From positions 1 through 64,000 of the forward strand of contig JALKBU010000033.1 in assembly GCA_023091735.1 (NCBI GenBank): DNA of 64,000 nucleotides, read 5' to 3'. Below the pieces are notes generated by a model. The model ran no database searches. It was not told the origin of the DNA and worked only from the letters and a program-made list of their open reading frames with translations. This DNA is from Trichomonas tenax. Taxonomy: Eukaryota > Parabasalia > Trichomonadida > Trichomonadidae. Position 1 is the first letter of the stretch, and each line of letters starts with the position of its first letter. Positions 1 through 64,000 of this stretch are shown in pieces. Position numbers and translations under genes: made by a program.

Positions 1-738
1 ATGATTTGATAGATATATAGACTGTGCCACTTACACCACTGGATAGACAACTATCAATATGTACATGAAAGTACTTTCAAATCGAAAAAATATTGATCAG
101 ATAAAAAGTTATGAAGGTCGCGGGACTCCACCGCAGAAAGAAAAATTTTCCCTAAATTTGCACGTGTCATCTTTCAAGATTCGAATTTAGGAGAAAATGT
201 GAATATTTGCATAAAGCTATATTGCAAAAAGTGATTTTCTGATGGTCTAAGAGTGGTACATCATAGAACAATGGCCTAACTAATAAGGCCCAAAAAGTGT
301 CAAAATGATCGTTATTACGGGATTTGAGATATGTAAACATAACCAAAACTAACACACTTTACATTTTGCTCAAATGTTTGATTATTGGTATTCATTTAAA
401 GATAAGTATATTGACAATAAAAATTGACAATAAAATTTTGAATACCCCACTTTTTCAGAAATTCTGACACGTAAAGTGTCGGATATCAAATGTCAGATAT
501 TGGGGGTCGGATTTTATGGAAAGCATTTAATAAAAGAAAGAGAATTATTTCTAAAATACATGTTATGAGAATTTTAATATGTATTGGTTTTTGTTATTTG
601 AATTTTATGTTAATATGGTATCTATTATTAATTTGATTTACTCAATTTTTGGCATTGTTCACAACGTCAAAGTGAGCATTAGTTGATACAAATTTGGTTA
701 AATCTGTAAAGTTAGATTATTGAATATCTGGTTCTAAA

Positions 739-850
739 TTTGTGAAAGATGAAATACTTTGTGTAACAAGAATTACTTTGTGAAAGATGAATTACTTTGT
801 TCAATATGAACTACTATGTGCAACAAGAATTTGTTGTGAAACAAGAACAA
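739..850. repeat. 38-base degenerate tandem repeat, about three units
   Basis: Units begin at 739, 777 and 815, a constant period of 38 bases. The first two share TTTGTGAAAGATGAA(A/T)TACTTTGT. The third is more diverged (TATGTGCAACAAGAATTTGT). No coding potential is seen. Confidence 0.7.
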
Positions 851-1030
851 ATTTGGGTTTACATTTTTTCTTGACAATGTCAGAATTTCCGAAATACCAT
901 AAAATTTTGTTCAAAAAAAGCACGTGTAAATGTCCAATACGCAAACATCGTCATTTTCAGACCCAAATTAACGCTATTTATGTGGCGAAAATCTTTAATT
1001 CGAAAATCTCTTTGCCTGAAAAATAATTTG

Positions 1031-1037
1031 TCACTTT
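1031..1037 (+). promoter_or_regulatory. Initiator-like element of the UBL-UBA gene
   Basis: TCACTTT fits the trichomonad initiator TCA(C/T)(A/T). It lies 31 bases before the ATG at 1064, and a second TCAT follows at 1038. This supports 1064 rather than the upstream in-frame ATG at 980. Confidence 0.5.
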
Positions 1038-1063
1038 TCATAAGGAAAAAAATCTTCGATAAG

Positions 1064-2041
1064 ATGCTTTCCGCTCGAGGGAGCACGGTAATGATTCGAA
1101 TAAAGCGCACTCTCGGGAGGCCATTCGTCGTATCTGCATCGCGTAATGATACTGTTCTGTCAATAAAAGAGAGAATTACTGCAAAGACAGGATTATATCC
1201 GCATCAACAAAGACTTGTTTTTCGAGGAAAGGTGCTTGTCGATGAGTTATCTGTCGGTTTTTACACTTCCACGAGCAACCCTACTATGTATCTCGCTCCT
1301 GTTAAAGAAGATAGGAGTGTGAATCATAAACCTGAAATGAAGCTTGAACGACTTATTTATTTGACAAATCTACTAACCAACGTTACAGCAGAAAAATACT
1401 TCGACACGGTAACAGAAATTAAAGAGCTTATCGAAGATCCGATTTTAATTGCCTTCGCTCGTATCAATGACCTTGCCATGCACACCATTTCGATGGCACA
1501 AGAAGCTTTAGAGACGACTGAACGTCCCCCTTCTCACCAACATGAAAATTATGTTGCTAAAACAACAGATTACGCGCTAAGTCTAGTCGAAGCTGCGCCG
1601 GACGGACTCAGAATATTGGCCTCATTCATGGAGGACTCTTCGAGCGACGAAGAAACTTTTCATAATTCTCCCGCCGTTCTCGAATATCAGCCCAAAATTA
1701 TGTCGAGGCCTCTGCCGTATTTAAAAGGTTACAAGAACGTCCTTCAGTCAACCGCATATAGGACTTTAGGGGCAAAAAAAGAGTTGTCAAACAACATAGC
1801 TGAAACAACACCGACATATTGCTCGTACAACGTTGGTTCAGATACTGACGACATTCTCGAATTCGCCCCGCATGAGGAATATGACCAAAGCTTGAGTCAG
1901 AAATTCGCTCCACAAGTCGAAATCTTGAAAACTATGGGATTCAAAGATGAACATTATATAATCAAGGCCTTAGGTGAGACCAACGGAAACGTTCAAAAAG
2001 CTGTAAAGCTTCTGCAAAATAAGTTTTTCGAAAATTTTTAA
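1064..2041 (+). CDS. UBL-UBA domain protein (ubiquilin/Dsk2-like ubiquitin receptor)
   Basis: A protein of 325 residues. Residues about 9-80 form a ubiquitin-like domain (MIRIKRTLGRPFVV, then the typical IKERI...G...QQRLVFRGK...L core). There is no terminal Gly-Gly, so it is not a conjugated modifier. The last 44 residues form a UBA domain with the MGF turn near residue 291 and a GNVQKAVKLL third helix. UBL-UBA proteins carry ubiquitylated substrates to the proteasome: the UBL binds the proteasome and the UBA binds ubiquitin. The middle is poorly conserved and I see no clear STI1 repeat, so ubiquilin/Dsk2 and Rad23 relatives both remain possible. The ATG at 1064 is chosen because an initiator lies upstream and residues before it look non-coding; 980 and 1091 are alternatives. 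Confidence 0.8.
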   Translation: MLSARGSTVMIRIKRTLGRPFVVSASRNDTVLSIKERITAKTGLYPHQQRLVFRGKVLVDELSVGFYTSTSNPTMYLAPVKEDRSVNHKPEMKLERLIYLTNLLTNVTAEKYFDTVTEIKELIEDPILIAFARINDLAMHTISMAQEALETTERPPSHQHENYVAKTTDYALSLVEAAPDGLRILASFMEDSSSDEETFHNSPAVLEYQPKIMSRPLPYLKGYKNVLQSTAYRTLGAKKELSNNIAETTPTYCSYNVGSDTDDILEFAPHEEYDQSLSQKFAPQVEILKTMGFKDEHYIIKALGETNGNVQKAVKLLQNKFFENF

Positions 2042-2378
2042 TTTTGTTTGTATTTTTTAAAAAATCAGTATTTCAAATCGGCTCCCGAGTATTAACCCAA
2101 CTCATTTTTTGGCCTTCTGAGCAATATGATATTGACAAAAATTTAATCTTTGAAAGTACCAAAGTCTATCGATATGTGAAAACTACTCAAAGAGTTCATG
2201 AAAAATAACTAAGGAATAAGTTTGGTTTTGTTATTTATAATTTCAGGAAATCAACTTTTGCGAAATGACCATTAAAAATGAAAACTAGGCGAGAAGCTAT
2301 ACGTGAAAAAGCTGTGATTTAAAGAACTAAGGAAGATTTTATTAAAATCTTGAAATAACGTGCAAAAGGTCAGATAAA
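2042..2378. other. Intergenic spacer
   Basis: No gene seen. GGTCAGATAAA lies directly before the next ATG and may be a weak initiator, though the base after TCA is G instead of C or T. Confidence 0.6.
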
Positions 2379-5234
2379 ATGTGCGCCAATGTGATTTCAC
2401 CTGGCGTCACGGCCTTCCACTATAAGTTTCAGAAGCCAAAACAGCAACTTTCGCTGTCCTCAACGCAATCGGTCTTAAAACCGCCTGGAACTTTATCTTC
2501 GGAAGAACGAATTTACAATTGTGCTAATTTCTTTGATAAATTGATGTTAGAACTCAATAGTTCGTCGTTTCATGCAGTTTGCGAAAAGTATTTAACGAAA
2601 ATGTTTCAAGCTGACAAATGTGTATTTTGGTATCTCAACGAAATCGAAAAAACACTTTATTCACCGACATACGATATAACCGAGAATATAGAAGCATCCC
2701 TACCAGGTTTCGTTGTCCAAACGAAATCTATGATTAAAATTCGAAATCAAAACTTGATGCCTTATGGATATCAGAATGATACAAGGATTGCTCCGAATGG
2801 ATCACCACAAGCATTCTTCCCTGTGGCATCTGATGACGGAATTTGTGGCGTTATTCAGATTGTTCGAGATCCACAATCTTCAGGCTACGAATTTGTCGAA
2901 AATGAAGCAATAGACTTCTGTATGAAGAAGTTCAAAATCTATTCAAATCTTATATTCAAGAATATCTCAATCTACAAAAAAATTGTCAATCTTTTTGCCG
3001 TTAATAACAAGACTGATCCTACGGTTATATTACAGGAGCACTTTGATTGTCAGTACGCTGACGTTTATCGGTTTGACATGTTGAGAAAGAATGTCAGAAT
3101 ACTAGAACACGAAACAGGAACAATGCGGCCGATTGAAGAACAATTCGGAGGCATTATTGCATACAGCGCGCATCACAAAGTCAATGTAAATGAATTAGAT
3201 ATAACACAAAACAAAAGATACAGCAAAACGCACGATTCACAATTTGAAGGTTCATTTTTGTGTGTTCAGGAAGAAATTTCATCACACAAGATATGGGTTG
3301 TTGTACTACGCAATAAATCTAAAGGTGAATTTACAACAGCGGATGAAAATTTATTAATGTCGATTTTACCAATTGTTGTTAAATCAATTAAAGGATTCAG
3401 CGAAGCAAAAAAGACCTCAAATATTGATACCCGACAGTCAGACTTATATGGTCTCGTTACAAATGTCGTCGAAATCGGGAATTCGATTGTAAATATTGGA
3501 AGAAGGATCGAAGAAGCTGTCAAACTTCTCATTGAAGCTGATGTTACGATATTTTTCTACTTTGATGGGAGATATGCAAGATTTTTATCTAAATTCCAAA
3601 ATGAGCGACCAATAGCAACATATCTCAAATCTGGATTAGTGTATTACATATTTGCGCGTAGAGAAGTAGTCTATTACAAGAATCCTGCAGATAATGAACA
3701 TTATAATCCCAAAATCGACGCTTATCCTGGTTTTGAGAACAAATGCACAATAGGAGCGACTGTGTGTGATACAAAAGGCAACCCTCTCGGTGTTATTATG
3801 GGCATTGGAAATCCAGCCGAGCAGTTCGATGACGATGATAAAAAGATTTTAGCAGCGTACGCAATATACAGTGGAATCGCGATAGAGAATCAGCTGTATG
3901 AAGATGCAAGTCTGAAGTTTGTTAAGACTGTTGAAGACACCGTTTCGAAGCCAAACTCAGAGAATTTAACAGCATTTGTCAACTCCTTAATCGAATGTGC
4001 TCCAATACGAAGAGTGACAATATATAACACTGCTTCAACGGACGATTCCACAGGAAGTTTAACCAAACTATTCAATTTTGGCATTCCTAGCGAGATAGGT
4101 GAAGGAAAACTCGCTGAGGACTGTCTGAAGACAAAAGAAGAAGTCATTTATGATAAAGCCAAACTTCAAGAGAATGGTTTCTTCATATTGAGCTCCAATA
4201 TTATCACCGCTAACTACGCTGTAAGAACACTATTTGGGCTGAAGGCACCACAGCGAAATAGCTATGTATCGCCTGACGAAGTGAGGATAATTGTTCGTCC
4301 TTTAGTCGACAAGAACAACATGTGTGTTGGCGTCTTGGAGATGGAGTATCTTGGAAAGGAGAACAAGATTATAATGAATATCGTTGATGCGATCGAAGTA
4401 ATGGCTTTCAGGCATCTCAAATCCTTAGTTCAGCCGGCTACATTAGTTCCTGATGACATTGAAACTGCCAGCATGTCAATCATCGCGAGCCAGGATAAGC
4501 AGCACCTGATCAGCCTCGACTTTAACGCTTATGTTCTCACAGAAGCTGAAATCACAAGAACGATATTTGCTTTGATAGAATCATTTGGACTGATCGGAAA
4601 CCTTTCTATCGATGCCATTGAGATGGGAGGATTCCTTAATGATATCATGGCATTATCAGGAAAGCACTGCTGCTTCGTCATGGACATAATTCAAGGCTGC
4701 TCGATGATGATCAAACTTTCCAAGTATGACACTTTATCAACAAAACACACTTTGTTGGCTCTCTTCTATGCATTGTTGTTCTACGAACTTAAACCAATTG
4801 ACATCCTAAGGCTTCTCACTAAGTACCAAGTCACGGGATGTGTCGAGAAAAGTGCAAAGAGCGCTTTCTTGCAGAGTGTTATGAAGTTCATGAAAAGTGT
4901 TTCTATGACTAATTTTACATCTTTAAGACAGCAAGCTTTGCAGGTATTGACATCTGGCGAGTTCGATCCAACAGAGTCTGATTCTCACAGATATATGCTG
5001 TTCACTATAATTGGAGTTGTGTCTGTCTGTTTCTCCGCTTGCAGACCGCAATTCAACAAGACAATATTCGAGACATTTTATCAGGAATATTGCAGGTTTA
5101 CAGAATCCATTGACGATCAATCCACTGTTATGAGCACTGTTGTCTTGCCTCTCTTTAGTATCCTTGCAAAAGCAGCACCTCCTCTCGCTAATTTCCAATC
5201 AAACGCTTTGAATAACTCAAAGAGGATTCATTAA
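2379..5234 (+). CDS. Multi-GAF protein with a phosphodiesterase-like domain lacking catalytic residues
   Basis: A protein of 951 residues, probably cytosolic since no signal peptide or membrane segment is seen. About four GAF-like modules occur near 50-190, 215-330, 370-500 and 515-690. Each ends in a hydrophobic strand typical of GAF folds, such as GICGVIQIVRD, GNPLGVIMGIGNP and MCVGVLEMEYLG. Residues about 715-930 follow the class I cyclic-nucleotide phosphodiesterase pattern: FNAYVLTEAEITRTIFALIE, then ESFGL, then an all-helical region. The metal-binding histidines are not there. Where the family has an HN..H motif this protein has CCFVMDIIQGCSM, and where it has HD it has FYELKP. GAF domains usually bind cyclic nucleotides or mediate dimers, so a regulatory pseudoenzyme is inferred. 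GAF assignment is firm; the dead phosphodiesterase reading is moderately firm. Confidence 0.75.
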   Translation: MCANVISPGVTAFHYKFQKPKQQLSLSSTQSVLKPPGTLSSEERIYNCANFFDKLMLELNSSSFHAVCEKYLTKMFQADKCVFWYLNEIEKTLYSPTYDITENIEASLPGFVVQTKSMIKIRNQNLMPYGYQNDTRIAPNGSPQAFFPVASDDGICGVIQIVRDPQSSGYEFVENEAIDFCMKKFKIYSNLIFKNISIYKKIVNLFAVNNKTDPTVILQEHFDCQYADVYRFDMLRKNVRILEHETGTMRPIEEQFGGIIAYSAHHKVNVNELDITQNKRYSKTHDSQFEGSFLCVQEEISSHKIWVVVLRNKSKGEFTTADENLLMSILPIVVKSIKGFSEAKKTSNIDTRQSDLYGLVTNVVEIGNSIVNIGRRIEEAVKLLIEADVTIFFYFDGRYARFLSKFQNERPIATYLKSGLVYYIFARREVVYYKNPADNEHYNPKIDAYPGFENKCTIGATVCDTKGNPLGVIMGIGNPAEQFDDDDKKILAAYAIYSGIAIENQLYEDASLKFVKTVEDTVSKPNSENLTAFVNSLIECAPIRRVTIYNTASTDDSTGSLTKLFNFGIPSEIGEGKLAEDCLKTKEEVIYDKAKLQENGFFILSSNIITANYAVRTLFGLKAPQRNSYVSPDEVRIIVRPLVDKNNMCVGVLEMEYLGKENKIIMNIVDAIEVMAFRHLKSLVQPATLVPDDIETASMSIIASQDKQHLISLDFNAYVLTEAEITRTIFALIESFGLIGNLSIDAIEMGGFLNDIMALSGKHCCFVMDIIQGCSMMIKLSKYDTLSTKHTLLALFYALLFYELKPIDILRLLTKYQVTGCVEKSAKSAFLQSVMKFMKSVSMTNFTSLRQQALQVLTSGEFDPTESDSHRYMLFTIIGVVSVCFSACRPQFNKTIFETFYQEYCRFTESIDDQSTVMSTVVLPLFSILAKAAPPLANFQSNALNNSKRIH

Positions 5235-7066
5235 TATTTTTTTGTTTGTTATTATGAATAAATTGTTTGTATTTGATTAATTTGCCCCTTAAAATGATAT
5301 GTGCATTTGAAAAATGGCTTTAAACATAAACAAAATTCAAAATTATTTCCAATTAACCTTGAAATTCTGATTTTGATATCGCAATCAGTAGCAAAGATAG
5401 AATATCGATATTTTATATACGAAAATATTAGCGATTTTTAAAATAGCATTATGCAAATACTGTATGTGATTTGAACGGTCAGAAGTGAATTTGACAGTAT
5501 CGTTTCAATTTTAGTTTATAAAATAATGGTACCACTAGGATCGCAGCATTTCGGTAATACTATTAATGGTACTTTTAAGCCCTAACAAATTTTTGACATT
5601 TGACAAATTTTGCATTTCCAGATCGTATCTCGAAAAATTAAAATTGCAATCTACAAAGCTTAGGATGTTTGCAATATGGGGGTGTCTGCGATCTGAGGGA
5701 TTAAGCAGCATCTTCAAGTTATTTCTAAATTTTAAAGTTCTGAAAATTGCGTTTTTTTTTGATCCCATTTTGAAGGCGGCAATCATAATTTGTTGCTGAT
5801 GTACCTCTTCGTAAGAGGTGGCGCTATGTTCTGGCGAGATTGATTTTAATTTCGAAATTTCTATATCGTGATAAATTTTTTAGAGTCATAGTGTATTCTA
5901 TCATATGGAGACAGTACTGATGCATAGATATATCGAGCTTTGCAGAAAAGTGTGCAAGGCAGTGTCTTTCTGCATGAAGTTTTATATGACCGACAAAACA
6001 AAAAGTGAAGTTGCCCCCCTTTTTAATCTATAATCTAAAAAAAATTCTAAATCCTTATTCGAACTTCGTACATTTATTAACACAATTCAATTATTCCATT
6101 GCTTTCTGATCTCACGTAATGTTTTCTACATATATAATGATTTTTTTCATCCATAGCTTGGCTAACCCTGCAATATTTTGAGAGGCGGCAGTCAGATTCA
6201 AAAATGACCGATAAAACTACATACGTATAATTGATAGTACGCACAGGCCAAATAAGTTCTGAAAATCGACCAGACATTTTCAATTTTTATATAGCCTACA
6301 AAGTGTGCGTACTCAGAATTATGCGCAATTCTTAAGAATTTTTTGCGTGTTTAAATATTTTTGCTGCAAAATAGCTATATTGATTGTGCTGAATCTAAAA
6401 TATGTCAAAGTATTCAAATAAAAAATGTAACATTCTGCTTTTGTGGATCATTTTACCGGGGTTGGTTTGGGAGGGGCGAAGCTCCTCCCAATAGAATACA
6501 TTTCGAAGCAATAACATATGCAAATGCATTAATTAGAGTGAAAAACATTCAATTTTTCATATCCAAATATAGAAATCAATGCTCATGAATATGAAAATAT
6601 CATGCCCAGGCTATGTGTATGGCAAATATTAGTCCTATAAGACTGCAAAGTGAGAATTAGAAAATTGGAAATCAAATTTTGTGAAAAAAATTATCATTTT
6701 GAAGTGCAAAACGCTTTAATCGCACGAAAATAAAACAGGTATCAAGCCTGTCGGAGTTGCTATATCATTTTTTAAAAAGAGCATTCAAATTTTTAAAAAT
6801 TTTCATTTATTACGATCAAAAACGTCTCAAAAATAATCGTCACAAACTAATACAGTGCCTAAAAAATGTTATCAAGATTATCAAATAAATTAAATTTGTA
6901 CAAAATAAAATTGGTCAGTGAATTCTACTCTGCAACATATAAGCAGTGTATTTATGAATTTGAATCCGAAAAACTTCTCAAAATCTAACGTAAATCATTC
7001 AAATAAATGCTTTCTTTTTTCTTTTTATTCCGGGGAAGAGTCGAGGAATTCAACATTAGGTACTTA
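5235..7066. other. 1.8 kb intergenic region
   Basis: No gene seen. Short overlapping frames around 5535-5800 and 6077-6588 have no recognisable domain and opposite-strand overlaps. A small perfect stem ACCTCTT-cgt-AAGAGGT lies near 5801-5820, and a GC-rich stem lies at 6467-6491 (listed separately). Confidence 0.6.
6467..6491. other. GC-rich stem-loop in AT-rich spacer
   Basis: TTGGGAGGGGC, loop GAA, GCTCCTCCCAA. This is an 11-pair stem with one G:U pair (plus strand). It is preceded by CCGGGGTTGG at 6457-6466. Its base composition stands out sharply. It could be part of a structured RNA or of a mobile element; no homologue is recognised. Confidence 0.5.
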
Positions 7067-7073
7067 TCACTTA
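7067..7073 (+). promoter_or_regulatory. Initiator of the 7.1 kb gene
   Basis: TCACTTA matches the trichomonad initiator. It would place transcription start at 7069 and give a 13-base leader before ATG at 7082, a typical trichomonad leader length. It argues against the upstream in-frame ATG at 7007. Confidence 0.6.
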
Positions 7074-7081
7074 TTTCCAGG

Positions 7082-9916
7082 ATGATGGGGCCTCAAAGGT
7101 CCCTGTTTTCGATTGACACAAGCCAACAATTGGGAAATTGTTTATCGAGAAAGACGAAATTGTGCTATTCCTATATAAATATGAACTCTTCTATTGAAAA
7201 TAAGGTGATTTCATTGTTGAATTTCGCTGATGTCAAAATTATTAAGGAGTTTATTGATCAAGGTTACGAAATTTTGCCTCGTTTTCGCAAAGACTCCAAG
7301 TATTTGGTGTCAGGCAGATACTTCAAGCCAAACAACACCATGTACAGAAACTTTCAGTTTATAAGCCATCCTAACAACTTTACAATCACGAATACCAGGT
7401 ATAACTGCCAAATGGCACGACCACTGAAATTCATACGATTCATGAATTCCGTTATTTTACCAGCACTATTTATAATTGTCTTAATAAATTTTATATCAAA
7501 GAAAATTCCGCTTAAATTACAATCAAACAAACCGAACGACTTCAGTATAATATTCTGTTCGACGAATGGGCGTATTTTGACGCCAATTCCTTCAAATTTA
7601 CCACTTTCAATTCGTAATATTATTTGTCACAACTGTATTCACGCTGATGAGCACCATTCCGCTCATAACGTATTCAAGGAGGAGATTATGACCCTCTACA
7701 AGATAATTTTCAAACCAATTGGTTCAAACATCATCATGTGCACAGTTTTTAACCTGCCATTCGAATCTCGAAGTTTCGACTGCCAGACTGTCGAAGCTGG
7801 CACAAAGATGAATGATTGCGTCAATGACGAGAGAATACCTGTTCCTGCTAAGCTAAAGTTCGATTCCAATGGCTCTGCATCTGCTTCTTTCGACTTAAAG
7901 ATCGACAGACAAGATTGCAATTTGACCATCAAGAGCGGCAGCAGAGATATTTTCGCGCTTGGAAGACAAGGAACAGAGATAGAGAGGATCATTTCTATTC
8001 AGCAGTCAAGCCTTTATAATGGACTCAAGTCCAAGCCCGACTCTTCTAACTTCATTTCGAGTGTTTCGAGTTTTTACTCGAGATTAAATTACAAAGCAAT
8101 TATCATCGATATTTTGGAAAACGGAAAACTCAGAACTATCGCCAATTTCTGCAACACAAAGCAGCTCAAGGATGAGTACAAGAAGACATTGGATATGTTC
8201 GTTAATAATACAATCAAGGATGGTGATTTGCTGAGATGGAATTATGGAGAATTTAGAATTGGCGTCTACACAATCACTGTTGAGACAACGCGTTATATCT
8301 GCTTCGTTGCTGCTGATGCAAGCTCTTATATTCTTAGGTCTATCGAATACAACTCACACGCTATATTGACGATGTTAATCACACACAATCACTCAACATT
8401 CATTTCAAGAGGGCAAATCGAAGATATTGATATGGTATTAGATTCTTTCTTATCTTCAAACATTGCTTACTTCGAAGTTATCGAGGATCAGATTGATTGG
8501 TGCCGAGGAACTTTATTCGGTCAACCTGTCTCAAAGCAATCAATATTCCCAATATACAAACACTGCGAAACAACTTTGGGTGAAAAAAATGGAGTAATTA
8601 AGTTCGTTTACCCTGTTTGGTTGAAAGAAAACGACCGTCGCTTTATTGCCGTCAATGCTGTCAACTCTTATGACACAAAGAGAAATGTCAACGTGTTAAC
8701 ATGCATGATGCGTGATGTTACGTATATCTACTTCCCTGATTTATACGAGAACCACATGCTCATGTCTTCATTGCTTGGTGGCTGCATGCTTGACTTCCAG
8801 AGGGTTATTGGTAAGGATGGTACTTTAGACTTTAGGCAGCCAATGCAGAGATTCTTCGGTGAAATGCCTCCCGAGGATTTTTCAGCAATTTCCAAAGTCC
8901 TTAATTCCAAAGAGTTACATTCATTCAAGGTTGAACCAAAGCCAATCGTCAGGTTCGTCAAGAAGGCCGGCGATCCAAAACTTGGTGCAACAATTCCTGT
9001 TGGCAAAGAAGGAGACTTCTTCATGTATCCTGATCCAGCATTCTCGAAAGCTGTTCCAGAGCTGATCAACAATATCTATCCTCATCCAATGGACGATAAT
9101 ACTAAGAACACTAGTTTCTCGTTGATTGACATCGCACGAGATACTTTTACAGAGTTTAGAATCACTGCCAAGACCATCCCTTACACGGACTGGACACCTC
9201 CGCAGGAACTTCTATATGCACCAAAGTGCAGAAGACACATCGAGAACCTCGCTGGCTCATTCTATAGGAAACACGCCGGCAATTTCATGGCATCTGTCAT
9301 TGAAGCATTAAAGACAGGCCACTCCACATTAATCGCCCACTATTATGAAGTCTCTCTCGTCAAGCCAATCCTCATCGACATTCAGTTCGTTAATGGTATT
9401 TTATCGATCTCAGGAACATCTCTAATGGAGGAAAACTACATTGCTCAAAAATCTTCAATGTACAAACATGCTCTCGATGGTGTTAACCCAACAGGCCACA
9501 TTATTCCATGGACATACAACATCAACGAGACAGGTGATGGCATTTACACAAAGAGTCCCGGTGGTATAGAAATCACAAGGTTCTCTTTAACATCACGTCA
9601 GCATGTTATTGTTCCAGAGCAGAGAATGAAGCTCGAAGCACAGATTGCTTCAGGAGTCGTTCACATGCCATACATCATCAAGTTTGATGAACCGAAGTGG
9701 TTCGTTTGCCGTGGACAGCTTACAGAGAAGGAAACATTCCATGGAATTTTGTTCTTGGTTCCATCCAATGCTATTCCAAGAGATGTAGCACCAGGAAAGA
9801 AAGCAAACATTGCAAGAAACTTGTACAATGCTTTCGAGCATCTTTACAACTTGATTCCATTCGAAAAGACAGAATTCAAAGAAGTCTATGACTTCGTTTC
9901 CACAAGAACTATTTAA
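7082..9916 (+). CDS. Large single-pass membrane protein, function unknown
   Basis: A protein of 944 residues from the ATG at 7082. One strong hydrophobic helix lies near residues 122-140 (core SVILPALFIIVLI), followed by lysines, so a single-pass protein with a large C-terminal part is likely. The C-terminal 800 residues are mixed alpha/beta without low-complexity sequence. Blocks such as IEVIEDQIDWCRG-like and LSISGTSLMEEN could belong to PAS-like sensor domains, but I do not recognise a family with confidence. It lies directly after the multi-GAF gene on the same strand, which would fit a signalling role. This is an inference only. The reading frame from 7007 is also open and would add 25 residues. 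Confidence 0.7.
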   Translation: MMGPQRSLFSIDTSQQLGNCLSRKTKLCYSYINMNSSIENKVISLLNFADVKIIKEFIDQGYEILPRFRKDSKYLVSGRYFKPNNTMYRNFQFISHPNNFTITNTRYNCQMARPLKFIRFMNSVILPALFIIVLINFISKKIPLKLQSNKPNDFSIIFCSTNGRILTPIPSNLPLSIRNIICHNCIHADEHHSAHNVFKEEIMTLYKIIFKPIGSNIIMCTVFNLPFESRSFDCQTVEAGTKMNDCVNDERIPVPAKLKFDSNGSASASFDLKIDRQDCNLTIKSGSRDIFALGRQGTEIERIISIQQSSLYNGLKSKPDSSNFISSVSSFYSRLNYKAIIIDILENGKLRTIANFCNTKQLKDEYKKTLDMFVNNTIKDGDLLRWNYGEFRIGVYTITVETTRYICFVAADASSYILRSIEYNSHAILTMLITHNHSTFISRGQIEDIDMVLDSFLSSNIAYFEVIEDQIDWCRGTLFGQPVSKQSIFPIYKHCETTLGEKNGVIKFVYPVWLKENDRRFIAVNAVNSYDTKRNVNVLTCMMRDVTYIYFPDLYENHMLMSSLLGGCMLDFQRVIGKDGTLDFRQPMQRFFGEMPPEDFSAISKVLNSKELHSFKVEPKPIVRFVKKAGDPKLGATIPVGKEGDFFMYPDPAFSKAVPELINNIYPHPMDDNTKNTSFSLIDIARDTFTEFRITAKTIPYTDWTPPQELLYAPKCRRHIENLAGSFYRKHAGNFMASVIEALKTGHSTLIAHYYEVSLVKPILIDIQFVNGILSISGTSLMEENYIAQKSSMYKHALDGVNPTGHIIPWTYNINETGDGIYTKSPGGIEITRFSLTSRQHVIVPEQRMKLEAQIASGVVHMPYIIKFDEPKWFVCRGQLTEKETFHGILFLVPSNAIPRDVAPGKKANIARNLYNAFEHLYNLIPFEKTEFKEVYDFVSTRTI

Positions 9917-10287
9917 TCATATTATTTGTTTATTTTATTTTTATATTGTGTGGTATATCATTGTCATTGATATGATTTATCACAGTTTTAAATATTTATG
10001 TTATTCGAATATGTTTATGTATTTGGTTCCATTTTTTTGTTCATCTCCTTCTTCTATTTTCTCTTTTCTTAGAAAGAGGAATTTAAATTTAGATGACAAA
10101 ACAATTTCTTTAATAAAAGATTAGCTTAAAGGTCTTGAAATATATGAGATTTTTGTTCCATTGAATTTCCAATGAATGAATCTTTACTTTTTTGTATTTA
10201 ATTAACAATTATTTTACCATTTTATAATGAATGAACATAAAAGACAGATATTTTATTATAAACAGGCCATTTCTGATTGCACTGAAG
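9917..10287. other. Convergent 3' spacer
   Basis: AT-rich spacer between converging genes. No feature is recognised apart from A/T runs compatible with polyadenylation signals. Confidence 0.6.
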
Positions 10288-11601
10288 TCAGTTAGTGTTA
10301 TAAATATAATCTCGATATCTAATATTCATGTTCTTCTTCTCATACTTCTTTTCAAGTAAAGTAGAAATAGTTGACAATCTGGAAATATCTTTGTTTTTGG
10401 CATTGATGAACGAAATAATATCGTTGATATTTTCTGAAGCATTATCAGCGTTGTCAGCGATACTCTTCATCACTGACTGCAGCTGTTTCCTTTGCTGACC
10501 AACTTTTTCAACTCTGACCCTTAATTCAGCTTTTGTCGCTTCAAGTTCTTCAATTGTCTTTTCAAGCCTTAATTTCTCTTCCTCATAGTTTGTATGCGGA
10601 TTTGTGTAAAATTCTGTTTCTTGAATTTGAATTTCAAGCTCTGTTACCATTGTTAACAAATCATTAAGTCCAAGATCATCGATGACATTTGCTGGCTCTA
10701 TGGAATCATCTACTTCGTATTTGTAATCCAATTCTATTGATGTTTGAAGGTTTTCTTTGTTTATTTCAATTTGTTTTAATAATTCTTCATTTTCGCGTTT
10801 ATATCTATCAATTTCATTCTTTATTTGCTGAATAGTAGAGTGTCTTGACTTATAGATTCGGAATTCTTGCAACAAATCTTTGTATTTATCGACTTCTTGC
10901 AAATAGTTCTTATATTCTATGTTTTTAGGGTCTTGTTCATGTATTGAATTTTTTATACTTTCAATTTCTTGTAGAATTGCTTCGTAATTCTGTTCTTGTT
11001 TGGATATCTCTTTCATTAATTTTTCAGATTCAGATTCAACTCTTGTAATCAAGTTTTCTGTTGTGTCTATTGAAATTTGAGTGTTTTCCATGTTCTTTTT
11101 CAGTCTGTGAAGCTCTTCTAATTTTTGTTCAGAATCTTCAATTTCTCGTTTGAGCTGCAAAACTTTGTGTTTCTTATTTGAAGCATCCGATACAGTAGAC
11201 TTCTTCGGTTTTTCTGGCTCTTGTTCATTATTTATCATTGAAGGATTAATTTTCTTCAAGAAAATAGTAACAGAGACTCCCAAGGAAGCCACCTTTGTCT
11301 GAATTTCAGCTGCTTTCGGAGATTCTTCAATCAAAAGATAAAGAATACGAATAATTGTAATTATTATATCTTTATCAAAGGATTTATGAGTAAATTGTAT
11401 GTGATATTTTGTGGTATTCAACTTTTCGCATAATTTAGAAGCATTTTCGACTGCATTTTCAGAAATATTTACGCTCTCATTGAACATATAATTCCAAACT
11501 TTGATTAGAGACTTTCCATCCTCAAGGTTAGAAAGTTTATCCGATAGATCGTCGACGTCAGGGAAAGAACTTATGAACTTTGCATAAGCTTTCTCAGACA
11601 T
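10288..11601 (-). CDS. Coiled-coil protein with a possible calponin-homology-like N-terminus
   Basis: A protein of 437 residues. Residues 1-110 are helical and globular, with LSDKLSNLEDGKSLIKVWNY, which resembles the 'L.DG..L..' start of calponin-homology-like heads in HOOK-type and Ndc80-type proteins. Residues about 130-430 are almost all charged heptad sequence and should form a long coiled coil. Such proteins link microtubules or intraflagellar cargo to other structures; this is inferred from shape, not from a family match. ATG at 11601 is clear. It ends 50 bases after the start of, and lies on the same strand as, the gene at 11652-12926, leaving very little room for an independent promoter. 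Confidence 0.7.
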   Translation of the reverse strand: MSEKAYAKFISSFPDVDDLSDKLSNLEDGKSLIKVWNYMFNESVNISENAVENASKLCEKLNTTKYHIQFTHKSFDKDIIITIIRILYLLIEESPKAAEIQTKVASLGVSVTIFLKKINPSMINNEQEPEKPKKSTVSDASNKKHKVLQLKREIEDSEQKLEELHRLKKNMENTQISIDTTENLITRVESESEKLMKEISKQEQNYEAILQEIESIKNSIHEQDPKNIEYKNYLQEVDKYKDLLQEFRIYKSRHSTIQQIKNEIDRYKRENEELLKQIEINKENLQTSIELDYKYEVDDSIEPANVIDDLGLNDLLTMVTELEIQIQETEFYTNPHTNYEEEKLRLEKTIEELEATKAELRVRVEKVGQQRKQLQSVMKSIADNADNASENINDIISFINAKNKDISRLSTISTLLEKKYEKKNMNIRYRDYIYNTN

Positions 11602-11651
11602 CTTTTAATTTAATATTTTTGACAAATAAATTGTTTAAAATGACAGAAATT

Positions 11652-12926
11652 TTAATACCGCTTTTTTGAAATATGCTCAGATCTCTTTTGTAAAGCGTTG
11701 GCACATCCATTCCAGACACATGGAACCGTATCCTCGACACCAAGCACAGCTATAGCACTTTCTTGCAGAGTTTGAATTATTTTGATGGAATCATCGAGAT
11801 ATATACGATGCTTTGTCCTTGTGAACCAATTAGGATTGGCTAGTGTTAGTTTAGCAAATGCAAATTCTACGCAGTTCACTAACGGACCAACCATATCAAC
11901 TCTCGATGAATTTACTAGCAATAGTATATCCTTTCCTGCTTGATTTACCATATTGCACTTGAAGCAGTGCATATCGATTGCGTCGATTTCTGGAATAAGC
12001 TGAATTGGAATTTTGATACAATTTAACAATTCAAGTGCCAAAGGATCTCCTGAATGACATTTGACTCCATTCTGATATAAAATAAGATGTAGAGTACCTT
12101 TCTTATTCCATGTTTCCATGTATAGAAGTTGAACGAAAATCTTCAGATTTAATTCTTCGACCTCAAGATTTTCCGTGAAATACAACGATTCTTCAACACC
12201 AAACAGTTTCTTCGCAAGAACAATAGACTGCTCTTCCATCGCTTCTAAAAATCTTTTTCTTTTTGATGGTCCTCTCCTTATTGGCGCATTTTCGGATCCA
12301 ACTGATATGTAAACATCAAGCTTAGGATGCCACACATAACTGAACATTGTTCCAAGTATGATGTTATAGTAATTCGCATCAACATTAGCAGTTATTGCGA
12401 ATTCCAAAGAAAATTCATTTTCTTCTGATGAAAAAGCCGAGATTAATGATATAGAGTTAGTAGATGTATCACAGCAGAGTGTTATTTCCTCGTTATTTGT
12501 GTTAATTCTCATCAGCGGAAGTGTTTCCGTTGTCGAAGGAGGTTTGCAGACAATCACATCACTTCTTGCGCAAATTAGTTTTGAGATCATGTATTTAAGC
12601 ATGTCAAGATGTAGAATGATAGGATATGACGAAACGATTCTTATTCCAGTAGACACATTATCCAAATCGACAGCGTTTATCGACAGTTTGTGGCTTTCAT
12701 TAGACGGAATTAACGAAATTAAGATAGAAAGGAAACAGCATATATCTGCCAAACTACCATTTTCCAAACAAAAGCCATTTACCGTAAAAATTTTGAATCT
12801 TTTGTAAAGTTGAACGTAAGGGATCTCGCTGTCGTCAGGAATCCGTTCACTTGGCTCTAATCTATTTATGTTGTCGTTATTTAAGATATTTTTAAAGGAT
12901 TCATTAATCAAATTCTCATTCATCAT
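11652..12926 (-). CDS. Conserved-looking protein of unknown function
   Basis: A protein of 424 residues from ATG ATG at 12926. The frame is open for ten more codons upstream, but only to a TTG. The composition is that of a soluble folded protein: mixed helices and strands, no signal peptide, no membrane helix, no repeats. A basic patch RRGPSKRKRF lies near residue 230 and could be a nuclear signal. A CFKC-like pair occurs near residue 320, without a full zinc site. I do not recognise the family. It sits upstream of the coiled-coil gene on the same strand with a gap of 50 bases. Confidence 0.7.
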   Translation of the reverse strand: MMNENLINESFKNILNNDNINRLEPSERIPDDSEIPYVQLYKRFKIFTVNGFCLENGSLADICCFLSILISLIPSNESHKLSINAVDLDNVSTGIRIVSSYPIILHLDMLKYMISKLICARSDVIVCKPPSTTETLPLMRINTNNEEITLCCDTSTNSISLISAFSSEENEFSLEFAITANVDANYYNIILGTMFSYVWHPKLDVYISVGSENAPIRRGPSKRKRFLEAMEEQSIVLAKKLFGVEESLYFTENLEVEELNLKIFVQLLYMETWNKKGTLHLILYQNGVKCHSGDPLALELLNCIKIPIQLIPEIDAIDMHCFKCNMVNQAGKDILLLVNSSRVDMVGPLVNCVEFAFAKLTLANPNWFTRTKHRIYLDDSIKIIQTLQESAIAVLGVEDTVPCVWNGCANALQKRSEHISKKRY

Positions 12927-13239
12927 TTTGAAAAAATCAATTAACACATCACGCAATTAACAGCACATATATACTCTCTATAGTATATACAACAATATTT
13001 CTCGTATAACATTAGGTTAAAAATGAGTTTTTAAATATCAAATTACGTTTACAAACAAATAATATCAAGTATTACATAGAAAAAAATCGTCCTAACGATA
13101 AAAGGGGCTGCGGGGATGACCTGCTTCAATTCTAGAACCCTATTACAATAAGAAGGCGATCTTAGAGAAGTATTTTTGTAAATGAATTAACATTAATGGA
13201 AGCCCACTTAAGGAGAATGCCAATTTGAACTTTTCCGAA
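12927..13239. other. Intergenic spacer
   Basis: No gene. A small GC-richer patch (ggggctgcggggatgacctgc) occurs near 13105-13125; no function can be given. Confidence 0.5.
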
Positions 13240-13758
13240 TCACGCCGACACTCTGTCGAAGAATCGCTGGATAAATCTATCATCGAGTATTCCAATTTTA
13301 GTATTTTGGTACTCATCTCCCTGTTCTTTTTGTTCTTCGATGCTATTTTCTTGAGATTTCCCAGAAGTCTGTTCTTCTGAATTACTTTTATTTGAATTTT
13401 CATGATGATTTCCGACAACTTGTTCTTTTAATACAGTATTCCATCGGTTCTTTATAGTATTGTCCGAGCGCCCTTCCAGAAGACTAGCTATTCGAGACCA
13501 TTTTGTGCCAATTTCATTAACTTTTTCGATAATAATATGATCTTCTTCGGGAGTCCAAGGCTTTAAAGAGTTCCTCGGGGATATATAGTTATGCCATCGG
13601 TCCCTCAGCTGCTTTGGAGTAAATCCAGGCATATTCTTCGCAACGCTTTTCCATCCCGTGAAAATGTTCTCACTTATAAGCTGTTCTAACTGCCGGTCAT
13701 CCTTCGGCGAGAACAACCGACGTCTTTTAACACCTACACTATTCCTATCATCTGTCAT
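13240..13758 (-). CDS. R2R3 Myb-type transcription regulator
   Basis: A protein of 172 residues. Two Myb repeats: about residues 12-60 (LFSPKDDRQLEQLI...W..VAKNMPGFTPKQLRDRWHNYISP) and 65-112 (KPWTPEEDHIIIEKVNEIG.KWSRIASLLEGRSDNTIKNRW). The spaced tryptophans and the recognition helix RSDNTIKNRW are all present, so DNA binding is likely intact. The C-terminal 55 residues are rich in E, Q, S and N. Small two-repeat Myb proteins form a large family in trichomonads and include known regulators of the iron-responsive adhesin gene ap65-1 in Trichomonas vaginalis. The target of this one is unknown. ATG at 13758 is clear. Confidence 0.9.
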   Translation of the reverse strand: MTDDRNSVGVKRRRLFSPKDDRQLEQLISENIFTGWKSVAKNMPGFTPKQLRDRWHNYISPRNSLKPWTPEEDHIIIEKVNEIGTKWSRIASLLEGRSDNTIKNRWNTVLKEQVVGNHHENSNKSNSEEQTSGKSQENSIEEQKEQGDEYQNTKIGILDDRFIQRFFDRVSA

Positions 13759-16052
13759 CTATAAAAAAAATAATAAAATTAATGGAGGTGCATTCAAAAA
13801 AGGAGTTTTGACAACTAAAAAACTTTGTAAACTTATCAAAATGTTTTGGTCAATTCAATTAGAAGTGTGATTGTCAAAACCGCAAAACAGATGCTCCCTT
13901 TTATTTGGCTGCTTCATACCATGTTTTAACAAAATCTACAAAGAATTAAGCTGCTCTCGAGGATAAATATCAAAAAAGCTATTTAGATCTAAAGCACTTA
14001 CTAATATCCAGCGCAAACTACATCCATTTGGCAGCTCCTTATTTCCAATTTCTTGCGGAGCCTTCTTCAAGCTTAGAAATAATTGAAATCAATAATAAAG
14101 TATTTTTTATAGTAGAAGATAAAGGGATATATAGGAAAATATGTTGAGGACTTGATCCATCATCTGTCAAGCATCAGATCAATTTCTCTGCCAACATTTA
14201 ATCGAATTTTGTTGCTTTTGTGATATTTAAATATAAAATAAGATAGCGAAGATGTCACGCTCTAATATGAAATTCTGCCACCGAGCCATTATTGATGTAA
14301 TTTCTATATTGCTTCTAAAAATTCACAAACGGTGTATAGTGCATTAAATTCAATGCAGCCAATTCAGACATTAAGTTGATCTGTCAATTATTGAAAATCA
14401 TTGATTGATTCGCAAATTGTCAAAGAAAGAAATGAAAAAATAATTATCAAGGATATAATAATTAAAAAAATTGATACCTTCAAATGAAGTTTGTATTCGA
14501 TCCAATTATCAAATCGATTTTGTACCCAAAATGCGAAATATGGAATTTTTTTTTTGTTTTTACGAAAAAAAATTCAAATGAATCATTTGAGAATCAATCA
14601 TTATATATTGTGATACTATCGCATGATTTATGATAATTTTGGGTTTTTAATTTTTTTTGTTGAAATTGAGCTCAAGACCCGCATATAATTGATGAATCAT
14701 ATTGCTTTATTGAGGGTAGTTATATTATCCATGTTATATGGGACTTGATGAAGTTGAAGTTTAACTTTTTTTCTTTTGAAATTGTTTTTAATAAATGGAT
14801 TTGATGAGTCATTGGGCTTGGGCAATGACTGTTGTTATTGTGTTAGCTTCCATTCTTCTCCATTGTCGACTGATATCTTTTTTGATTTTTAATATTGATA
14901 ATTGTACCTTCCTGGTGATTATGCTATGAGTAGAGGACAGCTGAGAAATCCTTTTTGATAGTTGTCGTGGTTCTATTTCACTTTGTTTTAAAAACAGTTT
15001 CAAGGGTAACTCTAATGGACGAGTTTTGAATATCATTGAACTTTTGAATGAAAATTAATAAAGAAAAGATGTTTTATTGTACAGAATTTATTTGAGTAGT
15101 ACACAAAACTGTGTTTTTGCATAAAATCATATATGCGTAATATAAGCTTTCTAGCTTTCGTCTGAACAATGGTTGGATTGAGGTCTATACAAAATAAATT
15201 TAAATTTGTGAGATTCTCAAATGCATAAAAAATTGAATGCCCACGCTTTACATTTTATTCTATACACTGAAGGCCAGAAAAACTCAAGTGAATTCATTCT
15301 TCGATGAGTTTTTATTGTTTGTGTAAGGATGGTGATGAAAAGTAATCGGAAATATTCTTTTCTTGATATGTAGAGAATAGTTATTTTGATTTTTTTTTTG
15401 TTTGTTCATTTTTTTGTGAAATTGATGAATTATCGAAATTCGGAACTGCACATAATACATATGGATCATTTTAAATATGGTGACATGATGGAAATGTTGT
15501 TAATAAATGTTTATTGAAGCGCATTTTCAAAAGTTCAATAATTCAAGCGCTAATCGCAATCAACGCATCCAAATTCATCAGTGCATCACTTTTCATGTTG
15601 GTATCTGCCATAAAAATATCAATTTAATATATTTTTTTTTTCATAGCAATCAAATCAATTCTATTAACCATTACATTACATCTCGAATAAAATCATGATA
15701 CTCATTAACATAAAGTTCTAATTCATTATATTTTATCGACCAATTTTTCATTTCAATTACAGCTCATTACTAATATCCTTTATAACACCCGAAATTAATA
15801 TCTATGCATTTAATTCATTTAACCAAATGATTTAAATTGATATCAAAATATATTCATGTAATTAACTAATGAACAGACTCACAACAAAAAAGCATCAGCA
15901 TATAGATGATTCTATCATAAAAATGAGTTTTAATTCAGAAATTTTTGAAAAATATAATTAATAGTTTCATTAAACAGCAGAAACGCAAAACATAGATTAA
16001 TTAAGATATATATAATATAATTTATTAACAAGTCATGGAAAACAAGTGAAAA
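13759..16052. other. 2.3 kb intergenic region
   Basis: Very AT-rich. No gene is supported; open frames at 14809-15036, 15284-15469 and 15507-15698 are low-complexity. It contains T-rich runs and small AT stems such as TCAAATGAATCATTTGA near 14575-14595. Confidence 0.6.
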
Positions 16053-16556
16053 TTAGTCGAAGAATGTAACTTTATGTGAGATTTGAGGATTCTCCAATAA
16101 CTTTCCTCTTGGAGCAGAGAATGGGAACTCACCATCGTCACAGATGTGAACGGACAGTGTCACACTGACATTGAAGTACTTGTTATGCGGTGTTTGAAGT
16201 CTGATGTTCTCTGTGACAACAGTATTAGGCTCGAACGCAGAAAGCTTAAGTTCGACTTGTCCGATCTCTTCATCACCACCGAAGAGCTTCTTTCTGAACA
16301 AAACAAGAACGAAAGAAGACTTGTTGGCGTTCTTGTAATCGAAATCCCAAGTTTCGAGTGGTGTTTCATTGACACCGAACTCAGATGGGTGATTCATGAA
16401 TGATTTGCGTGGACCGACACAGCAAATGAATGCTGTGTTTCCTCTTATTGGGTAATTGCCTGTACAGACCTGGTCAACCCTAATGAAGGCCTTGTTACCG
16501 TCCTTAGCTGGTCGCTGGTCAAGAGCGAAGTTGTTGTAGGAAGTGCTTGCGAACAT
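16053..16556 (-). CDS. Small C2-like domain protein, paralogue 1
   Basis: A protein of 167 residues from ATG at 16556. The alternating strands and the block TWDFDYKNANKSSFVLVLFRK followed by FGGDEEIGQVELKLSAFEP resemble a C2 fold, including the acidic DEEIG turn. Full C2 calcium ligands cannot be shown. It is clearly homologous to the gene at 17549-18064. Both share NDG/KDGN-A-IR-D, GPR-SFM, FGGDEEIG and FEPN-VVT blocks and the ending FPF-AP. No signal peptide or membrane helix. Codons are richer in C and G than in the paralogue, which suggests stronger expression. An initiator TCATTTTT lies ten bases upstream. A lipid- or protein-binding role is inferred. Confidence 0.8.
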   Translation of the reverse strand: MFASTSYNNFALDQRPAKDGNKAFIRVDQVCTGNYPIRGNTAFICCVGPRKSFMNHPSEFGVNETPLETWDFDYKNANKSSFVLVLFRKKLFGGDEEIGQVELKLSAFEPNTVVTENIRLQTPHNKYFNVSVTLSVHICDDGEFPFSAPRGKLLENPQISHKVTFFD

Positions 16557-16560
16557 CACG

Positions 16561-16568
16561 AAAAATGA
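16561..16568 (-). promoter_or_regulatory. Initiator of C2-like paralogue 1
   Basis: On the minus strand the sequence reads TCATTTTTCGTGATG. Transcription would start at 16566, giving a 10-base leader. The same TCATTTTT form precedes the beta-amylase, alcohol dehydrogenase and E2F genes. Confidence 0.6.
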
Positions 16569-17548
16569 AATGATTTTATTTCAAACGAATTTTGAATAAA
16601 AGAGAATGATGATTGATTCATTGAACATGTGATGATATAACAGATTTTGTCAAATCATCGTTATCAATTTTTTTTTTGAGAGTGGTTTAGGCCATGTTTT
16701 ATATCCATAGATAGATATTCTGATGTTAAAAAGAATATGAAGGACAGTAAATCAGTTTTCAATGCTATCTCATTTTTGAGTGAAAATCCGGCCCTCGATT
16801 GTTAAGTTTACATTATCAACAAATATTGCAGAATATGACTCCACTCCGGTGTTGGAACACAATTTATGGATGTGGAAGATACGACTTTTGATAACATTTT
16901 CATCAATCTTGATATCTACCTTCACAAAAAATCCCAACAAAAACTAAAAGCTTAATCAATCACTTTATTTGTATATTCACTATATACAGCTCGTAAATAT
17001 GACAATTGCATGAGATAAACACAAGTTTAGTGATTTGAACCATGAAGATTAATCTCATATCATGAAACAAATCAAAGAACAGTGATAATCTAAACTTACT
17101 TGGACTAACTAACATATATTCAAAGCTAAGAGCGCCAATAATATGAGATTGTATAAAATCTTTGATCAATATTCATAAAAATTAGTGAACCATGGCTATT
17201 TACCTGCTGTATTATCTGCTATTCACGAAACTGCCGCTGTTTTCAGCGACAAATACGATTTAATCACTCAACACAGCCAAATTTTTAACCAGAAAATTTA
17301 TTTAAAGAATTCCAACGAAATTCACAATCCAAACAGTCTTAAAATTACTTACAAATGATATATCTGTGAATAAATCAATGACCTTCATCACTAAGAATTC
17401 GAATTGGTTCAGTCGCACAAATTTCGGTTAATGTCACTGCTTGCGTTATCACATGATTGCCTATGATGTTTATTTTGAATCTCTTGAATGACCTCATATC
17501 AATTCAAAGCATTTTAATTTCAAAAGTCGATCATCAAATTTTTTATTG
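16569..17548. other. Divergent promoter region of the C2-like pair
   Basis: About 1 kb without a gene between the two divergent paralogues. It is AT-rich and holds no repeat that I can define. The right-hand gene is preceded by TCATCAAATTTTTTATTG. Confidence 0.6.
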
Positions 17549-18064
17549 ATGTTTAACAAGAAGTTGCTGAATAACAACGGCTATTTCAACATCGACAACA
17601 ATCCAATGAACGATGGCAACAGGGCCTACATAAGAATAGACTCTGTTGAAACAGGCAGCTTTCAAGTCAAATCAGATACGAAATTACTTGCAATGGTAGG
17701 ACCAAGATCGAGTTTTATGATTCATTCACACGAATTCGACGCTAAGCATATACCTGTCATGTCATGGGACTTCAAATATAACAACGCGACTAAGTCTTCT
17801 TTAATTTTTGCACTTTTCAAAAAACGGATTTTTGGAGGAGACGAAGAAATAGGAGGAGTCGAATTGAGACTTTCTGGATTCGAACCAAATAAAGTAGTCA
17901 CACAGGACTATTATCTGCAGACACCAAACAACAAATATTACAATGTGAAAGTCAGGATTTCAATTCATCTCGATGAAGACGGAAGCTTTCCTTTCATGGC
18001 TCCAAACGATGGAAAGCTTATCGCAAACCCCGTCATTATACATAACACTACTTACTCAAAGTAA
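17549..18064 (+). CDS. Small C2-like domain protein, paralogue 2
   Basis: A protein of 171 residues from ATG at 17549; a TTG just before is not used. It aligns along its whole length with the product of 16053-16556: DGNRAYIRIDSVETG, GPRSSFM, SWDFKYNNATKSSLIFALFK, FGGDEEIGGVELRLSGFEP and the closing FPFMAP. The C2-like reading is the same as for its partner and equally tentative. The two genes are divergent, so the duplication was inverted. Codon use is more AT-rich than in paralogue 1, and the N-terminal 20 residues are asparagine-rich and unlike the partner. Confidence 0.8.
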   Translation: MFNKKLLNNNGYFNIDNNPMNDGNRAYIRIDSVETGSFQVKSDTKLLAMVGPRSSFMIHSHEFDAKHIPVMSWDFKYNNATKSSLIFALFKKRIFGGDEEIGGVELRLSGFEPNKVVTQDYYLQTPNNKYYNVKVRISIHLDEDGSFPFMAPNDGKLIANPVIIHNTTYSK

Positions 18065-20976
18065 TCAATATTGCAAAATTATATCCTTGAATTTGTTTTT
18101 TGTTATTATAAATATATTTATGTTATGGTTTGTATCAATTGATTCGTTTGTTTTTTGATTTTATTGATTTTTATTGAAATTTATCAGTGACCATTTTTGT
18201 CAATTCAACAATTTCATGTTTTTACGGAATTATATTATAAATTACATTGATTTATCTAACAAAAGTGATTTGGCTGTCATAAATAATATCAAGAATATAT
18301 TTATTTGTCAAAATCAAAATAAGATGATTTTATAAAACTATACAAGATATAAAAGCAATTTATCAAATAAAAATGTGAAAATTGTCAGGTAAGCTAATTT
18401 TTTTATCAAATTATATGTTATATTGATTTCTATAACAATTTTTAGGATATATGATAGATGTGATAATTAATTCTCAAATAAAAATGAAAAATTCGTCAGA
18501 ATATTTTTGTCAGATTTGTTTTAATCATTTCTAAATGGAATGAAACAAATCTCTCTCAATGTAAATAGCGGGTGAGGAGAATAGAAGGAAATGATCAACA
18601 CAGCAATCCATATTTCGATAGAAAGCAATTTTTTACTGTAATATTAAGTTAAGCAATTCACTGTAATAATAGAAACAATGCGATAATACATCATTATATC
18701 GATGAATTCGTAAATGCCTCGTTGTTCCATTGACCATATCCATATGATCATCTCAACTTCAGCGAAGATCTTCATCACTATCAGTATATTTCAATATATA
18801 ATCAAATATATACAATTACCCAACGGAAAATAGAGCTTTTGCTTCTTGGATTTTTGGCCGGAAAGCTGTTGTCTGATCTTTATATTGAAACTCAATATAT
18901 GATCGGATATGATAGAATATAGAATGACCTCATGCTTGTAATAATAGAAATCATATCTGTTAGCGAAGTATCGTAGAGATAATTGGAACATTAAAATTCA
19001 AATTGAAAAAAATTAGATAATATATGCGTTCTTGAAGTTCCAAACTCTTCTGCAAGTATGAAAAAAGTCGCTCTCGTCATTTTATATTAATATATTATCG
19101 ATATTTTAATATTTTATAATTCTTATTTTTAATTTTGCTTTGTGTTGGACATCAGTTTTCACTCGTTGGTGTAATCGAAGGGATTAACTTAGGCTTCTTT
19201 TTGAAGTTGATTCTAGTTCTGTATCTAAACGAGTTCGAGCACAAAAAATTAATTGAAGATTGAATGAATATTTATAATTGACTACGAACGACATTAAAAG
19301 AAAGGGAATGAATTACAGAATATACAAATACAAAGAAAATGAAACATGGCTTTTTTCGATTGAATACAATCCACAAAAATATTGAAAGGAACAGAAACTT
19401 TTTCTCATAAAGTGAGAAGATTTTAGATTCATTGAGAGTTTTTGTACTGTTGTTTGATGGAAACATGTTCGCAAGCCTTTTATATATCATATTATATCAT
19501 TTATGAAAGAAAATATTTTTGAGATCAATTGATACGTTTTTATTGAAAAATATCATAATATTTTTAATCGTAACCAGCAATTGTTATAAACAAATATCGT
19601 CCAAGATGTAAACCATTCAATTCAAAATCTTAACTTTTGAGCCAATTCTAATTTTTACATAAAATTAAATATAAGTTAGTAATAAGTAAATGCTTGCCAG
19701 ATAACTTTTGATAAGACTTTTTAAAAGGATTACATGTCAGGAAAATTTTTACGATTTTGACATTTTTACATGTCATATTTGACGTGTAACAATTTTTATT
19801 CGTCAAAAACACAATTTGCTTTATAAAACATCAGATAATGAGTATTAAGCTTTGCTAGAATGACAAAAAGTGAAATGTAGGCTATGCAATACCACTTTAA
19901 CATACATGAATGAGTAAATGATCACTTTTATTCAAATCATCGAAATTTAAATTTAAGAAAAGTCTTTTTCGACCCATTGTTCGTTGATCAAGAGTTCCCA
20001 TTTCATTATTCCTGCAGCAATGCTAAATTGATAATGATGGGCTGCACAACAGAATCTCTATCAAGCAATTCTTTTTTGTTCACTTTACTGATGCGAATTT
20101 GAGAGCTCTCAAAATATAGGTCTTCACAATTTTTCAAAATGCAAAATCTCATTAATTATCAATTTTTAGACTATTACATTGCTAAAATATGCATCCCAAT
20201 GTATCTAAATATTTTAGTAAATGATTTGAAGCTTATTTTTGTTAACTTTCATCTGCAGCATACACAACCCCGAATTCGAAATACTCTAATTACCAAGTAT
20301 GGCAAATATTTAATTTCTCAGTCGGATTTGAAAAATGATTGGCTTATTTGGATTTTGTAACCCAACAAATAATCACTTTAGATGATTGCGAACACATTAA
20401 CAAAATATTGTTTCTCCAAGAAAATTATTGATTTAAGTTCATCTTTATTTCCCGATATTTCTTGATAAATAAGATCAGTAATAGGATCATAGTCTATTTG
20501 TAAGCTTCACTGATGTTTATATACATATTTCACGCCACTCTGTAAAAATTCTTCGTTTAGCAAAAATAACTTTAAAAATGTTATCTATTCTTGATGTAGA
20601 TATTACACACAGCACAAATTTCCTCACTTTACATATTTTATTTTGCGATTTCAAGAATATCTAATGCTATTGTTTTTAAGTACTACCAAACATATTAACA
20701 GAACTATTGATCTTTAATTTCATGTATATCACGTTCGTTTCTGTATTGAAATTATAATCCTGAATTAAACTTTCTATCTATGCATAAGAAGTATATGAAT
20801 CAATATAATACCATTTGTATATATTGCATTCAAGAAATTACCTCATGAATCCATCAATTTGATTTTAATTGCTAAATTTTGATTTTTGCCTTTTAATAAT
20901 AACATTAATACATAAAAACACCATCAATCATGATCTGTGTAATCATTTTCGTTCTTGACTCAAAGAATGTCGGTCC
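18065..20976. other. 2.9 kb intergenic region
   Basis: No gene supported. An inverted pair TTACATGTCA (19766-19775) and TGACGTGTAA (19780-19789) belongs to the recurring element discussed in the findings. The rest is AT-rich sequence without recognisable coding blocks. Confidence 0.6.
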
Positions 20977-21180
20977 ATGTGCGCTTTTAACATTGCTGGA
21001 CATTCTCAACTAAGGATGATCAGCTATGGCGTGTTCGATGGCTGCATCAGTTTCTCACACTTAACAGAGTTCGAACCAGATAATTTTGTTGTTGAGCACT
21101 TTACGATCATGACAAAATATCAATGCCTGAATATCTTCATGCATCTCCATCAGTTTTCTTCCCTCTTGAATATTCAATGA
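20977..21180 (+). pseudogene. Possible relic of a third C2-like paralogue
   Basis: The 67-codon frame contains LTEFEPDNFVVEHFTIMTK followed by YQCLNIFMHLHQ. This lines up with LSGFEPNKVVTQDYYLQTP and KYYNVKVRISIHL of the neighbouring intact gene. Sequence before the block aligns only weakly and there is no proper start region; the frame ends soon after. It is best read as a decayed copy on the same strand as paralogue 2, 3 kb away. The similarity is short, so chance cannot be excluded. Confidence 0.45.
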
Positions 21181-21618
21181 TGAGAAATTTCAGAGAGTGC
21201 ATTCATTGGGGCTAACGCATTCTAGAATTGCATCATCCTTTGTAACATCAACATCCCTCGATCTGTAACTACTATCGGCTCTGGTAATTTGTGGAAGCAA
21301 CAAGAATCAACTTCCGTGTTACATGTAACAGCAGCATATCAACCAACAAAATCCTTCCTCTTGGTGGATTTATTATAAAATTTTTTATGTTTTGGATTTA
21401 TCTGACTTGTAAATTAATCAAGGGGTTCTTTACGTGTCAAAACAAATGGTATAAACTTTTCAATTATAAGGTTAATCACGACTAACATAATCGATAGGTT
21501 TTTAACCTTAGAATTGAAAGTCGCGGGAAAGTTAACCTTAGATTCAAATGCTTATTATTTGCATAGCTGTTCTCCATTATAGGAGATATCAACTGAATAA
21601 AGGAGAAGACAGAGTTAA

Positions 21619-22521
21619 CGTATCTCAAATCGGAACAAAGTTCACATATCTATTTTCTATCCATGCCCAGAATCACACGATTGCACCACTTACGAAGTAA
21701 CTTTATCGAAAGGCTCCTATTTCATCGAACTATGGGGTGCAGGATCCACTTTCATCCCCAATGGAGGTTCCGTTTCAGGAACATTGAACATTGGAAGATC
21801 TCAAAAATTATATCTTTTAGTAGGAATGTTAAAATCTAAATTGAACGCAAATAACTTTCTGAGAATCAATTTAAATCAACCTAACGGTGCTACGGACATA
21901 AGACTCGATTATTTCAATTATTGGTACGAAATTGATTCCTTGAAAAGCAGAATCATCGTTGCTGGAGCAGGATCGAACTCTATGTCACTCCACGTAGGCA
22001 ATAAACTCGGTTTTTCCACTATAGAAGGAGATTATGGCTGCGCTGGAGGATTATCGGGAACAATAGGTCTCTTTGGCTATAACGCTTCGTACGCAAAGAT
22101 CCTTTCATATGGATATCCCTGAACACAGTCAGAAGGAGGAAATGGAGGAATTATTCTAAACACTCGATTCGACAGTTCACATTTTGGACTAAAAGGAAAG
22201 TGTGGAATAGCAGGAGAGCCTGTACTAGGAGTCGATCAAAACAACGGATATCCTTTCTACAATGGATATCCGGGCGTTGGAGGATATTTCGGAAGCGGTG
22301 GATCAGCGGGATATATCTCGGGATGGTGGTCTCCTGTAGGAACAGGAGGTGGATCATCGTATATCTCGGAAGATTTAATAATTCGTCGAAATCACAGGGC
22401 GCAGTTTTGCGCAATGCGCAATAATGCACAATCAAAAAATGTTAAAAATGGGAAAATTTTTACTCAGTTTAAGGTTTCTCTGGAAGGTTTTTGCGCAGGT
22501 TTGACAGGTATAATTATCTAA
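21619..22521 (+). pseudogene. Glycine-rich surface protein gene broken by one TGA
   Basis: One frame stays open from 21619 to 22521 except for a single TGA at 22120-22122. It lacks an ATG at the front. The conceptual protein has the hallmarks of the trichomonad glycine-rich family related to the extracellular part of ALK/LTK receptors: C..Y.VTLSKG, ELWGAGS, GTLNIG...LYLLVGM, CAGGLSG, then GGNGG, GGYFGSGGSAGY and GTGGGSSYIS. Intact members are large surface or secreted proteins with a C-terminal membrane helix, which is not seen here. Both ends look truncated, so this is a pseudogene and not a read-through gene, although the rest of the frame is well kept and the break may be recent. Confidence 0.8.
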
Positions 22522-23011
22522 CTGAAAGCATTTCGAGCAAGCTTATAGTCAATGATCTTGATATAGCTATATATGGATAAATTTGATGATTCATTCCAAT
22601 GAAGAAACATGAAAATCTTTAAAGGTTAATATTCGAATAAAAAAGTTTATTGGAATAAAGGCCTCATTGTTCCAATAAAGTCCTATTTTGTATAATGAAA
22701 AATCAGTAATAGGAATAATCGACTTTAATTAGAATAAACTCGTTATTCCCAATGTTGAGCATTGTTCGTAATTCTAATTCCTATAACATTATTTTAATTA
22801 TACACGTGCATATAAGGTAAAAAATTGATCAATCTTTTCCTCATTATTTTATAATTATTTATTCATACATCAATGTTCTGTAACAAAATAATAACAATGC
22901 AGAAAGAATTAATAATGATTGATATTAATAAGCAGACTTAAGGTCTTTTTTGTTAATCATTTTCATAATAATTAAAAACATATTTAAATATAACATAACA
23001 AAAAATTATTT
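22522..23011. other. Intergenic spacer with small stems
   Basis: No gene. TTTATTGGAA (22646-22655) and TTCCAATAAA (22670-22679) form a perfect 10-base inverted repeat with a 14-base loop; GGAATAA/TTATTCC motifs recur to 22750. Confidence 0.6.
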
Positions 23012-26000
23012 TCAATCCCAAGATGTAATCTTTGGCTTTGAAGCAAATGGATCAACAATATCATCGAAGTTAGTGCTTCCTTCGTCATCCCATGAATTCT
23101 GTGGCACTGGTTTCTTCTTTGCTGCTCCAAATTTCTTTGATGGAGTCTTCTTTGGAGCGTAAGCACTGAATTTGTCATCATCGTCATCAGGAGGATCATC
23201 CCATGAATTATTGTCGACTTTTTTCTTTAAAGGAGCCTTCTTTTGTGGTTTAATGTCAACTTTGAAAGCATCAGAAGAATTCCAGTCATTCTTTTTCTCT
23301 GTCGTAGTCTTCTTTTCCGGTTGAATATCAACTTTAAAGGCATCTGATGAATCCCAATTATTCGATTTCTTTGCAGTTTTCTTCTTTTCTGGTTGAACAG
23401 CGACTTTGAAAGCGTCTGAAGAATCATCCCAAGAATTCTTTGGCTTTGGTTTCTTTGGCGCAGGTTTTACGACTTTAAATACGTCTTCATTATCATCATC
23501 CCAAGAATTCTTTGGTTTTGGTTTCTTCGGCTGCGCTTTCTTCTTTTGTGGTGATGTGACACTGAAAATGTCATCACCTAAGTCATCTTTCTTCCTCGGC
23601 TCTTCGAATGTTGGAACTTTCGTTTTTGGCGTTGCTGTCGTTGAGAAAATGCCTCCATCTTCAAATTTCGACTTCTTTGGTGTGAATTCTTCATCATTCG
23701 TTATTTTAGGCTTCGAAGCGAATGGATCATCAACATTATCTAAATCATAACCAACTTTTGGTTTTGATGCGAATGGATCATCAATATTATCTAAATCATA
23801 AACAACTTTTGGTTTTGATGTGAATGGATTTTCAATGTTATCGAGATAGAATGAATCTGATTTATCTTTTTCTTTCTTGAGGAAATCTAAATTATCATCA
23901 ACTTTCATTCCTGTGCTATCGATATTGTTGTTCTTTGGGATTTGAATCATCGCTGCAGAACTCGTGGCTGAAGATCCTTCCATAGCTGAAAGGTTCTTGT
24001 CACTCTTCTCTTGTGGAGCAATTTTAACGTTCTTTTCTTCGATTTTTGAGGTTTCATTGGTAACAGGTTTGATTTCTTCTTTGTTCGGTGGTTTTCCTTT
24101 AGAAGAAGAGAATAATTTTTCTTCTGCAGCTTTGACGTTATCCTCCTTTGGTTTAGAATCAATTTCAATCATTTGTGATTTGACTTCAGCGATCATTGGA
24201 GCTTCTGAAATAGATGATTTTGGTGATGGTTCATTTTCTGGTGGCTTTGATTCGATATCATTAGAAACTTTTTCAACTGGTTTTGGAGTTTCTCCTTTGA
24301 CTTCTTTTTCTTCGATTGGTTTCGATGAAAGTTCTTTTTCTTCATTTTCTTTAACTTGATTTTGTTTTGGGGATTCTTTGATTTGATTTTGTTTTGATGT
24401 TTTATTGTTTGTTTGAACAGAGATTTCTTCATCTTTGTCATCTTTTGCATCATCTGAATTAAATTCCATTATTGTTGTGTGATCAGCGACATTCTTTACA
24501 CTCTTGAATGGATTTTGAATCTTGATGTCATCAGAATCTTGTTCTTGTGGCTTGAAAACTGCGGAAACATAAGCTGACTCTGTGTTGTAAGAATCATCAG
24601 ATTCCGTTTTTTCAATTTCAATATCGAGTTTAGCTTTTGGTTGTGTTTTCGATGGAATTTGTGGCTTTGGACGCGAAGTGTGCTTTGATTTTGGTGAATT
24701 TGACTTTGAAGATATTGATTTTGAAGTTTTCGCTTTTGGATTTGGAGAAGAACTCTTTTTATCGACGTTTGTCGTTGTATTGATCGAAACCATTGGAATT
24801 TGTTGTTCCATTTGAGATTTGATGTAGCTGCGCATCACTGAATATTGCGGATCATTGACATAATCACCGGAGAATGACTGTGTTTGAAGATTTGATTTTA
24901 TTGTTGTTGAAATCGATTTCGCTGCTTTTTCGATTAATGTTTCATTGATTTCGATGTTTCTCTCTTTGGATAAGAAGTTTCTCGCCAATCTCAGCGGATT
25001 CTTGAGATCATTGTATGGATCGATTTGCAGTTGATTTTCAACACGAGGGGGTGTATACGGCTTTATTTCGATCGATTTATCGATTTGCTTTGGTTTGTTA
25101 TCCTTTTTAGGTCTTTGGACAACGATATCAGAAATTTCTTGGCTCTGCGCGAGAATGTCAATTGTGTTTGCAGATTTTGTCAACTTCAAAGGAGCGACTT
25201 TTGGCTTTTCTGGCATTTTGAGCTCGATTGTTGAAGATTCTGCAGGAATTTGGGCCGTAGTTGGCTTTGATATCATCAGTTCTTGTTTTGCTGCGAGATC
25301 AATAGCTTGCGAAGCTTCGATAATGAAATTATACCTTGGTTGATATCTTTCATCGTATGGCTTTTGTTTTGGAGATTTTTCAACATGGAACGGGTTTATA
25401 TCTTTGTGCTGCTCCTTCCATAGGTTGATTGATGATGATAACTCGTCAACAGCTCTCTCAAGATCGTCATTAATTCGTTTTCTTCTCGTGACGTTTTGTG
25501 ATTTCATATTTTCATCTTCGTCTGAAGAATCATCGGAAGAAACTTTGTTAAATAATGCAACGGCCTGATTTTCAGTTTTTTGCGTAATTTCATCCTCTCT
25601 TGAGCTTTTTTCTTTCTTGATATTTTCAGATTTTGGTGTTTCCGGTCTATTGCTTTCTTGCTTCATATTTTCTTGTAATTGGTTGATTTTGACAAGAATT
25701 TCCTGTATATCGTCCGCTTTCTTTGGTATTTCAATTCCACGAATTGCATTCCAATGTTCTATCAATGCAGGGTGTTTGTTCTGCATGTGGATGTCAACAT
25801 ACTGCCGAGATTTGAACTTCTTACTGCAAACAGGGCATTTTTCCCAAGATCCCAAAGTCGTTGTGAGGAGTTCTTCCGCTTTCTTCAGCGTCCTCGCTGT
25901 CTCCTTGTACTCCTTTTTCGTTGTCTTCAGTTGATTTTCCGATTTTGTGAGTTTTGCTTTAAAATCGTGATTTGATTTTTGTAAAAAAAGCAGTGAAAAC

Positions 26001-26251
26001 TGAAATAACTTGCATAGTTTGATGCACAACGGGTGGCTTATGATCTTGGACTCGTCTTTATCGACTTTTGCGTGTGTCAAAAATCGAATTAAAGCATTAA
26101 CTTTCGTATTTTCTTTATCTTTCTTCAATTCCTTGATGCTGCATGACATCACGTAGTTCCAGTCGAAAGATTCACCTACGTAATGCGTGGGACTCGAATA
26201 TGGCGCTGTTGCGAAAACTCCTTTTGCAGTATCATATCCTTCAATCCACAT
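23012..26251 (-). CDS. DZIP1/Iguana-like zinc-finger coiled-coil protein (basal body / ciliary transition zone)
   Basis: A protein of 1079 residues. Residues about 28-100 match the DZIP1 N-terminal domain (FDWNYVMSCSIKEL... then KLCKLFQFSLLFLQKSNHDF). A coiled coil (100-135) and one C2H2 finger follow: C139, C142, H155, H160 in KCPVCSKKFKSRQYVDIHMQ. DZIP1 proteins sit at the basal body and are needed to build cilia, which suits a flagellated cell. The remaining 900 residues are disordered and charged, with K/P/E-rich stretches and a repeat-rich tail. That tail has NPF/DPF-SKPK units near 807-850 and at the very C-terminus, and NSWDD/SSDAFKV units at 920-1030. DPF and NPF are known docking motifs for endocytic adaptors, so this tail may recruit partners; that is inference. 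ATG at 26251 is the only sensible start. Confidence 0.8.
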   Translation of the reverse strand: MWIEGYDTAKGVFATAPYSSPTHYVGESFDWNYVMSCSIKELKKDKENTKVNALIRFLTHAKVDKDESKIISHPLCIKLCKLFQFSLLFLQKSNHDFKAKLTKSENQLKTTKKEYKETARTLKKAEELLTTTLGSWEKCPVCSKKFKSRQYVDIHMQNKHPALIEHWNAIRGIEIPKKADDIQEILVKINQLQENMKQESNRPETPKSENIKKEKSSREDEITQKTENQAVALFNKVSSDDSSDEDENMKSQNVTRRKRINDDLERAVDELSSSINLWKEQHKDINPFHVEKSPKQKPYDERYQPRYNFIIEASQAIDLAAKQELMISKPTTAQIPAESSTIELKMPEKPKVAPLKLTKSANTIDILAQSQEISDIVVQRPKKDNKPKQIDKSIEIKPYTPPRVENQLQIDPYNDLKNPLRLARNFLSKERNIEINETLIEKAAKSISTTIKSNLQTQSFSGDYVNDPQYSVMRSYIKSQMEQQIPMVSINTTTNVDKKSSSPNPKAKTSKSISSKSNSPKSKHTSRPKPQIPSKTQPKAKLDIEIEKTESDDSYNTESAYVSAVFKPQEQDSDDIKIQNPFKSVKNVADHTTIMEFNSDDAKDDKDEEISVQTNNKTSKQNQIKESPKQNQVKENEEKELSSKPIEEKEVKGETPKPVEKVSNDIESKPPENEPSPKSSISEAPMIAEVKSQMIEIDSKPKEDNVKAAEEKLFSSSKGKPPNKEEIKPVTNETSKIEEKNVKIAPQEKSDKNLSAMEGSSATSSAAMIQIPKNNNIDSTGMKVDDNLDFLKKEKDKSDSFYLDNIENPFTSKPKVVYDLDNIDDPFASKPKVGYDLDNVDDPFASKPKITNDEEFTPKKSKFEDGGIFSTTATPKTKVPTFEEPRKKDDLGDDIFSVTSPQKKKAQPKKPKPKNSWDDDNEDVFKVVKPAPKKPKPKNSWDDSSDAFKVAVQPEKKKTAKKSNNWDSSDAFKVDIQPEKKTTTEKKNDWNSSDAFKVDIKPQKKAPLKKKVDNNSWDDPPDDDDDKFSAYAPKKTPSKKFGAAKKKPVPQNSWDDEGSTNFDDIVDPFASKPKITSWD

Positions 26252-26350
26252 TATTTTATCCCTCTTATTTTTTATCAGGCCCTATTTTCAAACTTTCTGA
26301 CATGTAAATATTCATTTTTGACGTTATTTTATCCCTCTTATTTTTTACCA
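26251..26350. repeat. 27-base direct repeat upstream of DZIP1-like gene
   Basis: TTATTTTATCCCTCTTATTT plus TTTA(T/C)CA occurs at 26251-26277 and again at 26324-26350, 73 bases apart. The proximal copy abuts the DZIP1-like ATG. On the minus strand it reads AATAAGAGGGATAAAATAA. A TGACATGTAA element (26298-26307) lies between the copies. Possible duplicated promoter segment. Confidence 0.75.
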
Positions 26351-26441
26351 AACCCATTTTTTTAAACAAAAAATTGGCATTAATTGAACTCTAAATTGAT
26401 GTAAAGCTGCAAATCTGTCATGTGTCAAATGTCACTTTTCT

Positions 26442-26484
26442 GCGCCAAACTCAGTTTCGCCAAAACGTTACTTTTAGCGCCAAA
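26442..26484. promoter_or_regulatory. Cluster of E2F-type sites
   Basis: GCGCCAAA (perfect reverse complement of TTTGGCGC) occurs at 26442-26449 and 26477-26484. TTTCGCCAAA, a near match, lies between at 26455-26464. Three sites within 43 bases lie 64-106 bases before the ATG of the E2F-like gene, between it and the divergent DZIP1-like gene. Confidence 0.75.
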
Positions 26485-26527
26485 CGTGATCCCTAATTTG
26501 ATAAAATTTTTTTATGTCCATTCAAAA

Positions 26528-26535
26528 TCATTTTT
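26528..26535 (+). promoter_or_regulatory. Initiator of the E2F-like gene
   Basis: TCATTTTT fits the trichomonad initiator and would give an 18-base leader before ATG at 26548. Confidence 0.55.
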
Positions 26536-26547
26536 ATTTATTTAGCA

Positions 26548-27291
26548 ATGGCACTTGTTGACTATAACTTGCCATCAGAATACATCGACGACGAAAATAC
26601 TCTTGCAATCCTTAAAGGTCCTTTCGATAAGCCATCTGCCTTCAAAAGCTCGACATTGCAATTCATCGAACGATGCAAGCACTGCCCTGAGGAGAAATAT
26701 GATATTAGGACTATGTCCGATGAGATGGGGTTCCGGCAGCGCCGTTTCTACGAGGTTGTCAATGTTTTCGAAGCTTTAGGAATTTGTTTAAAGGTTGATC
26801 CAAATTCATTTGTCTGGATTGGATTCGATTCCATAAGAGCGACCTTAGACAGGATAGCTACAGAACGATGCGCTTTCTACTCAAATGTTACACTGGATGA
26901 GATTTTCTCTAATCAAGGTTGTATTTCAGTTCAAAGGATAACAGAAGAGTTCCTTCTTCTCTTTATCGCACTGGAAATGAGAAGAATCAAGATTCTTGAG
27001 GCAGCGACATATCTTTCTCGTTCAAACGACAGAGAGAAAACTACAAGATGCAAATTATATCAAGTAGCCGCAATTTTGGAGATTGCCAATATAATCAAAA
27101 AGACAGATCAGCCAAGTGAGTTCGAAATAATGCCTGAATACTTCATTTCAGCTTCTGACCGTATTAATAAAAAATCTCCTGACCCTAATTCCCTAATTTC
27201 TCTCTTGAATAGACCGGAACATTTCTGCACTGATCCTATTTCTCCAACAATAAGATCACGAATCCATGAATATTATTCAACTAATTTTTAA
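26548..27291 (+). CDS. Atypical E2F-like transcription factor with two DNA-binding domains
   Basis: A protein of 247 residues. Residues about 33-93 form an E2F/DP winged helix with the recognition helix RQRRFYEVVNVFEALGI and the wing KVDPNSFVWIG, matching RR.YD..NVLE.... of the family. Residues about 125-197 look like a second, more diverged winged helix: TTRCKLYQVAAILEIANIIKK, with RCKLYQ in place of RRIYD. Two tandem DNA-binding domains and no dimerisation coil are the mark of atypical E2Fs (E2F7/8, plant DEL), which bind DNA without DP and mostly repress cell-cycle genes. The protein is short, with no transactivation or pocket-protein region. Its own promoter has E2F-type sites, which suggests autoregulation. 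E2F family membership is firm; the second domain is likely. Confidence 0.85.
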   Translation: MALVDYNLPSEYIDDENTLAILKGPFDKPSAFKSSTLQFIERCKHCPEEKYDIRTMSDEMGFRQRRFYEVVNVFEALGICLKVDPNSFVWIGFDSIRATLDRIATERCAFYSNVTLDEIFSNQGCISVQRITEEFLLLFIALEMRRIKILEAATYLSRSNDREKTTRCKLYQVAAILEIANIIKKTDQPSEFEIMPEYFISASDRINKKSPDPNSLISLLNRPEHFCTDPISPTIRSRIHEYYSTNF

Positions 27292-28462
27292 TATGCTTTT
27301 CTTTGTTTATATATTAATAAATTGCTCTATTTATGTTAGCCTAGAATATTCATCCAACTTTTAGACTTAATCACGCATTTTTTAATCAATATTAAATATA
27401 TACTTTGATTAAAACTCAGAGAACAAAGGCGATGCTCGCATGGACCAATCGGTAACGTAACCACGCCAATTACAAAGATATAAGAATTTTTTTCAAATAT
27501 TTTGAACTTTTTGAAAAAACATTTTTTTAGTAAAATTCTCAATATCACAGCAAATTCAAAAATAAACACAACCTTATTAGTAGCATCAGGAGTGTGACAA
27601 TGTGATATGGCACAAGTCTCGAACAAAGATGTGTCATCATCGCATTTCATGAAATTTGCGCTTCATAAAACTCTATGAATATGAACATCTGGGTATCAAC
27701 TTGTACTCTTTTGGCATTAACTTCACACTTATATTCTTTTAAGAATTTCACGAAAAGAGCGATATTTTGTTGGTTTTTGAATTTTTGCTATTTGTTGCTA
27801 AGAATATAATGAATAGGTATACTTTTATATTTCAAGCACCTAAATAATTTGAAAAATAATAAATTTGCTATTTTAGTTAGAGAGCATCTAAATTTTAAAA
27901 AGAAATACGTTGAGAATCATAACGACCAATTGGTTCTTATAAATTAGGCTTCTTTATAATTTCTTCAATATTTAGCAAATTAACAATTACTCATGAACGA
28001 TCCGCACAGCCTTTTAATTTCCTTAAACCTGCGATGGATTTTTTTCGAAATCAAGGTCAATCATATTTTGTTGTTAAGTCAAGCATATTTAATATTTCTA
28101 ATATGAGTGTACCTCTATTTTAAAAACATCCATCAGAAATAAGATATTTATTTTTAAACGAATAATTCATAGTTTTTATTACTATATCAGATATAGACAT
28201 GAAATAAGATGATTTCTCCAGACAACATTAAAAATATATAGTCTTTAGATCCAATACATCATTGCGATAAAGTTGCATTCTTAAATGATGCAAATATTCT
28301 TAAATCGAATTGATTTTTCACATTGAGAGCAATTTTCAAGATTTTTGACGAAAATCTGATAAAATTTCACACCAATAGTTAATGTTAAGTGACATAAAAT
28401 TTGTTAACCAACCTTCAGAAATCGAAAAAAAAAGAAAAGTTTCTATACCAGAAGGGCATTGA
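27292..28462. other. 1.2 kb intergenic region
   Basis: No gene supported; the frame at 27336-27650 on the minus strand has no recognisable domain. Confidence 0.55.
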
Positions 28463-29592
28463 TTTTTTTTCATTCTATTCTTTATATACGCCATCGTTGC
28501 CTTCTACAGGAACTGCACCACTATCGTTATTGACGAAATGGCGAAAGCATATAACGTAGAAGAATCAAGTTTGCATTTTTTGGAGTCAGTGTACTTCTTA
28601 TCTTACGGCATAATGCAGATATTTGCCGGTCTTTTATGTGATGTCATTGAACCTTCTTATATTATATCAATTGCACAAATATTTTGCAGTTTAGGTTCCA
28701 TTTTGTGTGGATATTCTTCAACTGTCACAATGGGAACTATTGGAAGACTTTTGGTTGGAATTGGATGTAGTCCTGTATATGTTCCTGTTTGTCTATATGT
28801 TGCAAATTGGTTTGACTTAAAATAGTATCCTACGCTCACAGGAGTGTTATTAGCTATTAGTGGAGTTGGTGATCTAATTGCGACAAGACCTCTTGAAGAA
28901 GTAACACACTTGATTGGCTGGAGAATGTGTTTTTATGCATTTGATGGATTAAAATTATTTTTTAGCATTTTGTGTGCTATATTCATCAGAGGAAACCCAA
29001 GAAATTCATATATCCATCAGTCAACCCTGAGATGAACGATGAAGAAGAGAAGAATACATTTAATGTTAAAATCATTCTCAAAAGTTCAGGTTTTTATCTC
29101 GTTGGTTTGTATTTAATATTTGATAACGGAACATATTCCACGACAGTGTCAGAGTGGGAGAAGCCTATGCTTCGTGATATATTCAAGTATACAAAAAATG
29201 AGGCATCAAACGCTTTAATTATTTGTGCCGTGGGAGTCATTCTTTCAGGAAATGTAATTCCTTTCATTTATGATCATGTATACTGCAGAAAGTGGGTTAT
29301 CTTTGTCACAGCAATGTTCGGAAGTGCTGTGCATGTGTGGGCATACATCAAAGCTACAGATCTCTCAAAATAGCAGGTTTGGCTGATTGTTGGTATAATT
29401 GGATTTACTACTTTACCGACATCTTCAGTTGCTTCTCCTTTCGTCAGAGAATACTATCACGCGTCGATTGCAGGTTCAGCAGTTGGTATGACTAACTGCC
29501 TAAACTTCTGCATATGTGGCGTTTACATGGAAATCTGTTCTAAGATTATTGGACACTTTGGATCATCAATTGAAGAAGGAAGACATGTTTAA
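28463..29592 (+). pseudogene. Broken MFS transporter gene
   Basis: Translated pieces join into a 12-helix major-facilitator protein: a first helix before 28538 with YAIVAFYRNC, then helices ending YSSTVTMGTIGRLLVGIGC and VANWF. An in-frame TAG follows at 28823-28825, then more sequence in the same frame, then a shift of frame near 28990-29010 into NPEMNDEEEKNTFNVK (the central loop). A second TAG lies at 29371-29373 and the final helices run to the TAA at 29590. No ATG precedes the first helix; a TGA closes the frame at 28460. GRLLVGIG is the typical MFS helix-4 signature. Related proteins carry organic phosphates or sugars; the substrate here is unknown. Two stops plus one frameshift make it a pseudogene. 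Confidence 0.8.
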
Positions 29593-30096
29593 AGCATCAA
29601 AGCTTATAAATATGGGATAAGTCTTTATATTCAAATATATGCATATGTAGCCCGAATGCAAGCGTTTGTTGGCTTTGCATAGATTTCTTCACGCTAGTTT
29701 TTGTGATACGATTTCGTTTCCATTACCTGTTAGAAATTTCTATGAACGCTACATTTCAGTCCAACAACAAGCTAATTAGAAATCATATTTGAAACATACC
29801 ACTGGCTTTACCGCTTACTCCGAACTATTCAAAATTAATTTCGAATAAAAAGTCCTTTTCCTGCTTTTTTCAATGAATGCCTCACTGACTAGGATATAGC
29901 TGTTCAACAACTGTGCATATGCATACTATGCTAATCAAATTGTCTTATTTTTTATTCAAAAATAAAATTTACTGTACGTTAAGCCGTCAGTACATTTGTT
30001 TTAAAGAAATTTAGAATCAACAATGATGTGAAATGAGGAGACAATCGGTTTTTCAAATGATTGAACGGTTTCTGAGGATGTAAATACAGTCAAAAA
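29593..30096. other. Intergenic spacer
   Basis: No gene or defined repeat is seen. Confidence 0.55.
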
Positions 30097-31881
30097 TTGT
30101 TCGGTAATTTTTTGATAGAACCAAATTCGAGCTTAGTCTATGATGAAAACAAAGCTGGTCTTTCTGCTCCGGCCGAAGAAGTCAAAAACAAGATCCTAAG
30201 TCTATCAAAAGGCTCGAAATTCTATGAATTAAAGCAAAAGCAGTCAAAAAGAGCAGAACAGCAAATATTAGATATGAAAAACAAGCTGAAGCATACTAGT
30301 GAAAGTGAATTCAAGTTCGCTGCGATCCAAGTCGAAGCTTTTCTTCAAAGTTTAGAAAAATCGAGAGATTTAACGAAAACATATCTTCACGCTGACTTAG
30401 ATTCATTTTTTGCGTCATGTGAAGCATTAAGAGACCCTTCATTAGTTGGAACAGAGTTTGCTGTTGGAGGAGAAATTAAACATGGAGTTTTATCGACAAC
30501 ATCATATGAAGCACGAAAAACAGGTGTCAGGAGTGGAATGGCTGTCTTTATTGCATTGCAATTATGCCCAAATCTGAGAATTGTCGAATCACATTATGAT
30601 TTATATCGGCATTATTCGGATTTAGTGCGTGAAGTATTTGCTAAATACGACCAAAACTATACTTCTTTCGGTTTAGATGAAGCAACATTGGATATATCGA
30701 AATTGGTTGGAACTGAATACGAGAAAGCGATGGAAATTTCGAAAAATATACAAAAGGAAGTCTTTGAGAAAACGAAACTAACAATATCATGTGGTATAGC
30801 TAACACTCCACAGCTAGCTAAAATAGCAAGCGATGTGAATAAGCCGAATGGTATTTTTGAAATCAAACATGGACGCGAGTCAACAATGGAATTTATTGCG
30901 CAATTATCGATTAGAAAAATTCCTGGAATAGGAGGTGTCGCTGAACAGATATTGCATGGATTGGGAATACAGACAATGAAAGATGTGTTGGACAAGAAAA
31001 CGGATTTGTGGATTTGCATGAGGCATTTGTTTTGCGAATTTATATTCTGCGCAGCTTTGGGAGTGCAAAGAGTTGCTTTTGGTGTTTCTGGTCCACAGCA
31101 GAGTGTCTCTAAAGAGAGAACATTCGATAATACAAATGACAGAGTGTTCCTAGAAGAAATTATAGAGAATTTATGCGTAGAACTATGCCAGATAATGTCC
31201 AATATGAAAGTAATGTGCAGAAATGTAACGCTGAAATTCAAAGATTCTAATTTCCAAGTCATCACAAGATGTATAAGTTTCGATCACGACACGAACAAAA
31301 TCAATGAGATCGTTCCTGCTTGTTTCAGGATATTGAGTGATGAACTCAAAAGTAGATATGTTAAATATAGACTGTTAGGTGTTAGATGTAGCCAATTAAC
31401 TTCACCTGGTTCAAAACGACAAGTGTCGATAAAAACAATGATCACGAAAATCAATGAAAAACCAACGACACATAAAATGAATGAAAATGATGAAACAATT
31501 GAATATTATAGTCAGCAGTTTGATGAGGAGGAGCAGGAATATGAAGGAGATTCAATGATCAACGAAGATTATGACAACAAAGTCGTTATTGAAAATGAAG
31601 AGAGTCAGGAAAAAATTGTCGTTGATAAAGATGAATTCGTTGAGTTAGAGAATCAATACATATCGAGTCAAAAAGAAGAAGAGCAAAAGACTCAAGGAAA
31701 GAAGAATTTGACATTGTTCGATTTCTTTGAACAAATCAAAGATAGTAATAAAGCAGTGAAGAAAGTTGAAACAAATAAAAATAACAAAAAGAAAAAGAAA
31801 ACTAAAGGATTTTTCAAACGAATTCCTGCATCTCTTGCAGGTGATAAATCAAAACAAGTGCAAAAAGTGTTACCTTTCTAA
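30097..31881 (+). CDS. DNA polymerase kappa (Y-family translesion polymerase), TTG at the expected start
   Basis: A protein of 594 residues if read from TTG at 30097. It has the kappa-type N-clasp (AGLSAPAEEVKNKIL...GSKFYE), then the Y-family palm. The metal-binding D100 and D102 lie in LHADLDSFFASCE, with F105 as the probable steric gate, and D194-E195 lie in SFGLDEATLDIS. A helix-hairpin-helix RKIPGIGG follows. The little-finger domain runs to about residue 450. The acidic and lysine-rich tail has NLTLFDFF, similar to a PCNA-binding box. Kappa inserts and extends past minor-groove lesions. No in-frame ATG lies between the TGA at 30073 and residue 60, inside the clasp, so the true start must be upstream. 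TTG at 30097 follows AGTCAAAAA directly and may be a mutated or non-standard start. Confidence 0.9.
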   Translation: MFGNFLIEPNSSLVYDENKAGLSAPAEEVKNKILSLSKGSKFYELKQKQSKRAEQQILDMKNKLKHTSESEFKFAAIQVEAFLQSLEKSRDLTKTYLHADLDSFFASCEALRDPSLVGTEFAVGGEIKHGVLSTTSYEARKTGVRSGMAVFIALQLCPNLRIVESHYDLYRHYSDLVREVFAKYDQNYTSFGLDEATLDISKLVGTEYEKAMEISKNIQKEVFEKTKLTISCGIANTPQLAKIASDVNKPNGIFEIKHGRESTMEFIAQLSIRKIPGIGGVAEQILHGLGIQTMKDVLDKKTDLWICMRHLFCEFIFCAALGVQRVAFGVSGPQQSVSKERTFDNTNDRVFLEEIIENLCVELCQIMSNMKVMCRNVTLKFKDSNFQVITRCISFDHDTNKINEIVPACFRILSDELKSRYVKYRLLGVRCSQLTSPGSKRQVSIKTMITKINEKPTTHKMNENDETIEYYSQQFDEEEQEYEGDSMINEDYDNKVVIENEESQEKIVVDKDEFVELENQYISSQKEEEQKTQGKKNLTLFDFFEQIKDSNKAVKKVETNKNNKKKKKTKGFFKRIPASLAGDKSKQVQKVLPF

Positions 31882-32392
31882 TGTTTTTTAAATAAAACAT
31901 ATTTTCGCAAAAAAATATGGCTTTGAAGTGTTGTTGATGATCATAATTGCAGCACATCAACTTTTACATGCGTTACATTTTTTCTCATTTCATCATCTAT
32001 GGTATTATTAAAAACAAAATCAAATCAATCATAAACAAAATTATCATTAAGCCCCAATGAATTTAATATAATTTACTTTCATGGAATAAATAAATGCTTG
32101 ATATTAATCAAATCTTTTAATTTGATGATTGAAATTCACAACCACAATATTGCCAGAACGGTTTCCTTCATGATTGCGCAATTCCGGAATAGTTTTTGAC
32201 TTGTAAATTGTCTAAATTGTTAAAATATGACGTGTAAATTATCGAATTTATGTCACGTAAAGCCCGATAACATTTCATTTTGAATTTTTATCGTTTTGAA
32301 ATTGAATTATGTAAACTTCACAAATAAATATTTAAATAAAATCATCCATAGATTGCAGAGTATGCTTTTATTCCAACTCTTAACAGCTCTCT
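31882..32392. promoter_or_regulatory. Spacer with clustered TGAC..GTAA elements before a Myb gene
   Basis: No gene. TGACTTGTAA (32197-32206), TGACGTGTAA (32228-32237) and TGTCACGTAA (32251-32260) lie within 64 bases, about 130-200 bases before the Myb ATG. They are members of the element that recurs through this window. Confidence 0.5.
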
Positions 32393-32992
32393 ATGCTCTC
32401 GTGGACAGCCATTCCTTCAACCGCCTTCTCAGGAACTGACCACCGACTTTGCAGCCTTCCTAATTCGCCACTGCCGGGTCAAAAGAGAAATAGATCAGTA
32501 TTTACAAAAAGCGAGGATGAAACACTAAGATTCCTTGTTCAGAAATACGGCGACTATGACTGGAACACAATATCGGAAGGAATTCCAGGAAAAACGCCAA
32601 GACAGTGCAGGGACCGATATCGTAATTATTTATCGCCCCAAATCATGAACGGTACGTGGACTAAGGAAGACGATGCCATGCTCATAGCACAATATACCCG
32701 GTATGGCCCTATGTGGGCAAGATTAGCTCAATTTTTCCCAAAAAGATCAGCAACAAATATAAAGAACCATTTTGCTTCCTTGCAAAGATCTGCCCAGAAG
32801 AAGCAGCAAATGAACGCTAAGAAGATAGAACTTATCCAGAAAATAGATCAAATTTCTTTTAACTTGAAAGCAAACGAAATATTAGATCAGCCAAACATAA
32901 TTTCATGTGCGCAAGAATCACCTTTCGATTATGACGACGACCTTTGCCAGATTATGGATTTTGATCCATTTGACGAGGATTTTGATAATTAA
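32393..32992 (+). CDS. R2R3 Myb-type transcription regulator
   Basis: A protein of 199 residues. Two Myb repeats: about 34-84 (SVFTKSEDETLRFLVQKYG.YDWNTISEGIPGKTPRQCRDRYRNYLSP) and 87-132 (GTWTKEDDAMLIAQYTRYGPMWARLAQFFPKRSATNIKNHF). All helix-spacing aromatics and the recognition helix SATNIKNHF are kept. A lysine/glutamine-rich stretch follows (KKQQMNAKKIE) and the C-terminus is acidic (DYDDD, DPFDEDFDN), which could serve as an activation tail. Same family as the genes at 13240 and 35785 but clearly different sequence. The ATG at 32393 is the first in frame; residues 1-30 are not conserved. Confidence 0.9.
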   Translation: MLSWTAIPSTAFSGTDHRLCSLPNSPLPGQKRNRSVFTKSEDETLRFLVQKYGDYDWNTISEGIPGKTPRQCRDRYRNYLSPQIMNGTWTKEDDAMLIAQYTRYGPMWARLAQFFPKRSATNIKNHFASLQRSAQKKQQMNAKKIELIQKIDQISFNLKANEILDQPNIISCAQESPFDYDDDLCQIMDFDPFDEDFDN

Positions 32993-33289
32993 ACCAGTAT
33001 GTATTTATCTATATTTCGTTCGTTTTTTGATTTTTTTTCAAATTAATCGCCCATTATTGATAAATAAACTTTTTTGAACTCTAATTTCGGATTATTAGAG
33101 AGTACCCATGAGATCATCCATAAATATAACAGAGCTACATGAAATATATTATTTTGTGAGGGAAAAATCGAAATATTACGTTAAAATCAATAAGATATTT
33201 GATTTTGTTCATGAAAGTATGTAATAATTCTAAACAAGAGAGGGATAGAATCTTTATTGGACAAAAATAAATGTATAGATCTAATATAG

Positions 33290-33779
33290 TTAGAATATCG
33301 GAACACCAGAATATTCATCAATAAAATCAACAATTTTGAAGAACAGCAATGTTCCAGAGACAGCTATGCAGACAATTAATTCTATTATAGATACAATGGA
33401 GAAGAAGGGCTTCTTGAACTTGAAAATAATGAGATAAACAATAGAAGGAAGGATAAAAGCAAGAAGAATGAAAAAAGCTTCCAATCACATCAAAAAGATC
33501 CAACAACTTTGTGCCTGAGAAAGTAATAAAAATTGATAAAACCCAAGCAACAATTCCAGATGAAATCTTTGCAATTTTGTGGTCATTATATTATGGAAAT
33601 ATGATGTTATATAGTGCTATGGCATTAATATAAATGTAATTGTCGTTTGATAAAATTGTTTTGATTAAACAAGCTAGTTTTCCAATAATGAGAGCAATAT
33701 GTTTCTTGTTCTCAAAAACTATAGAATACCAGGTCATGCTCTTGATTCTTCCAAAAGATAAAATAATCAAGATATGCAC
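33290..33779 (-). pseudogene. Relic of a multi-pass transporter C-terminus (amino-acid/auxin permease-like)
   Basis: Read on the minus strand in pieces with frameshifts. A helix block ISSGIVAWVLSIFITFSGTK is followed by LLDLFDVIGSFF and then, after a frame change near 33485, ILLAFILPSIVYLIIFKFKK and SIIELIVCIAVSGTLLFFK. The pattern of a helix, 'D....G', a proline-bearing helix and a closing helix is typical of the C-terminal third of AAAP amino-acid transporters in trichomonads. At least two frame changes and a stop near 33590 make it non-functional. The family call rests on pattern only. Confidence 0.45.
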
Positions 33780-34252
33780 CGGCGAGATTCAATACCATGG
33801 ACAGTAAAGAAGTGTACCATGAGACTCTGCATATCTTGTTCCTCGTTGCATCTTTGATTTCTCGAGAAAATCATTGCAATGAAGAACAATATGTTAAAGC
33901 TTCCATAATGTCATTGCTCCAATATACTATTTGTTTCTGTGGATCAAAACCGTCTTCTTTCACTATTTCAACAAACATCCAAAGGAGACAGAGGATTGAT
34001 ATCAATAGGAGAGCATTGTCCAGTGTTGATGCGTACATCATGCTCTAGAATCTGTTGTGAAACAAAGAAGGAAAAACGAATATGAATGTTAATACAAACT
34101 TAGAGAAATACTTCGAGCTGAAGACCATTTTAGCATCAGGATCAATATATGTCACGATTTCATCGTACTGAGACAAGAAATCTCCTGTAGATACTGCTGA
34201 TAACGAAATGAAAGCGATCAATAACAACAACCTTGGAATGAATTTAGTCTTT
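33780..34252 (-). pseudogene. Relic of an unidentified multi-pass membrane protein
   Basis: The minus strand encodes hydrophobic stretches (RLLLLIAFISLSAVST, YFSKFVLTFIFVFPSLF, LDNALLLISILCLLWMFVEIV and, after a frame change, FFIAMIFSRNQRCNEEQDMQ) interrupted by a TAG near 34048 and by frameshifts. It lies between a calcium-ATPase-like relic and a transporter-like relic. It could be part of either or an independent gene; I cannot assign it. Confidence 0.4.
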
Positions 34253-34579
34253 CTACCTTGGCGTAAGGACTGATGTGAGGATGATGGAAACAATAGCAGA
34301 AATAAGCAATATTTTGAGCAATAAATCAGCATAACACTCAATGAAGAGTTTGCACCATGATTTTTGTTCTGGATCAGGCAATTGGTTAATGCCCCACTTT
34401 GCCATTCTCCGTGCGTAGTTATCATTCTCCCCTGAGCTGTCTAAGCCTTTTTAAGATCAGTTTCAAAAGACTCAGCGAAACCCTGAAGTCCGCCTTTCTT
34501 TTGGAACGCATCCATGTCTCGAGCGCTCGAACATTTCGATGATATCTTGGATAACAGGAGGCCTCTCAATCTGGACCAT
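34253..34579 (-). pseudogene. Relic of a P-type calcium ATPase N-terminus
   Basis: From ATG at 34579 the minus strand reads VIQDIIEMFERSRDMDAF (one frame change near 34515), GGLQGFAESFETDLKKA, a TAG, then TAQGRMITTHGEW and, after another frame change, NQLPDPEQKSWCKLFIECYAD and LLLKILLISAIVSIILT. This order matches the N-terminus of PMCA-type pumps: GG..G.A..L.TDLK.GL, N.LP.P..KS......E...D, then the first membrane helix. The rest of the pump is missing. One stop and two frameshifts confirm decay. Confidence 0.6.
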
Positions 34580-35470
34580 AATTTTTTGGATTAATTTGAA
34601 ATTTTTAAAGTATTGATCTACATATGAACATAAATGGAATAACATTTTTGTATAGAACCGTAAAGTGATAATTAGAAAATGATGTAATAAGCACGATTAT
34701 TAAGAATATCAGTGAAAATTTTTTTGGAGCATAAACAACCCACATTTTAATATGTTGATAATTTTGTTCATCTACTGATCAGCAGTAAATTTGTTTGAGC
34801 GATTATTGAGGATTAAAACAATTAAAAACAAATTGTATTAAATAAATTAAGAATAGATATCATCATGAGAATTAAAAAGCTTAAGCTTAATTTTCTTGTA
34901 CTCTGATCCGTGTAGTCAATTGAATCGCGTTATCGATATTTATAATTTTCATGCCAAATTTTCTTGAAATTAGCTTGCCTCCGGCCAAATATCCATGAAA
35001 ATGCCATTTGTCATCCCTTCTAAAATTGAAATGATAATTTATTTCAATTTTTCGACCAAATTTCAATAGAATATTCGTATTGTAAAATATTCAACTTTTG
35101 AACAAAATAGTCTATGTAAAAATGCTTTCTTTTTCAATATATCATCTATATTTAGTAGCTTGCTATTGAAATTTGGAGAAAAATTGCAATGAAATTGATT
35201 GATTTTCAATTTTGAATGGATGACGAATTCAATTTTCATCTTTTCCGATCATTACCTACGCGGTTTTCATCGGTAGAAATATTATATTTTAGATTCTTGT
35301 CTAAATATTACTTATAATTTATGAATTTTAAAAAGTGTCATTTTCATGAAGTCTTCATTATGATGTTCTATCTCATATTGAAATACCATAACCTGAAGGA
35401 AAAAATTAGCTTCAGACATAGCATTGTGTCACTTCGGAAAAATCGATTTTATCCCAAATGAAGAAATATT
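34580..35470. other. Intergenic spacer
   Basis: About 0.9 kb of AT-rich sequence in which I see no gene or clear repeat. Confidence 0.55.
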
Positions 35471-36102
35471 TTAGTAATTTCTACTTAAATATCGGTATTT
35501 AATCAAAGCTCTTTGAGAAATTAAATTTTCCATGACAACACTAATTACATCACTACTATTAATCAATACTTTACATTTCAGCTTTTTATTCAAACAACAA
35601 TTAGCAGTTTCTGAATTCAATAACAAACTTTCAGCCTCAAAATTAATAATATGTTCTAGTTCAGATTTATCGAAGAGTTCAAAGAGCTGCTTCTCCATAT
35701 TATCATTTCCAATCTTTGGGAGAGCTGATTCACTGCTGATCTTATGTTTATTTTTGATTTTTTTTATATAACATAATTTTTTTTCTATTTCAGCCTGAAC
35801 CTATTTCGAACTGCGTTTACAGATCTGTTGAGGAAATGAGAGGTAATTATGGTCCATTTGTGGCCAATTTCATCATATAATTGGAGTAATAACGAATCTT
35901 CATCTTGCGACCATGGCAATGATGTAAAGGACGACACAAAACAGTTATTCTGCCTATCTTTACACTGTCTAGCTGATTTATTTATCATTTTGACTGAAAT
36001 TGCTTCCCAAATACCGGTTCCCATTATATTGACGAGCCTCATCAATTCCTCGTCTTCAGACTCTGTGAATCTGCAACCCAGTACATTAGGAGTATTATTC
36101 AT
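35471..36102 (-). pseudogene. Myb-type regulator gene split by a frameshift
   Basis: The first part (ATG 36102 to TAG 35785) encodes 105 residues with two Myb repeats: CRFTESEDEELMRLVNIMGTGIWEAIS...SARQCKDRQNN and LPWSQDEDSLLLQLYDEIGHKWTIITSHF...SVNAVRNRFR. The frame then stops. In the neighbouring frame an uninterrupted run begins right at the junction with AEIEKKLCYIKKIKNKHKI and continues to the TAA at 35471 (SEXSALPKIGNDN-type linker, then ELFDKSELEHIIN). Joining the two gives about 205 residues, the usual size of trichomonad Myb proteins. One base appears to be missing near 35790. It may be a recent mutation or a sequencing error. If real, the truncated product still has both Myb repeats and could bind DNA. 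Confidence 0.75.
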
Positions 36103-36734
36103 TCTAATCAAATAACATTTTCAAAATACATATTGAAAAATTTGATATTGTACTCAATCACTTTGATAAATATTTTCATGTAAACACTGTCCATATGTAG
36201 ACGTAAAAACTGATGGTGATCACAGTATTCAAAATGCTTTCTCTCAATATTTTGATCATTGGAGTAAAAAGATTGCATATTATTATTTTTTTTTTATGAA
36301 AATAGCATCTATAAATGTTATGCGCATCATATGTTTAATAAAATGGATTAATCATAGAGCTAAATCGATGGTTTTTCATTGGGAGTGATTTGTAACGATA
36401 TACAGACAGAGATTTATAGAGCAAAAACCATCTGCACAGATGCAGTTTGATGTATGCATTGACAGCATGAGAGTGAATCATCATTTTAGTATTTTTTTTC
36501 AACAAATATTTGATGTAAAATAGTGAATATTTGATTTTAAGCCACATTCATGGTAGTGGAATCAAACACAGAATTGCTATATAGTTTTTGATGACATGCA
36601 TTGCAGTTTTGTAATTATTATTTTTTGAATATTGGGCAATCAAACAATAGTTTTAAATTAAGACTTAATAATTTATTATACAAACATACATCAAAGGTCC
36701 AAATAATATAAACATAACACTAACAGATCACAAT
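36103..36734. other. Intergenic spacer
   Basis: No gene supported; the minus-strand frame 36335-36547 is low-complexity. Confidence 0.55.
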
Positions 36735-37925
36735 TCAATGGTGGTGAATCAATGTTGATGGAATTTTCCTTCTGAGGCCCAATTTGTTCTTGAGAGGTAA
36801 TGTATGAAGATTTACAGAGATGAATTTCTTTGGATACTCTATTCCTGGAAGTTTAGCGTCGTTTGCTGACATTCTTCTATTAATTCTGTTCTTTTGATCT
36901 GCTTCTTCTGACATTGCTTTGAAATTATCGTTGAGAAGGTCCCTCATTATGACTTTGAAGGATGCTGTTCTGTTTCCTCTCTTTCCTTCTGATATCTCAA
37001 CTTTTACTTCATCTGTCTTAATGCCGAGCATCTCAATGGCATTGTAGACCATCTTCTCATCACATTTAATTTCATTGATGTACTTTGAGATTTCTTGATA
37101 TTTCGCGTTGCACCATGGATGCTGTAATATGTCGTTGATGGTAATTCTCTTGTTGAAGTCCTTGGTAAGGAGCTTATTGAGGAGATCAACTAAAGGTGGG
37201 GAAAGATTTGTTGGATAATCAACTTCTGAATAGACAATCTTCTGTGCTAAGCGAGAGAAGTTATCATCTATGAATGGGAGCTTTCCAGTGACCATAGCAT
37301 AAAGGACAACACCGCAGCTCCAAATATCACACATGAAATTATAGGATTTGCCGGTGATCACTTCTGGACTAGCGTAGTTTGGAGAGCCGCAGCGTGTTTT
37401 CATGAACTTTGTATCGTTGACACTTGAAGATAAACCAAAGTCAATTAATTTTACATTGTTGTATGAATCGAACAAAATGTTCTCCGCCTTTATGTCTCTG
37501 TGGGCGATCTTGCAGTCTTCGTGGAGATGCTTTACTGCTAAAATTAATTCAACAAATATTTTAATAGCATCTGATTCCTTCACTGTACCAAAATTATTGA
37601 TCAGACTGAGGAGGCTACCGTTCTGACAGTATTCGATAACCAAATAATAATATTCCTTTGTTTCAATTGTATCAAAAAGGGAATAAATAAATGGATGGTT
37701 TGTCTTGCTCATGATGTCTATCTCTTTATTGATCCTTGCTTCATAGTTGTCCTCATCGTTGAACTGAATCTTTGGAATCTGTTTGACTGCAACTCTAACA
37801 CCTGTTGGGTTGTGTATAGCGAAGAAGACTTTGGCAAAGCCACCACTACCAAGTGTAGAAAGAACGGAGTAGTTCTCAAGCTCGTATATTTCCATTAAAA
37901 TAAATGCCTTTTTAATTTTATGCAT
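36735..37925 (-). CDS. CAMK/SNF1-like serine/threonine protein kinase
   Basis: A protein of 396 residues (ATG 37925; the ATG at 37895 is an alternative that keeps the whole domain). The kinase domain spans about 18-275 and is complete: glycine loop GSGGFAKV, catalytic K48 in VAVKQ, EID of helix C, H142-R143-D144 in HRDIKAEN, D162-F163-G164, activation loop RCGSPNYASPEV, then DIWSCGVVLYAMVTGKLPF and a closing HPW. The GSPNY.SPE loop and HRDIKAEN point to the CAMK group near the AMPK/SNF1/MARK branch, which is greatly expanded in trichomonads. The C-terminal 120 residues hold EMLGIKTDEVKVEISEGKRG, possibly a UBA-like or autoinhibitory segment. Substrates are unknown. Palindromic repeats lie 170-300 bases upstream. 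Confidence 0.9.
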   Translation of the reverse strand: MHKIKKAFILMEIYELENYSVLSTLGSGGFAKVFFAIHNPTGVRVAVKQIPKIQFNDEDNYEARINKEIDIMSKTNHPFIYSLFDTIETKEYYYLVIEYCQNGSLLSLINNFGTVKESDAIKIFVELILAVKHLHEDCKIAHRDIKAENILFDSYNNVKLIDFGLSSSVNDTKFMKTRCGSPNYASPEVITGKSYNFMCDIWSCGVVLYAMVTGKLPFIDDNFSRLAQKIVYSEVDYPTNLSPPLVDLLNKLLTKDFNKRITINDILQHPWCNAKYQEISKYINEIKCDEKMVYNAIEMLGIKTDEVKVEISEGKRGNRTASFKVIMRDLLNDNFKAMSEEADQKNRINRRMSANDAKLPGIEYPKKFISVNLHTLPLKNKLGLRRKIPSTLIHHH

Positions 37926-38096
37926 TTCGATATATTCAATTTTGAAAATTTTTCACAATTAAGAAAACTATCTAGAAAAATTAAAATATAGCGTCTACTG
38001 ACATGTGTAAGAAGAAATAGAAGGATTGATATTGTTTATATTTTCAATAATATCTCAAATATGTGTTCTTAATTTTCTAGGCTATATCACAACACG
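37926..38096. promoter_or_regulatory. Upstream region of the kinase gene
   Basis: No clear initiator is seen. TGACATGTGTAA (37999-38010) resembles the recurring TGAC..GTAA element. Confidence 0.35.
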
Positions 38097-38160
38097 TTAT
38101 CTCAATTTTGAACGATAAAAAATTAATATGATGATGATTTTTTGTTCAAAATTGAGATAA
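38097..38160. repeat. Stem-loop, 17-base perfect arms
   Basis: TTATCTCAATTTTGAAC at 38097-38113 is the perfect reverse complement of 38144-38160, with a 30-base loop. It shares the TCTCAATTTTGA core with the next palindrome. Confidence 0.85.
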
Positions 38161-38167
38161 AGTTTAC

Positions 38168-38220
38168 CATAATATTATCTCAAAATTGAGATTTCATCTC
38201 AATTTTGAGATAATATTATG
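38168..38220. repeat. Perfect 24-base palindrome with a 5-base loop
   Basis: The arm at 38168-38191 begins CATAATATTATCTCAAAATT. It is an exact reverse complement of 38197-38220. The loop is TTTCA. Together with the preceding stem, the core TCTCAATTTTGA occurs four times in alternating orientation within 120 bases. Confidence 0.95.
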
Positions 38221-38470
38221 CAAAAATAATTTATTGAACAATGTATTGCAAATATTACAATATGAAGAATTCCACAAAAATAATCAATATTTAACGTTTG
38301 AGAAATGAAAAGTCATTTACATTAAATAATAATTTATATTTGGCTGAGCAACAAACATATCTATGCATGATGGAAATAGTTATTTTGATTTTTTTTTTTT
38401 TCCTTTTAATAGATTTGAAATTCTTTTTTTTTGCAATCGGAAAATTTTGATATTTATAAGCTTGCGCAAA

Positions 38471-38503
38471 ATGCTTTCGGTTAGAGCAATTGAGCGAAAG
38501 CAT
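38471..38503. repeat. Stem-loop with TGCTTTCGGTT motif
   Basis: ATGCTTTCG (38471-38479) pairs with CGAAAGCAT (38495-38503), with a 15-base loop. The motif TGCTTTCGGTT returns at 39896 and 39971. Confidence 0.75.
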
Positions 38504-39895
38504 AAAGCAGTATTCAATTATTTGCTTTGCTTTACTGTTTGAAAAAAATAGAACCTTAATGATCCGCTATGGCCAAACTTCCTGTATCGTCCTTCACTTT
38601 TTAGGTATATTTTTAACTTATTTAGGTACAAGAAAATGTTATAAATCACCAAAAAACAACCTTCTTGATTTTATTTTCTCTCATACTAAGGATTAATTTC
38701 TTGGAGTATCGCAGCTCAATTTCAACTTTTTAAATATTATATTAATAATCAGTGGGAAAAGGTGAAATCATTTACCATTTTAATAGCCACTTGAATATAT
38801 ACATGCTAAAAATATGCTGATAATTGTAAAGTAGTAAAATGAACAATCAAATCACAATGAAATTCTGCTATTTCTTCGCGTTCAATTTGTTTGATGCATT
38901 AAACAGTTACTATAGACTATGATAGCTATGTTATTTCAATTAGGTGCTTTGGTATCCATAAATGACACGAATTATTACACCTAAATTTATGGATAGCTCT
39001 ACATTGGTTCTAGGCTTTCGTCCACGTGAATTGATAGCATAATAGTCTCCCCTTACGTTATTTCGTATAAATGCCCTAGAGCTTTCATATGTTTTTCAAA
39101 AATCGAGGAATTTTTGAGTAATAATTCATTTATTTTTATGCTTAATATTCATATATCAATGTTTTGTTGTGAAATTCATATTTGTGTGAGATCATCTTCA
39201 AAAACATGAATTTTCAATTTATTTTGGCATTACAGCGATCTCAGTACTACAAATAATGCAAATTATACCTTGAAATCGAGAAATATGCAAATTTTGCTGA
39301 ATTTTTTATAAACTTTCCCTGTTAGTATTTTGCAAATTTATTACAAAAATGCTGCTAAGTGATGATTAGCAAATGAATTAATGCAAGAAAAGAGGGTCCT
39401 GATTTTCACATCACTCGTGTTTTTTGAAAAAATCACATTTTTTTCAAAGTCCATGATTTTTAAGTTTTGATTAATTTTCAACCGAGAGATATTAATTAAT
39501 CGCTTCTAATATGCTATATGCAATGAATCGCATATCATTGTAAATCTAGATCTCTCTATCTTGAAAAGTATCAAATTGTGGGAAATACGTTTTTAGACAA
39601 TCTCATAGAATATTTTAAGAGCCTTAAAAAACCATTTTTTTGACGATTTTTATAGCATTTTATGATATTCTAAAGCGACAAAAGGCATCTATTATGCGTT
39701 TATCATCATACTGTCATCTCACATTTTGATTTTTCTTAAATCATCGAGTAATGATTTCCAAAAAACACCTTGTTTGGCATGGTTTTCGCGCAGAAATGAA
39801 TTATTTTTGCGTGAAAAGCTATTTTTAATCAAAGCTTCGAAAAGCTAGTCAGAGCTTCTAAAACAGGGGTTGTTGAGTTTACAAAGCAAAGGGTG

Positions 39896-39981
39896 TGCTT
39901 TCGGTTTTAGCTTTCTCTCAATTCCTCTCAAATAACCGCAGCAAAAACCGAAAGCATTGCTTTGCGGTTATGCTTTCGGTT
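39896..39981. repeat. Nested inverted repeats of TGCTTTCGGTT
   Basis: TGCTTTCGGTTTTAGC (39896-39911) pairs with GCAAAAACCGAAAGCA (39941-39956), 15 of 16 matching, loop 29. The right arm can pair instead with ATGCTTTCGGT (39970-39980). ATAACCGCA (39932-39940) also has a partner TGCGGTTAT (39963-39971). Two alternative folds are therefore possible. Confidence 0.8.
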
Positions 39982-40497
39982 ATTGTAAATAACCTTTAAA
40001 TCGAGATTACCGCAGATACAGCATCTGCATGATCTGTATATCATTTTTACTCGTTAAAGAATGATTTTTATTAGCTTTTCGAAAAACATTAAAAAGTGAC
40101 AGCCATTGTTATAATTCATTAACTAACTCACTTCGAGGCAGTCAATCATCAGACTCCAGCAAGTAATGGTGTGACATCGCTGTTGAGATTTGATCCTAAT
40201 TTCACATTTTTACAATCGATTTTACCAAAATATCATCAAAACTTTAAACCAAAATCTACAAGCTACCCTAGTGTTACCACAAAGAAGCATGCGAGCTAGA
40301 TGTTATGTAATTCACACATAAATTTCTGGCTCTTTGCATCGATATTATTATTTGAAGCTGAAAAAATGCATATGTTATGAATCACACGCTCCAGCACAAT
40401 ACTAGAATGAGTATATTTTCATTAACAATCTACGAAGCATAATTTTTAATATTATTCTAAAATAAATATTAGATTTTTTAGGAAATTGGACAATGCC

Positions 40498-40903
40498 TCG
40501 TTGGATTAGCAAGCCAGTCCATGATTTTGCCTTTCAGAGTCGAAATTCGAAAATCGTCGAAATATTCAGACTGAAAGGCTATGAAAAGCAAAAAATATAG
40601 AGAGCTGACGCTATATGATACAGTTTATATTCATTATATCTATAATTAAATTTTTAATTAAATCACATAATTCACTTCTAAACTTCAATATTGAACAAAA
40701 ATGATTTTTGTATTGTAATGGAAAATATATATAAGAACTTCTCAAACTAATCCTGAGACATAAAAGCGAATTTGAATGAAAGCTGCAAAATTCAATTTTG
40801 ATCATAAATTTTTGATCAGTTTTAACAAAAAAACTCAATGAAATGAGATTTCGACGTTTGACTCAGGAAGGCTCGACCATTGACTGGCTTGCTAATCCAA
40901 CGA
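40498..40903. repeat. 406-base element with inverted terminal repeats
   Basis: TCGTTGGATTAGCAAGCCAG plus TC (40498-40519) is perfectly inverted at 40882-40903. Similarity goes on inward for about 30 more bases (GCCTTTCAGAGTCGAAAT against ATTTCGAC...GACTCAGGAAGGC). The ends lack an obvious target duplication. The size and structure suggest a MITE-like or fold-back element. No transposase is encoded. Confidence 0.7.
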
Positions 40904-40956
40904 AGCACTATGATAAGGCCCAAGCCAATCCATAGTCGAGCCTTCCAGAGTCAATC
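40856..40956. ncRNA. Stem-loop with 35-base imperfect arms (candidate small-RNA hairpin)
   Basis: Arms 40856-40890 and 40922-40956 match at 30 of 35 positions; loop 31 bases. Core AGGAAGGCTCGAC against GTCGAGCCTTCC. The geometry is like the cluster at 50.7-51.5 kb. Two of the five mismatches would be G:U pairs on the minus strand. The left arm also belongs to the 406-base inverted repeat, so it may simply derive from that element. Confidence 0.45.
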
Positions 40957-40990
40957 ATAGCAAATGTTTTCATTTATATAATAAAAATGG

Positions 40991-41106
40991 CTGCGAGTGG
41001 GTATTTGATTCCTGTCTCGTTGTCAGTGATGATTGAGAACGATATGACTTCTGATGCAGTTCCAGATGCTGGTGGGATCGCGATGAAGTGCGCATGTGTT
41101 CTCATC
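40991..41106 (-). pseudogene. 116-base fragment of an iron alcohol dehydrogenase gene
   Basis: The minus strand reads MRTHAHFIAIPPASGTASEV, then ISFSIITDNETGIKYPLA. This is an internal piece of the dehydrogenase encoded at 44616-45793 and highly similar at the DNA level. It keeps the codons that the larger gene has lost by deletion. Both flanks are unrelated DNA. It lies directly next to the inverted repeats at 40.5-40.96 kb. Confidence 0.9.
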
Positions 41107-41386
41107 ATATCACACAGAATATATTTGTGGAAAGAGGAAGTATTTTTGAAATATTATACATTTTTTTCCATTGAGCTAATATTGGACTTCCTCGATGAAT
41201 CACTTGAGAGATCTTTGAAGAAGCATTTTAGTAGATAAATAAATATTTTTGTGATATATTGTTGTTAATAAAGTATTGAATGTTTAATTAAAAGATAACT
41301 GTCAAATTGATGGTTATAAAGGTGATTTAATCGAAAAGTGCCATTTATAAGAATATGTTTTATAATTAAGGAAATGAAAGATTTAA

Positions 41387-43849
41387 GCTATATCTAATCT
41401 TCAAGACTATAATAACGGAAAGTATCCAAATGATTTCTCATACTTATATGCAGGACTTTCTGGAATTACAACTATTCAAATTAATCGATTAGCGAAATAT
41501 ATCCACGGAAGTAATGAGAACTCATATGCATTCAAAGACTGCCATACTACTTTAAACTCGTTTTCTTTTCAATCAGACCCATTACTCGAAACAATTCAAG
41601 ATTATGCGTTTTATAATTGCACTGAATTGACTACTATTGATTTAAGTATGTGCACCCGGCTTACAAGTATAGCTAGGTATGCATTTAGTAAATGCACAAA
41701 ATGCACACAAGTGATCCTCCCTAACTCACTTTTGACATTAGGCGATTATGCTTTTTCATCATTAGCTATTCAGTCAGTTTCTATCCCATCATCTTTAACG
41801 AATATTCCTGCTTATTGCTTTTCCATGTGCAGATCATTAGCTCAACTAAGTATTCCCGAAGATAGCAACATAACTTTTTTGGGGGGATGGTGTATAATAT
41901 CTACAAAGATTACAACATTATACATTTCAGCTAAAGTTACACAGGTTTCAAGTGATGCTATTGAATATTCAGTGATTGAATCAATTAATGTCAGCATTTT
42001 AAATCCCAAGTATTACGTTTATCAAGGAATGTTAATAGATAATGTGTCGAAGGCTTTAACACTGTATCCACCATTAAGAAAAGGAACTCGAGTTGAAATT
42101 CCGAATGGAATCAAAACAATTCTATCACATTCTTGCCGAAATGCATTATTTAATTATATAACTCTCCCAAATACTTTACAGAAAATTGAAGGAATGTCGT
42201 TTAGTTGTTCACTATTGGTTGAAATTGATATTCCTGATTCTGTTACTGCTATACAAGGTTATGCATTCTATATTTGTACCAAATTAAAAACTGTCCGAAT
42301 CCCTGCTAATTTAACAACTTTAACTGCTGGCTGTTTTCTGAAATCCGGAATAAGCAGCATTGAGCTGCCACAATCTATCGTAACAATAAAGCAGTCATGT
42401 TTCTTGGATTGCCGAAACCTCCTTGAGATAGTTCTTCCAAGTGGACTGAAAACACTCGGAGGAAATGTATTCAGCAGCTGGACAAACATTACATTCGGCG
42501 AAAACTCAACTATGTACCTCGATTCTCAGTTTCTTATAATGAACAAAGAAAACACAACAATTTATCAGTACATTGGCTCAAATTCAAATGCCAATATTTC
42601 TATTCCATCTACAGTCCAAAAAATCAAAATCAATGCATTCAAGGATAAAACATCAATATATTCAATCGCTTTCGCTCAGGACTCTGCTCTTCATGTTTTG
42701 AACGAAGGTTGCTTTGATGGTTGCAACTTGGTTATTTTTGAAAATTTACCAAACACAATTGATCAACTTGGCAAACGCGCTTTCGCTAATTGTTACCGTT
42801 TGACTTCCTTCAGCAGTGGATTACTAAAAGGAATAGGTTCTGAGTGCTTTTCAGGCTGTAGAAATTTGAATAGTGTTAACATTGGTCAGTCTCCATTCAC
42901 TACTTTATATGATTCTGTTTTCTATGGTTGTACACAGCTTTCATCCGTTGAACTTCCAACAAATCTTGCTTTCATTCATTCAAATGTCTTCTCAGACTGC
43001 AGCTCACTTTCATCTGTTTCATTCCCTCAAACACTTGCATCAATCGGCGACTATTCGTTTAGGTCATGCTCTCTCACAATTGTTGACCTTTCGATGTGCA
43101 CTTCTCTCATCTCTATCGGCGAGTTCGCATTTAGCAAGAATAACTATCTGGCAAAAATCATCCTTCCAGATAATCTCCAAACACTGAAACTTGAGTCATT
43201 TAGTGAATGCATGATAACAAACTTCACCACTCCAACATCTCTAACTACAATTGGTGCTAATGCATTTCGATCTTGTGTCCGATTGTCTTCGTTCATCATC
43301 CCTTCAGAATCATCTCTGAACATTATTGGTCTTGGTGCTTTCAGAAATTGTGTTGGTCTCTCTTCTATCGAATGTCAGAGTCCACACTTCAGCATTGTTA
43401 CTGGCGCTCTTTTTGATGAAAGTGAGACTAACCTCATCCTCTTCCCGCCTGCTTCGCCTGTGAAATACTTTTCTATGCCGTCTAAGATACAGTCTATCAA
43501 TGAAGGTGCATTCATGGGCTGCAGAAACTTAGTCTTTGTTTTTATTCCTACGAACAGTGTCCGTCAGATATCTAACAGCGCATTTGAAGGATGCAGTAAT
43601 CTTCGAATGATCAATATTCCTTTATCGGTTTCTTTTGTCGGAAGCAATGCATTCTTTGGATGCACAAGTCTCCGATGTGGAATCGAAATCGAGAATCAAA
43701 CGAAAGAATTTCGTATGAACCTTGTTGAAAGCTGCAAACTTGATGTGAAATCTTTACGTGAATGTCTTGGTCTTGTTACTCAACGATGCTTCTCATCTTT
43801 CTATAAGGGAATGTCATTTATCACTCCATTCATTGTTTTGATTGTTTAA
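41387..43849 (+). CDS. BspA-like leucine-rich-repeat surface protein, 5' end unresolved
   Basis: The frame is open from 41387 (after TAA) to 43849, about 820 codons. Nearly all of it is 23-residue repeats of the BspA/TpLRR type (aF..C..L..v.iP.sl..Ig..aF), such as YAFYNCTELTTIDLS and SVFYGCTQLSSVELP. Trichomonads have hundreds of such genes, thought to mediate adhesion to host cells or bacteria. The repeats end near CTSLRCG; a short tail follows and closes with the hydrophobic FITPFIVLIV, without the usual full membrane helix and cytoplasmic tail. No in-frame ATG occurs before 41648, which is already inside the repeats, and no signal peptide is seen. ATG at 41374 is one base out of frame. So the gene is either 5'-truncated or frameshifted at its start. 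Confidence 0.85.
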   Translation, partial: AISNLQDYNNGKYPNDFSYLYAGLSGITTIQINRLAKYIHGSNENSYAFKDCHTTLNSFSFQSDPLLETIQDYAFYNCTELTTIDLSMCTRLTSIARYAFSKCTKCTQVILPNSLLTLGDYAFSSLAIQSVSIPSSLTNIPAYCFSMCRSLAQLSIPEDSNITFLGGWCIISTKITTLYISAKVTQVSSDAIEYSVIESINVSILNPKYYVYQGMLIDNVSKALTLYPPLRKGTRVEIPNGIKTILSHSCRNALFNYITLPNTLQKIEGMSFSCSLLVEIDIPDSVTAIQGYAFYICTKLKTVRIPANLTTLTAGCFLKSGISSIELPQSIVTIKQSCFLDCRNLLEIVLPSGLKTLGGNVFSSWTNITFGENSTMYLDSQFLIMNKENTTIYQYIGSNSNANISIPSTVQKIKINAFKDKTSIYSIAFAQDSALHVLNEGCFDGCNLVIFENLPNTIDQLGKRAFANCYRLTSFSSGLLKGIGSECFSGCRNLNSVNIGQSPFTTLYDSVFYGCTQLSSVELPTNLAFIHSNVFSDCSSLSSVSFPQTLASIGDYSFRSCSLTIVDLSMCTSLISIGEFAFSKNNYLAKIILPDNLQTLKLESFSECMITNFTTPTSLTTIGANAFRSCVRLSSFIIPSESSLNIIGLGAFRNCVGLSSIECQSPHFSIVTGALFDESETNLILFPPASPVKYFSMPSKIQSINEGAFMGCRNLVFVFIPTNSVRQISNSAFEGCSNLRMINIPLSVSFVGSNAFFGCTSLRCGIEIENQTKEFRMNLVESCKLDVKSLRECLGLVTQRCFSSFYKGMSFITPFIVLIV

Positions 43850-44615
43850 ACACTATTCATCAGAAAAATGAACTCATAGATGAAAATATTTCTTTTTCTT
43901 GTATTCAATAGTCAGATTGGATTCATTAGAGTTGATGCGCTAAAGTCAATCCTTTAATAGTATATCAACTAAATTTCTTTTAAATTAATCATAACTTTTC
44001 ATAATTTAACTTTTGTATTTTTGTTTCAATATATTTTATGAAAAGTGATAAATTGAATACTTCTTTACATTTTTCGCCTTAAATTTAATGAATACTCAAA
44101 TTCATTTCTAATTTAACAAACAAGTGTAATGCATTAGTTCAATGAATTTCCACCCTCAAATTGAATTTATAACAATTTTGGAGGTTTAAAAAATCTTGAT
44201 TCATCAATGTTAAATTTAAGACAGTCAATGTATATAACTATGCATGTTGGCATATAAAATGTGAAGAGCATAAACCTGTGTGATATGCATCGAACAAATT
44301 AAAAGCAAAACATAAGTTTTTGCATTGACATGCAGTGGAATTGATTAAAGAAAACATGAATTCTTGTTTTCTTCAATAGCTTGTGATTGACCTCTGGTAA
44401 CATGATCTTTTTTATCTTAAAGACAATATAATTTAATAATTACAAGATTAAATATTTTATATAACAATTTCAAATGAAATCTATAATGAGAACATAATGT
44501 GTACAACATAGAACAAAGATTGGGATGAAAATAAATAATTAAAAGCATTTATATATAAAAAAAATCCAAAATATTTTCAATATAGAGACTTTATTTCATG
44601 ATTTATTGAATAGGT
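43850..44615. other. Convergent spacer
   Basis: No gene. A near-palindrome, AAGAAAACATGAATTCTTGT plus TTTCTT (44348-44373, 12 of 13 positions paired), lies between the two converging genes and could form a small cruciform or a 3' RNA stem. Confidence 0.55.
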
Positions 44616-45793
44616 TTAGAAGTTGATCTCGCGATCATAGAAGCAGGCAAGAAGGAGCTTCTCCATCTCTTTCTGTGTTGGCTTGCGTGAGTTTGTTTCA
44701 GTGCAGGCGTTGCTAAGAGCGTTCTTAGCAACTTCGCTGACGCGTGAAACAAACTCGTCCTCTTTGATGAGACCGTTCTCGTAGTTCTTGACACAGAGAG
44801 CGATGTCCATTGAGACGTTCAAGTTCCTGATCTTCTCGATGAGCTTGTCGACAACTTCATCATCGTTGTTTCCTGTGAGTCCGACGAAGCGGCCGATTGT
44901 GGCGTAGCGAGCCTTGGCCTTTGGTTCCTTAGAGTTGAACTTGATGATATTTGGAAGGTACATCGCGTTAGCGCAGCCGTGTACGTTCGGACCGCTCTTG
45001 TAGATTGTTCCTGTCTTGTGTGAGAGTGAGTGAACGATGCCAAGGAGTGCATTCGAGAACGAGATTCCAGCGAGGCATGATGCGTTGTGCATCGTAGCGC
45101 GCGCTGTCATATCGCCGTCGTATGACTTCTTGATGTTCTCGTAGATCATCTTGATCGAGTGGAGTGAGATTATGTCTGTGAAGTCGCTGTGTGCTGTTGA
45201 GACGTATCCCTCAATCAAGTGTGTGAGTGCATCAATTCCTGTAGAGGCAACTAACTTCTTCGGCATCGACTCTGTGAGCTCTGGATCTACGATCGCCATG
45301 TCAGATGTGATCACAAAGTCTGCGAGTGGGTACTTGATTCCTGTCTCATTGTCTGTGATGTAACTTCTGATGCAGTTCCAGATGTTGATGGGATCGCGAC
45401 GAAGTGTGCACGTGTTCTCATCTTAGGGAATGTGAACTGGACGCAGAGGCCCTCGAATGTTGCCTCTGGGTGTTTGTAGAAGACCCACATGGCCTTGTCG
45501 GCATCGAGTGGAGAACCACCACCGACTGCGATGATCCTGTCTGGCTGAAACTTTGTCATCGCTTCGGCACTGCGTCTGACTGTCGCGATGTTTGGATCGT
45601 GCACAACACATTCGAAGACTTCGACTTCGAGATGTGCTTCCTTCAAGTATCCGATGATCTTATCGGGGGTTCTTGCTTTCTTCATTACGCCCTGGCCGCA
45701 GAACACCATCGCCTTCTTGCCTTGGCGTTGCTTCAAGTTCTCGAGTGCGCCCTTTCCGTGGTAGATGTCTCTTGTGACCGTGAATCTTGGCAT
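44616..45793 (-). pseudogene. Iron-containing alcohol dehydrogenase gene with a frameshifting 13-base deletion
   Basis: From ATG at 45793 the frame encodes a group III iron alcohol dehydrogenase N-terminus: FCGQGVMKK, the NAD(P)-binding GGGSPLDADKAMW, then IPSTSGTASEVTS. It then runs into another frame and stops at 45311. The second half is intact in the neighbouring frame from about 45357: ITDNETGIKYPLADF, then the metal-ligand regions GIDALTHLIEGY and HSLSHKTG...GPNVHG, to the TAA at 44616. Comparison with the fragment at 40991-41106 shows that 13 bases are missing near 45357. The enzyme class interconverts alcohols and aldehydes and helps reoxidise NAD(P)H in the fermentative metabolism of trichomonads. 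Codons are G/C-rich, as in strongly expressed genes, so the loss seems recent (or is an assembly error). Confidence 0.9.
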
Positions 45794-45800
45794 GATTCTA

Positions 45801-45808
45801 AAAAATGA
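45801..45808 (-). promoter_or_regulatory. Initiator of the alcohol dehydrogenase gene
   Basis: The minus strand reads TCATTTTTTAGAATCATG, a 13-base leader. TGACACGTAA (45815-45824) lies directly upstream. Confidence 0.65.
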
Positions 45809-45838
45809 ACTAACTTACGTGTCAAGGCTCAGGAGTCA

Positions 45839-46348
45839 TTGATTCAAATTGATCAGAAACAAAGTTGTCTGTTTCTTCATCATTTCAACATTCGTCATCT
45901 CTTGCATCATCATTTCAACATGTTCATAGCAAGCAAGGAAGATAAGCTCTTAAAATCCACACTTAAGCTCTTCTTGAGATGCCCACTACAGTCAATCATC
46001 TCCAATCAGAGAGTCATGGACCTTCTCAGCGGAAACTATAACTACGAGAATGATGAGCAGAATGTCAAGCACACATGGTTCTCCAACGAATTCGTTAACA
46101 GATTGGATGACGTCGTAATCGTTTGCCAGGACGAAACAGGAAAAGACGGCACTGTTAATACATCATTCGAGAAAATGTTAGGAATCAAGAAGTCACAGAT
46201 CGAAGGAAAGCCCATCAACGAGTTCTTCACACACGACAGATTCCAGGCAAGTGAAGACGATCTCACAAAAGTCATCTCACAGAACCAAAAGTTGAGTATC
46301 AGTGGAGCACCAAGTTATTGCTGCATCGGTCACCACACTAAACACTAA
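45839..46348 (+). pseudogene. 5' fragment of a PAS-domain signalling gene
   Basis: ATG at 45920 follows TCATTTCAAC (45910-45919), an initiator with an 8-base leader. The frame encodes 142 residues: a short helical start (FIASKEDKLLKSTLKLFLRC), SNQRVMDLLSGNYNYEN, then a PAS-like core RLDDVVIVCQDETGKDGTVN, SFEKMLGIKKSQIEGKPINEFF. It ends early with unrelated residues. In trichomonads this arrangement occurs in large membrane nucleotide-cyclase-like proteins; that identity is a guess. The stretch CATCATTTCAACAT is duplicated 30 bases apart around the initiator. The stop at 46346 is followed in the same frame by a BspA-like relic, so two unrelated gene pieces are joined here. Confidence 0.6.
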
Positions 46349-47374
46349 TCACTTTGGAAGAAATGCTTAAAAATTATCACAATTCGCTTTGAACCCGGAT
46401 GTTTATTAAAAACGATCAACAATGATGCATTTTCATACATGAATGCATTGACTCTATTGGATATGCGTGAATGCAAATCCTTTCAAACGATTTCAGATCA
46501 GTTTTGTTATGAATGCTTAAATCTTAGTGAAGTTATTCTTATAGATGATGGAATTCTAACAGAAATTTGCTTTCAAGCATTTAAACACTGCATAAGTTTG
46601 AAAATATTCAACCTTCCGCCATCAGTTGAAACAATCAATGGTGATTCATATGGCGGAGCTTTTAGCAATTGTTCTTAATTATCAAACATCCAATTTTCGA
46701 AATCATCAAGACTACATCAAATTATGCAGCATATATTTACTAGGACCAGTTTAAAATATTTTTATCTTGGACCAAATGTTGAAGAAATTCATGCAGCACC
46801 ATTTATAGAACTTAAAAAAATTGTAAAAGACTTTGATCCAACAAATAAATATCTAGGTAAATTAAATAATGTTTTATATAAGAAAGATATGTCAATGTTA
46901 GTTTATATTCTTCCACAATTTCGTGGAGAGTTGATTATTCCAAGCACTGTTGTGAATTATAGCTATCAGGTGTTCGGTTATACAATGATTACTCGAATTG
47001 TTTTTCAAGGAGGAATTACATCAATTACACGTTGGTCGTTTATTGACTGTTATTACTTGAGAGAGATTGTTTTTCCATCAACACTTCAAAGAATGGAATG
47101 ATATGCAATCGGAAATTGCAAATCTTTGTCGAAAATAACATTCAACAGTTGTCCAGAAATTATATCAGGAACTTTCCAAGATCAACAAATATCATGCGGA
47201 TATACGTTCAATGGCTGTCGTCCTTCATATTCTCCCCTATTTGGTACTTCAGAGTGTACAAATATTATTCCATTAGAATTGCCTAATCTTCCAAAGCCTT
47301 CTTTCACTCCAAATAATGTTCACTTCATGCAATATTCAATGGGTGTTTTAATAAACATGAAAGAAAGCTCTTAA
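46349..47374 (+). pseudogene. Broken BspA-like leucine-rich-repeat gene
   Basis: A single frame carries BspA-type repeats (NDAFSYMNALTLLDMRECKS, FCYECLNLSEVILI, FQAFKHCISLKIFNLPPSVE, SFIDCYYLREIVFPSTLQ) but is cut by TAA at 46676-46678 and TGA at 47099-47101. No start region is present. The block TNKYLGKLNNVLYKKDMSML is the typical insertion between repeat groups in this family. The last 60 residues (TNIIPLELPNLPKPSF...) have left the repeat pattern. It is unrelated in detail to the BspA-like gene at 41387. Confidence 0.8.
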
Positions 47375-47470
47375 AACGAAATATTTGTCATTAGAAATTT
47401 AAAAAATAATTTAAATTTAAAGAAATTGATAATCTTTATCAATCACTAATGAGAAAAGATGTTGGAATGC

Positions 47471-48760
47471 TTAGGCATTGTGCATCTGCTGAACAAAGCT
47501 CTTGAATGTGTTGTAGTTGTCCCAGTTGTTGATGAGTGTATCGCACATTCTCAGGTATGTGAAGACCTTAAGGCCCTTAGAGACCCAACCGATGCAGCGG
47601 GAGTAGCTGCCCCAGTCGTAGACGGCAAGAGCGTTCTCACCTTCAAAGTTGAGACCAGCCCAAGCGGCGTCGTTGAGAATCTGCTGGACGAGTAATGGAG
47701 GATTAGAGCCTGAGCCGCCAGCGGTCATCTCGAGGCATGTGAAGCAGATATCAACGTTGTGTTTCTTGAAGACAGTCATTATGTCGCGATAGCCGTCGTA
47801 GTCGTAGAAGTTGTTGAAACCTGCTGTAGCTTCGGCACAGTGACAGCCTGTCATGTACCACCAGTGGATGCCGGAGATCTTAGCAGAGAGGTGTGTGTTA
47901 GGGAAGATTTCGCGGGCGATAGAAAGGACGCGATCACCATGCTCGTTGAGCTTCTGGGCGTACCACTTGATGTACCATCTGCCGTACTGCGAGGACCAGC
48001 CCTGAGATGTGCCGTCGCGCCAGAATTCTGATCCTCCTGGTTGTGTGTTCCAGCCGCCGACGTTGTATGGGTGGTGGCCCCAGTCGGAGTGTCCTGCAGC
48101 AACGGCATCCTGCTGAAGAAGTTTTGTGAACTCGGAGTCGTATGACTGGAATTGGCCGCAGCCTGGGTAGCTCCAGCCCTTCCATGCCTGGTATGATGGA
48201 TAACGGAGCTCGCCGCATGCACCAAGACCAATCTCAAGCTCCGCAATGACACCGGAGTGGATCATGGAGCCGAAATGTGTCTTGAAGGCAACCATCCAGT
48301 CCTTGTAGCACTGGAGTGGCGTTCTGCCGGCGGGTGTAACTGCGATGTTGTCCCACGCAAATGAGATGTACTCCTTGTCGTCTTTCCCGTCCTGGTCAAT
48401 AAAGAAGCAGTTCTTACCGGAGTTGCGGACAAAGTCTGGAAGGAAGATAGAGCAGTCGTCGCCGACGTTGCCGCCACACTGGTGGAATGAGAAAACAGGA
48501 ATGACTTTCATGTTGTTGTTGCGGATCAATTCAAAGGCTGTCTGGTAGCCTGTCCAGACGTAGTTCTTCTCTGTGCGCTCTGTGCGGCCCCACCAAACAT
48601 CGATCATGATGCCGTCGACACCAGCGTCGCGGCACTTCTGAAGATACCACTCGAACTGACCGCGGTTGACAAAGTTCTGGTTCTCGTCAAGCAAGTTGAG
48701 CGTCGCCATGACATAGAACTTGGAGCCACTCAACGCCTGAGATGCAAGCAAACTCAGCAT
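47471..48760 (-). CDS. Secreted beta-amylase (glycoside hydrolase family 14)
   Basis: A protein of 429 residues from ATG at 48760; a TTG nine codons earlier is not used. It begins with a short hydrophobic signal-like segment (MLSLLASQALSGS) and continues directly into the GH14 barrel. Both catalytic glutamates are visible: E184 in GLGACGELRYPSYQ (acid) and E344 in CFTCLEMTAG (base). Other conserved blocks are DVWWGRTE, FHQCGGNVGDDC and SGIHWWY. Beta-amylase releases maltose from the non-reducing ends of starch or glycogen, and trichomonads depend on host glycogen, so secretion or lysosomal action is likely. The gene is distinctly G/C-rich compared with its surroundings. GH14 is otherwise found mainly in plants and bacteria, so acquisition by transfer is possible. 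Confidence 0.95.
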   Translation of the reverse strand: MLSLLASQALSGSKFYVMATLNLLDENQNFVNRGQFEWYLQKCRDAGVDGIMIDVWWGRTERTEKNYVWTGYQTAFELIRNNNMKVIPVFSFHQCGGNVGDDCSIFLPDFVRNSGKNCFFIDQDGKDDKEYISFAWDNIAVTPAGRTPLQCYKDWMVAFKTHFGSMIHSGVIAELEIGLGACGELRYPSYQAWKGWSYPGCGQFQSYDSEFTKLLQQDAVAAGHSDWGHHPYNVGGWNTQPGGSEFWRDGTSQGWSSQYGRWYIKWYAQKLNEHGDRVLSIAREIFPNTHLSAKISGIHWWYMTGCHCAEATAGFNNFYDYDGYRDIMTVFKKHNVDICFTCLEMTAGGSGSNPPLLVQQILNDAAWAGLNFEGENALAVYDWGSYSRCIGWVSKGLKVFTYLRMCDTLINNWDNYNTFKSFVQQMHNA

Positions 48761-48764
48761 TGTG

Positions 48765-48772
48765 AAAAATGA
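48765..48772 (-). promoter_or_regulatory. Initiator of the beta-amylase gene
   Basis: The minus strand reads TCATTTTTCACAATG. Transcription at 48770 would give a 10-base leader. Confidence 0.65.
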
Positions 48773-50613
48773 TTCTCTTCCTCTCAAAATTGATGCTCAA
48801 TATTTCTTTGCGCGGTAGCCAATTTTCTGTACTTTACATAATTAACCTTTTTATCCATTTTTATACCGCATTGTCATTGTTTTTTGGCCAACGTGTTTCG
48901 GTAATCATTGCAAACTCATAAATATATTAACTCTCTAGTTATTATCTCCAAATCTTCGGAAATTGTCAAAATCAAATCAAGAGGAGACGAACAATACCGA
49001 AAATTTTTGGTATAGTTTGTAGTTTTGGGGAAGGAAGAGTCTTAGTGGAATTTCTAAACAGCAGTTATCATAGACAGTTTCTTCTGATGAATCTATTGAG
49101 TTTCGAGTGAATTTTATAAAATATATTGGATATCAAAATATGAGATTCCAACTTGATTTTGTAATATTAAGGAAATAGCTTTTGCTTGTTGTGTGTTACA
49201 TGATCAACAGTTTAAATTCCTCTAAACACAATTTTTCAAGATTATCTGATCTCTGCATAATGGCTCATGTCGTTATTCTTTGATTCAATCAGTATTGTCA
49301 GATACTATTGGATGTGTTTAATTCCATATGTAGAAAAAAGATGTAGTTTTCAAAGCATTATTTTGACAAATCAAGATTTGAAGAGGGATATCAAACCGTT
49401 GAATAGATATATGAATATTATATGGTGTGTCTAATAGATAGAAAGAATTCAACAAAAATATATCGTTGCATTGTCGAGATACACTCTAAATTAATATCTC
49501 AAAAGTGACTGAATACCGATGTGTTATTTGGAGTGCATCACATCAAGAAGATCATAAGAAGCATATCAGTTATTATACTCATATATTATAGTACTTGTAT
49601 ATACTTTTGCATCAAGTTGTATATTGTTGTTGCCTTTGTATAAATACTTGTGCTAATGTGCATTCACCCGATGCTAGAGTTATTGTGATTGATTAATCCA
49701 TGAATTCGTGTGTATTTAAGAAGTCTACATGCTATTCAAAGATACCTTATTACATGCACACAGTTTTTGATGGTTTATTATAATATTTTATGAAAAATAT
49801 GTAATATCTTATATTGAGAAGAGTGATTGGGGATTACTTAACATGAAATACTAAATTCTAGTGTATGTAGAGCATTTATTTATCATAAATAGCTAATTAT
49901 AACATATAATTAGATTCATCAAAAAATATCATATGCTATGTCAGATTAAGAGGAACACCATACTACTCATATGAGAATGTGTTATTTCTGCGCTTTCACA
50001 AGCCTCAAGTTCAGAAAAATAAAAAATTATTTTTTCAAGTCTCTTATTTCATAACATATGTACTTGGGTGCATGCTTTCGCATGCTGTGTTGAGCAGTCA
50101 ACATGTATATGGATGTGAATGAGAAAATATTAAAAATATTCACTTAAATTTTGATGCTATTCAGTATATATTATTTTGTATACGTTTGTATCCTTCCTGC
50201 ACAGAGAAACTTATCGGAAACAGTGTAAATAGCAAAAATGTTTATGATGGATAAATTTGGCAATGTAAAGTGATTGCGTCAAAATGTCAAAAAAATCAAA
50301 ATTGTATTTTTAACACGTGCACATATTATAATGCACATTTGTAGTCTAATCATAGAAAAATTATTCTTTTTTATTAAGCAATTAATATTGATTATTTCAA
50401 TATTGACGACATAGACTAATAAGCATAAGTAGAATTCATGAATACACACTATACATTTCTCATTGCCTATCAAAAGTATCAAAACTCTATTTAATATTAT
50501 CAAACTATTGAAAAATAAATATAAACAACTATCTTCCATTCTCCGTTGTCCTCATGTGCATACAGAAGGATAATATAGATTGAAATATAGATGTTTCTGT
50601 TCAAATAAAGCAA
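48773..50613. other. 1.8 kb AT-rich intergenic region
   Basis: No gene and no strong repeat found, in contrast to the hairpin-rich kilobase that follows. Confidence 0.55.
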
Positions 50614-50625
50614 AATCACGTGATT
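50614..50625. promoter_or_regulatory. 12-base palindrome with CACGTG core
   Basis: AATCACGTGATT, a perfect palindrome just before the first stem-loop of the cluster. CACGTG is a common protein-binding core. A role is not shown. Confidence 0.4.
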
Positions 50626-50636
50626 CTGTAATTTTT

Positions 50637-50720
50637 GAGCTATCCTAAAGCTCACAGTAACTCTGTTGATCATTCATTCGCGTACAAATCAACAAAATGC
50701 TGTAAAGTAGCTTAGAAAGC
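50637..50720. ncRNA. Stem-loop 0, degenerate
   Basis: TGTTGAT and ATCAACA pair around a loop of about 20 bases. Further out, ACAG/CTGT and AGCT/AGCT also pair, with small internal loops. It is weak but sits in step with the array. Confidence 0.3.
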
Positions 50721-50736
50721 AGATATTATAACCAAA

Positions 50737-50846
50737 AAGATCAAATATCATTGAAAATGACGTGTTTCTTGTTCACATCATACAGAACATCGCTACATTG
50801 AAGAAAATGGGCAGGAAACACGTCTTTCTCAATGATATTTGATCTT
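50737..50846. ncRNA. Stem-loop 1 of the cluster
   Basis: Arms 50737-50768 and 50815-50846, 30 of 32 positions complementary. The left arm begins AAGATCAAATATCATTGA and ends GACGTGTTTC. Loop 46 bases. No coding sequence overlaps. Confidence 0.65.
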
Positions 50847-50862
50847 GAAATATAGCTGGACG

Positions 50863-50909
50863 CTACATTTCATTATGTATAGTATGCATCGAATACGTGT
50901 GCTTTGTAG
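50863..50909. ncRNA. Degenerate stem between stem-loops 1 and 2
   Basis: CTACA at 50863 pairs with TGTAG ending at 50909 around an ATGCAT centre; about 13 of 18 inner positions can pair with one bulge. It fills the only double-length gap in the array. Confidence 0.25.
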
Positions 50910-50960
50910 ATCTAATTTTAGTGTTTACTGGTACCAGAAGTTGATAATTTATCCAAAAAA

Positions 50961-51064
50961 TATAAATGCCATCAAAAATGATCAATTTCTAGTAAAAACT
51001 CCTCAGAACAGCAATTGTCTGAAGAATTTGTGCCAGAAATTGATCATTTTCGATGGTATCTATA
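50961..51064. ncRNA. Stem-loop 2 of the cluster
   Basis: Arms 50961-50990 and 51035-51064, 27 of 30 complementary; core AAAATGATCAATTTCT. Loop 44 bases. Two of three mismatches are G:U on the minus strand and one on the plus strand. Confidence 0.65.
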
Positions 51065-51090
51065 AACAGAGAATTATAAATCGACAATAA

Positions 51091-51163
51091 CTTTAGTTGT
51101 CTAATAACATGATAAACTTGTGTGCATAAGCTATCTGTTTGTCATGTTATCAGACAACTAAAG
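51091..51163. ncRNA. Stem-loop 3 of the cluster
   Basis: Arms 51091-51117 and 51137-51163, 25 of 27 complementary, beginning CTTTAGTTGTCT. Loop 19 bases. One mismatch is G:U on each strand. Confidence 0.65.
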
Positions 51164-51203
51164 CGAGTAATTTAGATCGATAAATGGAGTATATGGACTT
51201 ATC

Positions 51204-51276
51204 ACATTTTCTACGACACTCTGAAGTTCACGCGTAGCCTTGTGTCTTAGGAACTTCAGAGAGTCGTAGAAAATGT
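51204..51276. ncRNA. Stem-loop 4 of the cluster
   Basis: Arms 51204-51229 and 51251-51276, 25 of 26 complementary, left arm ACATTTTCTACGAC followed by ACTCTGAAGTTC. Loop 21 bases. Confidence 0.7.
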
Positions 51277-51325
51277 AGATTTGTAAAAGAAAGTCGAACT
51301 AGCGAGATCTGAGCAAATATCGATA

Positions 51326-51395
51326 GCATCAACAGTCAACAAACCATGATGCACGAAGAAAAACTTCATATTTGTGGCTTGTTGACTGTTGATGC
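51326..51395. ncRNA. Stem-loop 5 of the cluster
   Basis: GCATCAACAGTCAACAAACC (51326-51345) against 51376-51395, 19 of 20 complementary. The loop of 30 bases holds a small inner stem GAAG/CTTC. The mismatch is G:U on the minus strand. Confidence 0.65.
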
Positions 51396-51453
51396 CTTGA
51401 TTGTGAGGGAATTGCAAGAAAATCGAAGAATTTGGGAATTCTTGAACGAATGG

Positions 51454-51522
51454 CCACTAGTTCTTCACTACCTAGAGGTGTATCTCCACTGATAATCCTC
51501 GAAAGCAGTGAAAAACTAATGG
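51454..51522. ncRNA. Stem-loop 6 of the cluster
   Basis: Arms 51454-51478 and 51497-51522, 20 of 25 complementary with one bulged base; CCACTAGTTCTTCACT against AGTGAAAAACTAATGG. Loop 18 bases. Four of five mismatches become G:U on the minus strand. Confidence 0.55.
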
Positions 51523-51956
51523 AGAAAACGCAAAAAACATTTTAACGTACAATTTTTTCACTTTTTTCTGTTTTATTTAAGTTATTAAATTCCAATATAT
51601 ATCCAAAATACTTTCAAATTATTGATTTTAAATGATTAAAGAATGCGTAAATCGCTCAATTTTTTTACTTTTTAATATTTTCCATTGAATGTTAGAAAAA
51701 TGTTTTAAGGCATAGTCTTGAAATATCAATAAATAAAAAACGAAAATTGAAATTCAGAATCTAACTACAATGCTAGGCCCGATTTCACGATTTATTGGAT
51801 GCTTGTTGGAATTTAATATCTTACTCAAAACAGAAAAAATTGACTCAATTTCTGTTGCTTCCATTTCATCTGCTTCTGGTAATGTTAATGATATAAAGTT
51901 CACTTTTCAATTCTTAAGTTTAACAAATAATAAATTTATAATACAAAACAAAATAA
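51523..51956. other. Spacer between hairpin cluster and coiled-coil gene
   Basis: No gene. The plus-strand frame 51770-52003 is a shadow of the coiled-coil gene end and its trailer. Confidence 0.55.
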
Positions 51957-54900
51957 TTATTTCGTGGCAAGTATTGGCCATGTGTATTTCTTATCTTCTC
52001 TGACTGGCTTCTTTGAAGCACCTCCATCTAGCTTTGGTATTGAAATTGCACACTTTAAGTGACCAGAAAGCTTCTGGAGTCTCCTTATTGGGATGACAAC
52101 ACTCATTAATGTTGTCAAAGATAATTCCGGCTGCTTATTGGCTTTCAACGCATTTCTAATCATGTTGGTTTGAAGCAACTGTTTCTCAGCTCTAAGGATA
52201 TCGATTCTTCTCCAGATCTGTCTTTGTCCGATGGAATTCATTAAAGCTTCCTCAAGAGTGAAACGAATTTCTTGGCTGTTCTTTGTCGAAGAGAAGTTTT
52301 CTGAAACTATAACAATCATTCTCTTTGCCCATTCTTCCCATTCCTTGGAGTTCTCTGTTGTTGAAAGATTGATTCTTGCTTTCTTCAAAGCATCAGCGAT
52401 TTTCTTTTCATCATCTTCAAGTTTCTTCTTTCTCTTCTCGAATTCTTCAACTTTTGCAGCAGCTGTTGAAACGCCTTGAATTACTGATTGTCCAGGAGCA
52501 ATCTTTAAGATGTTTCTCACCTCTGACTGCTCATTGAAAAGCTTCTGAAGATCAGAATCTCTTTTAGATGATTGGTTGAGTTTATCTGAAACTCTCTTCA
52601 AGAGATTGAAAACAGATTCAGATGAAATTGCTTCTCCAAAGTCAACAAATTCTTTGAATAATTCACAGACTTTAACATACAAAGCATGATTCTTTGCTTC
52701 AATATCTGCTTTGTAGTTGTCAAACTTTGTTTGAGAATCTGTTTCTATTGCAAGAAGTTTCATCGAATACTGTGTTTCAGCGAGTTTCTTTTCACGCTTC
52801 ATCTTCTCTTCTGAAGCATTTAACTTCATTTGGAGCATCTTCGCGTCAACTTTTGTTGATGAAAGTTGGCTCTTTAAGTCCTTGTTTTCAGATGTTGCCC
52901 TGAACAGTTCATCTTGAGCCTGTGTTTCATGCATTCTTGCATCAGCAAGTTTGGATCTCAAATCAGCGAGAATTGGTTCATAATGGCTTCTGATTTCATT
53001 CGCGCGCTTTGTCTGCATTTCTATTTCACTCTGATATCTCTTCTGATCTTCTTTGGCTTGATTCGTCATCATCTTTATCTCTTCTTTAGTTTGTTGCTCC
53101 TTTTCATCAACCAAATGTTGTAATTCGTTCATTGCATCTTGAAGTTCTTTGAGTTCTTTCTGATAATTCGCTTCAAGCTCTGCTTTCTGCTGAGCTTTTT
53201 CTTTCTCGCGCAATTGTCCGATTTCATTGATATGATTTAATTGTTCTTCTGTTGTTGTCTTTAATTCCGCGTTTTCTGCTTTGACCATTTCGTAGTCAGC
53301 TAAAAGTTTCTCTAATTGACCTTTGAGGCCTTCGATTTCTTCCTCAAGTTCATGGATCTTTTCGAGATTGTAGTTTTCTGTGTCACTCTTTTGTTCTTGG
53401 AGTTTATCCTTTTCGTTTTGGAGTGCTTCGATGTCCTTTTGAAGCTCAGAAACATGAGAACTGTATTCTTCATCGACTTGCTGCTGATTTTCGAGAATCT
53501 GGTGAATCTTTGATTCAAGCGCTTTGATATAATCTTGAAGTTGTTTGTTTTGAATTTCCTCGAATATTTCTTCGTCTTCTTCTTCCTCAGGGAACTCTGT
53601 CTGCGAAGAAAGGATGCAAAGAAGTTTGAAGTTAAATGTGTTATCAACTTCTGGTTTAGAGGATTCTTGACGAAGAAGATTTTGGGCTTTAGTGACTTTA
53701 TCAGATAAGTTTTCGAAGTCATTTTGAGCGTTCATCAGTTTATTGTTCAATTCGAATGTTGCATCTTCGATCTTTTCATTGATGCCATCATTGAGTCTCT
53801 GTAATTCATTGCTCATGTTCTTCATTTCACTCATTAACATCTGTCCGCGATTTTGCAACTCTTGTGAGAATTTGGCTAAAATTTCATTCGCTAAAGTGAA
53901 CATTTGGATGATCGCAATGTATTCGTTATAATTTTCATTGTTAAACACTCCATTCTTCTCGAAATTGGACTTAATGAACTGCGGGAAGTGCGCGAAAATG
54001 TCCGCAATCTCTTGATTTCCTTCCATGAGTTTGTTTGATTTCATGAATGTTTCGATATGCGTTACTTGCGTTGAAAGCTTCGATCTGAAGTCAGGAAGAG
54101 AATCACCGATCAGCCAGTCCTGTATATCTTGACTATTAGCGACCTGATCGATGAAATGAACCAAATTGCAAATATAAACAAGCAATCTTTCATTTCTCGG
54201 TTGCAGAACTTGTTCATCTTCAGTCTTTACGTTCGTTAATTTTCCTGTATTATTATTATACAATATTTCGAATGATTTTGTGATATTTTCAGTTGTATTC
54301 TGGTTGTTCTTTAATGTTTCTATGACTTGGTCTATAATTTCGTTGTTCTCTTGCAATGATTCGATGAAATCAAGAAGTTTGTCTACAATTTCTTTATGGT
54401 CGCATTTCTTCTCTTCTTTCTCTTTAACGACATCATTTAGCTTTTGTTGGATTTGTTTGCAGCGTTCTGTTTCCTCTTCCACCTGTTTCTTCATATCGGA
54501 AATTTGGTTCTCTAATTCAGCAACAACGAGATTTTGCTTCTGAAGTAGTGTATAAAGTTTGTTTTTAGCTTCGTTTTCATTTGCCAAATCGCTGAGTGTA
54601 TCGTTCTGTTGAGCAGCTAATTCATCTAAAGCGACATTGAGCTTTGATATTTCGTTATCTTTAGCCTCTAAATCGGCTTCGCTCGCCGAATTATTTAATT
54701 TTAATCTTAATTGCGCTTGACTTTCATCCAAATCAACTTGAAGCTTGTCATTTTGCATCTTTAGTGATTCTATTTCCACCTGCTGATTCTGATATTCTTG
54801 TTTCAATAATTTGATTTTATTATGAAGATCGCGATTCTTGTCTCTCTTGCGCTTGTTGTCTTCTGATAAGTCATTGACTTTCATTTGCAACACGTTATTG

Positions 54901-55859
54901 TCTGTTTCGAGCACAAAAATTTTTGCATCATTCGAATCGTTGCGATTAACTTGTTCTTTGAGCTTAGATATTTGAAGAGTGAGATCATTGATCATATCGG
55001 ACCTTGATGTCTCACTCTTTTGCGATGATTCAAGTTCTGCTTTCAGTTGTGAATTTTGACTCTTCAGCTTTTCGATTTCTTGCTTAGCATTGGCGTCATC
55101 GACAATCTTATCAACGTCAATGACGTTCTGCTTAATATCAGAAGATTCGCTCGAATCAAAGATATTTGTTGGCGTTTGGATCATTCCAACGAGTCTACGG
55201 TTCTCTGCCTCCAAGGCTCTGATTCTGTCGTCTTTATCTTCTGGATTTATAATATGAGATATTTTTATTTGTGATAAAGCGTCATGGATCGTTGTATCTG
55301 TTGGCAAATTGAAGTATGTGATGAGGTATTTGATTAGGTGATTAGTTTTTTCTTGTATTTCTTTGTCTGTAGCATCAATTAATTCGATGTTTGAAGGATT
55401 CGAAATTTCAGACTTAGACGATAAAGTATTTGGCGTATCTTCATAGGACGTTGTTGTTTGACGGAGAGAATCGTAGCTTGACTTTAATTTGTCATATTGT
55501 TCTTTATTCGAATGTTCAAGAACCAAAAGTGCGTACGTTATGACTCTGTATGCATGGTAATAACGTGGTCCTGGCCCAATTCGTAAAGATGGATCTTTTC
55601 CGTTACTTTTCAAATCTTCAAGTAATTTTTCAACGAAGTCCATGATTTGTTCGTGCTGTTCCTCAGTGATATCTGTAGTATTTTCGATATTTAGTCCATT
55701 TTCGCTTAAATATTTAGATAACTGAACAAGATTTAAATACATTGAGGAATCAGACGAACTTGAAGTGTTCTGCAGCTCACTCTGCGATCCGCTCAGACAA
55801 CAGTTCTCTTCACTGAGGTTTTGATCGAGAATTGTTTGCCCAAGCTTTTCTTTTTCCAT
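51957..55859 (-). CDS. Giant coiled-coil protein, probably cytoskeletal
   Basis: A protein of 1300 residues from ATG at 55859. Residues 1-45 are serine-rich and disordered. Residues about 40-150 form a helical globular head (YLNLVQLSKYLSENGLNIEN, then RIGPGPRYYHAYRVITYALLVLEH) with no family that I recognise. Residues about 210-520, 630-760 and 790-1190 are charged heptad repeats, so the protein is a very long coiled coil in several rods. The C-terminal 100 residues are basic and compact (PIRRLQKLSGHLKCAISIPKL, ending KKYTWPILATK). Such proteins build centrosome, basal-body, axostyle or Golgi-tether structures; the choice cannot be made from sequence. TTACGTGACA lies 70 bases upstream of the start and a near-E2F site GGCGCCAA at 55899-55906. 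Confidence 0.8.
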   Translation of the reverse strand: MEKEKLGQTILDQNLSEENCCLSGSQSELQNTSSSSDSSMYLNLVQLSKYLSENGLNIENTTDITEEQHEQIMDFVEKLLEDLKSNGKDPSLRIGPGPRYYHAYRVITYALLVLEHSNKEQYDKLKSSYDSLRQTTTSYEDTPNTLSSKSEISNPSNIELIDATDKEIQEKTNHLIKYLITYFNLPTDTTIHDALSQIKISHIINPEDKDDRIRALEAENRRLVGMIQTPTNIFDSSESSDIKQNVIDVDKIVDDANAKQEIEKLKSQNSQLKAELESSQKSETSRSDMINDLTLQISKLKEQVNRNDSNDAKIFVLETDNNVLQMKVNDLSEDNKRKRDKNRDLHNKIKLLKQEYQNQQVEIESLKMQNDKLQVDLDESQAQLRLKLNNSASEADLEAKDNEISKLNVALDELAAQQNDTLSDLANENEAKNKLYTLLQKQNLVVAELENQISDMKKQVEEETERCKQIQQKLNDVVKEKEEKKCDHKEIVDKLLDFIESLQENNEIIDQVIETLKNNQNTTENITKSFEILYNNNTGKLTNVKTEDEQVLQPRNERLLVYICNLVHFIDQVANSQDIQDWLIGDSLPDFRSKLSTQVTHIETFMKSNKLMEGNQEIADIFAHFPQFIKSNFEKNGVFNNENYNEYIAIIQMFTLANEILAKFSQELQNRGQMLMSEMKNMSNELQRLNDGINEKIEDATFELNNKLMNAQNDFENLSDKVTKAQNLLRQESSKPEVDNTFNFKLLCILSSQTEFPEEEEDEEIFEEIQNKQLQDYIKALESKIHQILENQQQVDEEYSSHVSELQKDIEALQNEKDKLQEQKSDTENYNLEKIHELEEEIEGLKGQLEKLLADYEMVKAENAELKTTTEEQLNHINEIGQLREKEKAQQKAELEANYQKELKELQDAMNELQHLVDEKEQQTKEEIKMMTNQAKEDQKRYQSEIEMQTKRANEIRSHYEPILADLRSKLADARMHETQAQDELFRATSENKDLKSQLSSTKVDAKMLQMKLNASEEKMKREKKLAETQYSMKLLAIETDSQTKFDNYKADIEAKNHALYVKVCELFKEFVDFGEAISSESVFNLLKRVSDKLNQSSKRDSDLQKLFNEQSEVRNILKIAPGQSVIQGVSTAAAKVEEFEKRKKKLEDDEKKIADALKKARINLSTTENSKEWEEWAKRMIVIVSENFSSTKNSQEIRFTLEEALMNSIGQRQIWRRIDILRAEKQLLQTNMIRNALKANKQPELSLTTLMSVVIPIRRLQKLSGHLKCAISIPKLDGGASKKPVREDKKYTWPILATK

Positions 55860-56109
55860 TATTTTTTTGGGTCAAACGTACGGATGAAAAGTGTCAAGGC
55901 GCCAATTTTATGTCAAAAAATTCGAATTTACGTGACAAAATATTTTATCACATGTGTCTGAATGAATTCTTTATATTATTATTTGATACTAAACCCCACA
56001 TTTATCCATTGCATCTATTATTCAAATATTAAAGCTATATAGAATTTGTACACGAAAACATTGATTGGATTTATACCAATAGGATATGCAGCAAATATTT
56101 AAAATAGAT
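55860..56109. promoter_or_regulatory. Promoter region of the coiled-coil gene
   Basis: Reading away from the gene: TTTTCATCC (possible initiator), GGCGCCAA at 55899-55906 (ATTGGCGC on the minus strand, 7 of 8 to the E2F consensus) and TTACGTGACA at 55928-55937 (recurring element). Confidence 0.35.
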
Positions 56110-56480
56110 CAGTTCTAAAGGATAATTATATGACGAACAGCTATATGCAGAGTTGTAATCTATATTAACACTTTTAGAAGACTTAAATATTGCAAACCGA
56201 TATGCTTTGCTATTAAATAATGTGCAACATTGTATATTGGAATTAGAGACTCTAATAATTCCTTCTTTGGTTGTATTGCAATATTGAAATAAACATGAAT
56301 AGATGTTTAATGTCGGATTTGAAATATAATAAATTGCGGCTCCATTTTCATTGTTGATAATATGGCTGAAGATGCATGATCGTATTGTGTTTTCTTTGTA
56401 TTTATCAGAGCTTTGACGCTCTGTTAAATAGTACGAGCGAATTGTTTGACATCTCTGATACTTTAAGAAGGTTGCTTTTT
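56110..56480 (-). pseudogene. Beta-helix-like surface protein relic, unit A (partial)
   Basis: The minus strand reads YLTERQSSDKYKENTIRSC, IFSHIINNENGAAIYYIS, then FQYCNTTKEGII, NIQCCTLFNSKA. It is near-identical to unit B over this part and then degenerates. The C.F....n..GAaiY pattern is that of right-handed beta-helix surface proteins (Pmp-like) of trichomonads. Confidence 0.6.
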
Positions 56481-56636
56481 ATATGAAGTTATTTAGTGAA
56501 AATTTAAATATTAAATTGCAAACTGAATAGCGAGAATAGATGTATTAATCTACGATATTATTGCCTGTCCACACTCACAATTGAATCTTAAAGAGTGTAC
56601 AGCAATTGAATTATTGCACTTCAAATCAATTTTAAT

Positions 56637-57554
56637 TTAACTATCAATAGTTATCAAAATAAATAACATTAGACTGTGCTTGATGTTCTTCAATAATGAA
56701 AATTGACCATAACAAGAACAAATAATTTCTTTATAATTGCATACTGGTATAGGTGTGTTTAGGAATTCAACAATTGTAAATGATCCACGTGTGTTGCTGA
56801 CTGAAACAGATGTCGTCTGCAAAAACGCAGTGGATATCGAAATTGAAGCGACAATTCTTGTATTCGACATTTGAATCAATTCTGTTCCATTTGCAGAATA
56901 CAAACTTATAAATTTTTCACAGTAATATAGTTCTATGTAACATTTATCCATATATAGTTGAGCTGAGCCTATCGATATATAACCATGTGTCTTTCCACTA
57001 CTTGAGATATTGATAAAATTGCTTGATATCATTTTATTTTGACCATCATATATTTCATTCGTGGCCCCTCCATAATCAGGTCCACAGTCAACAAATTGGT
57101 CATATTTCATTGTATTATATCCAATAACTCTCATTACTGATGCCTGATTATGCGAATAGATTTTTGAAGAATTAAAATTAGATATGGATATTAAGTTTCT
57201 CGATTCTAAAGGATAGTTATATGATGAACAGCTACATGCTGCGCTATATTCGATATTTATACTTTCAGAAGACTTAAAAATTGCAAAATAATTCGCTTTA
57301 TTATTTAATAAAGTGCAACATTGTATATTTGAATAAGAAACACTAATAATAGCGTCTTTTGTAGTATTGCAGTATTGAAATAAACATGAATAGATGTTCA
57401 ATGTCGGATTTGAAATGTAATAAATTGCGGCTCCGTTTTCATTGTTGATAATATAGCTGAAGATGCATGATCGTATTGTGTTTTCTTTGTATTTATCAGA
57501 GCTTTGACGCTCTGTTAAATATTGGGAGAGAATTATTTTACATTTTTGACACCT
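56637..57554 (-). pseudogene. Beta-helix-like surface protein relic, unit B
   Basis: The frame is open from about 57554 to the TAA at 56637, without an initiating ATG near its start. It repeats the unit A blocks (TERQSSDKYKENTIRSC, NNENGAAIYYIS, NIYSCLFQYCN) and continues with DQFVDCGPDYGGATNEIYDG, KMISSNFINISSSG and LIQMSNTRIVASISIS. Short turns with cysteine and asparagine ladders fit a parallel beta-helix, as in surface proteins that coat trichomonads. No signal peptide or membrane helix is present, so this is an internal or 3' piece. It ends in a hydrophobic LMLFILITI. Longest surviving unit of the three. Confidence 0.65.
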
Positions 57555-57659
57555 TTATAAGGTTACTTTTATATGAAGTTATTTAGTGGAATTCTAATTT
57601 TAATCAATAATCACCTATTGCTTAATGAGCGCTTACCAATACATCTAGGAATAAACTGT

Positions 57660-58540
57660 TTAATATGTTCCTTGATAATGAATATTTATGATTATAATTA
57701 CATATTCATTATCATTACATATTGGTGCAGGAGTCTTCAGGAATTCAACATAAGTCAACAAACCACGATTGCTACTTACTGTAACAGATGTCGTATGTAA
57801 AAACGTGGTAGAAATCGAAACCGTGGTGACAATTCTTGTATTCAACATTTGAATCATTTCTTCTCCATTTGATCCATATAAACTTATAAATTTCTTAGAG
57901 TAAAATAACTCTATATAGCATTTATGCATATATAATTGAGCCGAACCGATTATTATATATGCATGAATGTTTCCATTGCTTGAAATATTAATAAAATTGT
58001 TTGATAATATATTGTGTTGTCCACAATATATTTCTTTTGTTGCTCCATTATTATCAGGTCCACAATTAACAAATTGATCGTATTTCAATATGGAATATCC
58101 TATAATTCGCATTACTGATGCCAGACTCTCAGAAAATATCTGTGAAGAATTAAAATTCTACATATTATTAAAAGCTTGCAATTAAATAGGATAACTATAT
58201 GATGAACAGCTACTCGCAGAGCTATATTCAAGATTAATGCTCCGAGTCGACTGAAAAATTGCGTAAAAATTCGCTTTATTACTTATTAAAATGCAACATT
58301 GTATATTCGAATTAGAAACACTAATAACAGCATCTTTTGTAGTACTTCAGTATTGAAATAAACATGAAGAAATGTTAGACCAGAAATATAATAAAATGCA
58401 GCTCCATTTTCATTGTTAATAATGTGGCTGAAGATGCATGATCGGATTGTGTTTTCTTTGTATTTATCAGAGCTTTGACGCTCTGATAAATATTGTGAGA
58501 GAAAATTTTCATATATCTGACACCTTTTGAAGGTTAATTT
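57660..58540 (-). pseudogene. Beta-helix-like surface protein relic, unit C
   Basis: The same blocks appear again (SERQSSDKYKENTIRSC, NNENGAA, then DAVISVSNSNIQCC, CSSYSYP, DQFVNCGPDNNGATKEIYCG, NTRIVTTVSIS) but spread over at least two frames with stops near 58140-58190 and a shift near 58370. It is the most 5' and most decayed copy in the minus-strand direction. Units B and C share a region that unit A lacks. The repeat distance is about 1.0-1.1 kb. Confidence 0.6.
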
Positions 58541-58593
58541 TAAATTAAAAAGTTTCTTTTATATTTAAATTTTACTAATGGGACTTGAGCGGT

Positions 58594-58662
58594 TTCCGCA
58601 ACATGACGCAACTTTACAAATTCTCTCAAAACTGAGGGCCAATGTTGCGTCAAGTTGCGGAA
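58594..58662. repeat. Stem-loop, 19-base arms
   Basis: TTCCGCAACATGACGCAAC (58594-58612) and GTTGCGTCAAGTTGCGGAA (58644-58662) are complementary at 18 of 19 positions, loop 31. Confidence 0.85.
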
Positions 58663-60199
58663 GCTCGAAAAAATTGAATACTTTTCAGCAAGATTTGAGA
58701 GGGTCAAAATTTTAACGTCATTGCAAAGTCACTTTTGGTGATTCTTGCTTCTCGTTGAAGCCTGCTCACCATACTTGCACCACAGATACTCCATCCTGTG
58801 GATATGATAAGAGTCTTAAGCCGAGTCGATTCAAGTTGTCCAGCATGAGATACAAATCAAAGTCCGTCAAAACAACGAAACCGACAGAATCCAGTTGACA
58901 CACGATAGCTTGGCTATAGTAATTGCATATTACGTTGTCAAATCATATCTCGAAAAATTTCAAAATAATGCAAACCTTCGATTTCATATTTTTATCAACT
59001 AATACGGATTTTTAGCGACAGCCAAAGCAGAAGCAGCGCAGATCCTACCAAATCTCCGTATTACAGCAATCATGGGCTTGTTTTTAAATATTGCCAATTT
59101 TTAATAACACGCTTCCATGATACGCACTATCGGATTTTTGTTATTCTGCATGTGCTAAGCATTCTGGCTTCTATTTAGCTGTTCTATTTCAATTATATAA
59201 AATTCGAAAAAAAATTTGTCAATTTATTGGCTATTACTCGGTATAGTTACATTTCTAACGTGTGTTAGAATATTGTTTCATTACATACATAAGACTATTT
59301 ATACTTTTCAATGTTCAAAAAAACTCAAACATCCTATAGCTAACAGTTATATCTAGAATCGAAATTATATACGTTGGGAGAATATGTCCAATTGAAGAAA
59401 CCGATGGATGTCCAAAATATATATATATTCCTATTTTAGATTTTCATCATATCTTTGAATAAACATGTTTTATAGCTCATATATACTGTTTTTTCTATAT
59501 ATTCTATATATTCTATATATAAAATGCATATTGTCAGTTGATCTATATATGTGCATTTGATTTTTTGCGTGAATATTTTGGGCTGTAATTCATTATACAA
59601 TAAGATAGTATTCATTAGAAGAAACAAATAATGTAAATCCAATGATATTAAAGATGAGCTCGATTAATTAAATAATGCAAAATATCGAAAATTATATTTA
59701 TGTGCATTTACTATACACAAATCATACAGCGTAACGCAGTTAATGTATTTGTGAGTTAGTTGTTTCTTAAAATCGAATTGTTGTATTTCGCATATATTAT
59801 AAACGTGGATCATTGTGACAATTTGAGTATTATGAATAGTGACTTTGCATAGGGATACTGATGTGTATCATTGTAGCGTATCAGATCTTCTCAATACGCA
59901 CTGTAGAAAAAGATAAATTTTTTGAGATTTCGGTCTTACCGACAATGACGTGCTTGGATGGTGGCATTGATACATATAGAATATAGAGCATATGTCAACA
60001 AGAGATAACACCATGTTTTCAAACTGGAACAAAGATGCGATTTGTATCTCGGTAACCAGAATGAAAATTATGATTTTCTTTGATGAAATCAAAGATACAA
60101 AAGGACTTAAAGAAGAATATGATGTTAAATCAACCAAAATTCTATCCGACCAAACAAAAAGTGAGATTGAATAGTTTACAGTTGCGTCAAGTTGTGGAA
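58594..60199. mobile_element. Candidate 1.6 kb element bounded by inverted repeats
   Basis: The 58594 arm is inverted again at 60181-60199 (GTTGCGTCAAGTTGTGGAA), with similarity continuing inward (ACTTTACAAA against TTTACAGT). Nothing between encodes a recognisable protein. It could be a degenerate non-autonomous transposon with one end duplicated as a fold-back. The internal open frames at 59436-60317 look like chance. Confidence 0.4.
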
Positions 60200-60216
60200 A
60201 GGTGACAGGTCTCTTA

Positions 60217-60507
60217 CTAATCATTGTATTTGATCTTTGGCAAAACTCTATGTTTGTGATAGACATCCATGTTGCAAGTGCATTGCATTCGATAAGCATC
60301 AGTAATTCCAATGTCACATTCCCATTTTGATAAGTGTCTGATTTTATTCATGCTTATATTTGTTATAACATTTTCAAAAGTTCCATCTCCATATGAAGCA
60401 GAATCATCAAAATAACAACTGCTGACATTACAGTAATTAGTATGTTCAGCACTAATGACTTTTGAAAAGTTGATTGAACGAATAAATGAACAATTCCCAA
60501 TGAACAT
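60217..60507 (-). pseudogene. Fragment of a cysteine-rich beta-helix-like surface protein
   Basis: A 96-codon frame from ATG at 60507: FIGNCSFIRSINFSKVISAE, YCNVSSCYFDDSASYGDGTF, then KWECDIGITDAYRMQCTC. The C.F/C.Y ladders recall the beta-helix relics at 56-58.5 kb but the sequence is different. It lacks a signal peptide and ends abruptly at the border of the inverted-repeat element at 60199. Confidence 0.45.
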
Positions 60508-60518
60508 TGTTCAACTTT

Positions 60519-60819
60519 TTAAGCATTTCCCTCAAAAAACTGTGACCAAAGCTCATCATCAGATGTAGCATCACTATGTAGGGAAATTAATCCAATGTTA
60601 TGCTTCCTAGAGCACAGAAAAATAAGGAAACTCTTTTTTCTTTTTTAAAAAATGACAAAATATACGACTTTTAAATTAATTTTGCCGGCTCCACTTTTTT
60701 CCTCGTTGATCTTTTTGACTTTTGCAATTTTTAACGAGTAATCCCCATTCCTGGACGAATCTGATGAAACATTTACGTGCTTTTTGGGGTGCTGATTCTA
60801 GTGGTGCAATCTGTTTCAT
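60519..60819 (-). pseudogene. Relic of an unidentified repeat-family gene
   Basis: A 47-codon frame (60676-60819, minus strand) reads MKQIAPLESAPQKARKCFIR, then FVQEWGLLVKNCKSQKDQRG. Further on is GLISLHSDATSDDELWSQFF, closed by TAA at 60519. The first block has an inverted, decayed copy at 61597-61705 that conserves KARKCFIR and LVKNCK. The family is not recognised. Confidence 0.4.
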
Positions 60820-61705
60820 GATCTTAGCAAGGTATTACTTAATCATGATATGATTACAAACAGAAACCCATTACAAATCATTAATGGGCTTCTGTTATGA
60901 ATCTCTTTGATGATTCTAACAAATACATCTCACTATTATAGCGTTCGCTCGCTTATTTTTGATAGAGTTCCCCTAGAAAAATCAAAAAATAGAAAAGAAA
61001 AAATACACTACGCGTGCAAGTCAAACGGCATTCCTTTGCTCATACATCGAGCATACATAATGTTATGCTACCTCAAGTTCACATAAAATTTGCTCATTGG
61101 GAACATTACATATCAAATTTTCGACTTTACATGACAAATATCAGATAATAAGTGTCGAAAATAGTGACTTTCTTTATTTTACATGTCACAATTCGCTGAA
61201 ATCTCATGGAGGCATGGAGATCCTCAAGTTAAATAGACAAGCAAATGCTATTGACATACTCAGCACCCCCTGAAAAGCACCAATTTCTTATTAAAATAAA
61301 TGGAAATACTAAATATGTTAAATTATTGCTTTTTAAAAAATACAAAAACAGAGTCTCATATTCTTAAAATAATAATCTATAATCACACTGTTTATGAATG
61401 TATTAATTATAATTGATTTTGTTAATATATTTATAAATTCTGCGATTTAATATAGGCTACATCTATATTATTAACATGCAGTTATACCTACAATAGATAA
61501 GAGAAGAGCTTCCATCATCTTCCAATACAAGATAGTGTTTGTTTAAGCAAAATAATATTGGATGAGCGGCTTGGTCTTTGTTTGCAGAGATATTATTGAT
61601 ACCACTGTAAACAGAACCCAAGAAAGGCACGTAAATGTTTTATCAGATCTGATCTATAGGGGGATCACTCGTTAAAAATTGCAAAACTCAAAAGAGTAAT
61701 CGAGA
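60700..61705. repeat. Long imperfect inverted repeat, arms about 105 bases
   Basis: Arms 60700-60805 and 61597-61705. The best block is GCAATTTTTAACGAGT (60724-60739) against ACTCGTTAAAAATTGC (61667-61682). GAAACATTTACGTGC also pairs with GCACGTAAATGTTTTATC. The 0.8 kb between is non-coding and contains TTACATGACA and TTACATGTCA elements at 61127 and 61179. Confidence 0.7.
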
Positions 61706-62520
61706 AAGCAAAATCAAGGTATTTTGCCAATAATTTTTACAAAAAAATCAATTATTTTCGGTTCCATCTTTATATTATTCAACTGCATAATGAAACAATA
61801 TCAATAAATCATTCTAATCATACATATTGATATCGATTTGTAATATTTCCCGTCACTTGCTTTTCGGCCATGAGTGGTCAATTTGATTTTTCGATCAAAC
61901 TTAAAAATCGAAATGCTTAAATGGTATGCTATTGATATATCAACGTTTGAAGCGATTCTAAATTTGCGAGGTCTGTTCGAATTTTTAAAGTATTCAAAAA
62001 TAAAAACGATAAAAAAATAATTAGCATTATTTACATTATTTTATTAATGTAAACAGTGTCAAATAAATTGTGAAAAAACGTGACTTTAAACCTTATTCAC
62101 TTTTTAAAATGTGTTTATTATAACATTTACATAATGGTAATGCTAATTTTGCCAATTTTGGTCGCTAAAAGCCAAATTTGAGAGTTAAAACACTTCTTTA
62201 TTTATTCAAGTATGGATTTTTAGATTTTAATGTATATAGAATGTATGCTGAATAATATGCACTTTTTGTACGGTCATGGCCATGAAGGTAAAGTTGATGG
62301 ATTTTAATACCTCATATATACTTTTTAGCAATTAATTTATCTATAGCAAAAGTTTAAAATTTTTTGTGACGAAACGATAATTTATAAATTTGTTATATTG
62401 TAAATTGAATTTGTTAAAATTTTAAATTTCAATTAAAATCTTATCACGCAAAGCAGAGATCCGCGAAGTCATAAAAAAGGTTTTAGTGGAAAAGAACTAT
62501 CACCTTAAGTAATAAAAGTG
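61706..62520. other. Intergenic spacer
   Basis: No gene or strong repeat seen. Confidence 0.55.
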
Positions 62521-62525
62521 TCACA
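62521..62525 (+). promoter_or_regulatory. Initiator of the seven-helix protein gene
   Basis: TCACA followed by AAAATGG. Transcription at 62523 would leave a 6-base leader. Confidence 0.6.
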
Positions 62526-62528
62526 AAA

Positions 62529-63434
62529 ATGGATGAAAGTTATTGGTTCACTGGGAATCTTCCTGTTGAATGTAAAACCTTCAGCTCATTCTCATGCGAT
62601 CACCCGATGTCAGTCGTTGGTATTATAATGACGATAGCTATATTATTACCTTACAGTTATGTGATTGCAAATATTCTTAGACAAGGTAAGTTGTTTTCAA
62701 GCTGGAGCTACCATGCACAGCCTGGTGTAGGTTACGCTGCAGCATTCATCGTCTTTGCTGTTATCTTATGCTATTATTTTTTTATTTTATTCGCCGACAG
62801 ACACCAGCAGATTAATGACTTGTTTTCCAACATATGCTCAATACCAGGTGACTTATATTTGATTGGTTTGTCGATTTATTTAGTCCAAATTTGCAATGTT
62901 TTAACAAATGTTGGTGTTAAGTTCTCATTCATAATGCTGTACTTAGCAAGATTCCTTCAGTATTTCTTTTGCGCGACAACAGTTGCAAAAACACTTTTAT
63001 GTTACGTTAATATCAACACGAAGTGGAGAGAATTCATTTTCTCTGATTTTGGCTTTTACTATGTTAGAATTCTGGTCCCGACAGAGGTATTCGTTGACTC
63101 GCTTTCATTTTTGGTCCTTGCTGTGACCTTCAAATTCTCGAGTTTAAATTTGTTATTCGATGTCAAAAAACGAAGATTAATGAACATCTATTTATTCGTT
63201 TATCCATTGGCTTTCTGCATCGTTATCCCCATAAGGTTCTTCATTGATGAGGTCCCTGTCTATCAGTTCTTCTATTCAGACATTAACAAGTTCACGTGGA
63301 TGTACGGAATGCTTTATTTAACCCACAGATTCCTTCTCGATGGAGTTGTTTTTCTCATCATGGTAATGCTCTCTGAGAGGTCGGAAGAACCGGAAATGAC
63401 TGAAGCGCACTTAGATGACGCAATTTTTGTTTGA
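62529..63434 (+). CDS. Seven-helix membrane protein, function unknown
   Basis: A protein of 301 residues. Seven hydrophobic helices can be placed at about 27-50, 68-90, 105-127, 131-158, 177-202, 217-239 and 257-283. The N-terminus (about 26 residues, with C15 and C23) would be outside and the acidic C-terminus (SEEPEMTEAHLDDAIF) inside. The topology is that of a G-protein-coupled-receptor-like protein, yet DRY and NPxxY motifs are absent, so this is a shape argument only. A trichomonad-specific family is likely. It stands alone, with an 800-base spacer upstream and more than 500 bases downstream. Confidence 0.75.
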   Translation: MDESYWFTGNLPVECKTFSSFSCDHPMSVVGIIMTIAILLPYSYVIANILRQGKLFSSWSYHAQPGVGYAAAFIVFAVILCYYFFILFADRHQQINDLFSNICSIPGDLYLIGLSIYLVQICNVLTNVGVKFSFIMLYLARFLQYFFCATTVAKTLLCYVNINTKWREFIFSDFGFYYVRILVPTEVFVDSLSFLVLAVTFKFSSLNLLFDVKKRRLMNIYLFVYPLAFCIVIPIRFFIDEVPVYQFFYSDINKFTWMYGMLYLTHRFLLDGVVFLIMVMLSERSEEPEMTEAHLDDAIFV

Positions 63435-64000
63435 AATGAAAAATATGTTCAGCAATGGCATCACAGTTGACTACACTAAGATTTGTCAGTAATGATGTGA
63501 ATTAATCATGCTTATTTCATGTAATTGTTTTTTGCATATAAAAAATATTGTTTGTTTTGCTATTAAATACAGCTACATTATAATACTTATGGGAAGTAAT
63601 ATATAATCCTCGACTAATTTTAGCCAATAAACCACTAATAACAATTCAGATAATCTTATTTGCGACAAAATAATCTCTTTCTTATGTGATCCAACTTAAA
63701 TTTTGTATTTATATAATGTAATAGTTTGATTTTTGATAATTAAATAATCGGTAAGGAATCTTTAAAGGTACCTTGGATCTTTTTTACCTGTATTTTTAAA
63801 TCATATTTAGGATCTAAGTTGTATAGTCCATGGGGATGTATATACGCATTTCGAAAATCACGCCTGTATTTAAATAGGGGATGCAATATTTAGTGGATGA
63901 AAATTATATACAGATATATTGATATACGCATGTGCAGAATGCTGTATCTATTCTAATTAATCAAATCTGAATGTTTGAAAATTTAATTTAAATATTATCT
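63435..64000. other. 3' spacer to the window end
   Basis: AT-rich sequence; no gene seen before the window ends. Confidence 0.55.

What the first reader, a model, noticed from the sequence alone, without database searches (positions are those of the whole stretch)
50637..51522. Array of six to eight unrelated stem-loops: candidate hairpin-RNA / microRNA-like locus
Six strong stem-loops start at 50737, 50961, 51091, 51204, 51326 and 51454, with arms of 20-32 bases that are 80-96% complementary and loops of 18-46 bases. Degenerate stems at about 50637 and 50863 fill the remaining slots, so the pitch is a steady 97-130 bases. The arms differ from one hairpin to the next, so this is not a repeat array. 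It is a row of independently formed hairpins in non-coding DNA, as in a polycistronic primary microRNA. Of the stem mismatches, 9 become G:U pairs if the minus strand is transcribed and 2 if the plus strand is. The minus strand also continues from the coiled-coil gene ending at 51957.
Basis: partly seen in the sequence, partly recalled or inferred. Interest (0 to 1): 0.9.

Follow-up and report, generated by a model that had tools for sequence, protein, structure and literature searches.

The report
Hairpin array inside a dispersed transposon
The row of six hairpins is real, but it is an internal part of a mobile DNA element scattered through this Trichomonas-like genome, and its paired arms look as if they are kept matching mostly by DNA-copying errors rather than by serving as microRNAs.

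Summary
Six strong hairpins (50737-51522) are confirmed: 0 of 200 shuffles fold as well, on either strand. The two "degenerate" slots are weak or absent. The array is an internal module of a non-coding transposon (48981 to ~51850 here) in a relative of Trichomonas vaginalis. One search found 41 places of 441 bp or more (40 of 348 candidates scored). Two fetched copies are complete, with terminal inverted repeats and 10-11 bp target duplications; the window copy is right-truncated. Families about 75% identical keep most hairpins. H1 and H2 are old duplicates whose arms changed together (11 compensated pairs; chance 4.65). The minus-strand G:U argument fails across the family. In 17 close copies, arms are barely more conserved than spacers, and mismatches are re-matched about twice as fast as pairs are broken (p 0.004). 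This fits DNA template switching between arms better than selection for microRNA precursors. A hairpin-RNA role is not excluded: the genome encodes a Piwi protein and a frame with two RNase III domains. No RNA data could be examined.

The parts
48981..51850 (+). Non-autonomous transposon copy carrying the array (left end intact, right side truncated; right limit about 51799-51850)
   Evidence: Dispersed repeat with a left limit at 48981 in many copies; homology of many copies stops at about 51799, local inverted repeat runs to 51850; no target duplication adjoining a right terminus found for the window copy
48981..49027 (+). Left terminal repeat GAGGAGA..., itself a palindrome
   Evidence: Same start with different flanks in the copies printed; inverted at the right end of L021 and L030; 50 matches to the tip pattern genome-wide with up to 3 mismatches, 0 in the control
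50481..51551 (.). Hairpin module shared with families whose flanks mostly do not align to the window's element (limits approximate)
   Evidence: L036 aligns to the window from 50511 to 51561 when the query was 48000-54000, and to L021 from about 50481; L041-L044 end at 51542-51551. In some families similarity runs on into S (C532 and C666 to about 51700 at 69%; L034)
50737..50846 (.). Hairpin H1
   Evidence: z -8.7 (minus) and -9.7 (plus)
50961..51064 (.). Hairpin H2, paralogue of H1 at offset 221
   Evidence: z -11.7/-10.4; duplication
51091..51163 (.). Hairpin H3
   Evidence: z -9.6/-10.5
51204..51276 (.). Hairpin H4
   Evidence: z -7.5/-8.7
51326..51395 (.). Hairpin H5
   Evidence: z -9.5/-7.7
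51454..51522 (.). Hairpin H6 (its loop is reversed in copies L028 and L030)
   Evidence: z -7.6/-4.8; reversal
51556..51799 (.). Segment S, flanked by an inverted repeat (51551-51619 and 51782-51850, 74%); reversed in 4 fetched loci

Best explanation
The array is an internal, non-coding module of a family of non-autonomous terminal-inverted-repeat transposons in a Trichomonas species. The window holds one truncated, decaying copy between a beta-amylase gene and a coiled-coil gene. The hairpins are DNA quasi-palindromes. Their arms are kept complementary mainly by strand (template) switching during DNA replication, which copies one arm onto the other and at times reverses the stretch between or beside them. 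The module therefore maintains its own hairpins with little selection. Shown: dispersed repeat, termini, target duplications, six hairpins, co-change of arms, and reversals at H6 and S. Inferred: template switching as the main force, and the absence of an essential RNA product.
For: Dispersed family: 41 places of 441 bp or more, window included, with 40 of 348 candidates scored; 35 places with both 15-base H2 arms exact, 0 for the reversed control pattern. Both fetched copies with two tips have target duplications (11 and 10 bp). Most hairpins are kept in families at about 75% identity. Compensation: 38 of 176 pairs with both sides changed (shuffles 27.3, slid controls 16-21). H1 against H2, core consensus: 11 compensated pairs (null 4.65; 9 of 20000 reach 11), and these lie next to each other more than expected (7 against 2.9; 48 of 20000). 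Within 17 close copies, transition mismatches are re-matched in 18/273 cells while pairs are broken by a transition in 75/2538 (Fisher 0.0036; variants seen in one copy only: 9/262 against 33/2482, p 0.015). No clear wobble preference on either strand. H6 loop reversed in 2 of 28 arrays tested; S reversed in 4 of the 8 loci that hold it whole, among 20 loci compared. Template switching is reported to homogenise arms and invert spacers (PMC8604942, abstract and outline) and to create and keep RNA hairpins (PMC8794818, abstract and outline).
Against: One covariation measure does not exceed its control: further pair types 128 against 124.2 in shuffles (84 of 500 reach it). Between L034 and the most diverged group compensated doubles show no excess (3 against about 3.4). 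On internal tree branches, pairs going to G:T (45) outnumber pairs going to A:C (28), and A:C is resolved more often than G:T (34 against 15). That is what selection on a plus-strand RNA would give, but it depends on the root; on terminal branches the counts are 73 and 71. Mismatched sites may simply be more mutable, which would inflate the re-matching rate. H6 reversal in L030 adjoins the inverted terminal region, so it may be a larger rearrangement joined at H6. Adjacent changes also arise in mutation-dense stretches.
Confidence: 0.5

Rival explanations
1. Transposon-borne hairpin-RNA locus: the module is transcribed, each stem forms double-stranded RNA, and a Dicer-like enzyme with the Piwi-type Argonaute makes small RNAs that act on the element or on host genes. 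Selection on the active elements keeps the stems paired.
For: Stems kept with excess compensatory change over deep divergence; the genome has one Piwi-domain match and one 832-aa frame with two RNase III domains. T. vaginalis has ~34-nt 5'-U small RNAs correlated with reduced expression of genes and transposons, and PIWI-like Argonautes (PMC7845603, passages). Internal-branch G:T/A:C asymmetry points to the plus strand.
Against: No clear wobble bias in 31 arrays or six group consensuses; arms barely more conserved than spacers within the close family; no Rfam match at gathering score. miRNAs were found at very low abundance in T. vaginalis (PMC7844918, passages). One diverged family (L041-L044) has lost H1 and weakened H3 and H5.
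Confidence: 0.22
2. DNA hairpins or cruciforms as cis-acting sites: the folded module is recognised by the transposase or a replication protein and is needed for the element to move.
For: The module is shared by families whose flanks mostly do not align, and no strand bias is expected for a DNA structure. The left terminus is a palindrome as well.
Against: No fixed relation of the array to the ends was seen in the two complete copies L021 and L030; no transposase gene was found on a contig that carries the same tip, but only the MULE family was searched.
Confidence: 0.18
3. Plain fossil: nearly perfect hairpins existed in the common ancestor of the families and are only decaying, with no maintenance.
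For: Paired fraction falls with divergence: 156 of 176 pairs Watson-Crick in the core consensus, 136-152 (of 171-176) in the ~75% groups, 95 of 141 in the most diverged; single-sided changes far outnumber double ones; no excess of compensated doubles between L034 and the most diverged group.
Against: H1 and H2 differ in 17 and 19 of 38 arm positions and yet both are well paired, with 11 compensated double changes; compensated doubles between the core and the five other groups are 6-9 where independence predicts about 1-3.
Confidence: 0.1

Closest known systems
MULE (Mutator-like) DNA transposons of Trichomonas (TvMULE)
   Same: 9-11 bp target duplications (table row in PMC6446971, passages); 10 and 11 bp here; terminal inverted repeats; 11 MULE-domain matches in this genome
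   Different: No coding capacity; terminal repeats 51-62 nt against 20-38 bp; none of the 11 MULE-domain contigs is among the contigs listed with this element's tip
IS481EU / Banshee elements of parabasalids
   Same: DNA transposons, some non-autonomous, with short terminal repeats in Trichomonas (PMC10045372, passages)
   Different: Their T. vaginalis ends are TNT..AYA with about 4, 15 or 25 bp target duplications; here GAGGAG..CTCCTC with 10-11 bp
Transposon-derived microRNA genes (MITE-derived)
   Same: Hairpins in non-coding transposon DNA (PMC10004981, search listing only)
   Different: There, as I recall, one hairpin formed by the element's own terminal repeats; here six internal hairpins and no evidence of RNA
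Quasi-palindromes maintained by template switching
   Same: Multi-base arm homogenisation and inversion of the stretch between arms (PMC8604942 and PMC8794818, abstracts and outlines)
   Different: Those abstracts treat yeast coding genes and RNA genes; here a row of six carried and spread by a transposon

Membership tests
microRNA / hairpin-RNA cluster | Strong local hairpins | tested here: met
   six hairpins
microRNA / hairpin-RNA cluster | Transcribed and processed into defined small RNAs | not testable with these tools
   No RNA data available
microRNA / hairpin-RNA cluster | Arms conserved, loops and spacers drifting | tested here: not met
   17 close copies: arms 92-98%, spacers 93.9%, loops 90-95% except H6 79%, lowered by the two reversed loops. 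Among 7 arrays of different families: arms 74-87%, spacers 74%, loops 56-79%, so only a weak effect
microRNA / hairpin-RNA cluster | Match to a curated RNA family | tested here: not met
   8 weak matches, all below their gathering scores
microRNA / hairpin-RNA cluster | Host encodes Argonaute and RNase III enzymes | tested here: met
Terminal-inverted-repeat DNA transposon, non-autonomous | Dispersed copies with exact termini in unrelated flanks | tested here: met
Terminal-inverted-repeat DNA transposon, non-autonomous | Target-site duplication around complete copies | tested here: met
   Both fetched copies with two tips, 11 and 10 bp. In the other 13 of 15 loci tested no duplication adjoins a right terminus; in L026 the tip used may belong to another copy. 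Four further contigs with two facing tips (C52, C869, C1064, C1178) were not tested
Mutator-like (MULE) superfamily | MURA-type transposase or autonomous partner with the same ends | tested here: inconclusive
   11 MULE matches in the genome, none on a contig listed with this tip
Mutator-like (MULE) superfamily | 8-11 bp target duplication | tested here: met
   range from PMC6446971 passages

The most novel reading that the evidence does not exclude
A transposon family carries a polycistronic array of diversified hairpin RNAs that feeds the parasite's Piwi/Dicer-like pathway. The hairpin units duplicate and their arms co-diverge, so that each element family brings its own set of guide RNAs.
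Probability: 0.15. Interest if true: 0.8.

Novelty: new variant of a known kind. Interest (0 to 1): 0.42.

Why it matters
Excess compensatory change is often taken as proof of a functional RNA. Here dozens of decaying copies of one hairpin row let one ask directly whether arm-to-arm copying in DNA can produce that signal without selection. If instead the stems make small RNAs, this would be a transposon that carries its own hairpin-RNA cluster, in a group of protists where the making of the ~34-nt small RNAs was still an open question in 2021 (PMC7845603, passages).

Tried and rejected
Rfam at E up to 1 gave only 8 weak plant and animal miRNA look-alikes. Search for a 20-base stretch of the H2 arm in viral contigs: 0 exact matches. 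Relation among hairpin units other than H1/H2: no pair exceeds z 3.6 in any of six group consensuses. MULE transposase as partner: no contig shared with the listed tips. Loop reversal at H4 (L033, L039, L044) and H5 (L033) was flagged, but with low scores in both directions; I do not count these. The internal-branch asymmetry towards the plus strand is reported but not relied on, because the group count, which needs no root, shows none.

Literature: searches for 'Trichomonas vaginalis + transposable element + hairpin' (20 of 24 papers listed), 'Trichomonas + transposon + terminal inverted repeat + non-autonomous' (14 of 14), 'transposable element + array of hairpins' (0 papers) and 'Trichomonas + palindromic + repeat family + transposon' (0 papers) showed no title or abstract opening that describes this element. 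Six papers were opened, four as passages and two as abstract and outline; none was read whole. Repbase could not be searched.

Rows left out of counts: L028 and L030 from the H6 part; L033 and L038b from the six groups; one search folded 15 of the 31 arrays. The alignment holds 31 arrays, a part of what the genome has.

Full report
WHAT IS THERE. Inverted-repeat search lists H1-H5. RNA folding of each hairpin gives z between -4.8 and -11.7 on the two strands, with 0 of 200 dinucleotide shuffles folding as well. Of the two 'degenerate' slots, 50630-50720 is weak (z -2.5) and 50855-50945 is no hairpin (z +0.2), both folded on the minus strand. In 15 representative arrays the first slot is weak or absent and the second never reaches z -2 in the 14 arrays that cover it. 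The longest stop-to-stop frame in 48981-51850 is 90 aa.

HOST. The beta-amylase gene left of the array (47471-48787, minus) is 83% identical to a Trichomonas vaginalis G3 protein and 60% or less to the Tritrichomonas foetus and Histomonas proteins listed. The genome is therefore taken as a Trichomonas relative of T. vaginalis; the assembly has 53.4 Mb in 1528 contigs.

IT IS PART OF A TRANSPOSON. A search of the host genome with 50600-51600 found 41 places of 441 bp or more, at 69-100% identity, the window included; 40 of 348 first-look candidates were scored, so this is a lower bound. Searches with the flanks place a sharp left limit at 48981 and a common right limit near 51799. The left end reads GAGGAG... 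at the same base in copies with different flanks and is itself a palindrome. Two fetched copies, L021 and L030, have this tip inverted at the far end, and both are flanked by direct repeats, of 11 and 10 bp. In the other 13 of 15 loci tested no duplication adjoins a right terminus; in L026 the tip used lies far from the core and may belong to another copy. Four further contigs with two facing tips (C52, C869, C1064, C1178) were not tested. The window copy has one end: its right side ends in segment S and an inverted copy of the stretch before S, to about 51850. S is reversed in L021, L023, L025 and L026 and forward in L017, L020, L022 and L029. L017 and L029 continue past S into a reverse copy of the stretch before it (my reading of the printed letters), so the right side is a fold-back region cut at different places.

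THE MODULE IS SHARED. Families about 75% identical to the window, and one about 61-64% identical, align to it from about 50480-50511. On the right, L041-L044 stop at 51542-51551, while C532 and C666 run on into S at 69%. The query was 50501-51600, so ends near its edges there are no limits; the wider query gives 50511-51561 for L036. For L036 against L021, and L042 against L030, the flanks did not align apart from one 134-bp piece that lies elsewhere in L036. Left ends of L036, L038 and L039 also begin with GAGGAG. H1-H6 are present in most of the ~75% families; exceptions are H1 in L039, H3 on one strand in L035, H4 on one strand in L040 and a partly missing H6 in L034. In the most diverged group (L041-L044) H1 is lost, H2, H4 and H6 remain but weaker, and H3 and H5 are weak. 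Thirty-five places in the genome have both exact 15-base arms of H2, with none for the reversed control pattern; the window copy, with one changed base, is not among them.

HAIRPINS RELATED TO EACH OTHER. H1 and H2 align without a gap across stem, loop and preceding spacer at offset 221, which is also the offset of their axes (z 7.0; z 3.5-9.6 in five of six group consensuses, -0.5 in the sixth, which lacks H1). In the core consensus their 5' and 3' arms differ at 17 and 19 of 38 positions, yet 11 pairs changed on both sides and stayed Watson-Crick (null 4.65; 9 of 20000 permutations reach 11). No other pair of units exceeds z 3.6 in any group.

HOW THE ARMS STAY PAIRED. On 31 arrays (alignment A1) 87.2% of cells pair (85.5% in shuffles, 36-46% in slid controls); 38 of 176 pairs have a change on both sides against 27.3 in shuffles and 16-21 in slid controls, but the number of further pair types (128) does not exceed shuffles (124.2; 84 of 500). 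Between the core and the five other groups there are 6-9 compensated doubles where independence predicts about 1-3; between L034 and the most diverged group there is no excess (3 against about 3.4). Within the 17 close copies the arms are hardly more conserved than spacers: after insertion, copies decay. Mismatch types show no clear strand: 288 G:T and 361 A:C cells over all arrays, 64 and 73 among six group consensuses. The window's own 4 to 11 is therefore no evidence for a minus-strand transcript. Rooted events are even on terminal branches (73 and 71 created) and lean to the plus strand on internal branches (45 G:T and 28 A:C created; 15 and 34 resolved), which depends on the root. Compensated changes sit next to one another more than expected (H1/H2: 7 adjacent against 2.9, 48 of 20000; among group consensuses 8 against 4.3, 178 of 5000). 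In the 17 close copies a transition mismatch of the majority sequence is re-matched in 18 of 273 cells while a paired site is broken by a transition in 75 of 2538 (variants shared by at most 3 copies, Fisher 0.0036; the other three cut-offs give p 0.015, 0.006 and 0.005). Mismatched sites may be more mutable, so this is suggestive only. The loop of H6 is reversed in L028 and L030, 2 of 28 arrays tested; in L030 the reversed hairpin adjoins the inverted end of the element, so it may be part of a larger rearrangement. Arm homogenisation and spacer inversion are the two reported marks of template switching between inverted repeats (PMC8604942, abstract and outline), and the same process has been proposed to create and maintain RNA hairpins (PMC8794818, abstract and outline). 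I therefore rate DNA template switching as the likeliest force, at about one half, and do not claim that it excludes an RNA role.

RNA ROLE. The genome has one Piwi-domain match and one 832-aa frame with two RNase III domains. T. vaginalis small RNAs have a modal length of 34 nt with 5' U bias, and two PIWI-like Argonautes and a Dicer ortholog are described (PMC7845603, passages). miRNAs were extremely rare in another survey (PMC7844918, passages). No RNA data could be examined here, so transcription of the array is unknown. Read-through from the coiled-coil gene that stops at 51957 would be particular to this insertion and not a family feature (inference).

CLASSIFICATION. It works like, and by its ends and target duplications is, a non-autonomous terminal-inverted-repeat DNA transposon. 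Target duplications of 10-11 bp fit the Mutator-like superfamily (9-11 bp for TvMULE, PMC6446971 passages), but no transposase with these ends was found (only the MULE family was searched), so I do not file it there. It fails the conservation and family-match tests of a microRNA cluster, and the decisive test (small RNAs) could not be run.

Noticed in passing
window 44616-45793 (minus): An iron-containing alcohol-dehydrogenase-like gene (named from recall of its sequence, no family search) appears split into two overlapping frames (45311-45793 and 44616-45314), so it is a pseudogene or holds a sequencing error.
   Followed up: no
window 51957-55859 (minus): 1300-aa coiled-coil protein with a weak match to ATG16 below the curated cut-off, probably only coiled-coil similarity; strong AT skew over 52-56 kb.
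   Followed up: no
window 24001-26000: Very strong AT skew (-0.346) within a 1079-aa minus-strand frame (23012-26251) that also holds tandem repeats of 72 and 51 bp.
   Followed up: no
L033 4356-5207: Array that looks recombinant: about 83-95% identical to the window family up to about 51070 and about 58-78% after that.
   Followed up: partly
L030 1166-2135 and 4311-5328: Two arrays of different families, in opposite orientation, lie about 2 kb apart in the same contig.
   Followed up: no
L031 2390-6073: Composite copy: window-type left end at one side and the core and array in reverse at the other, another fold-back-like rearrangement.
   Followed up: no
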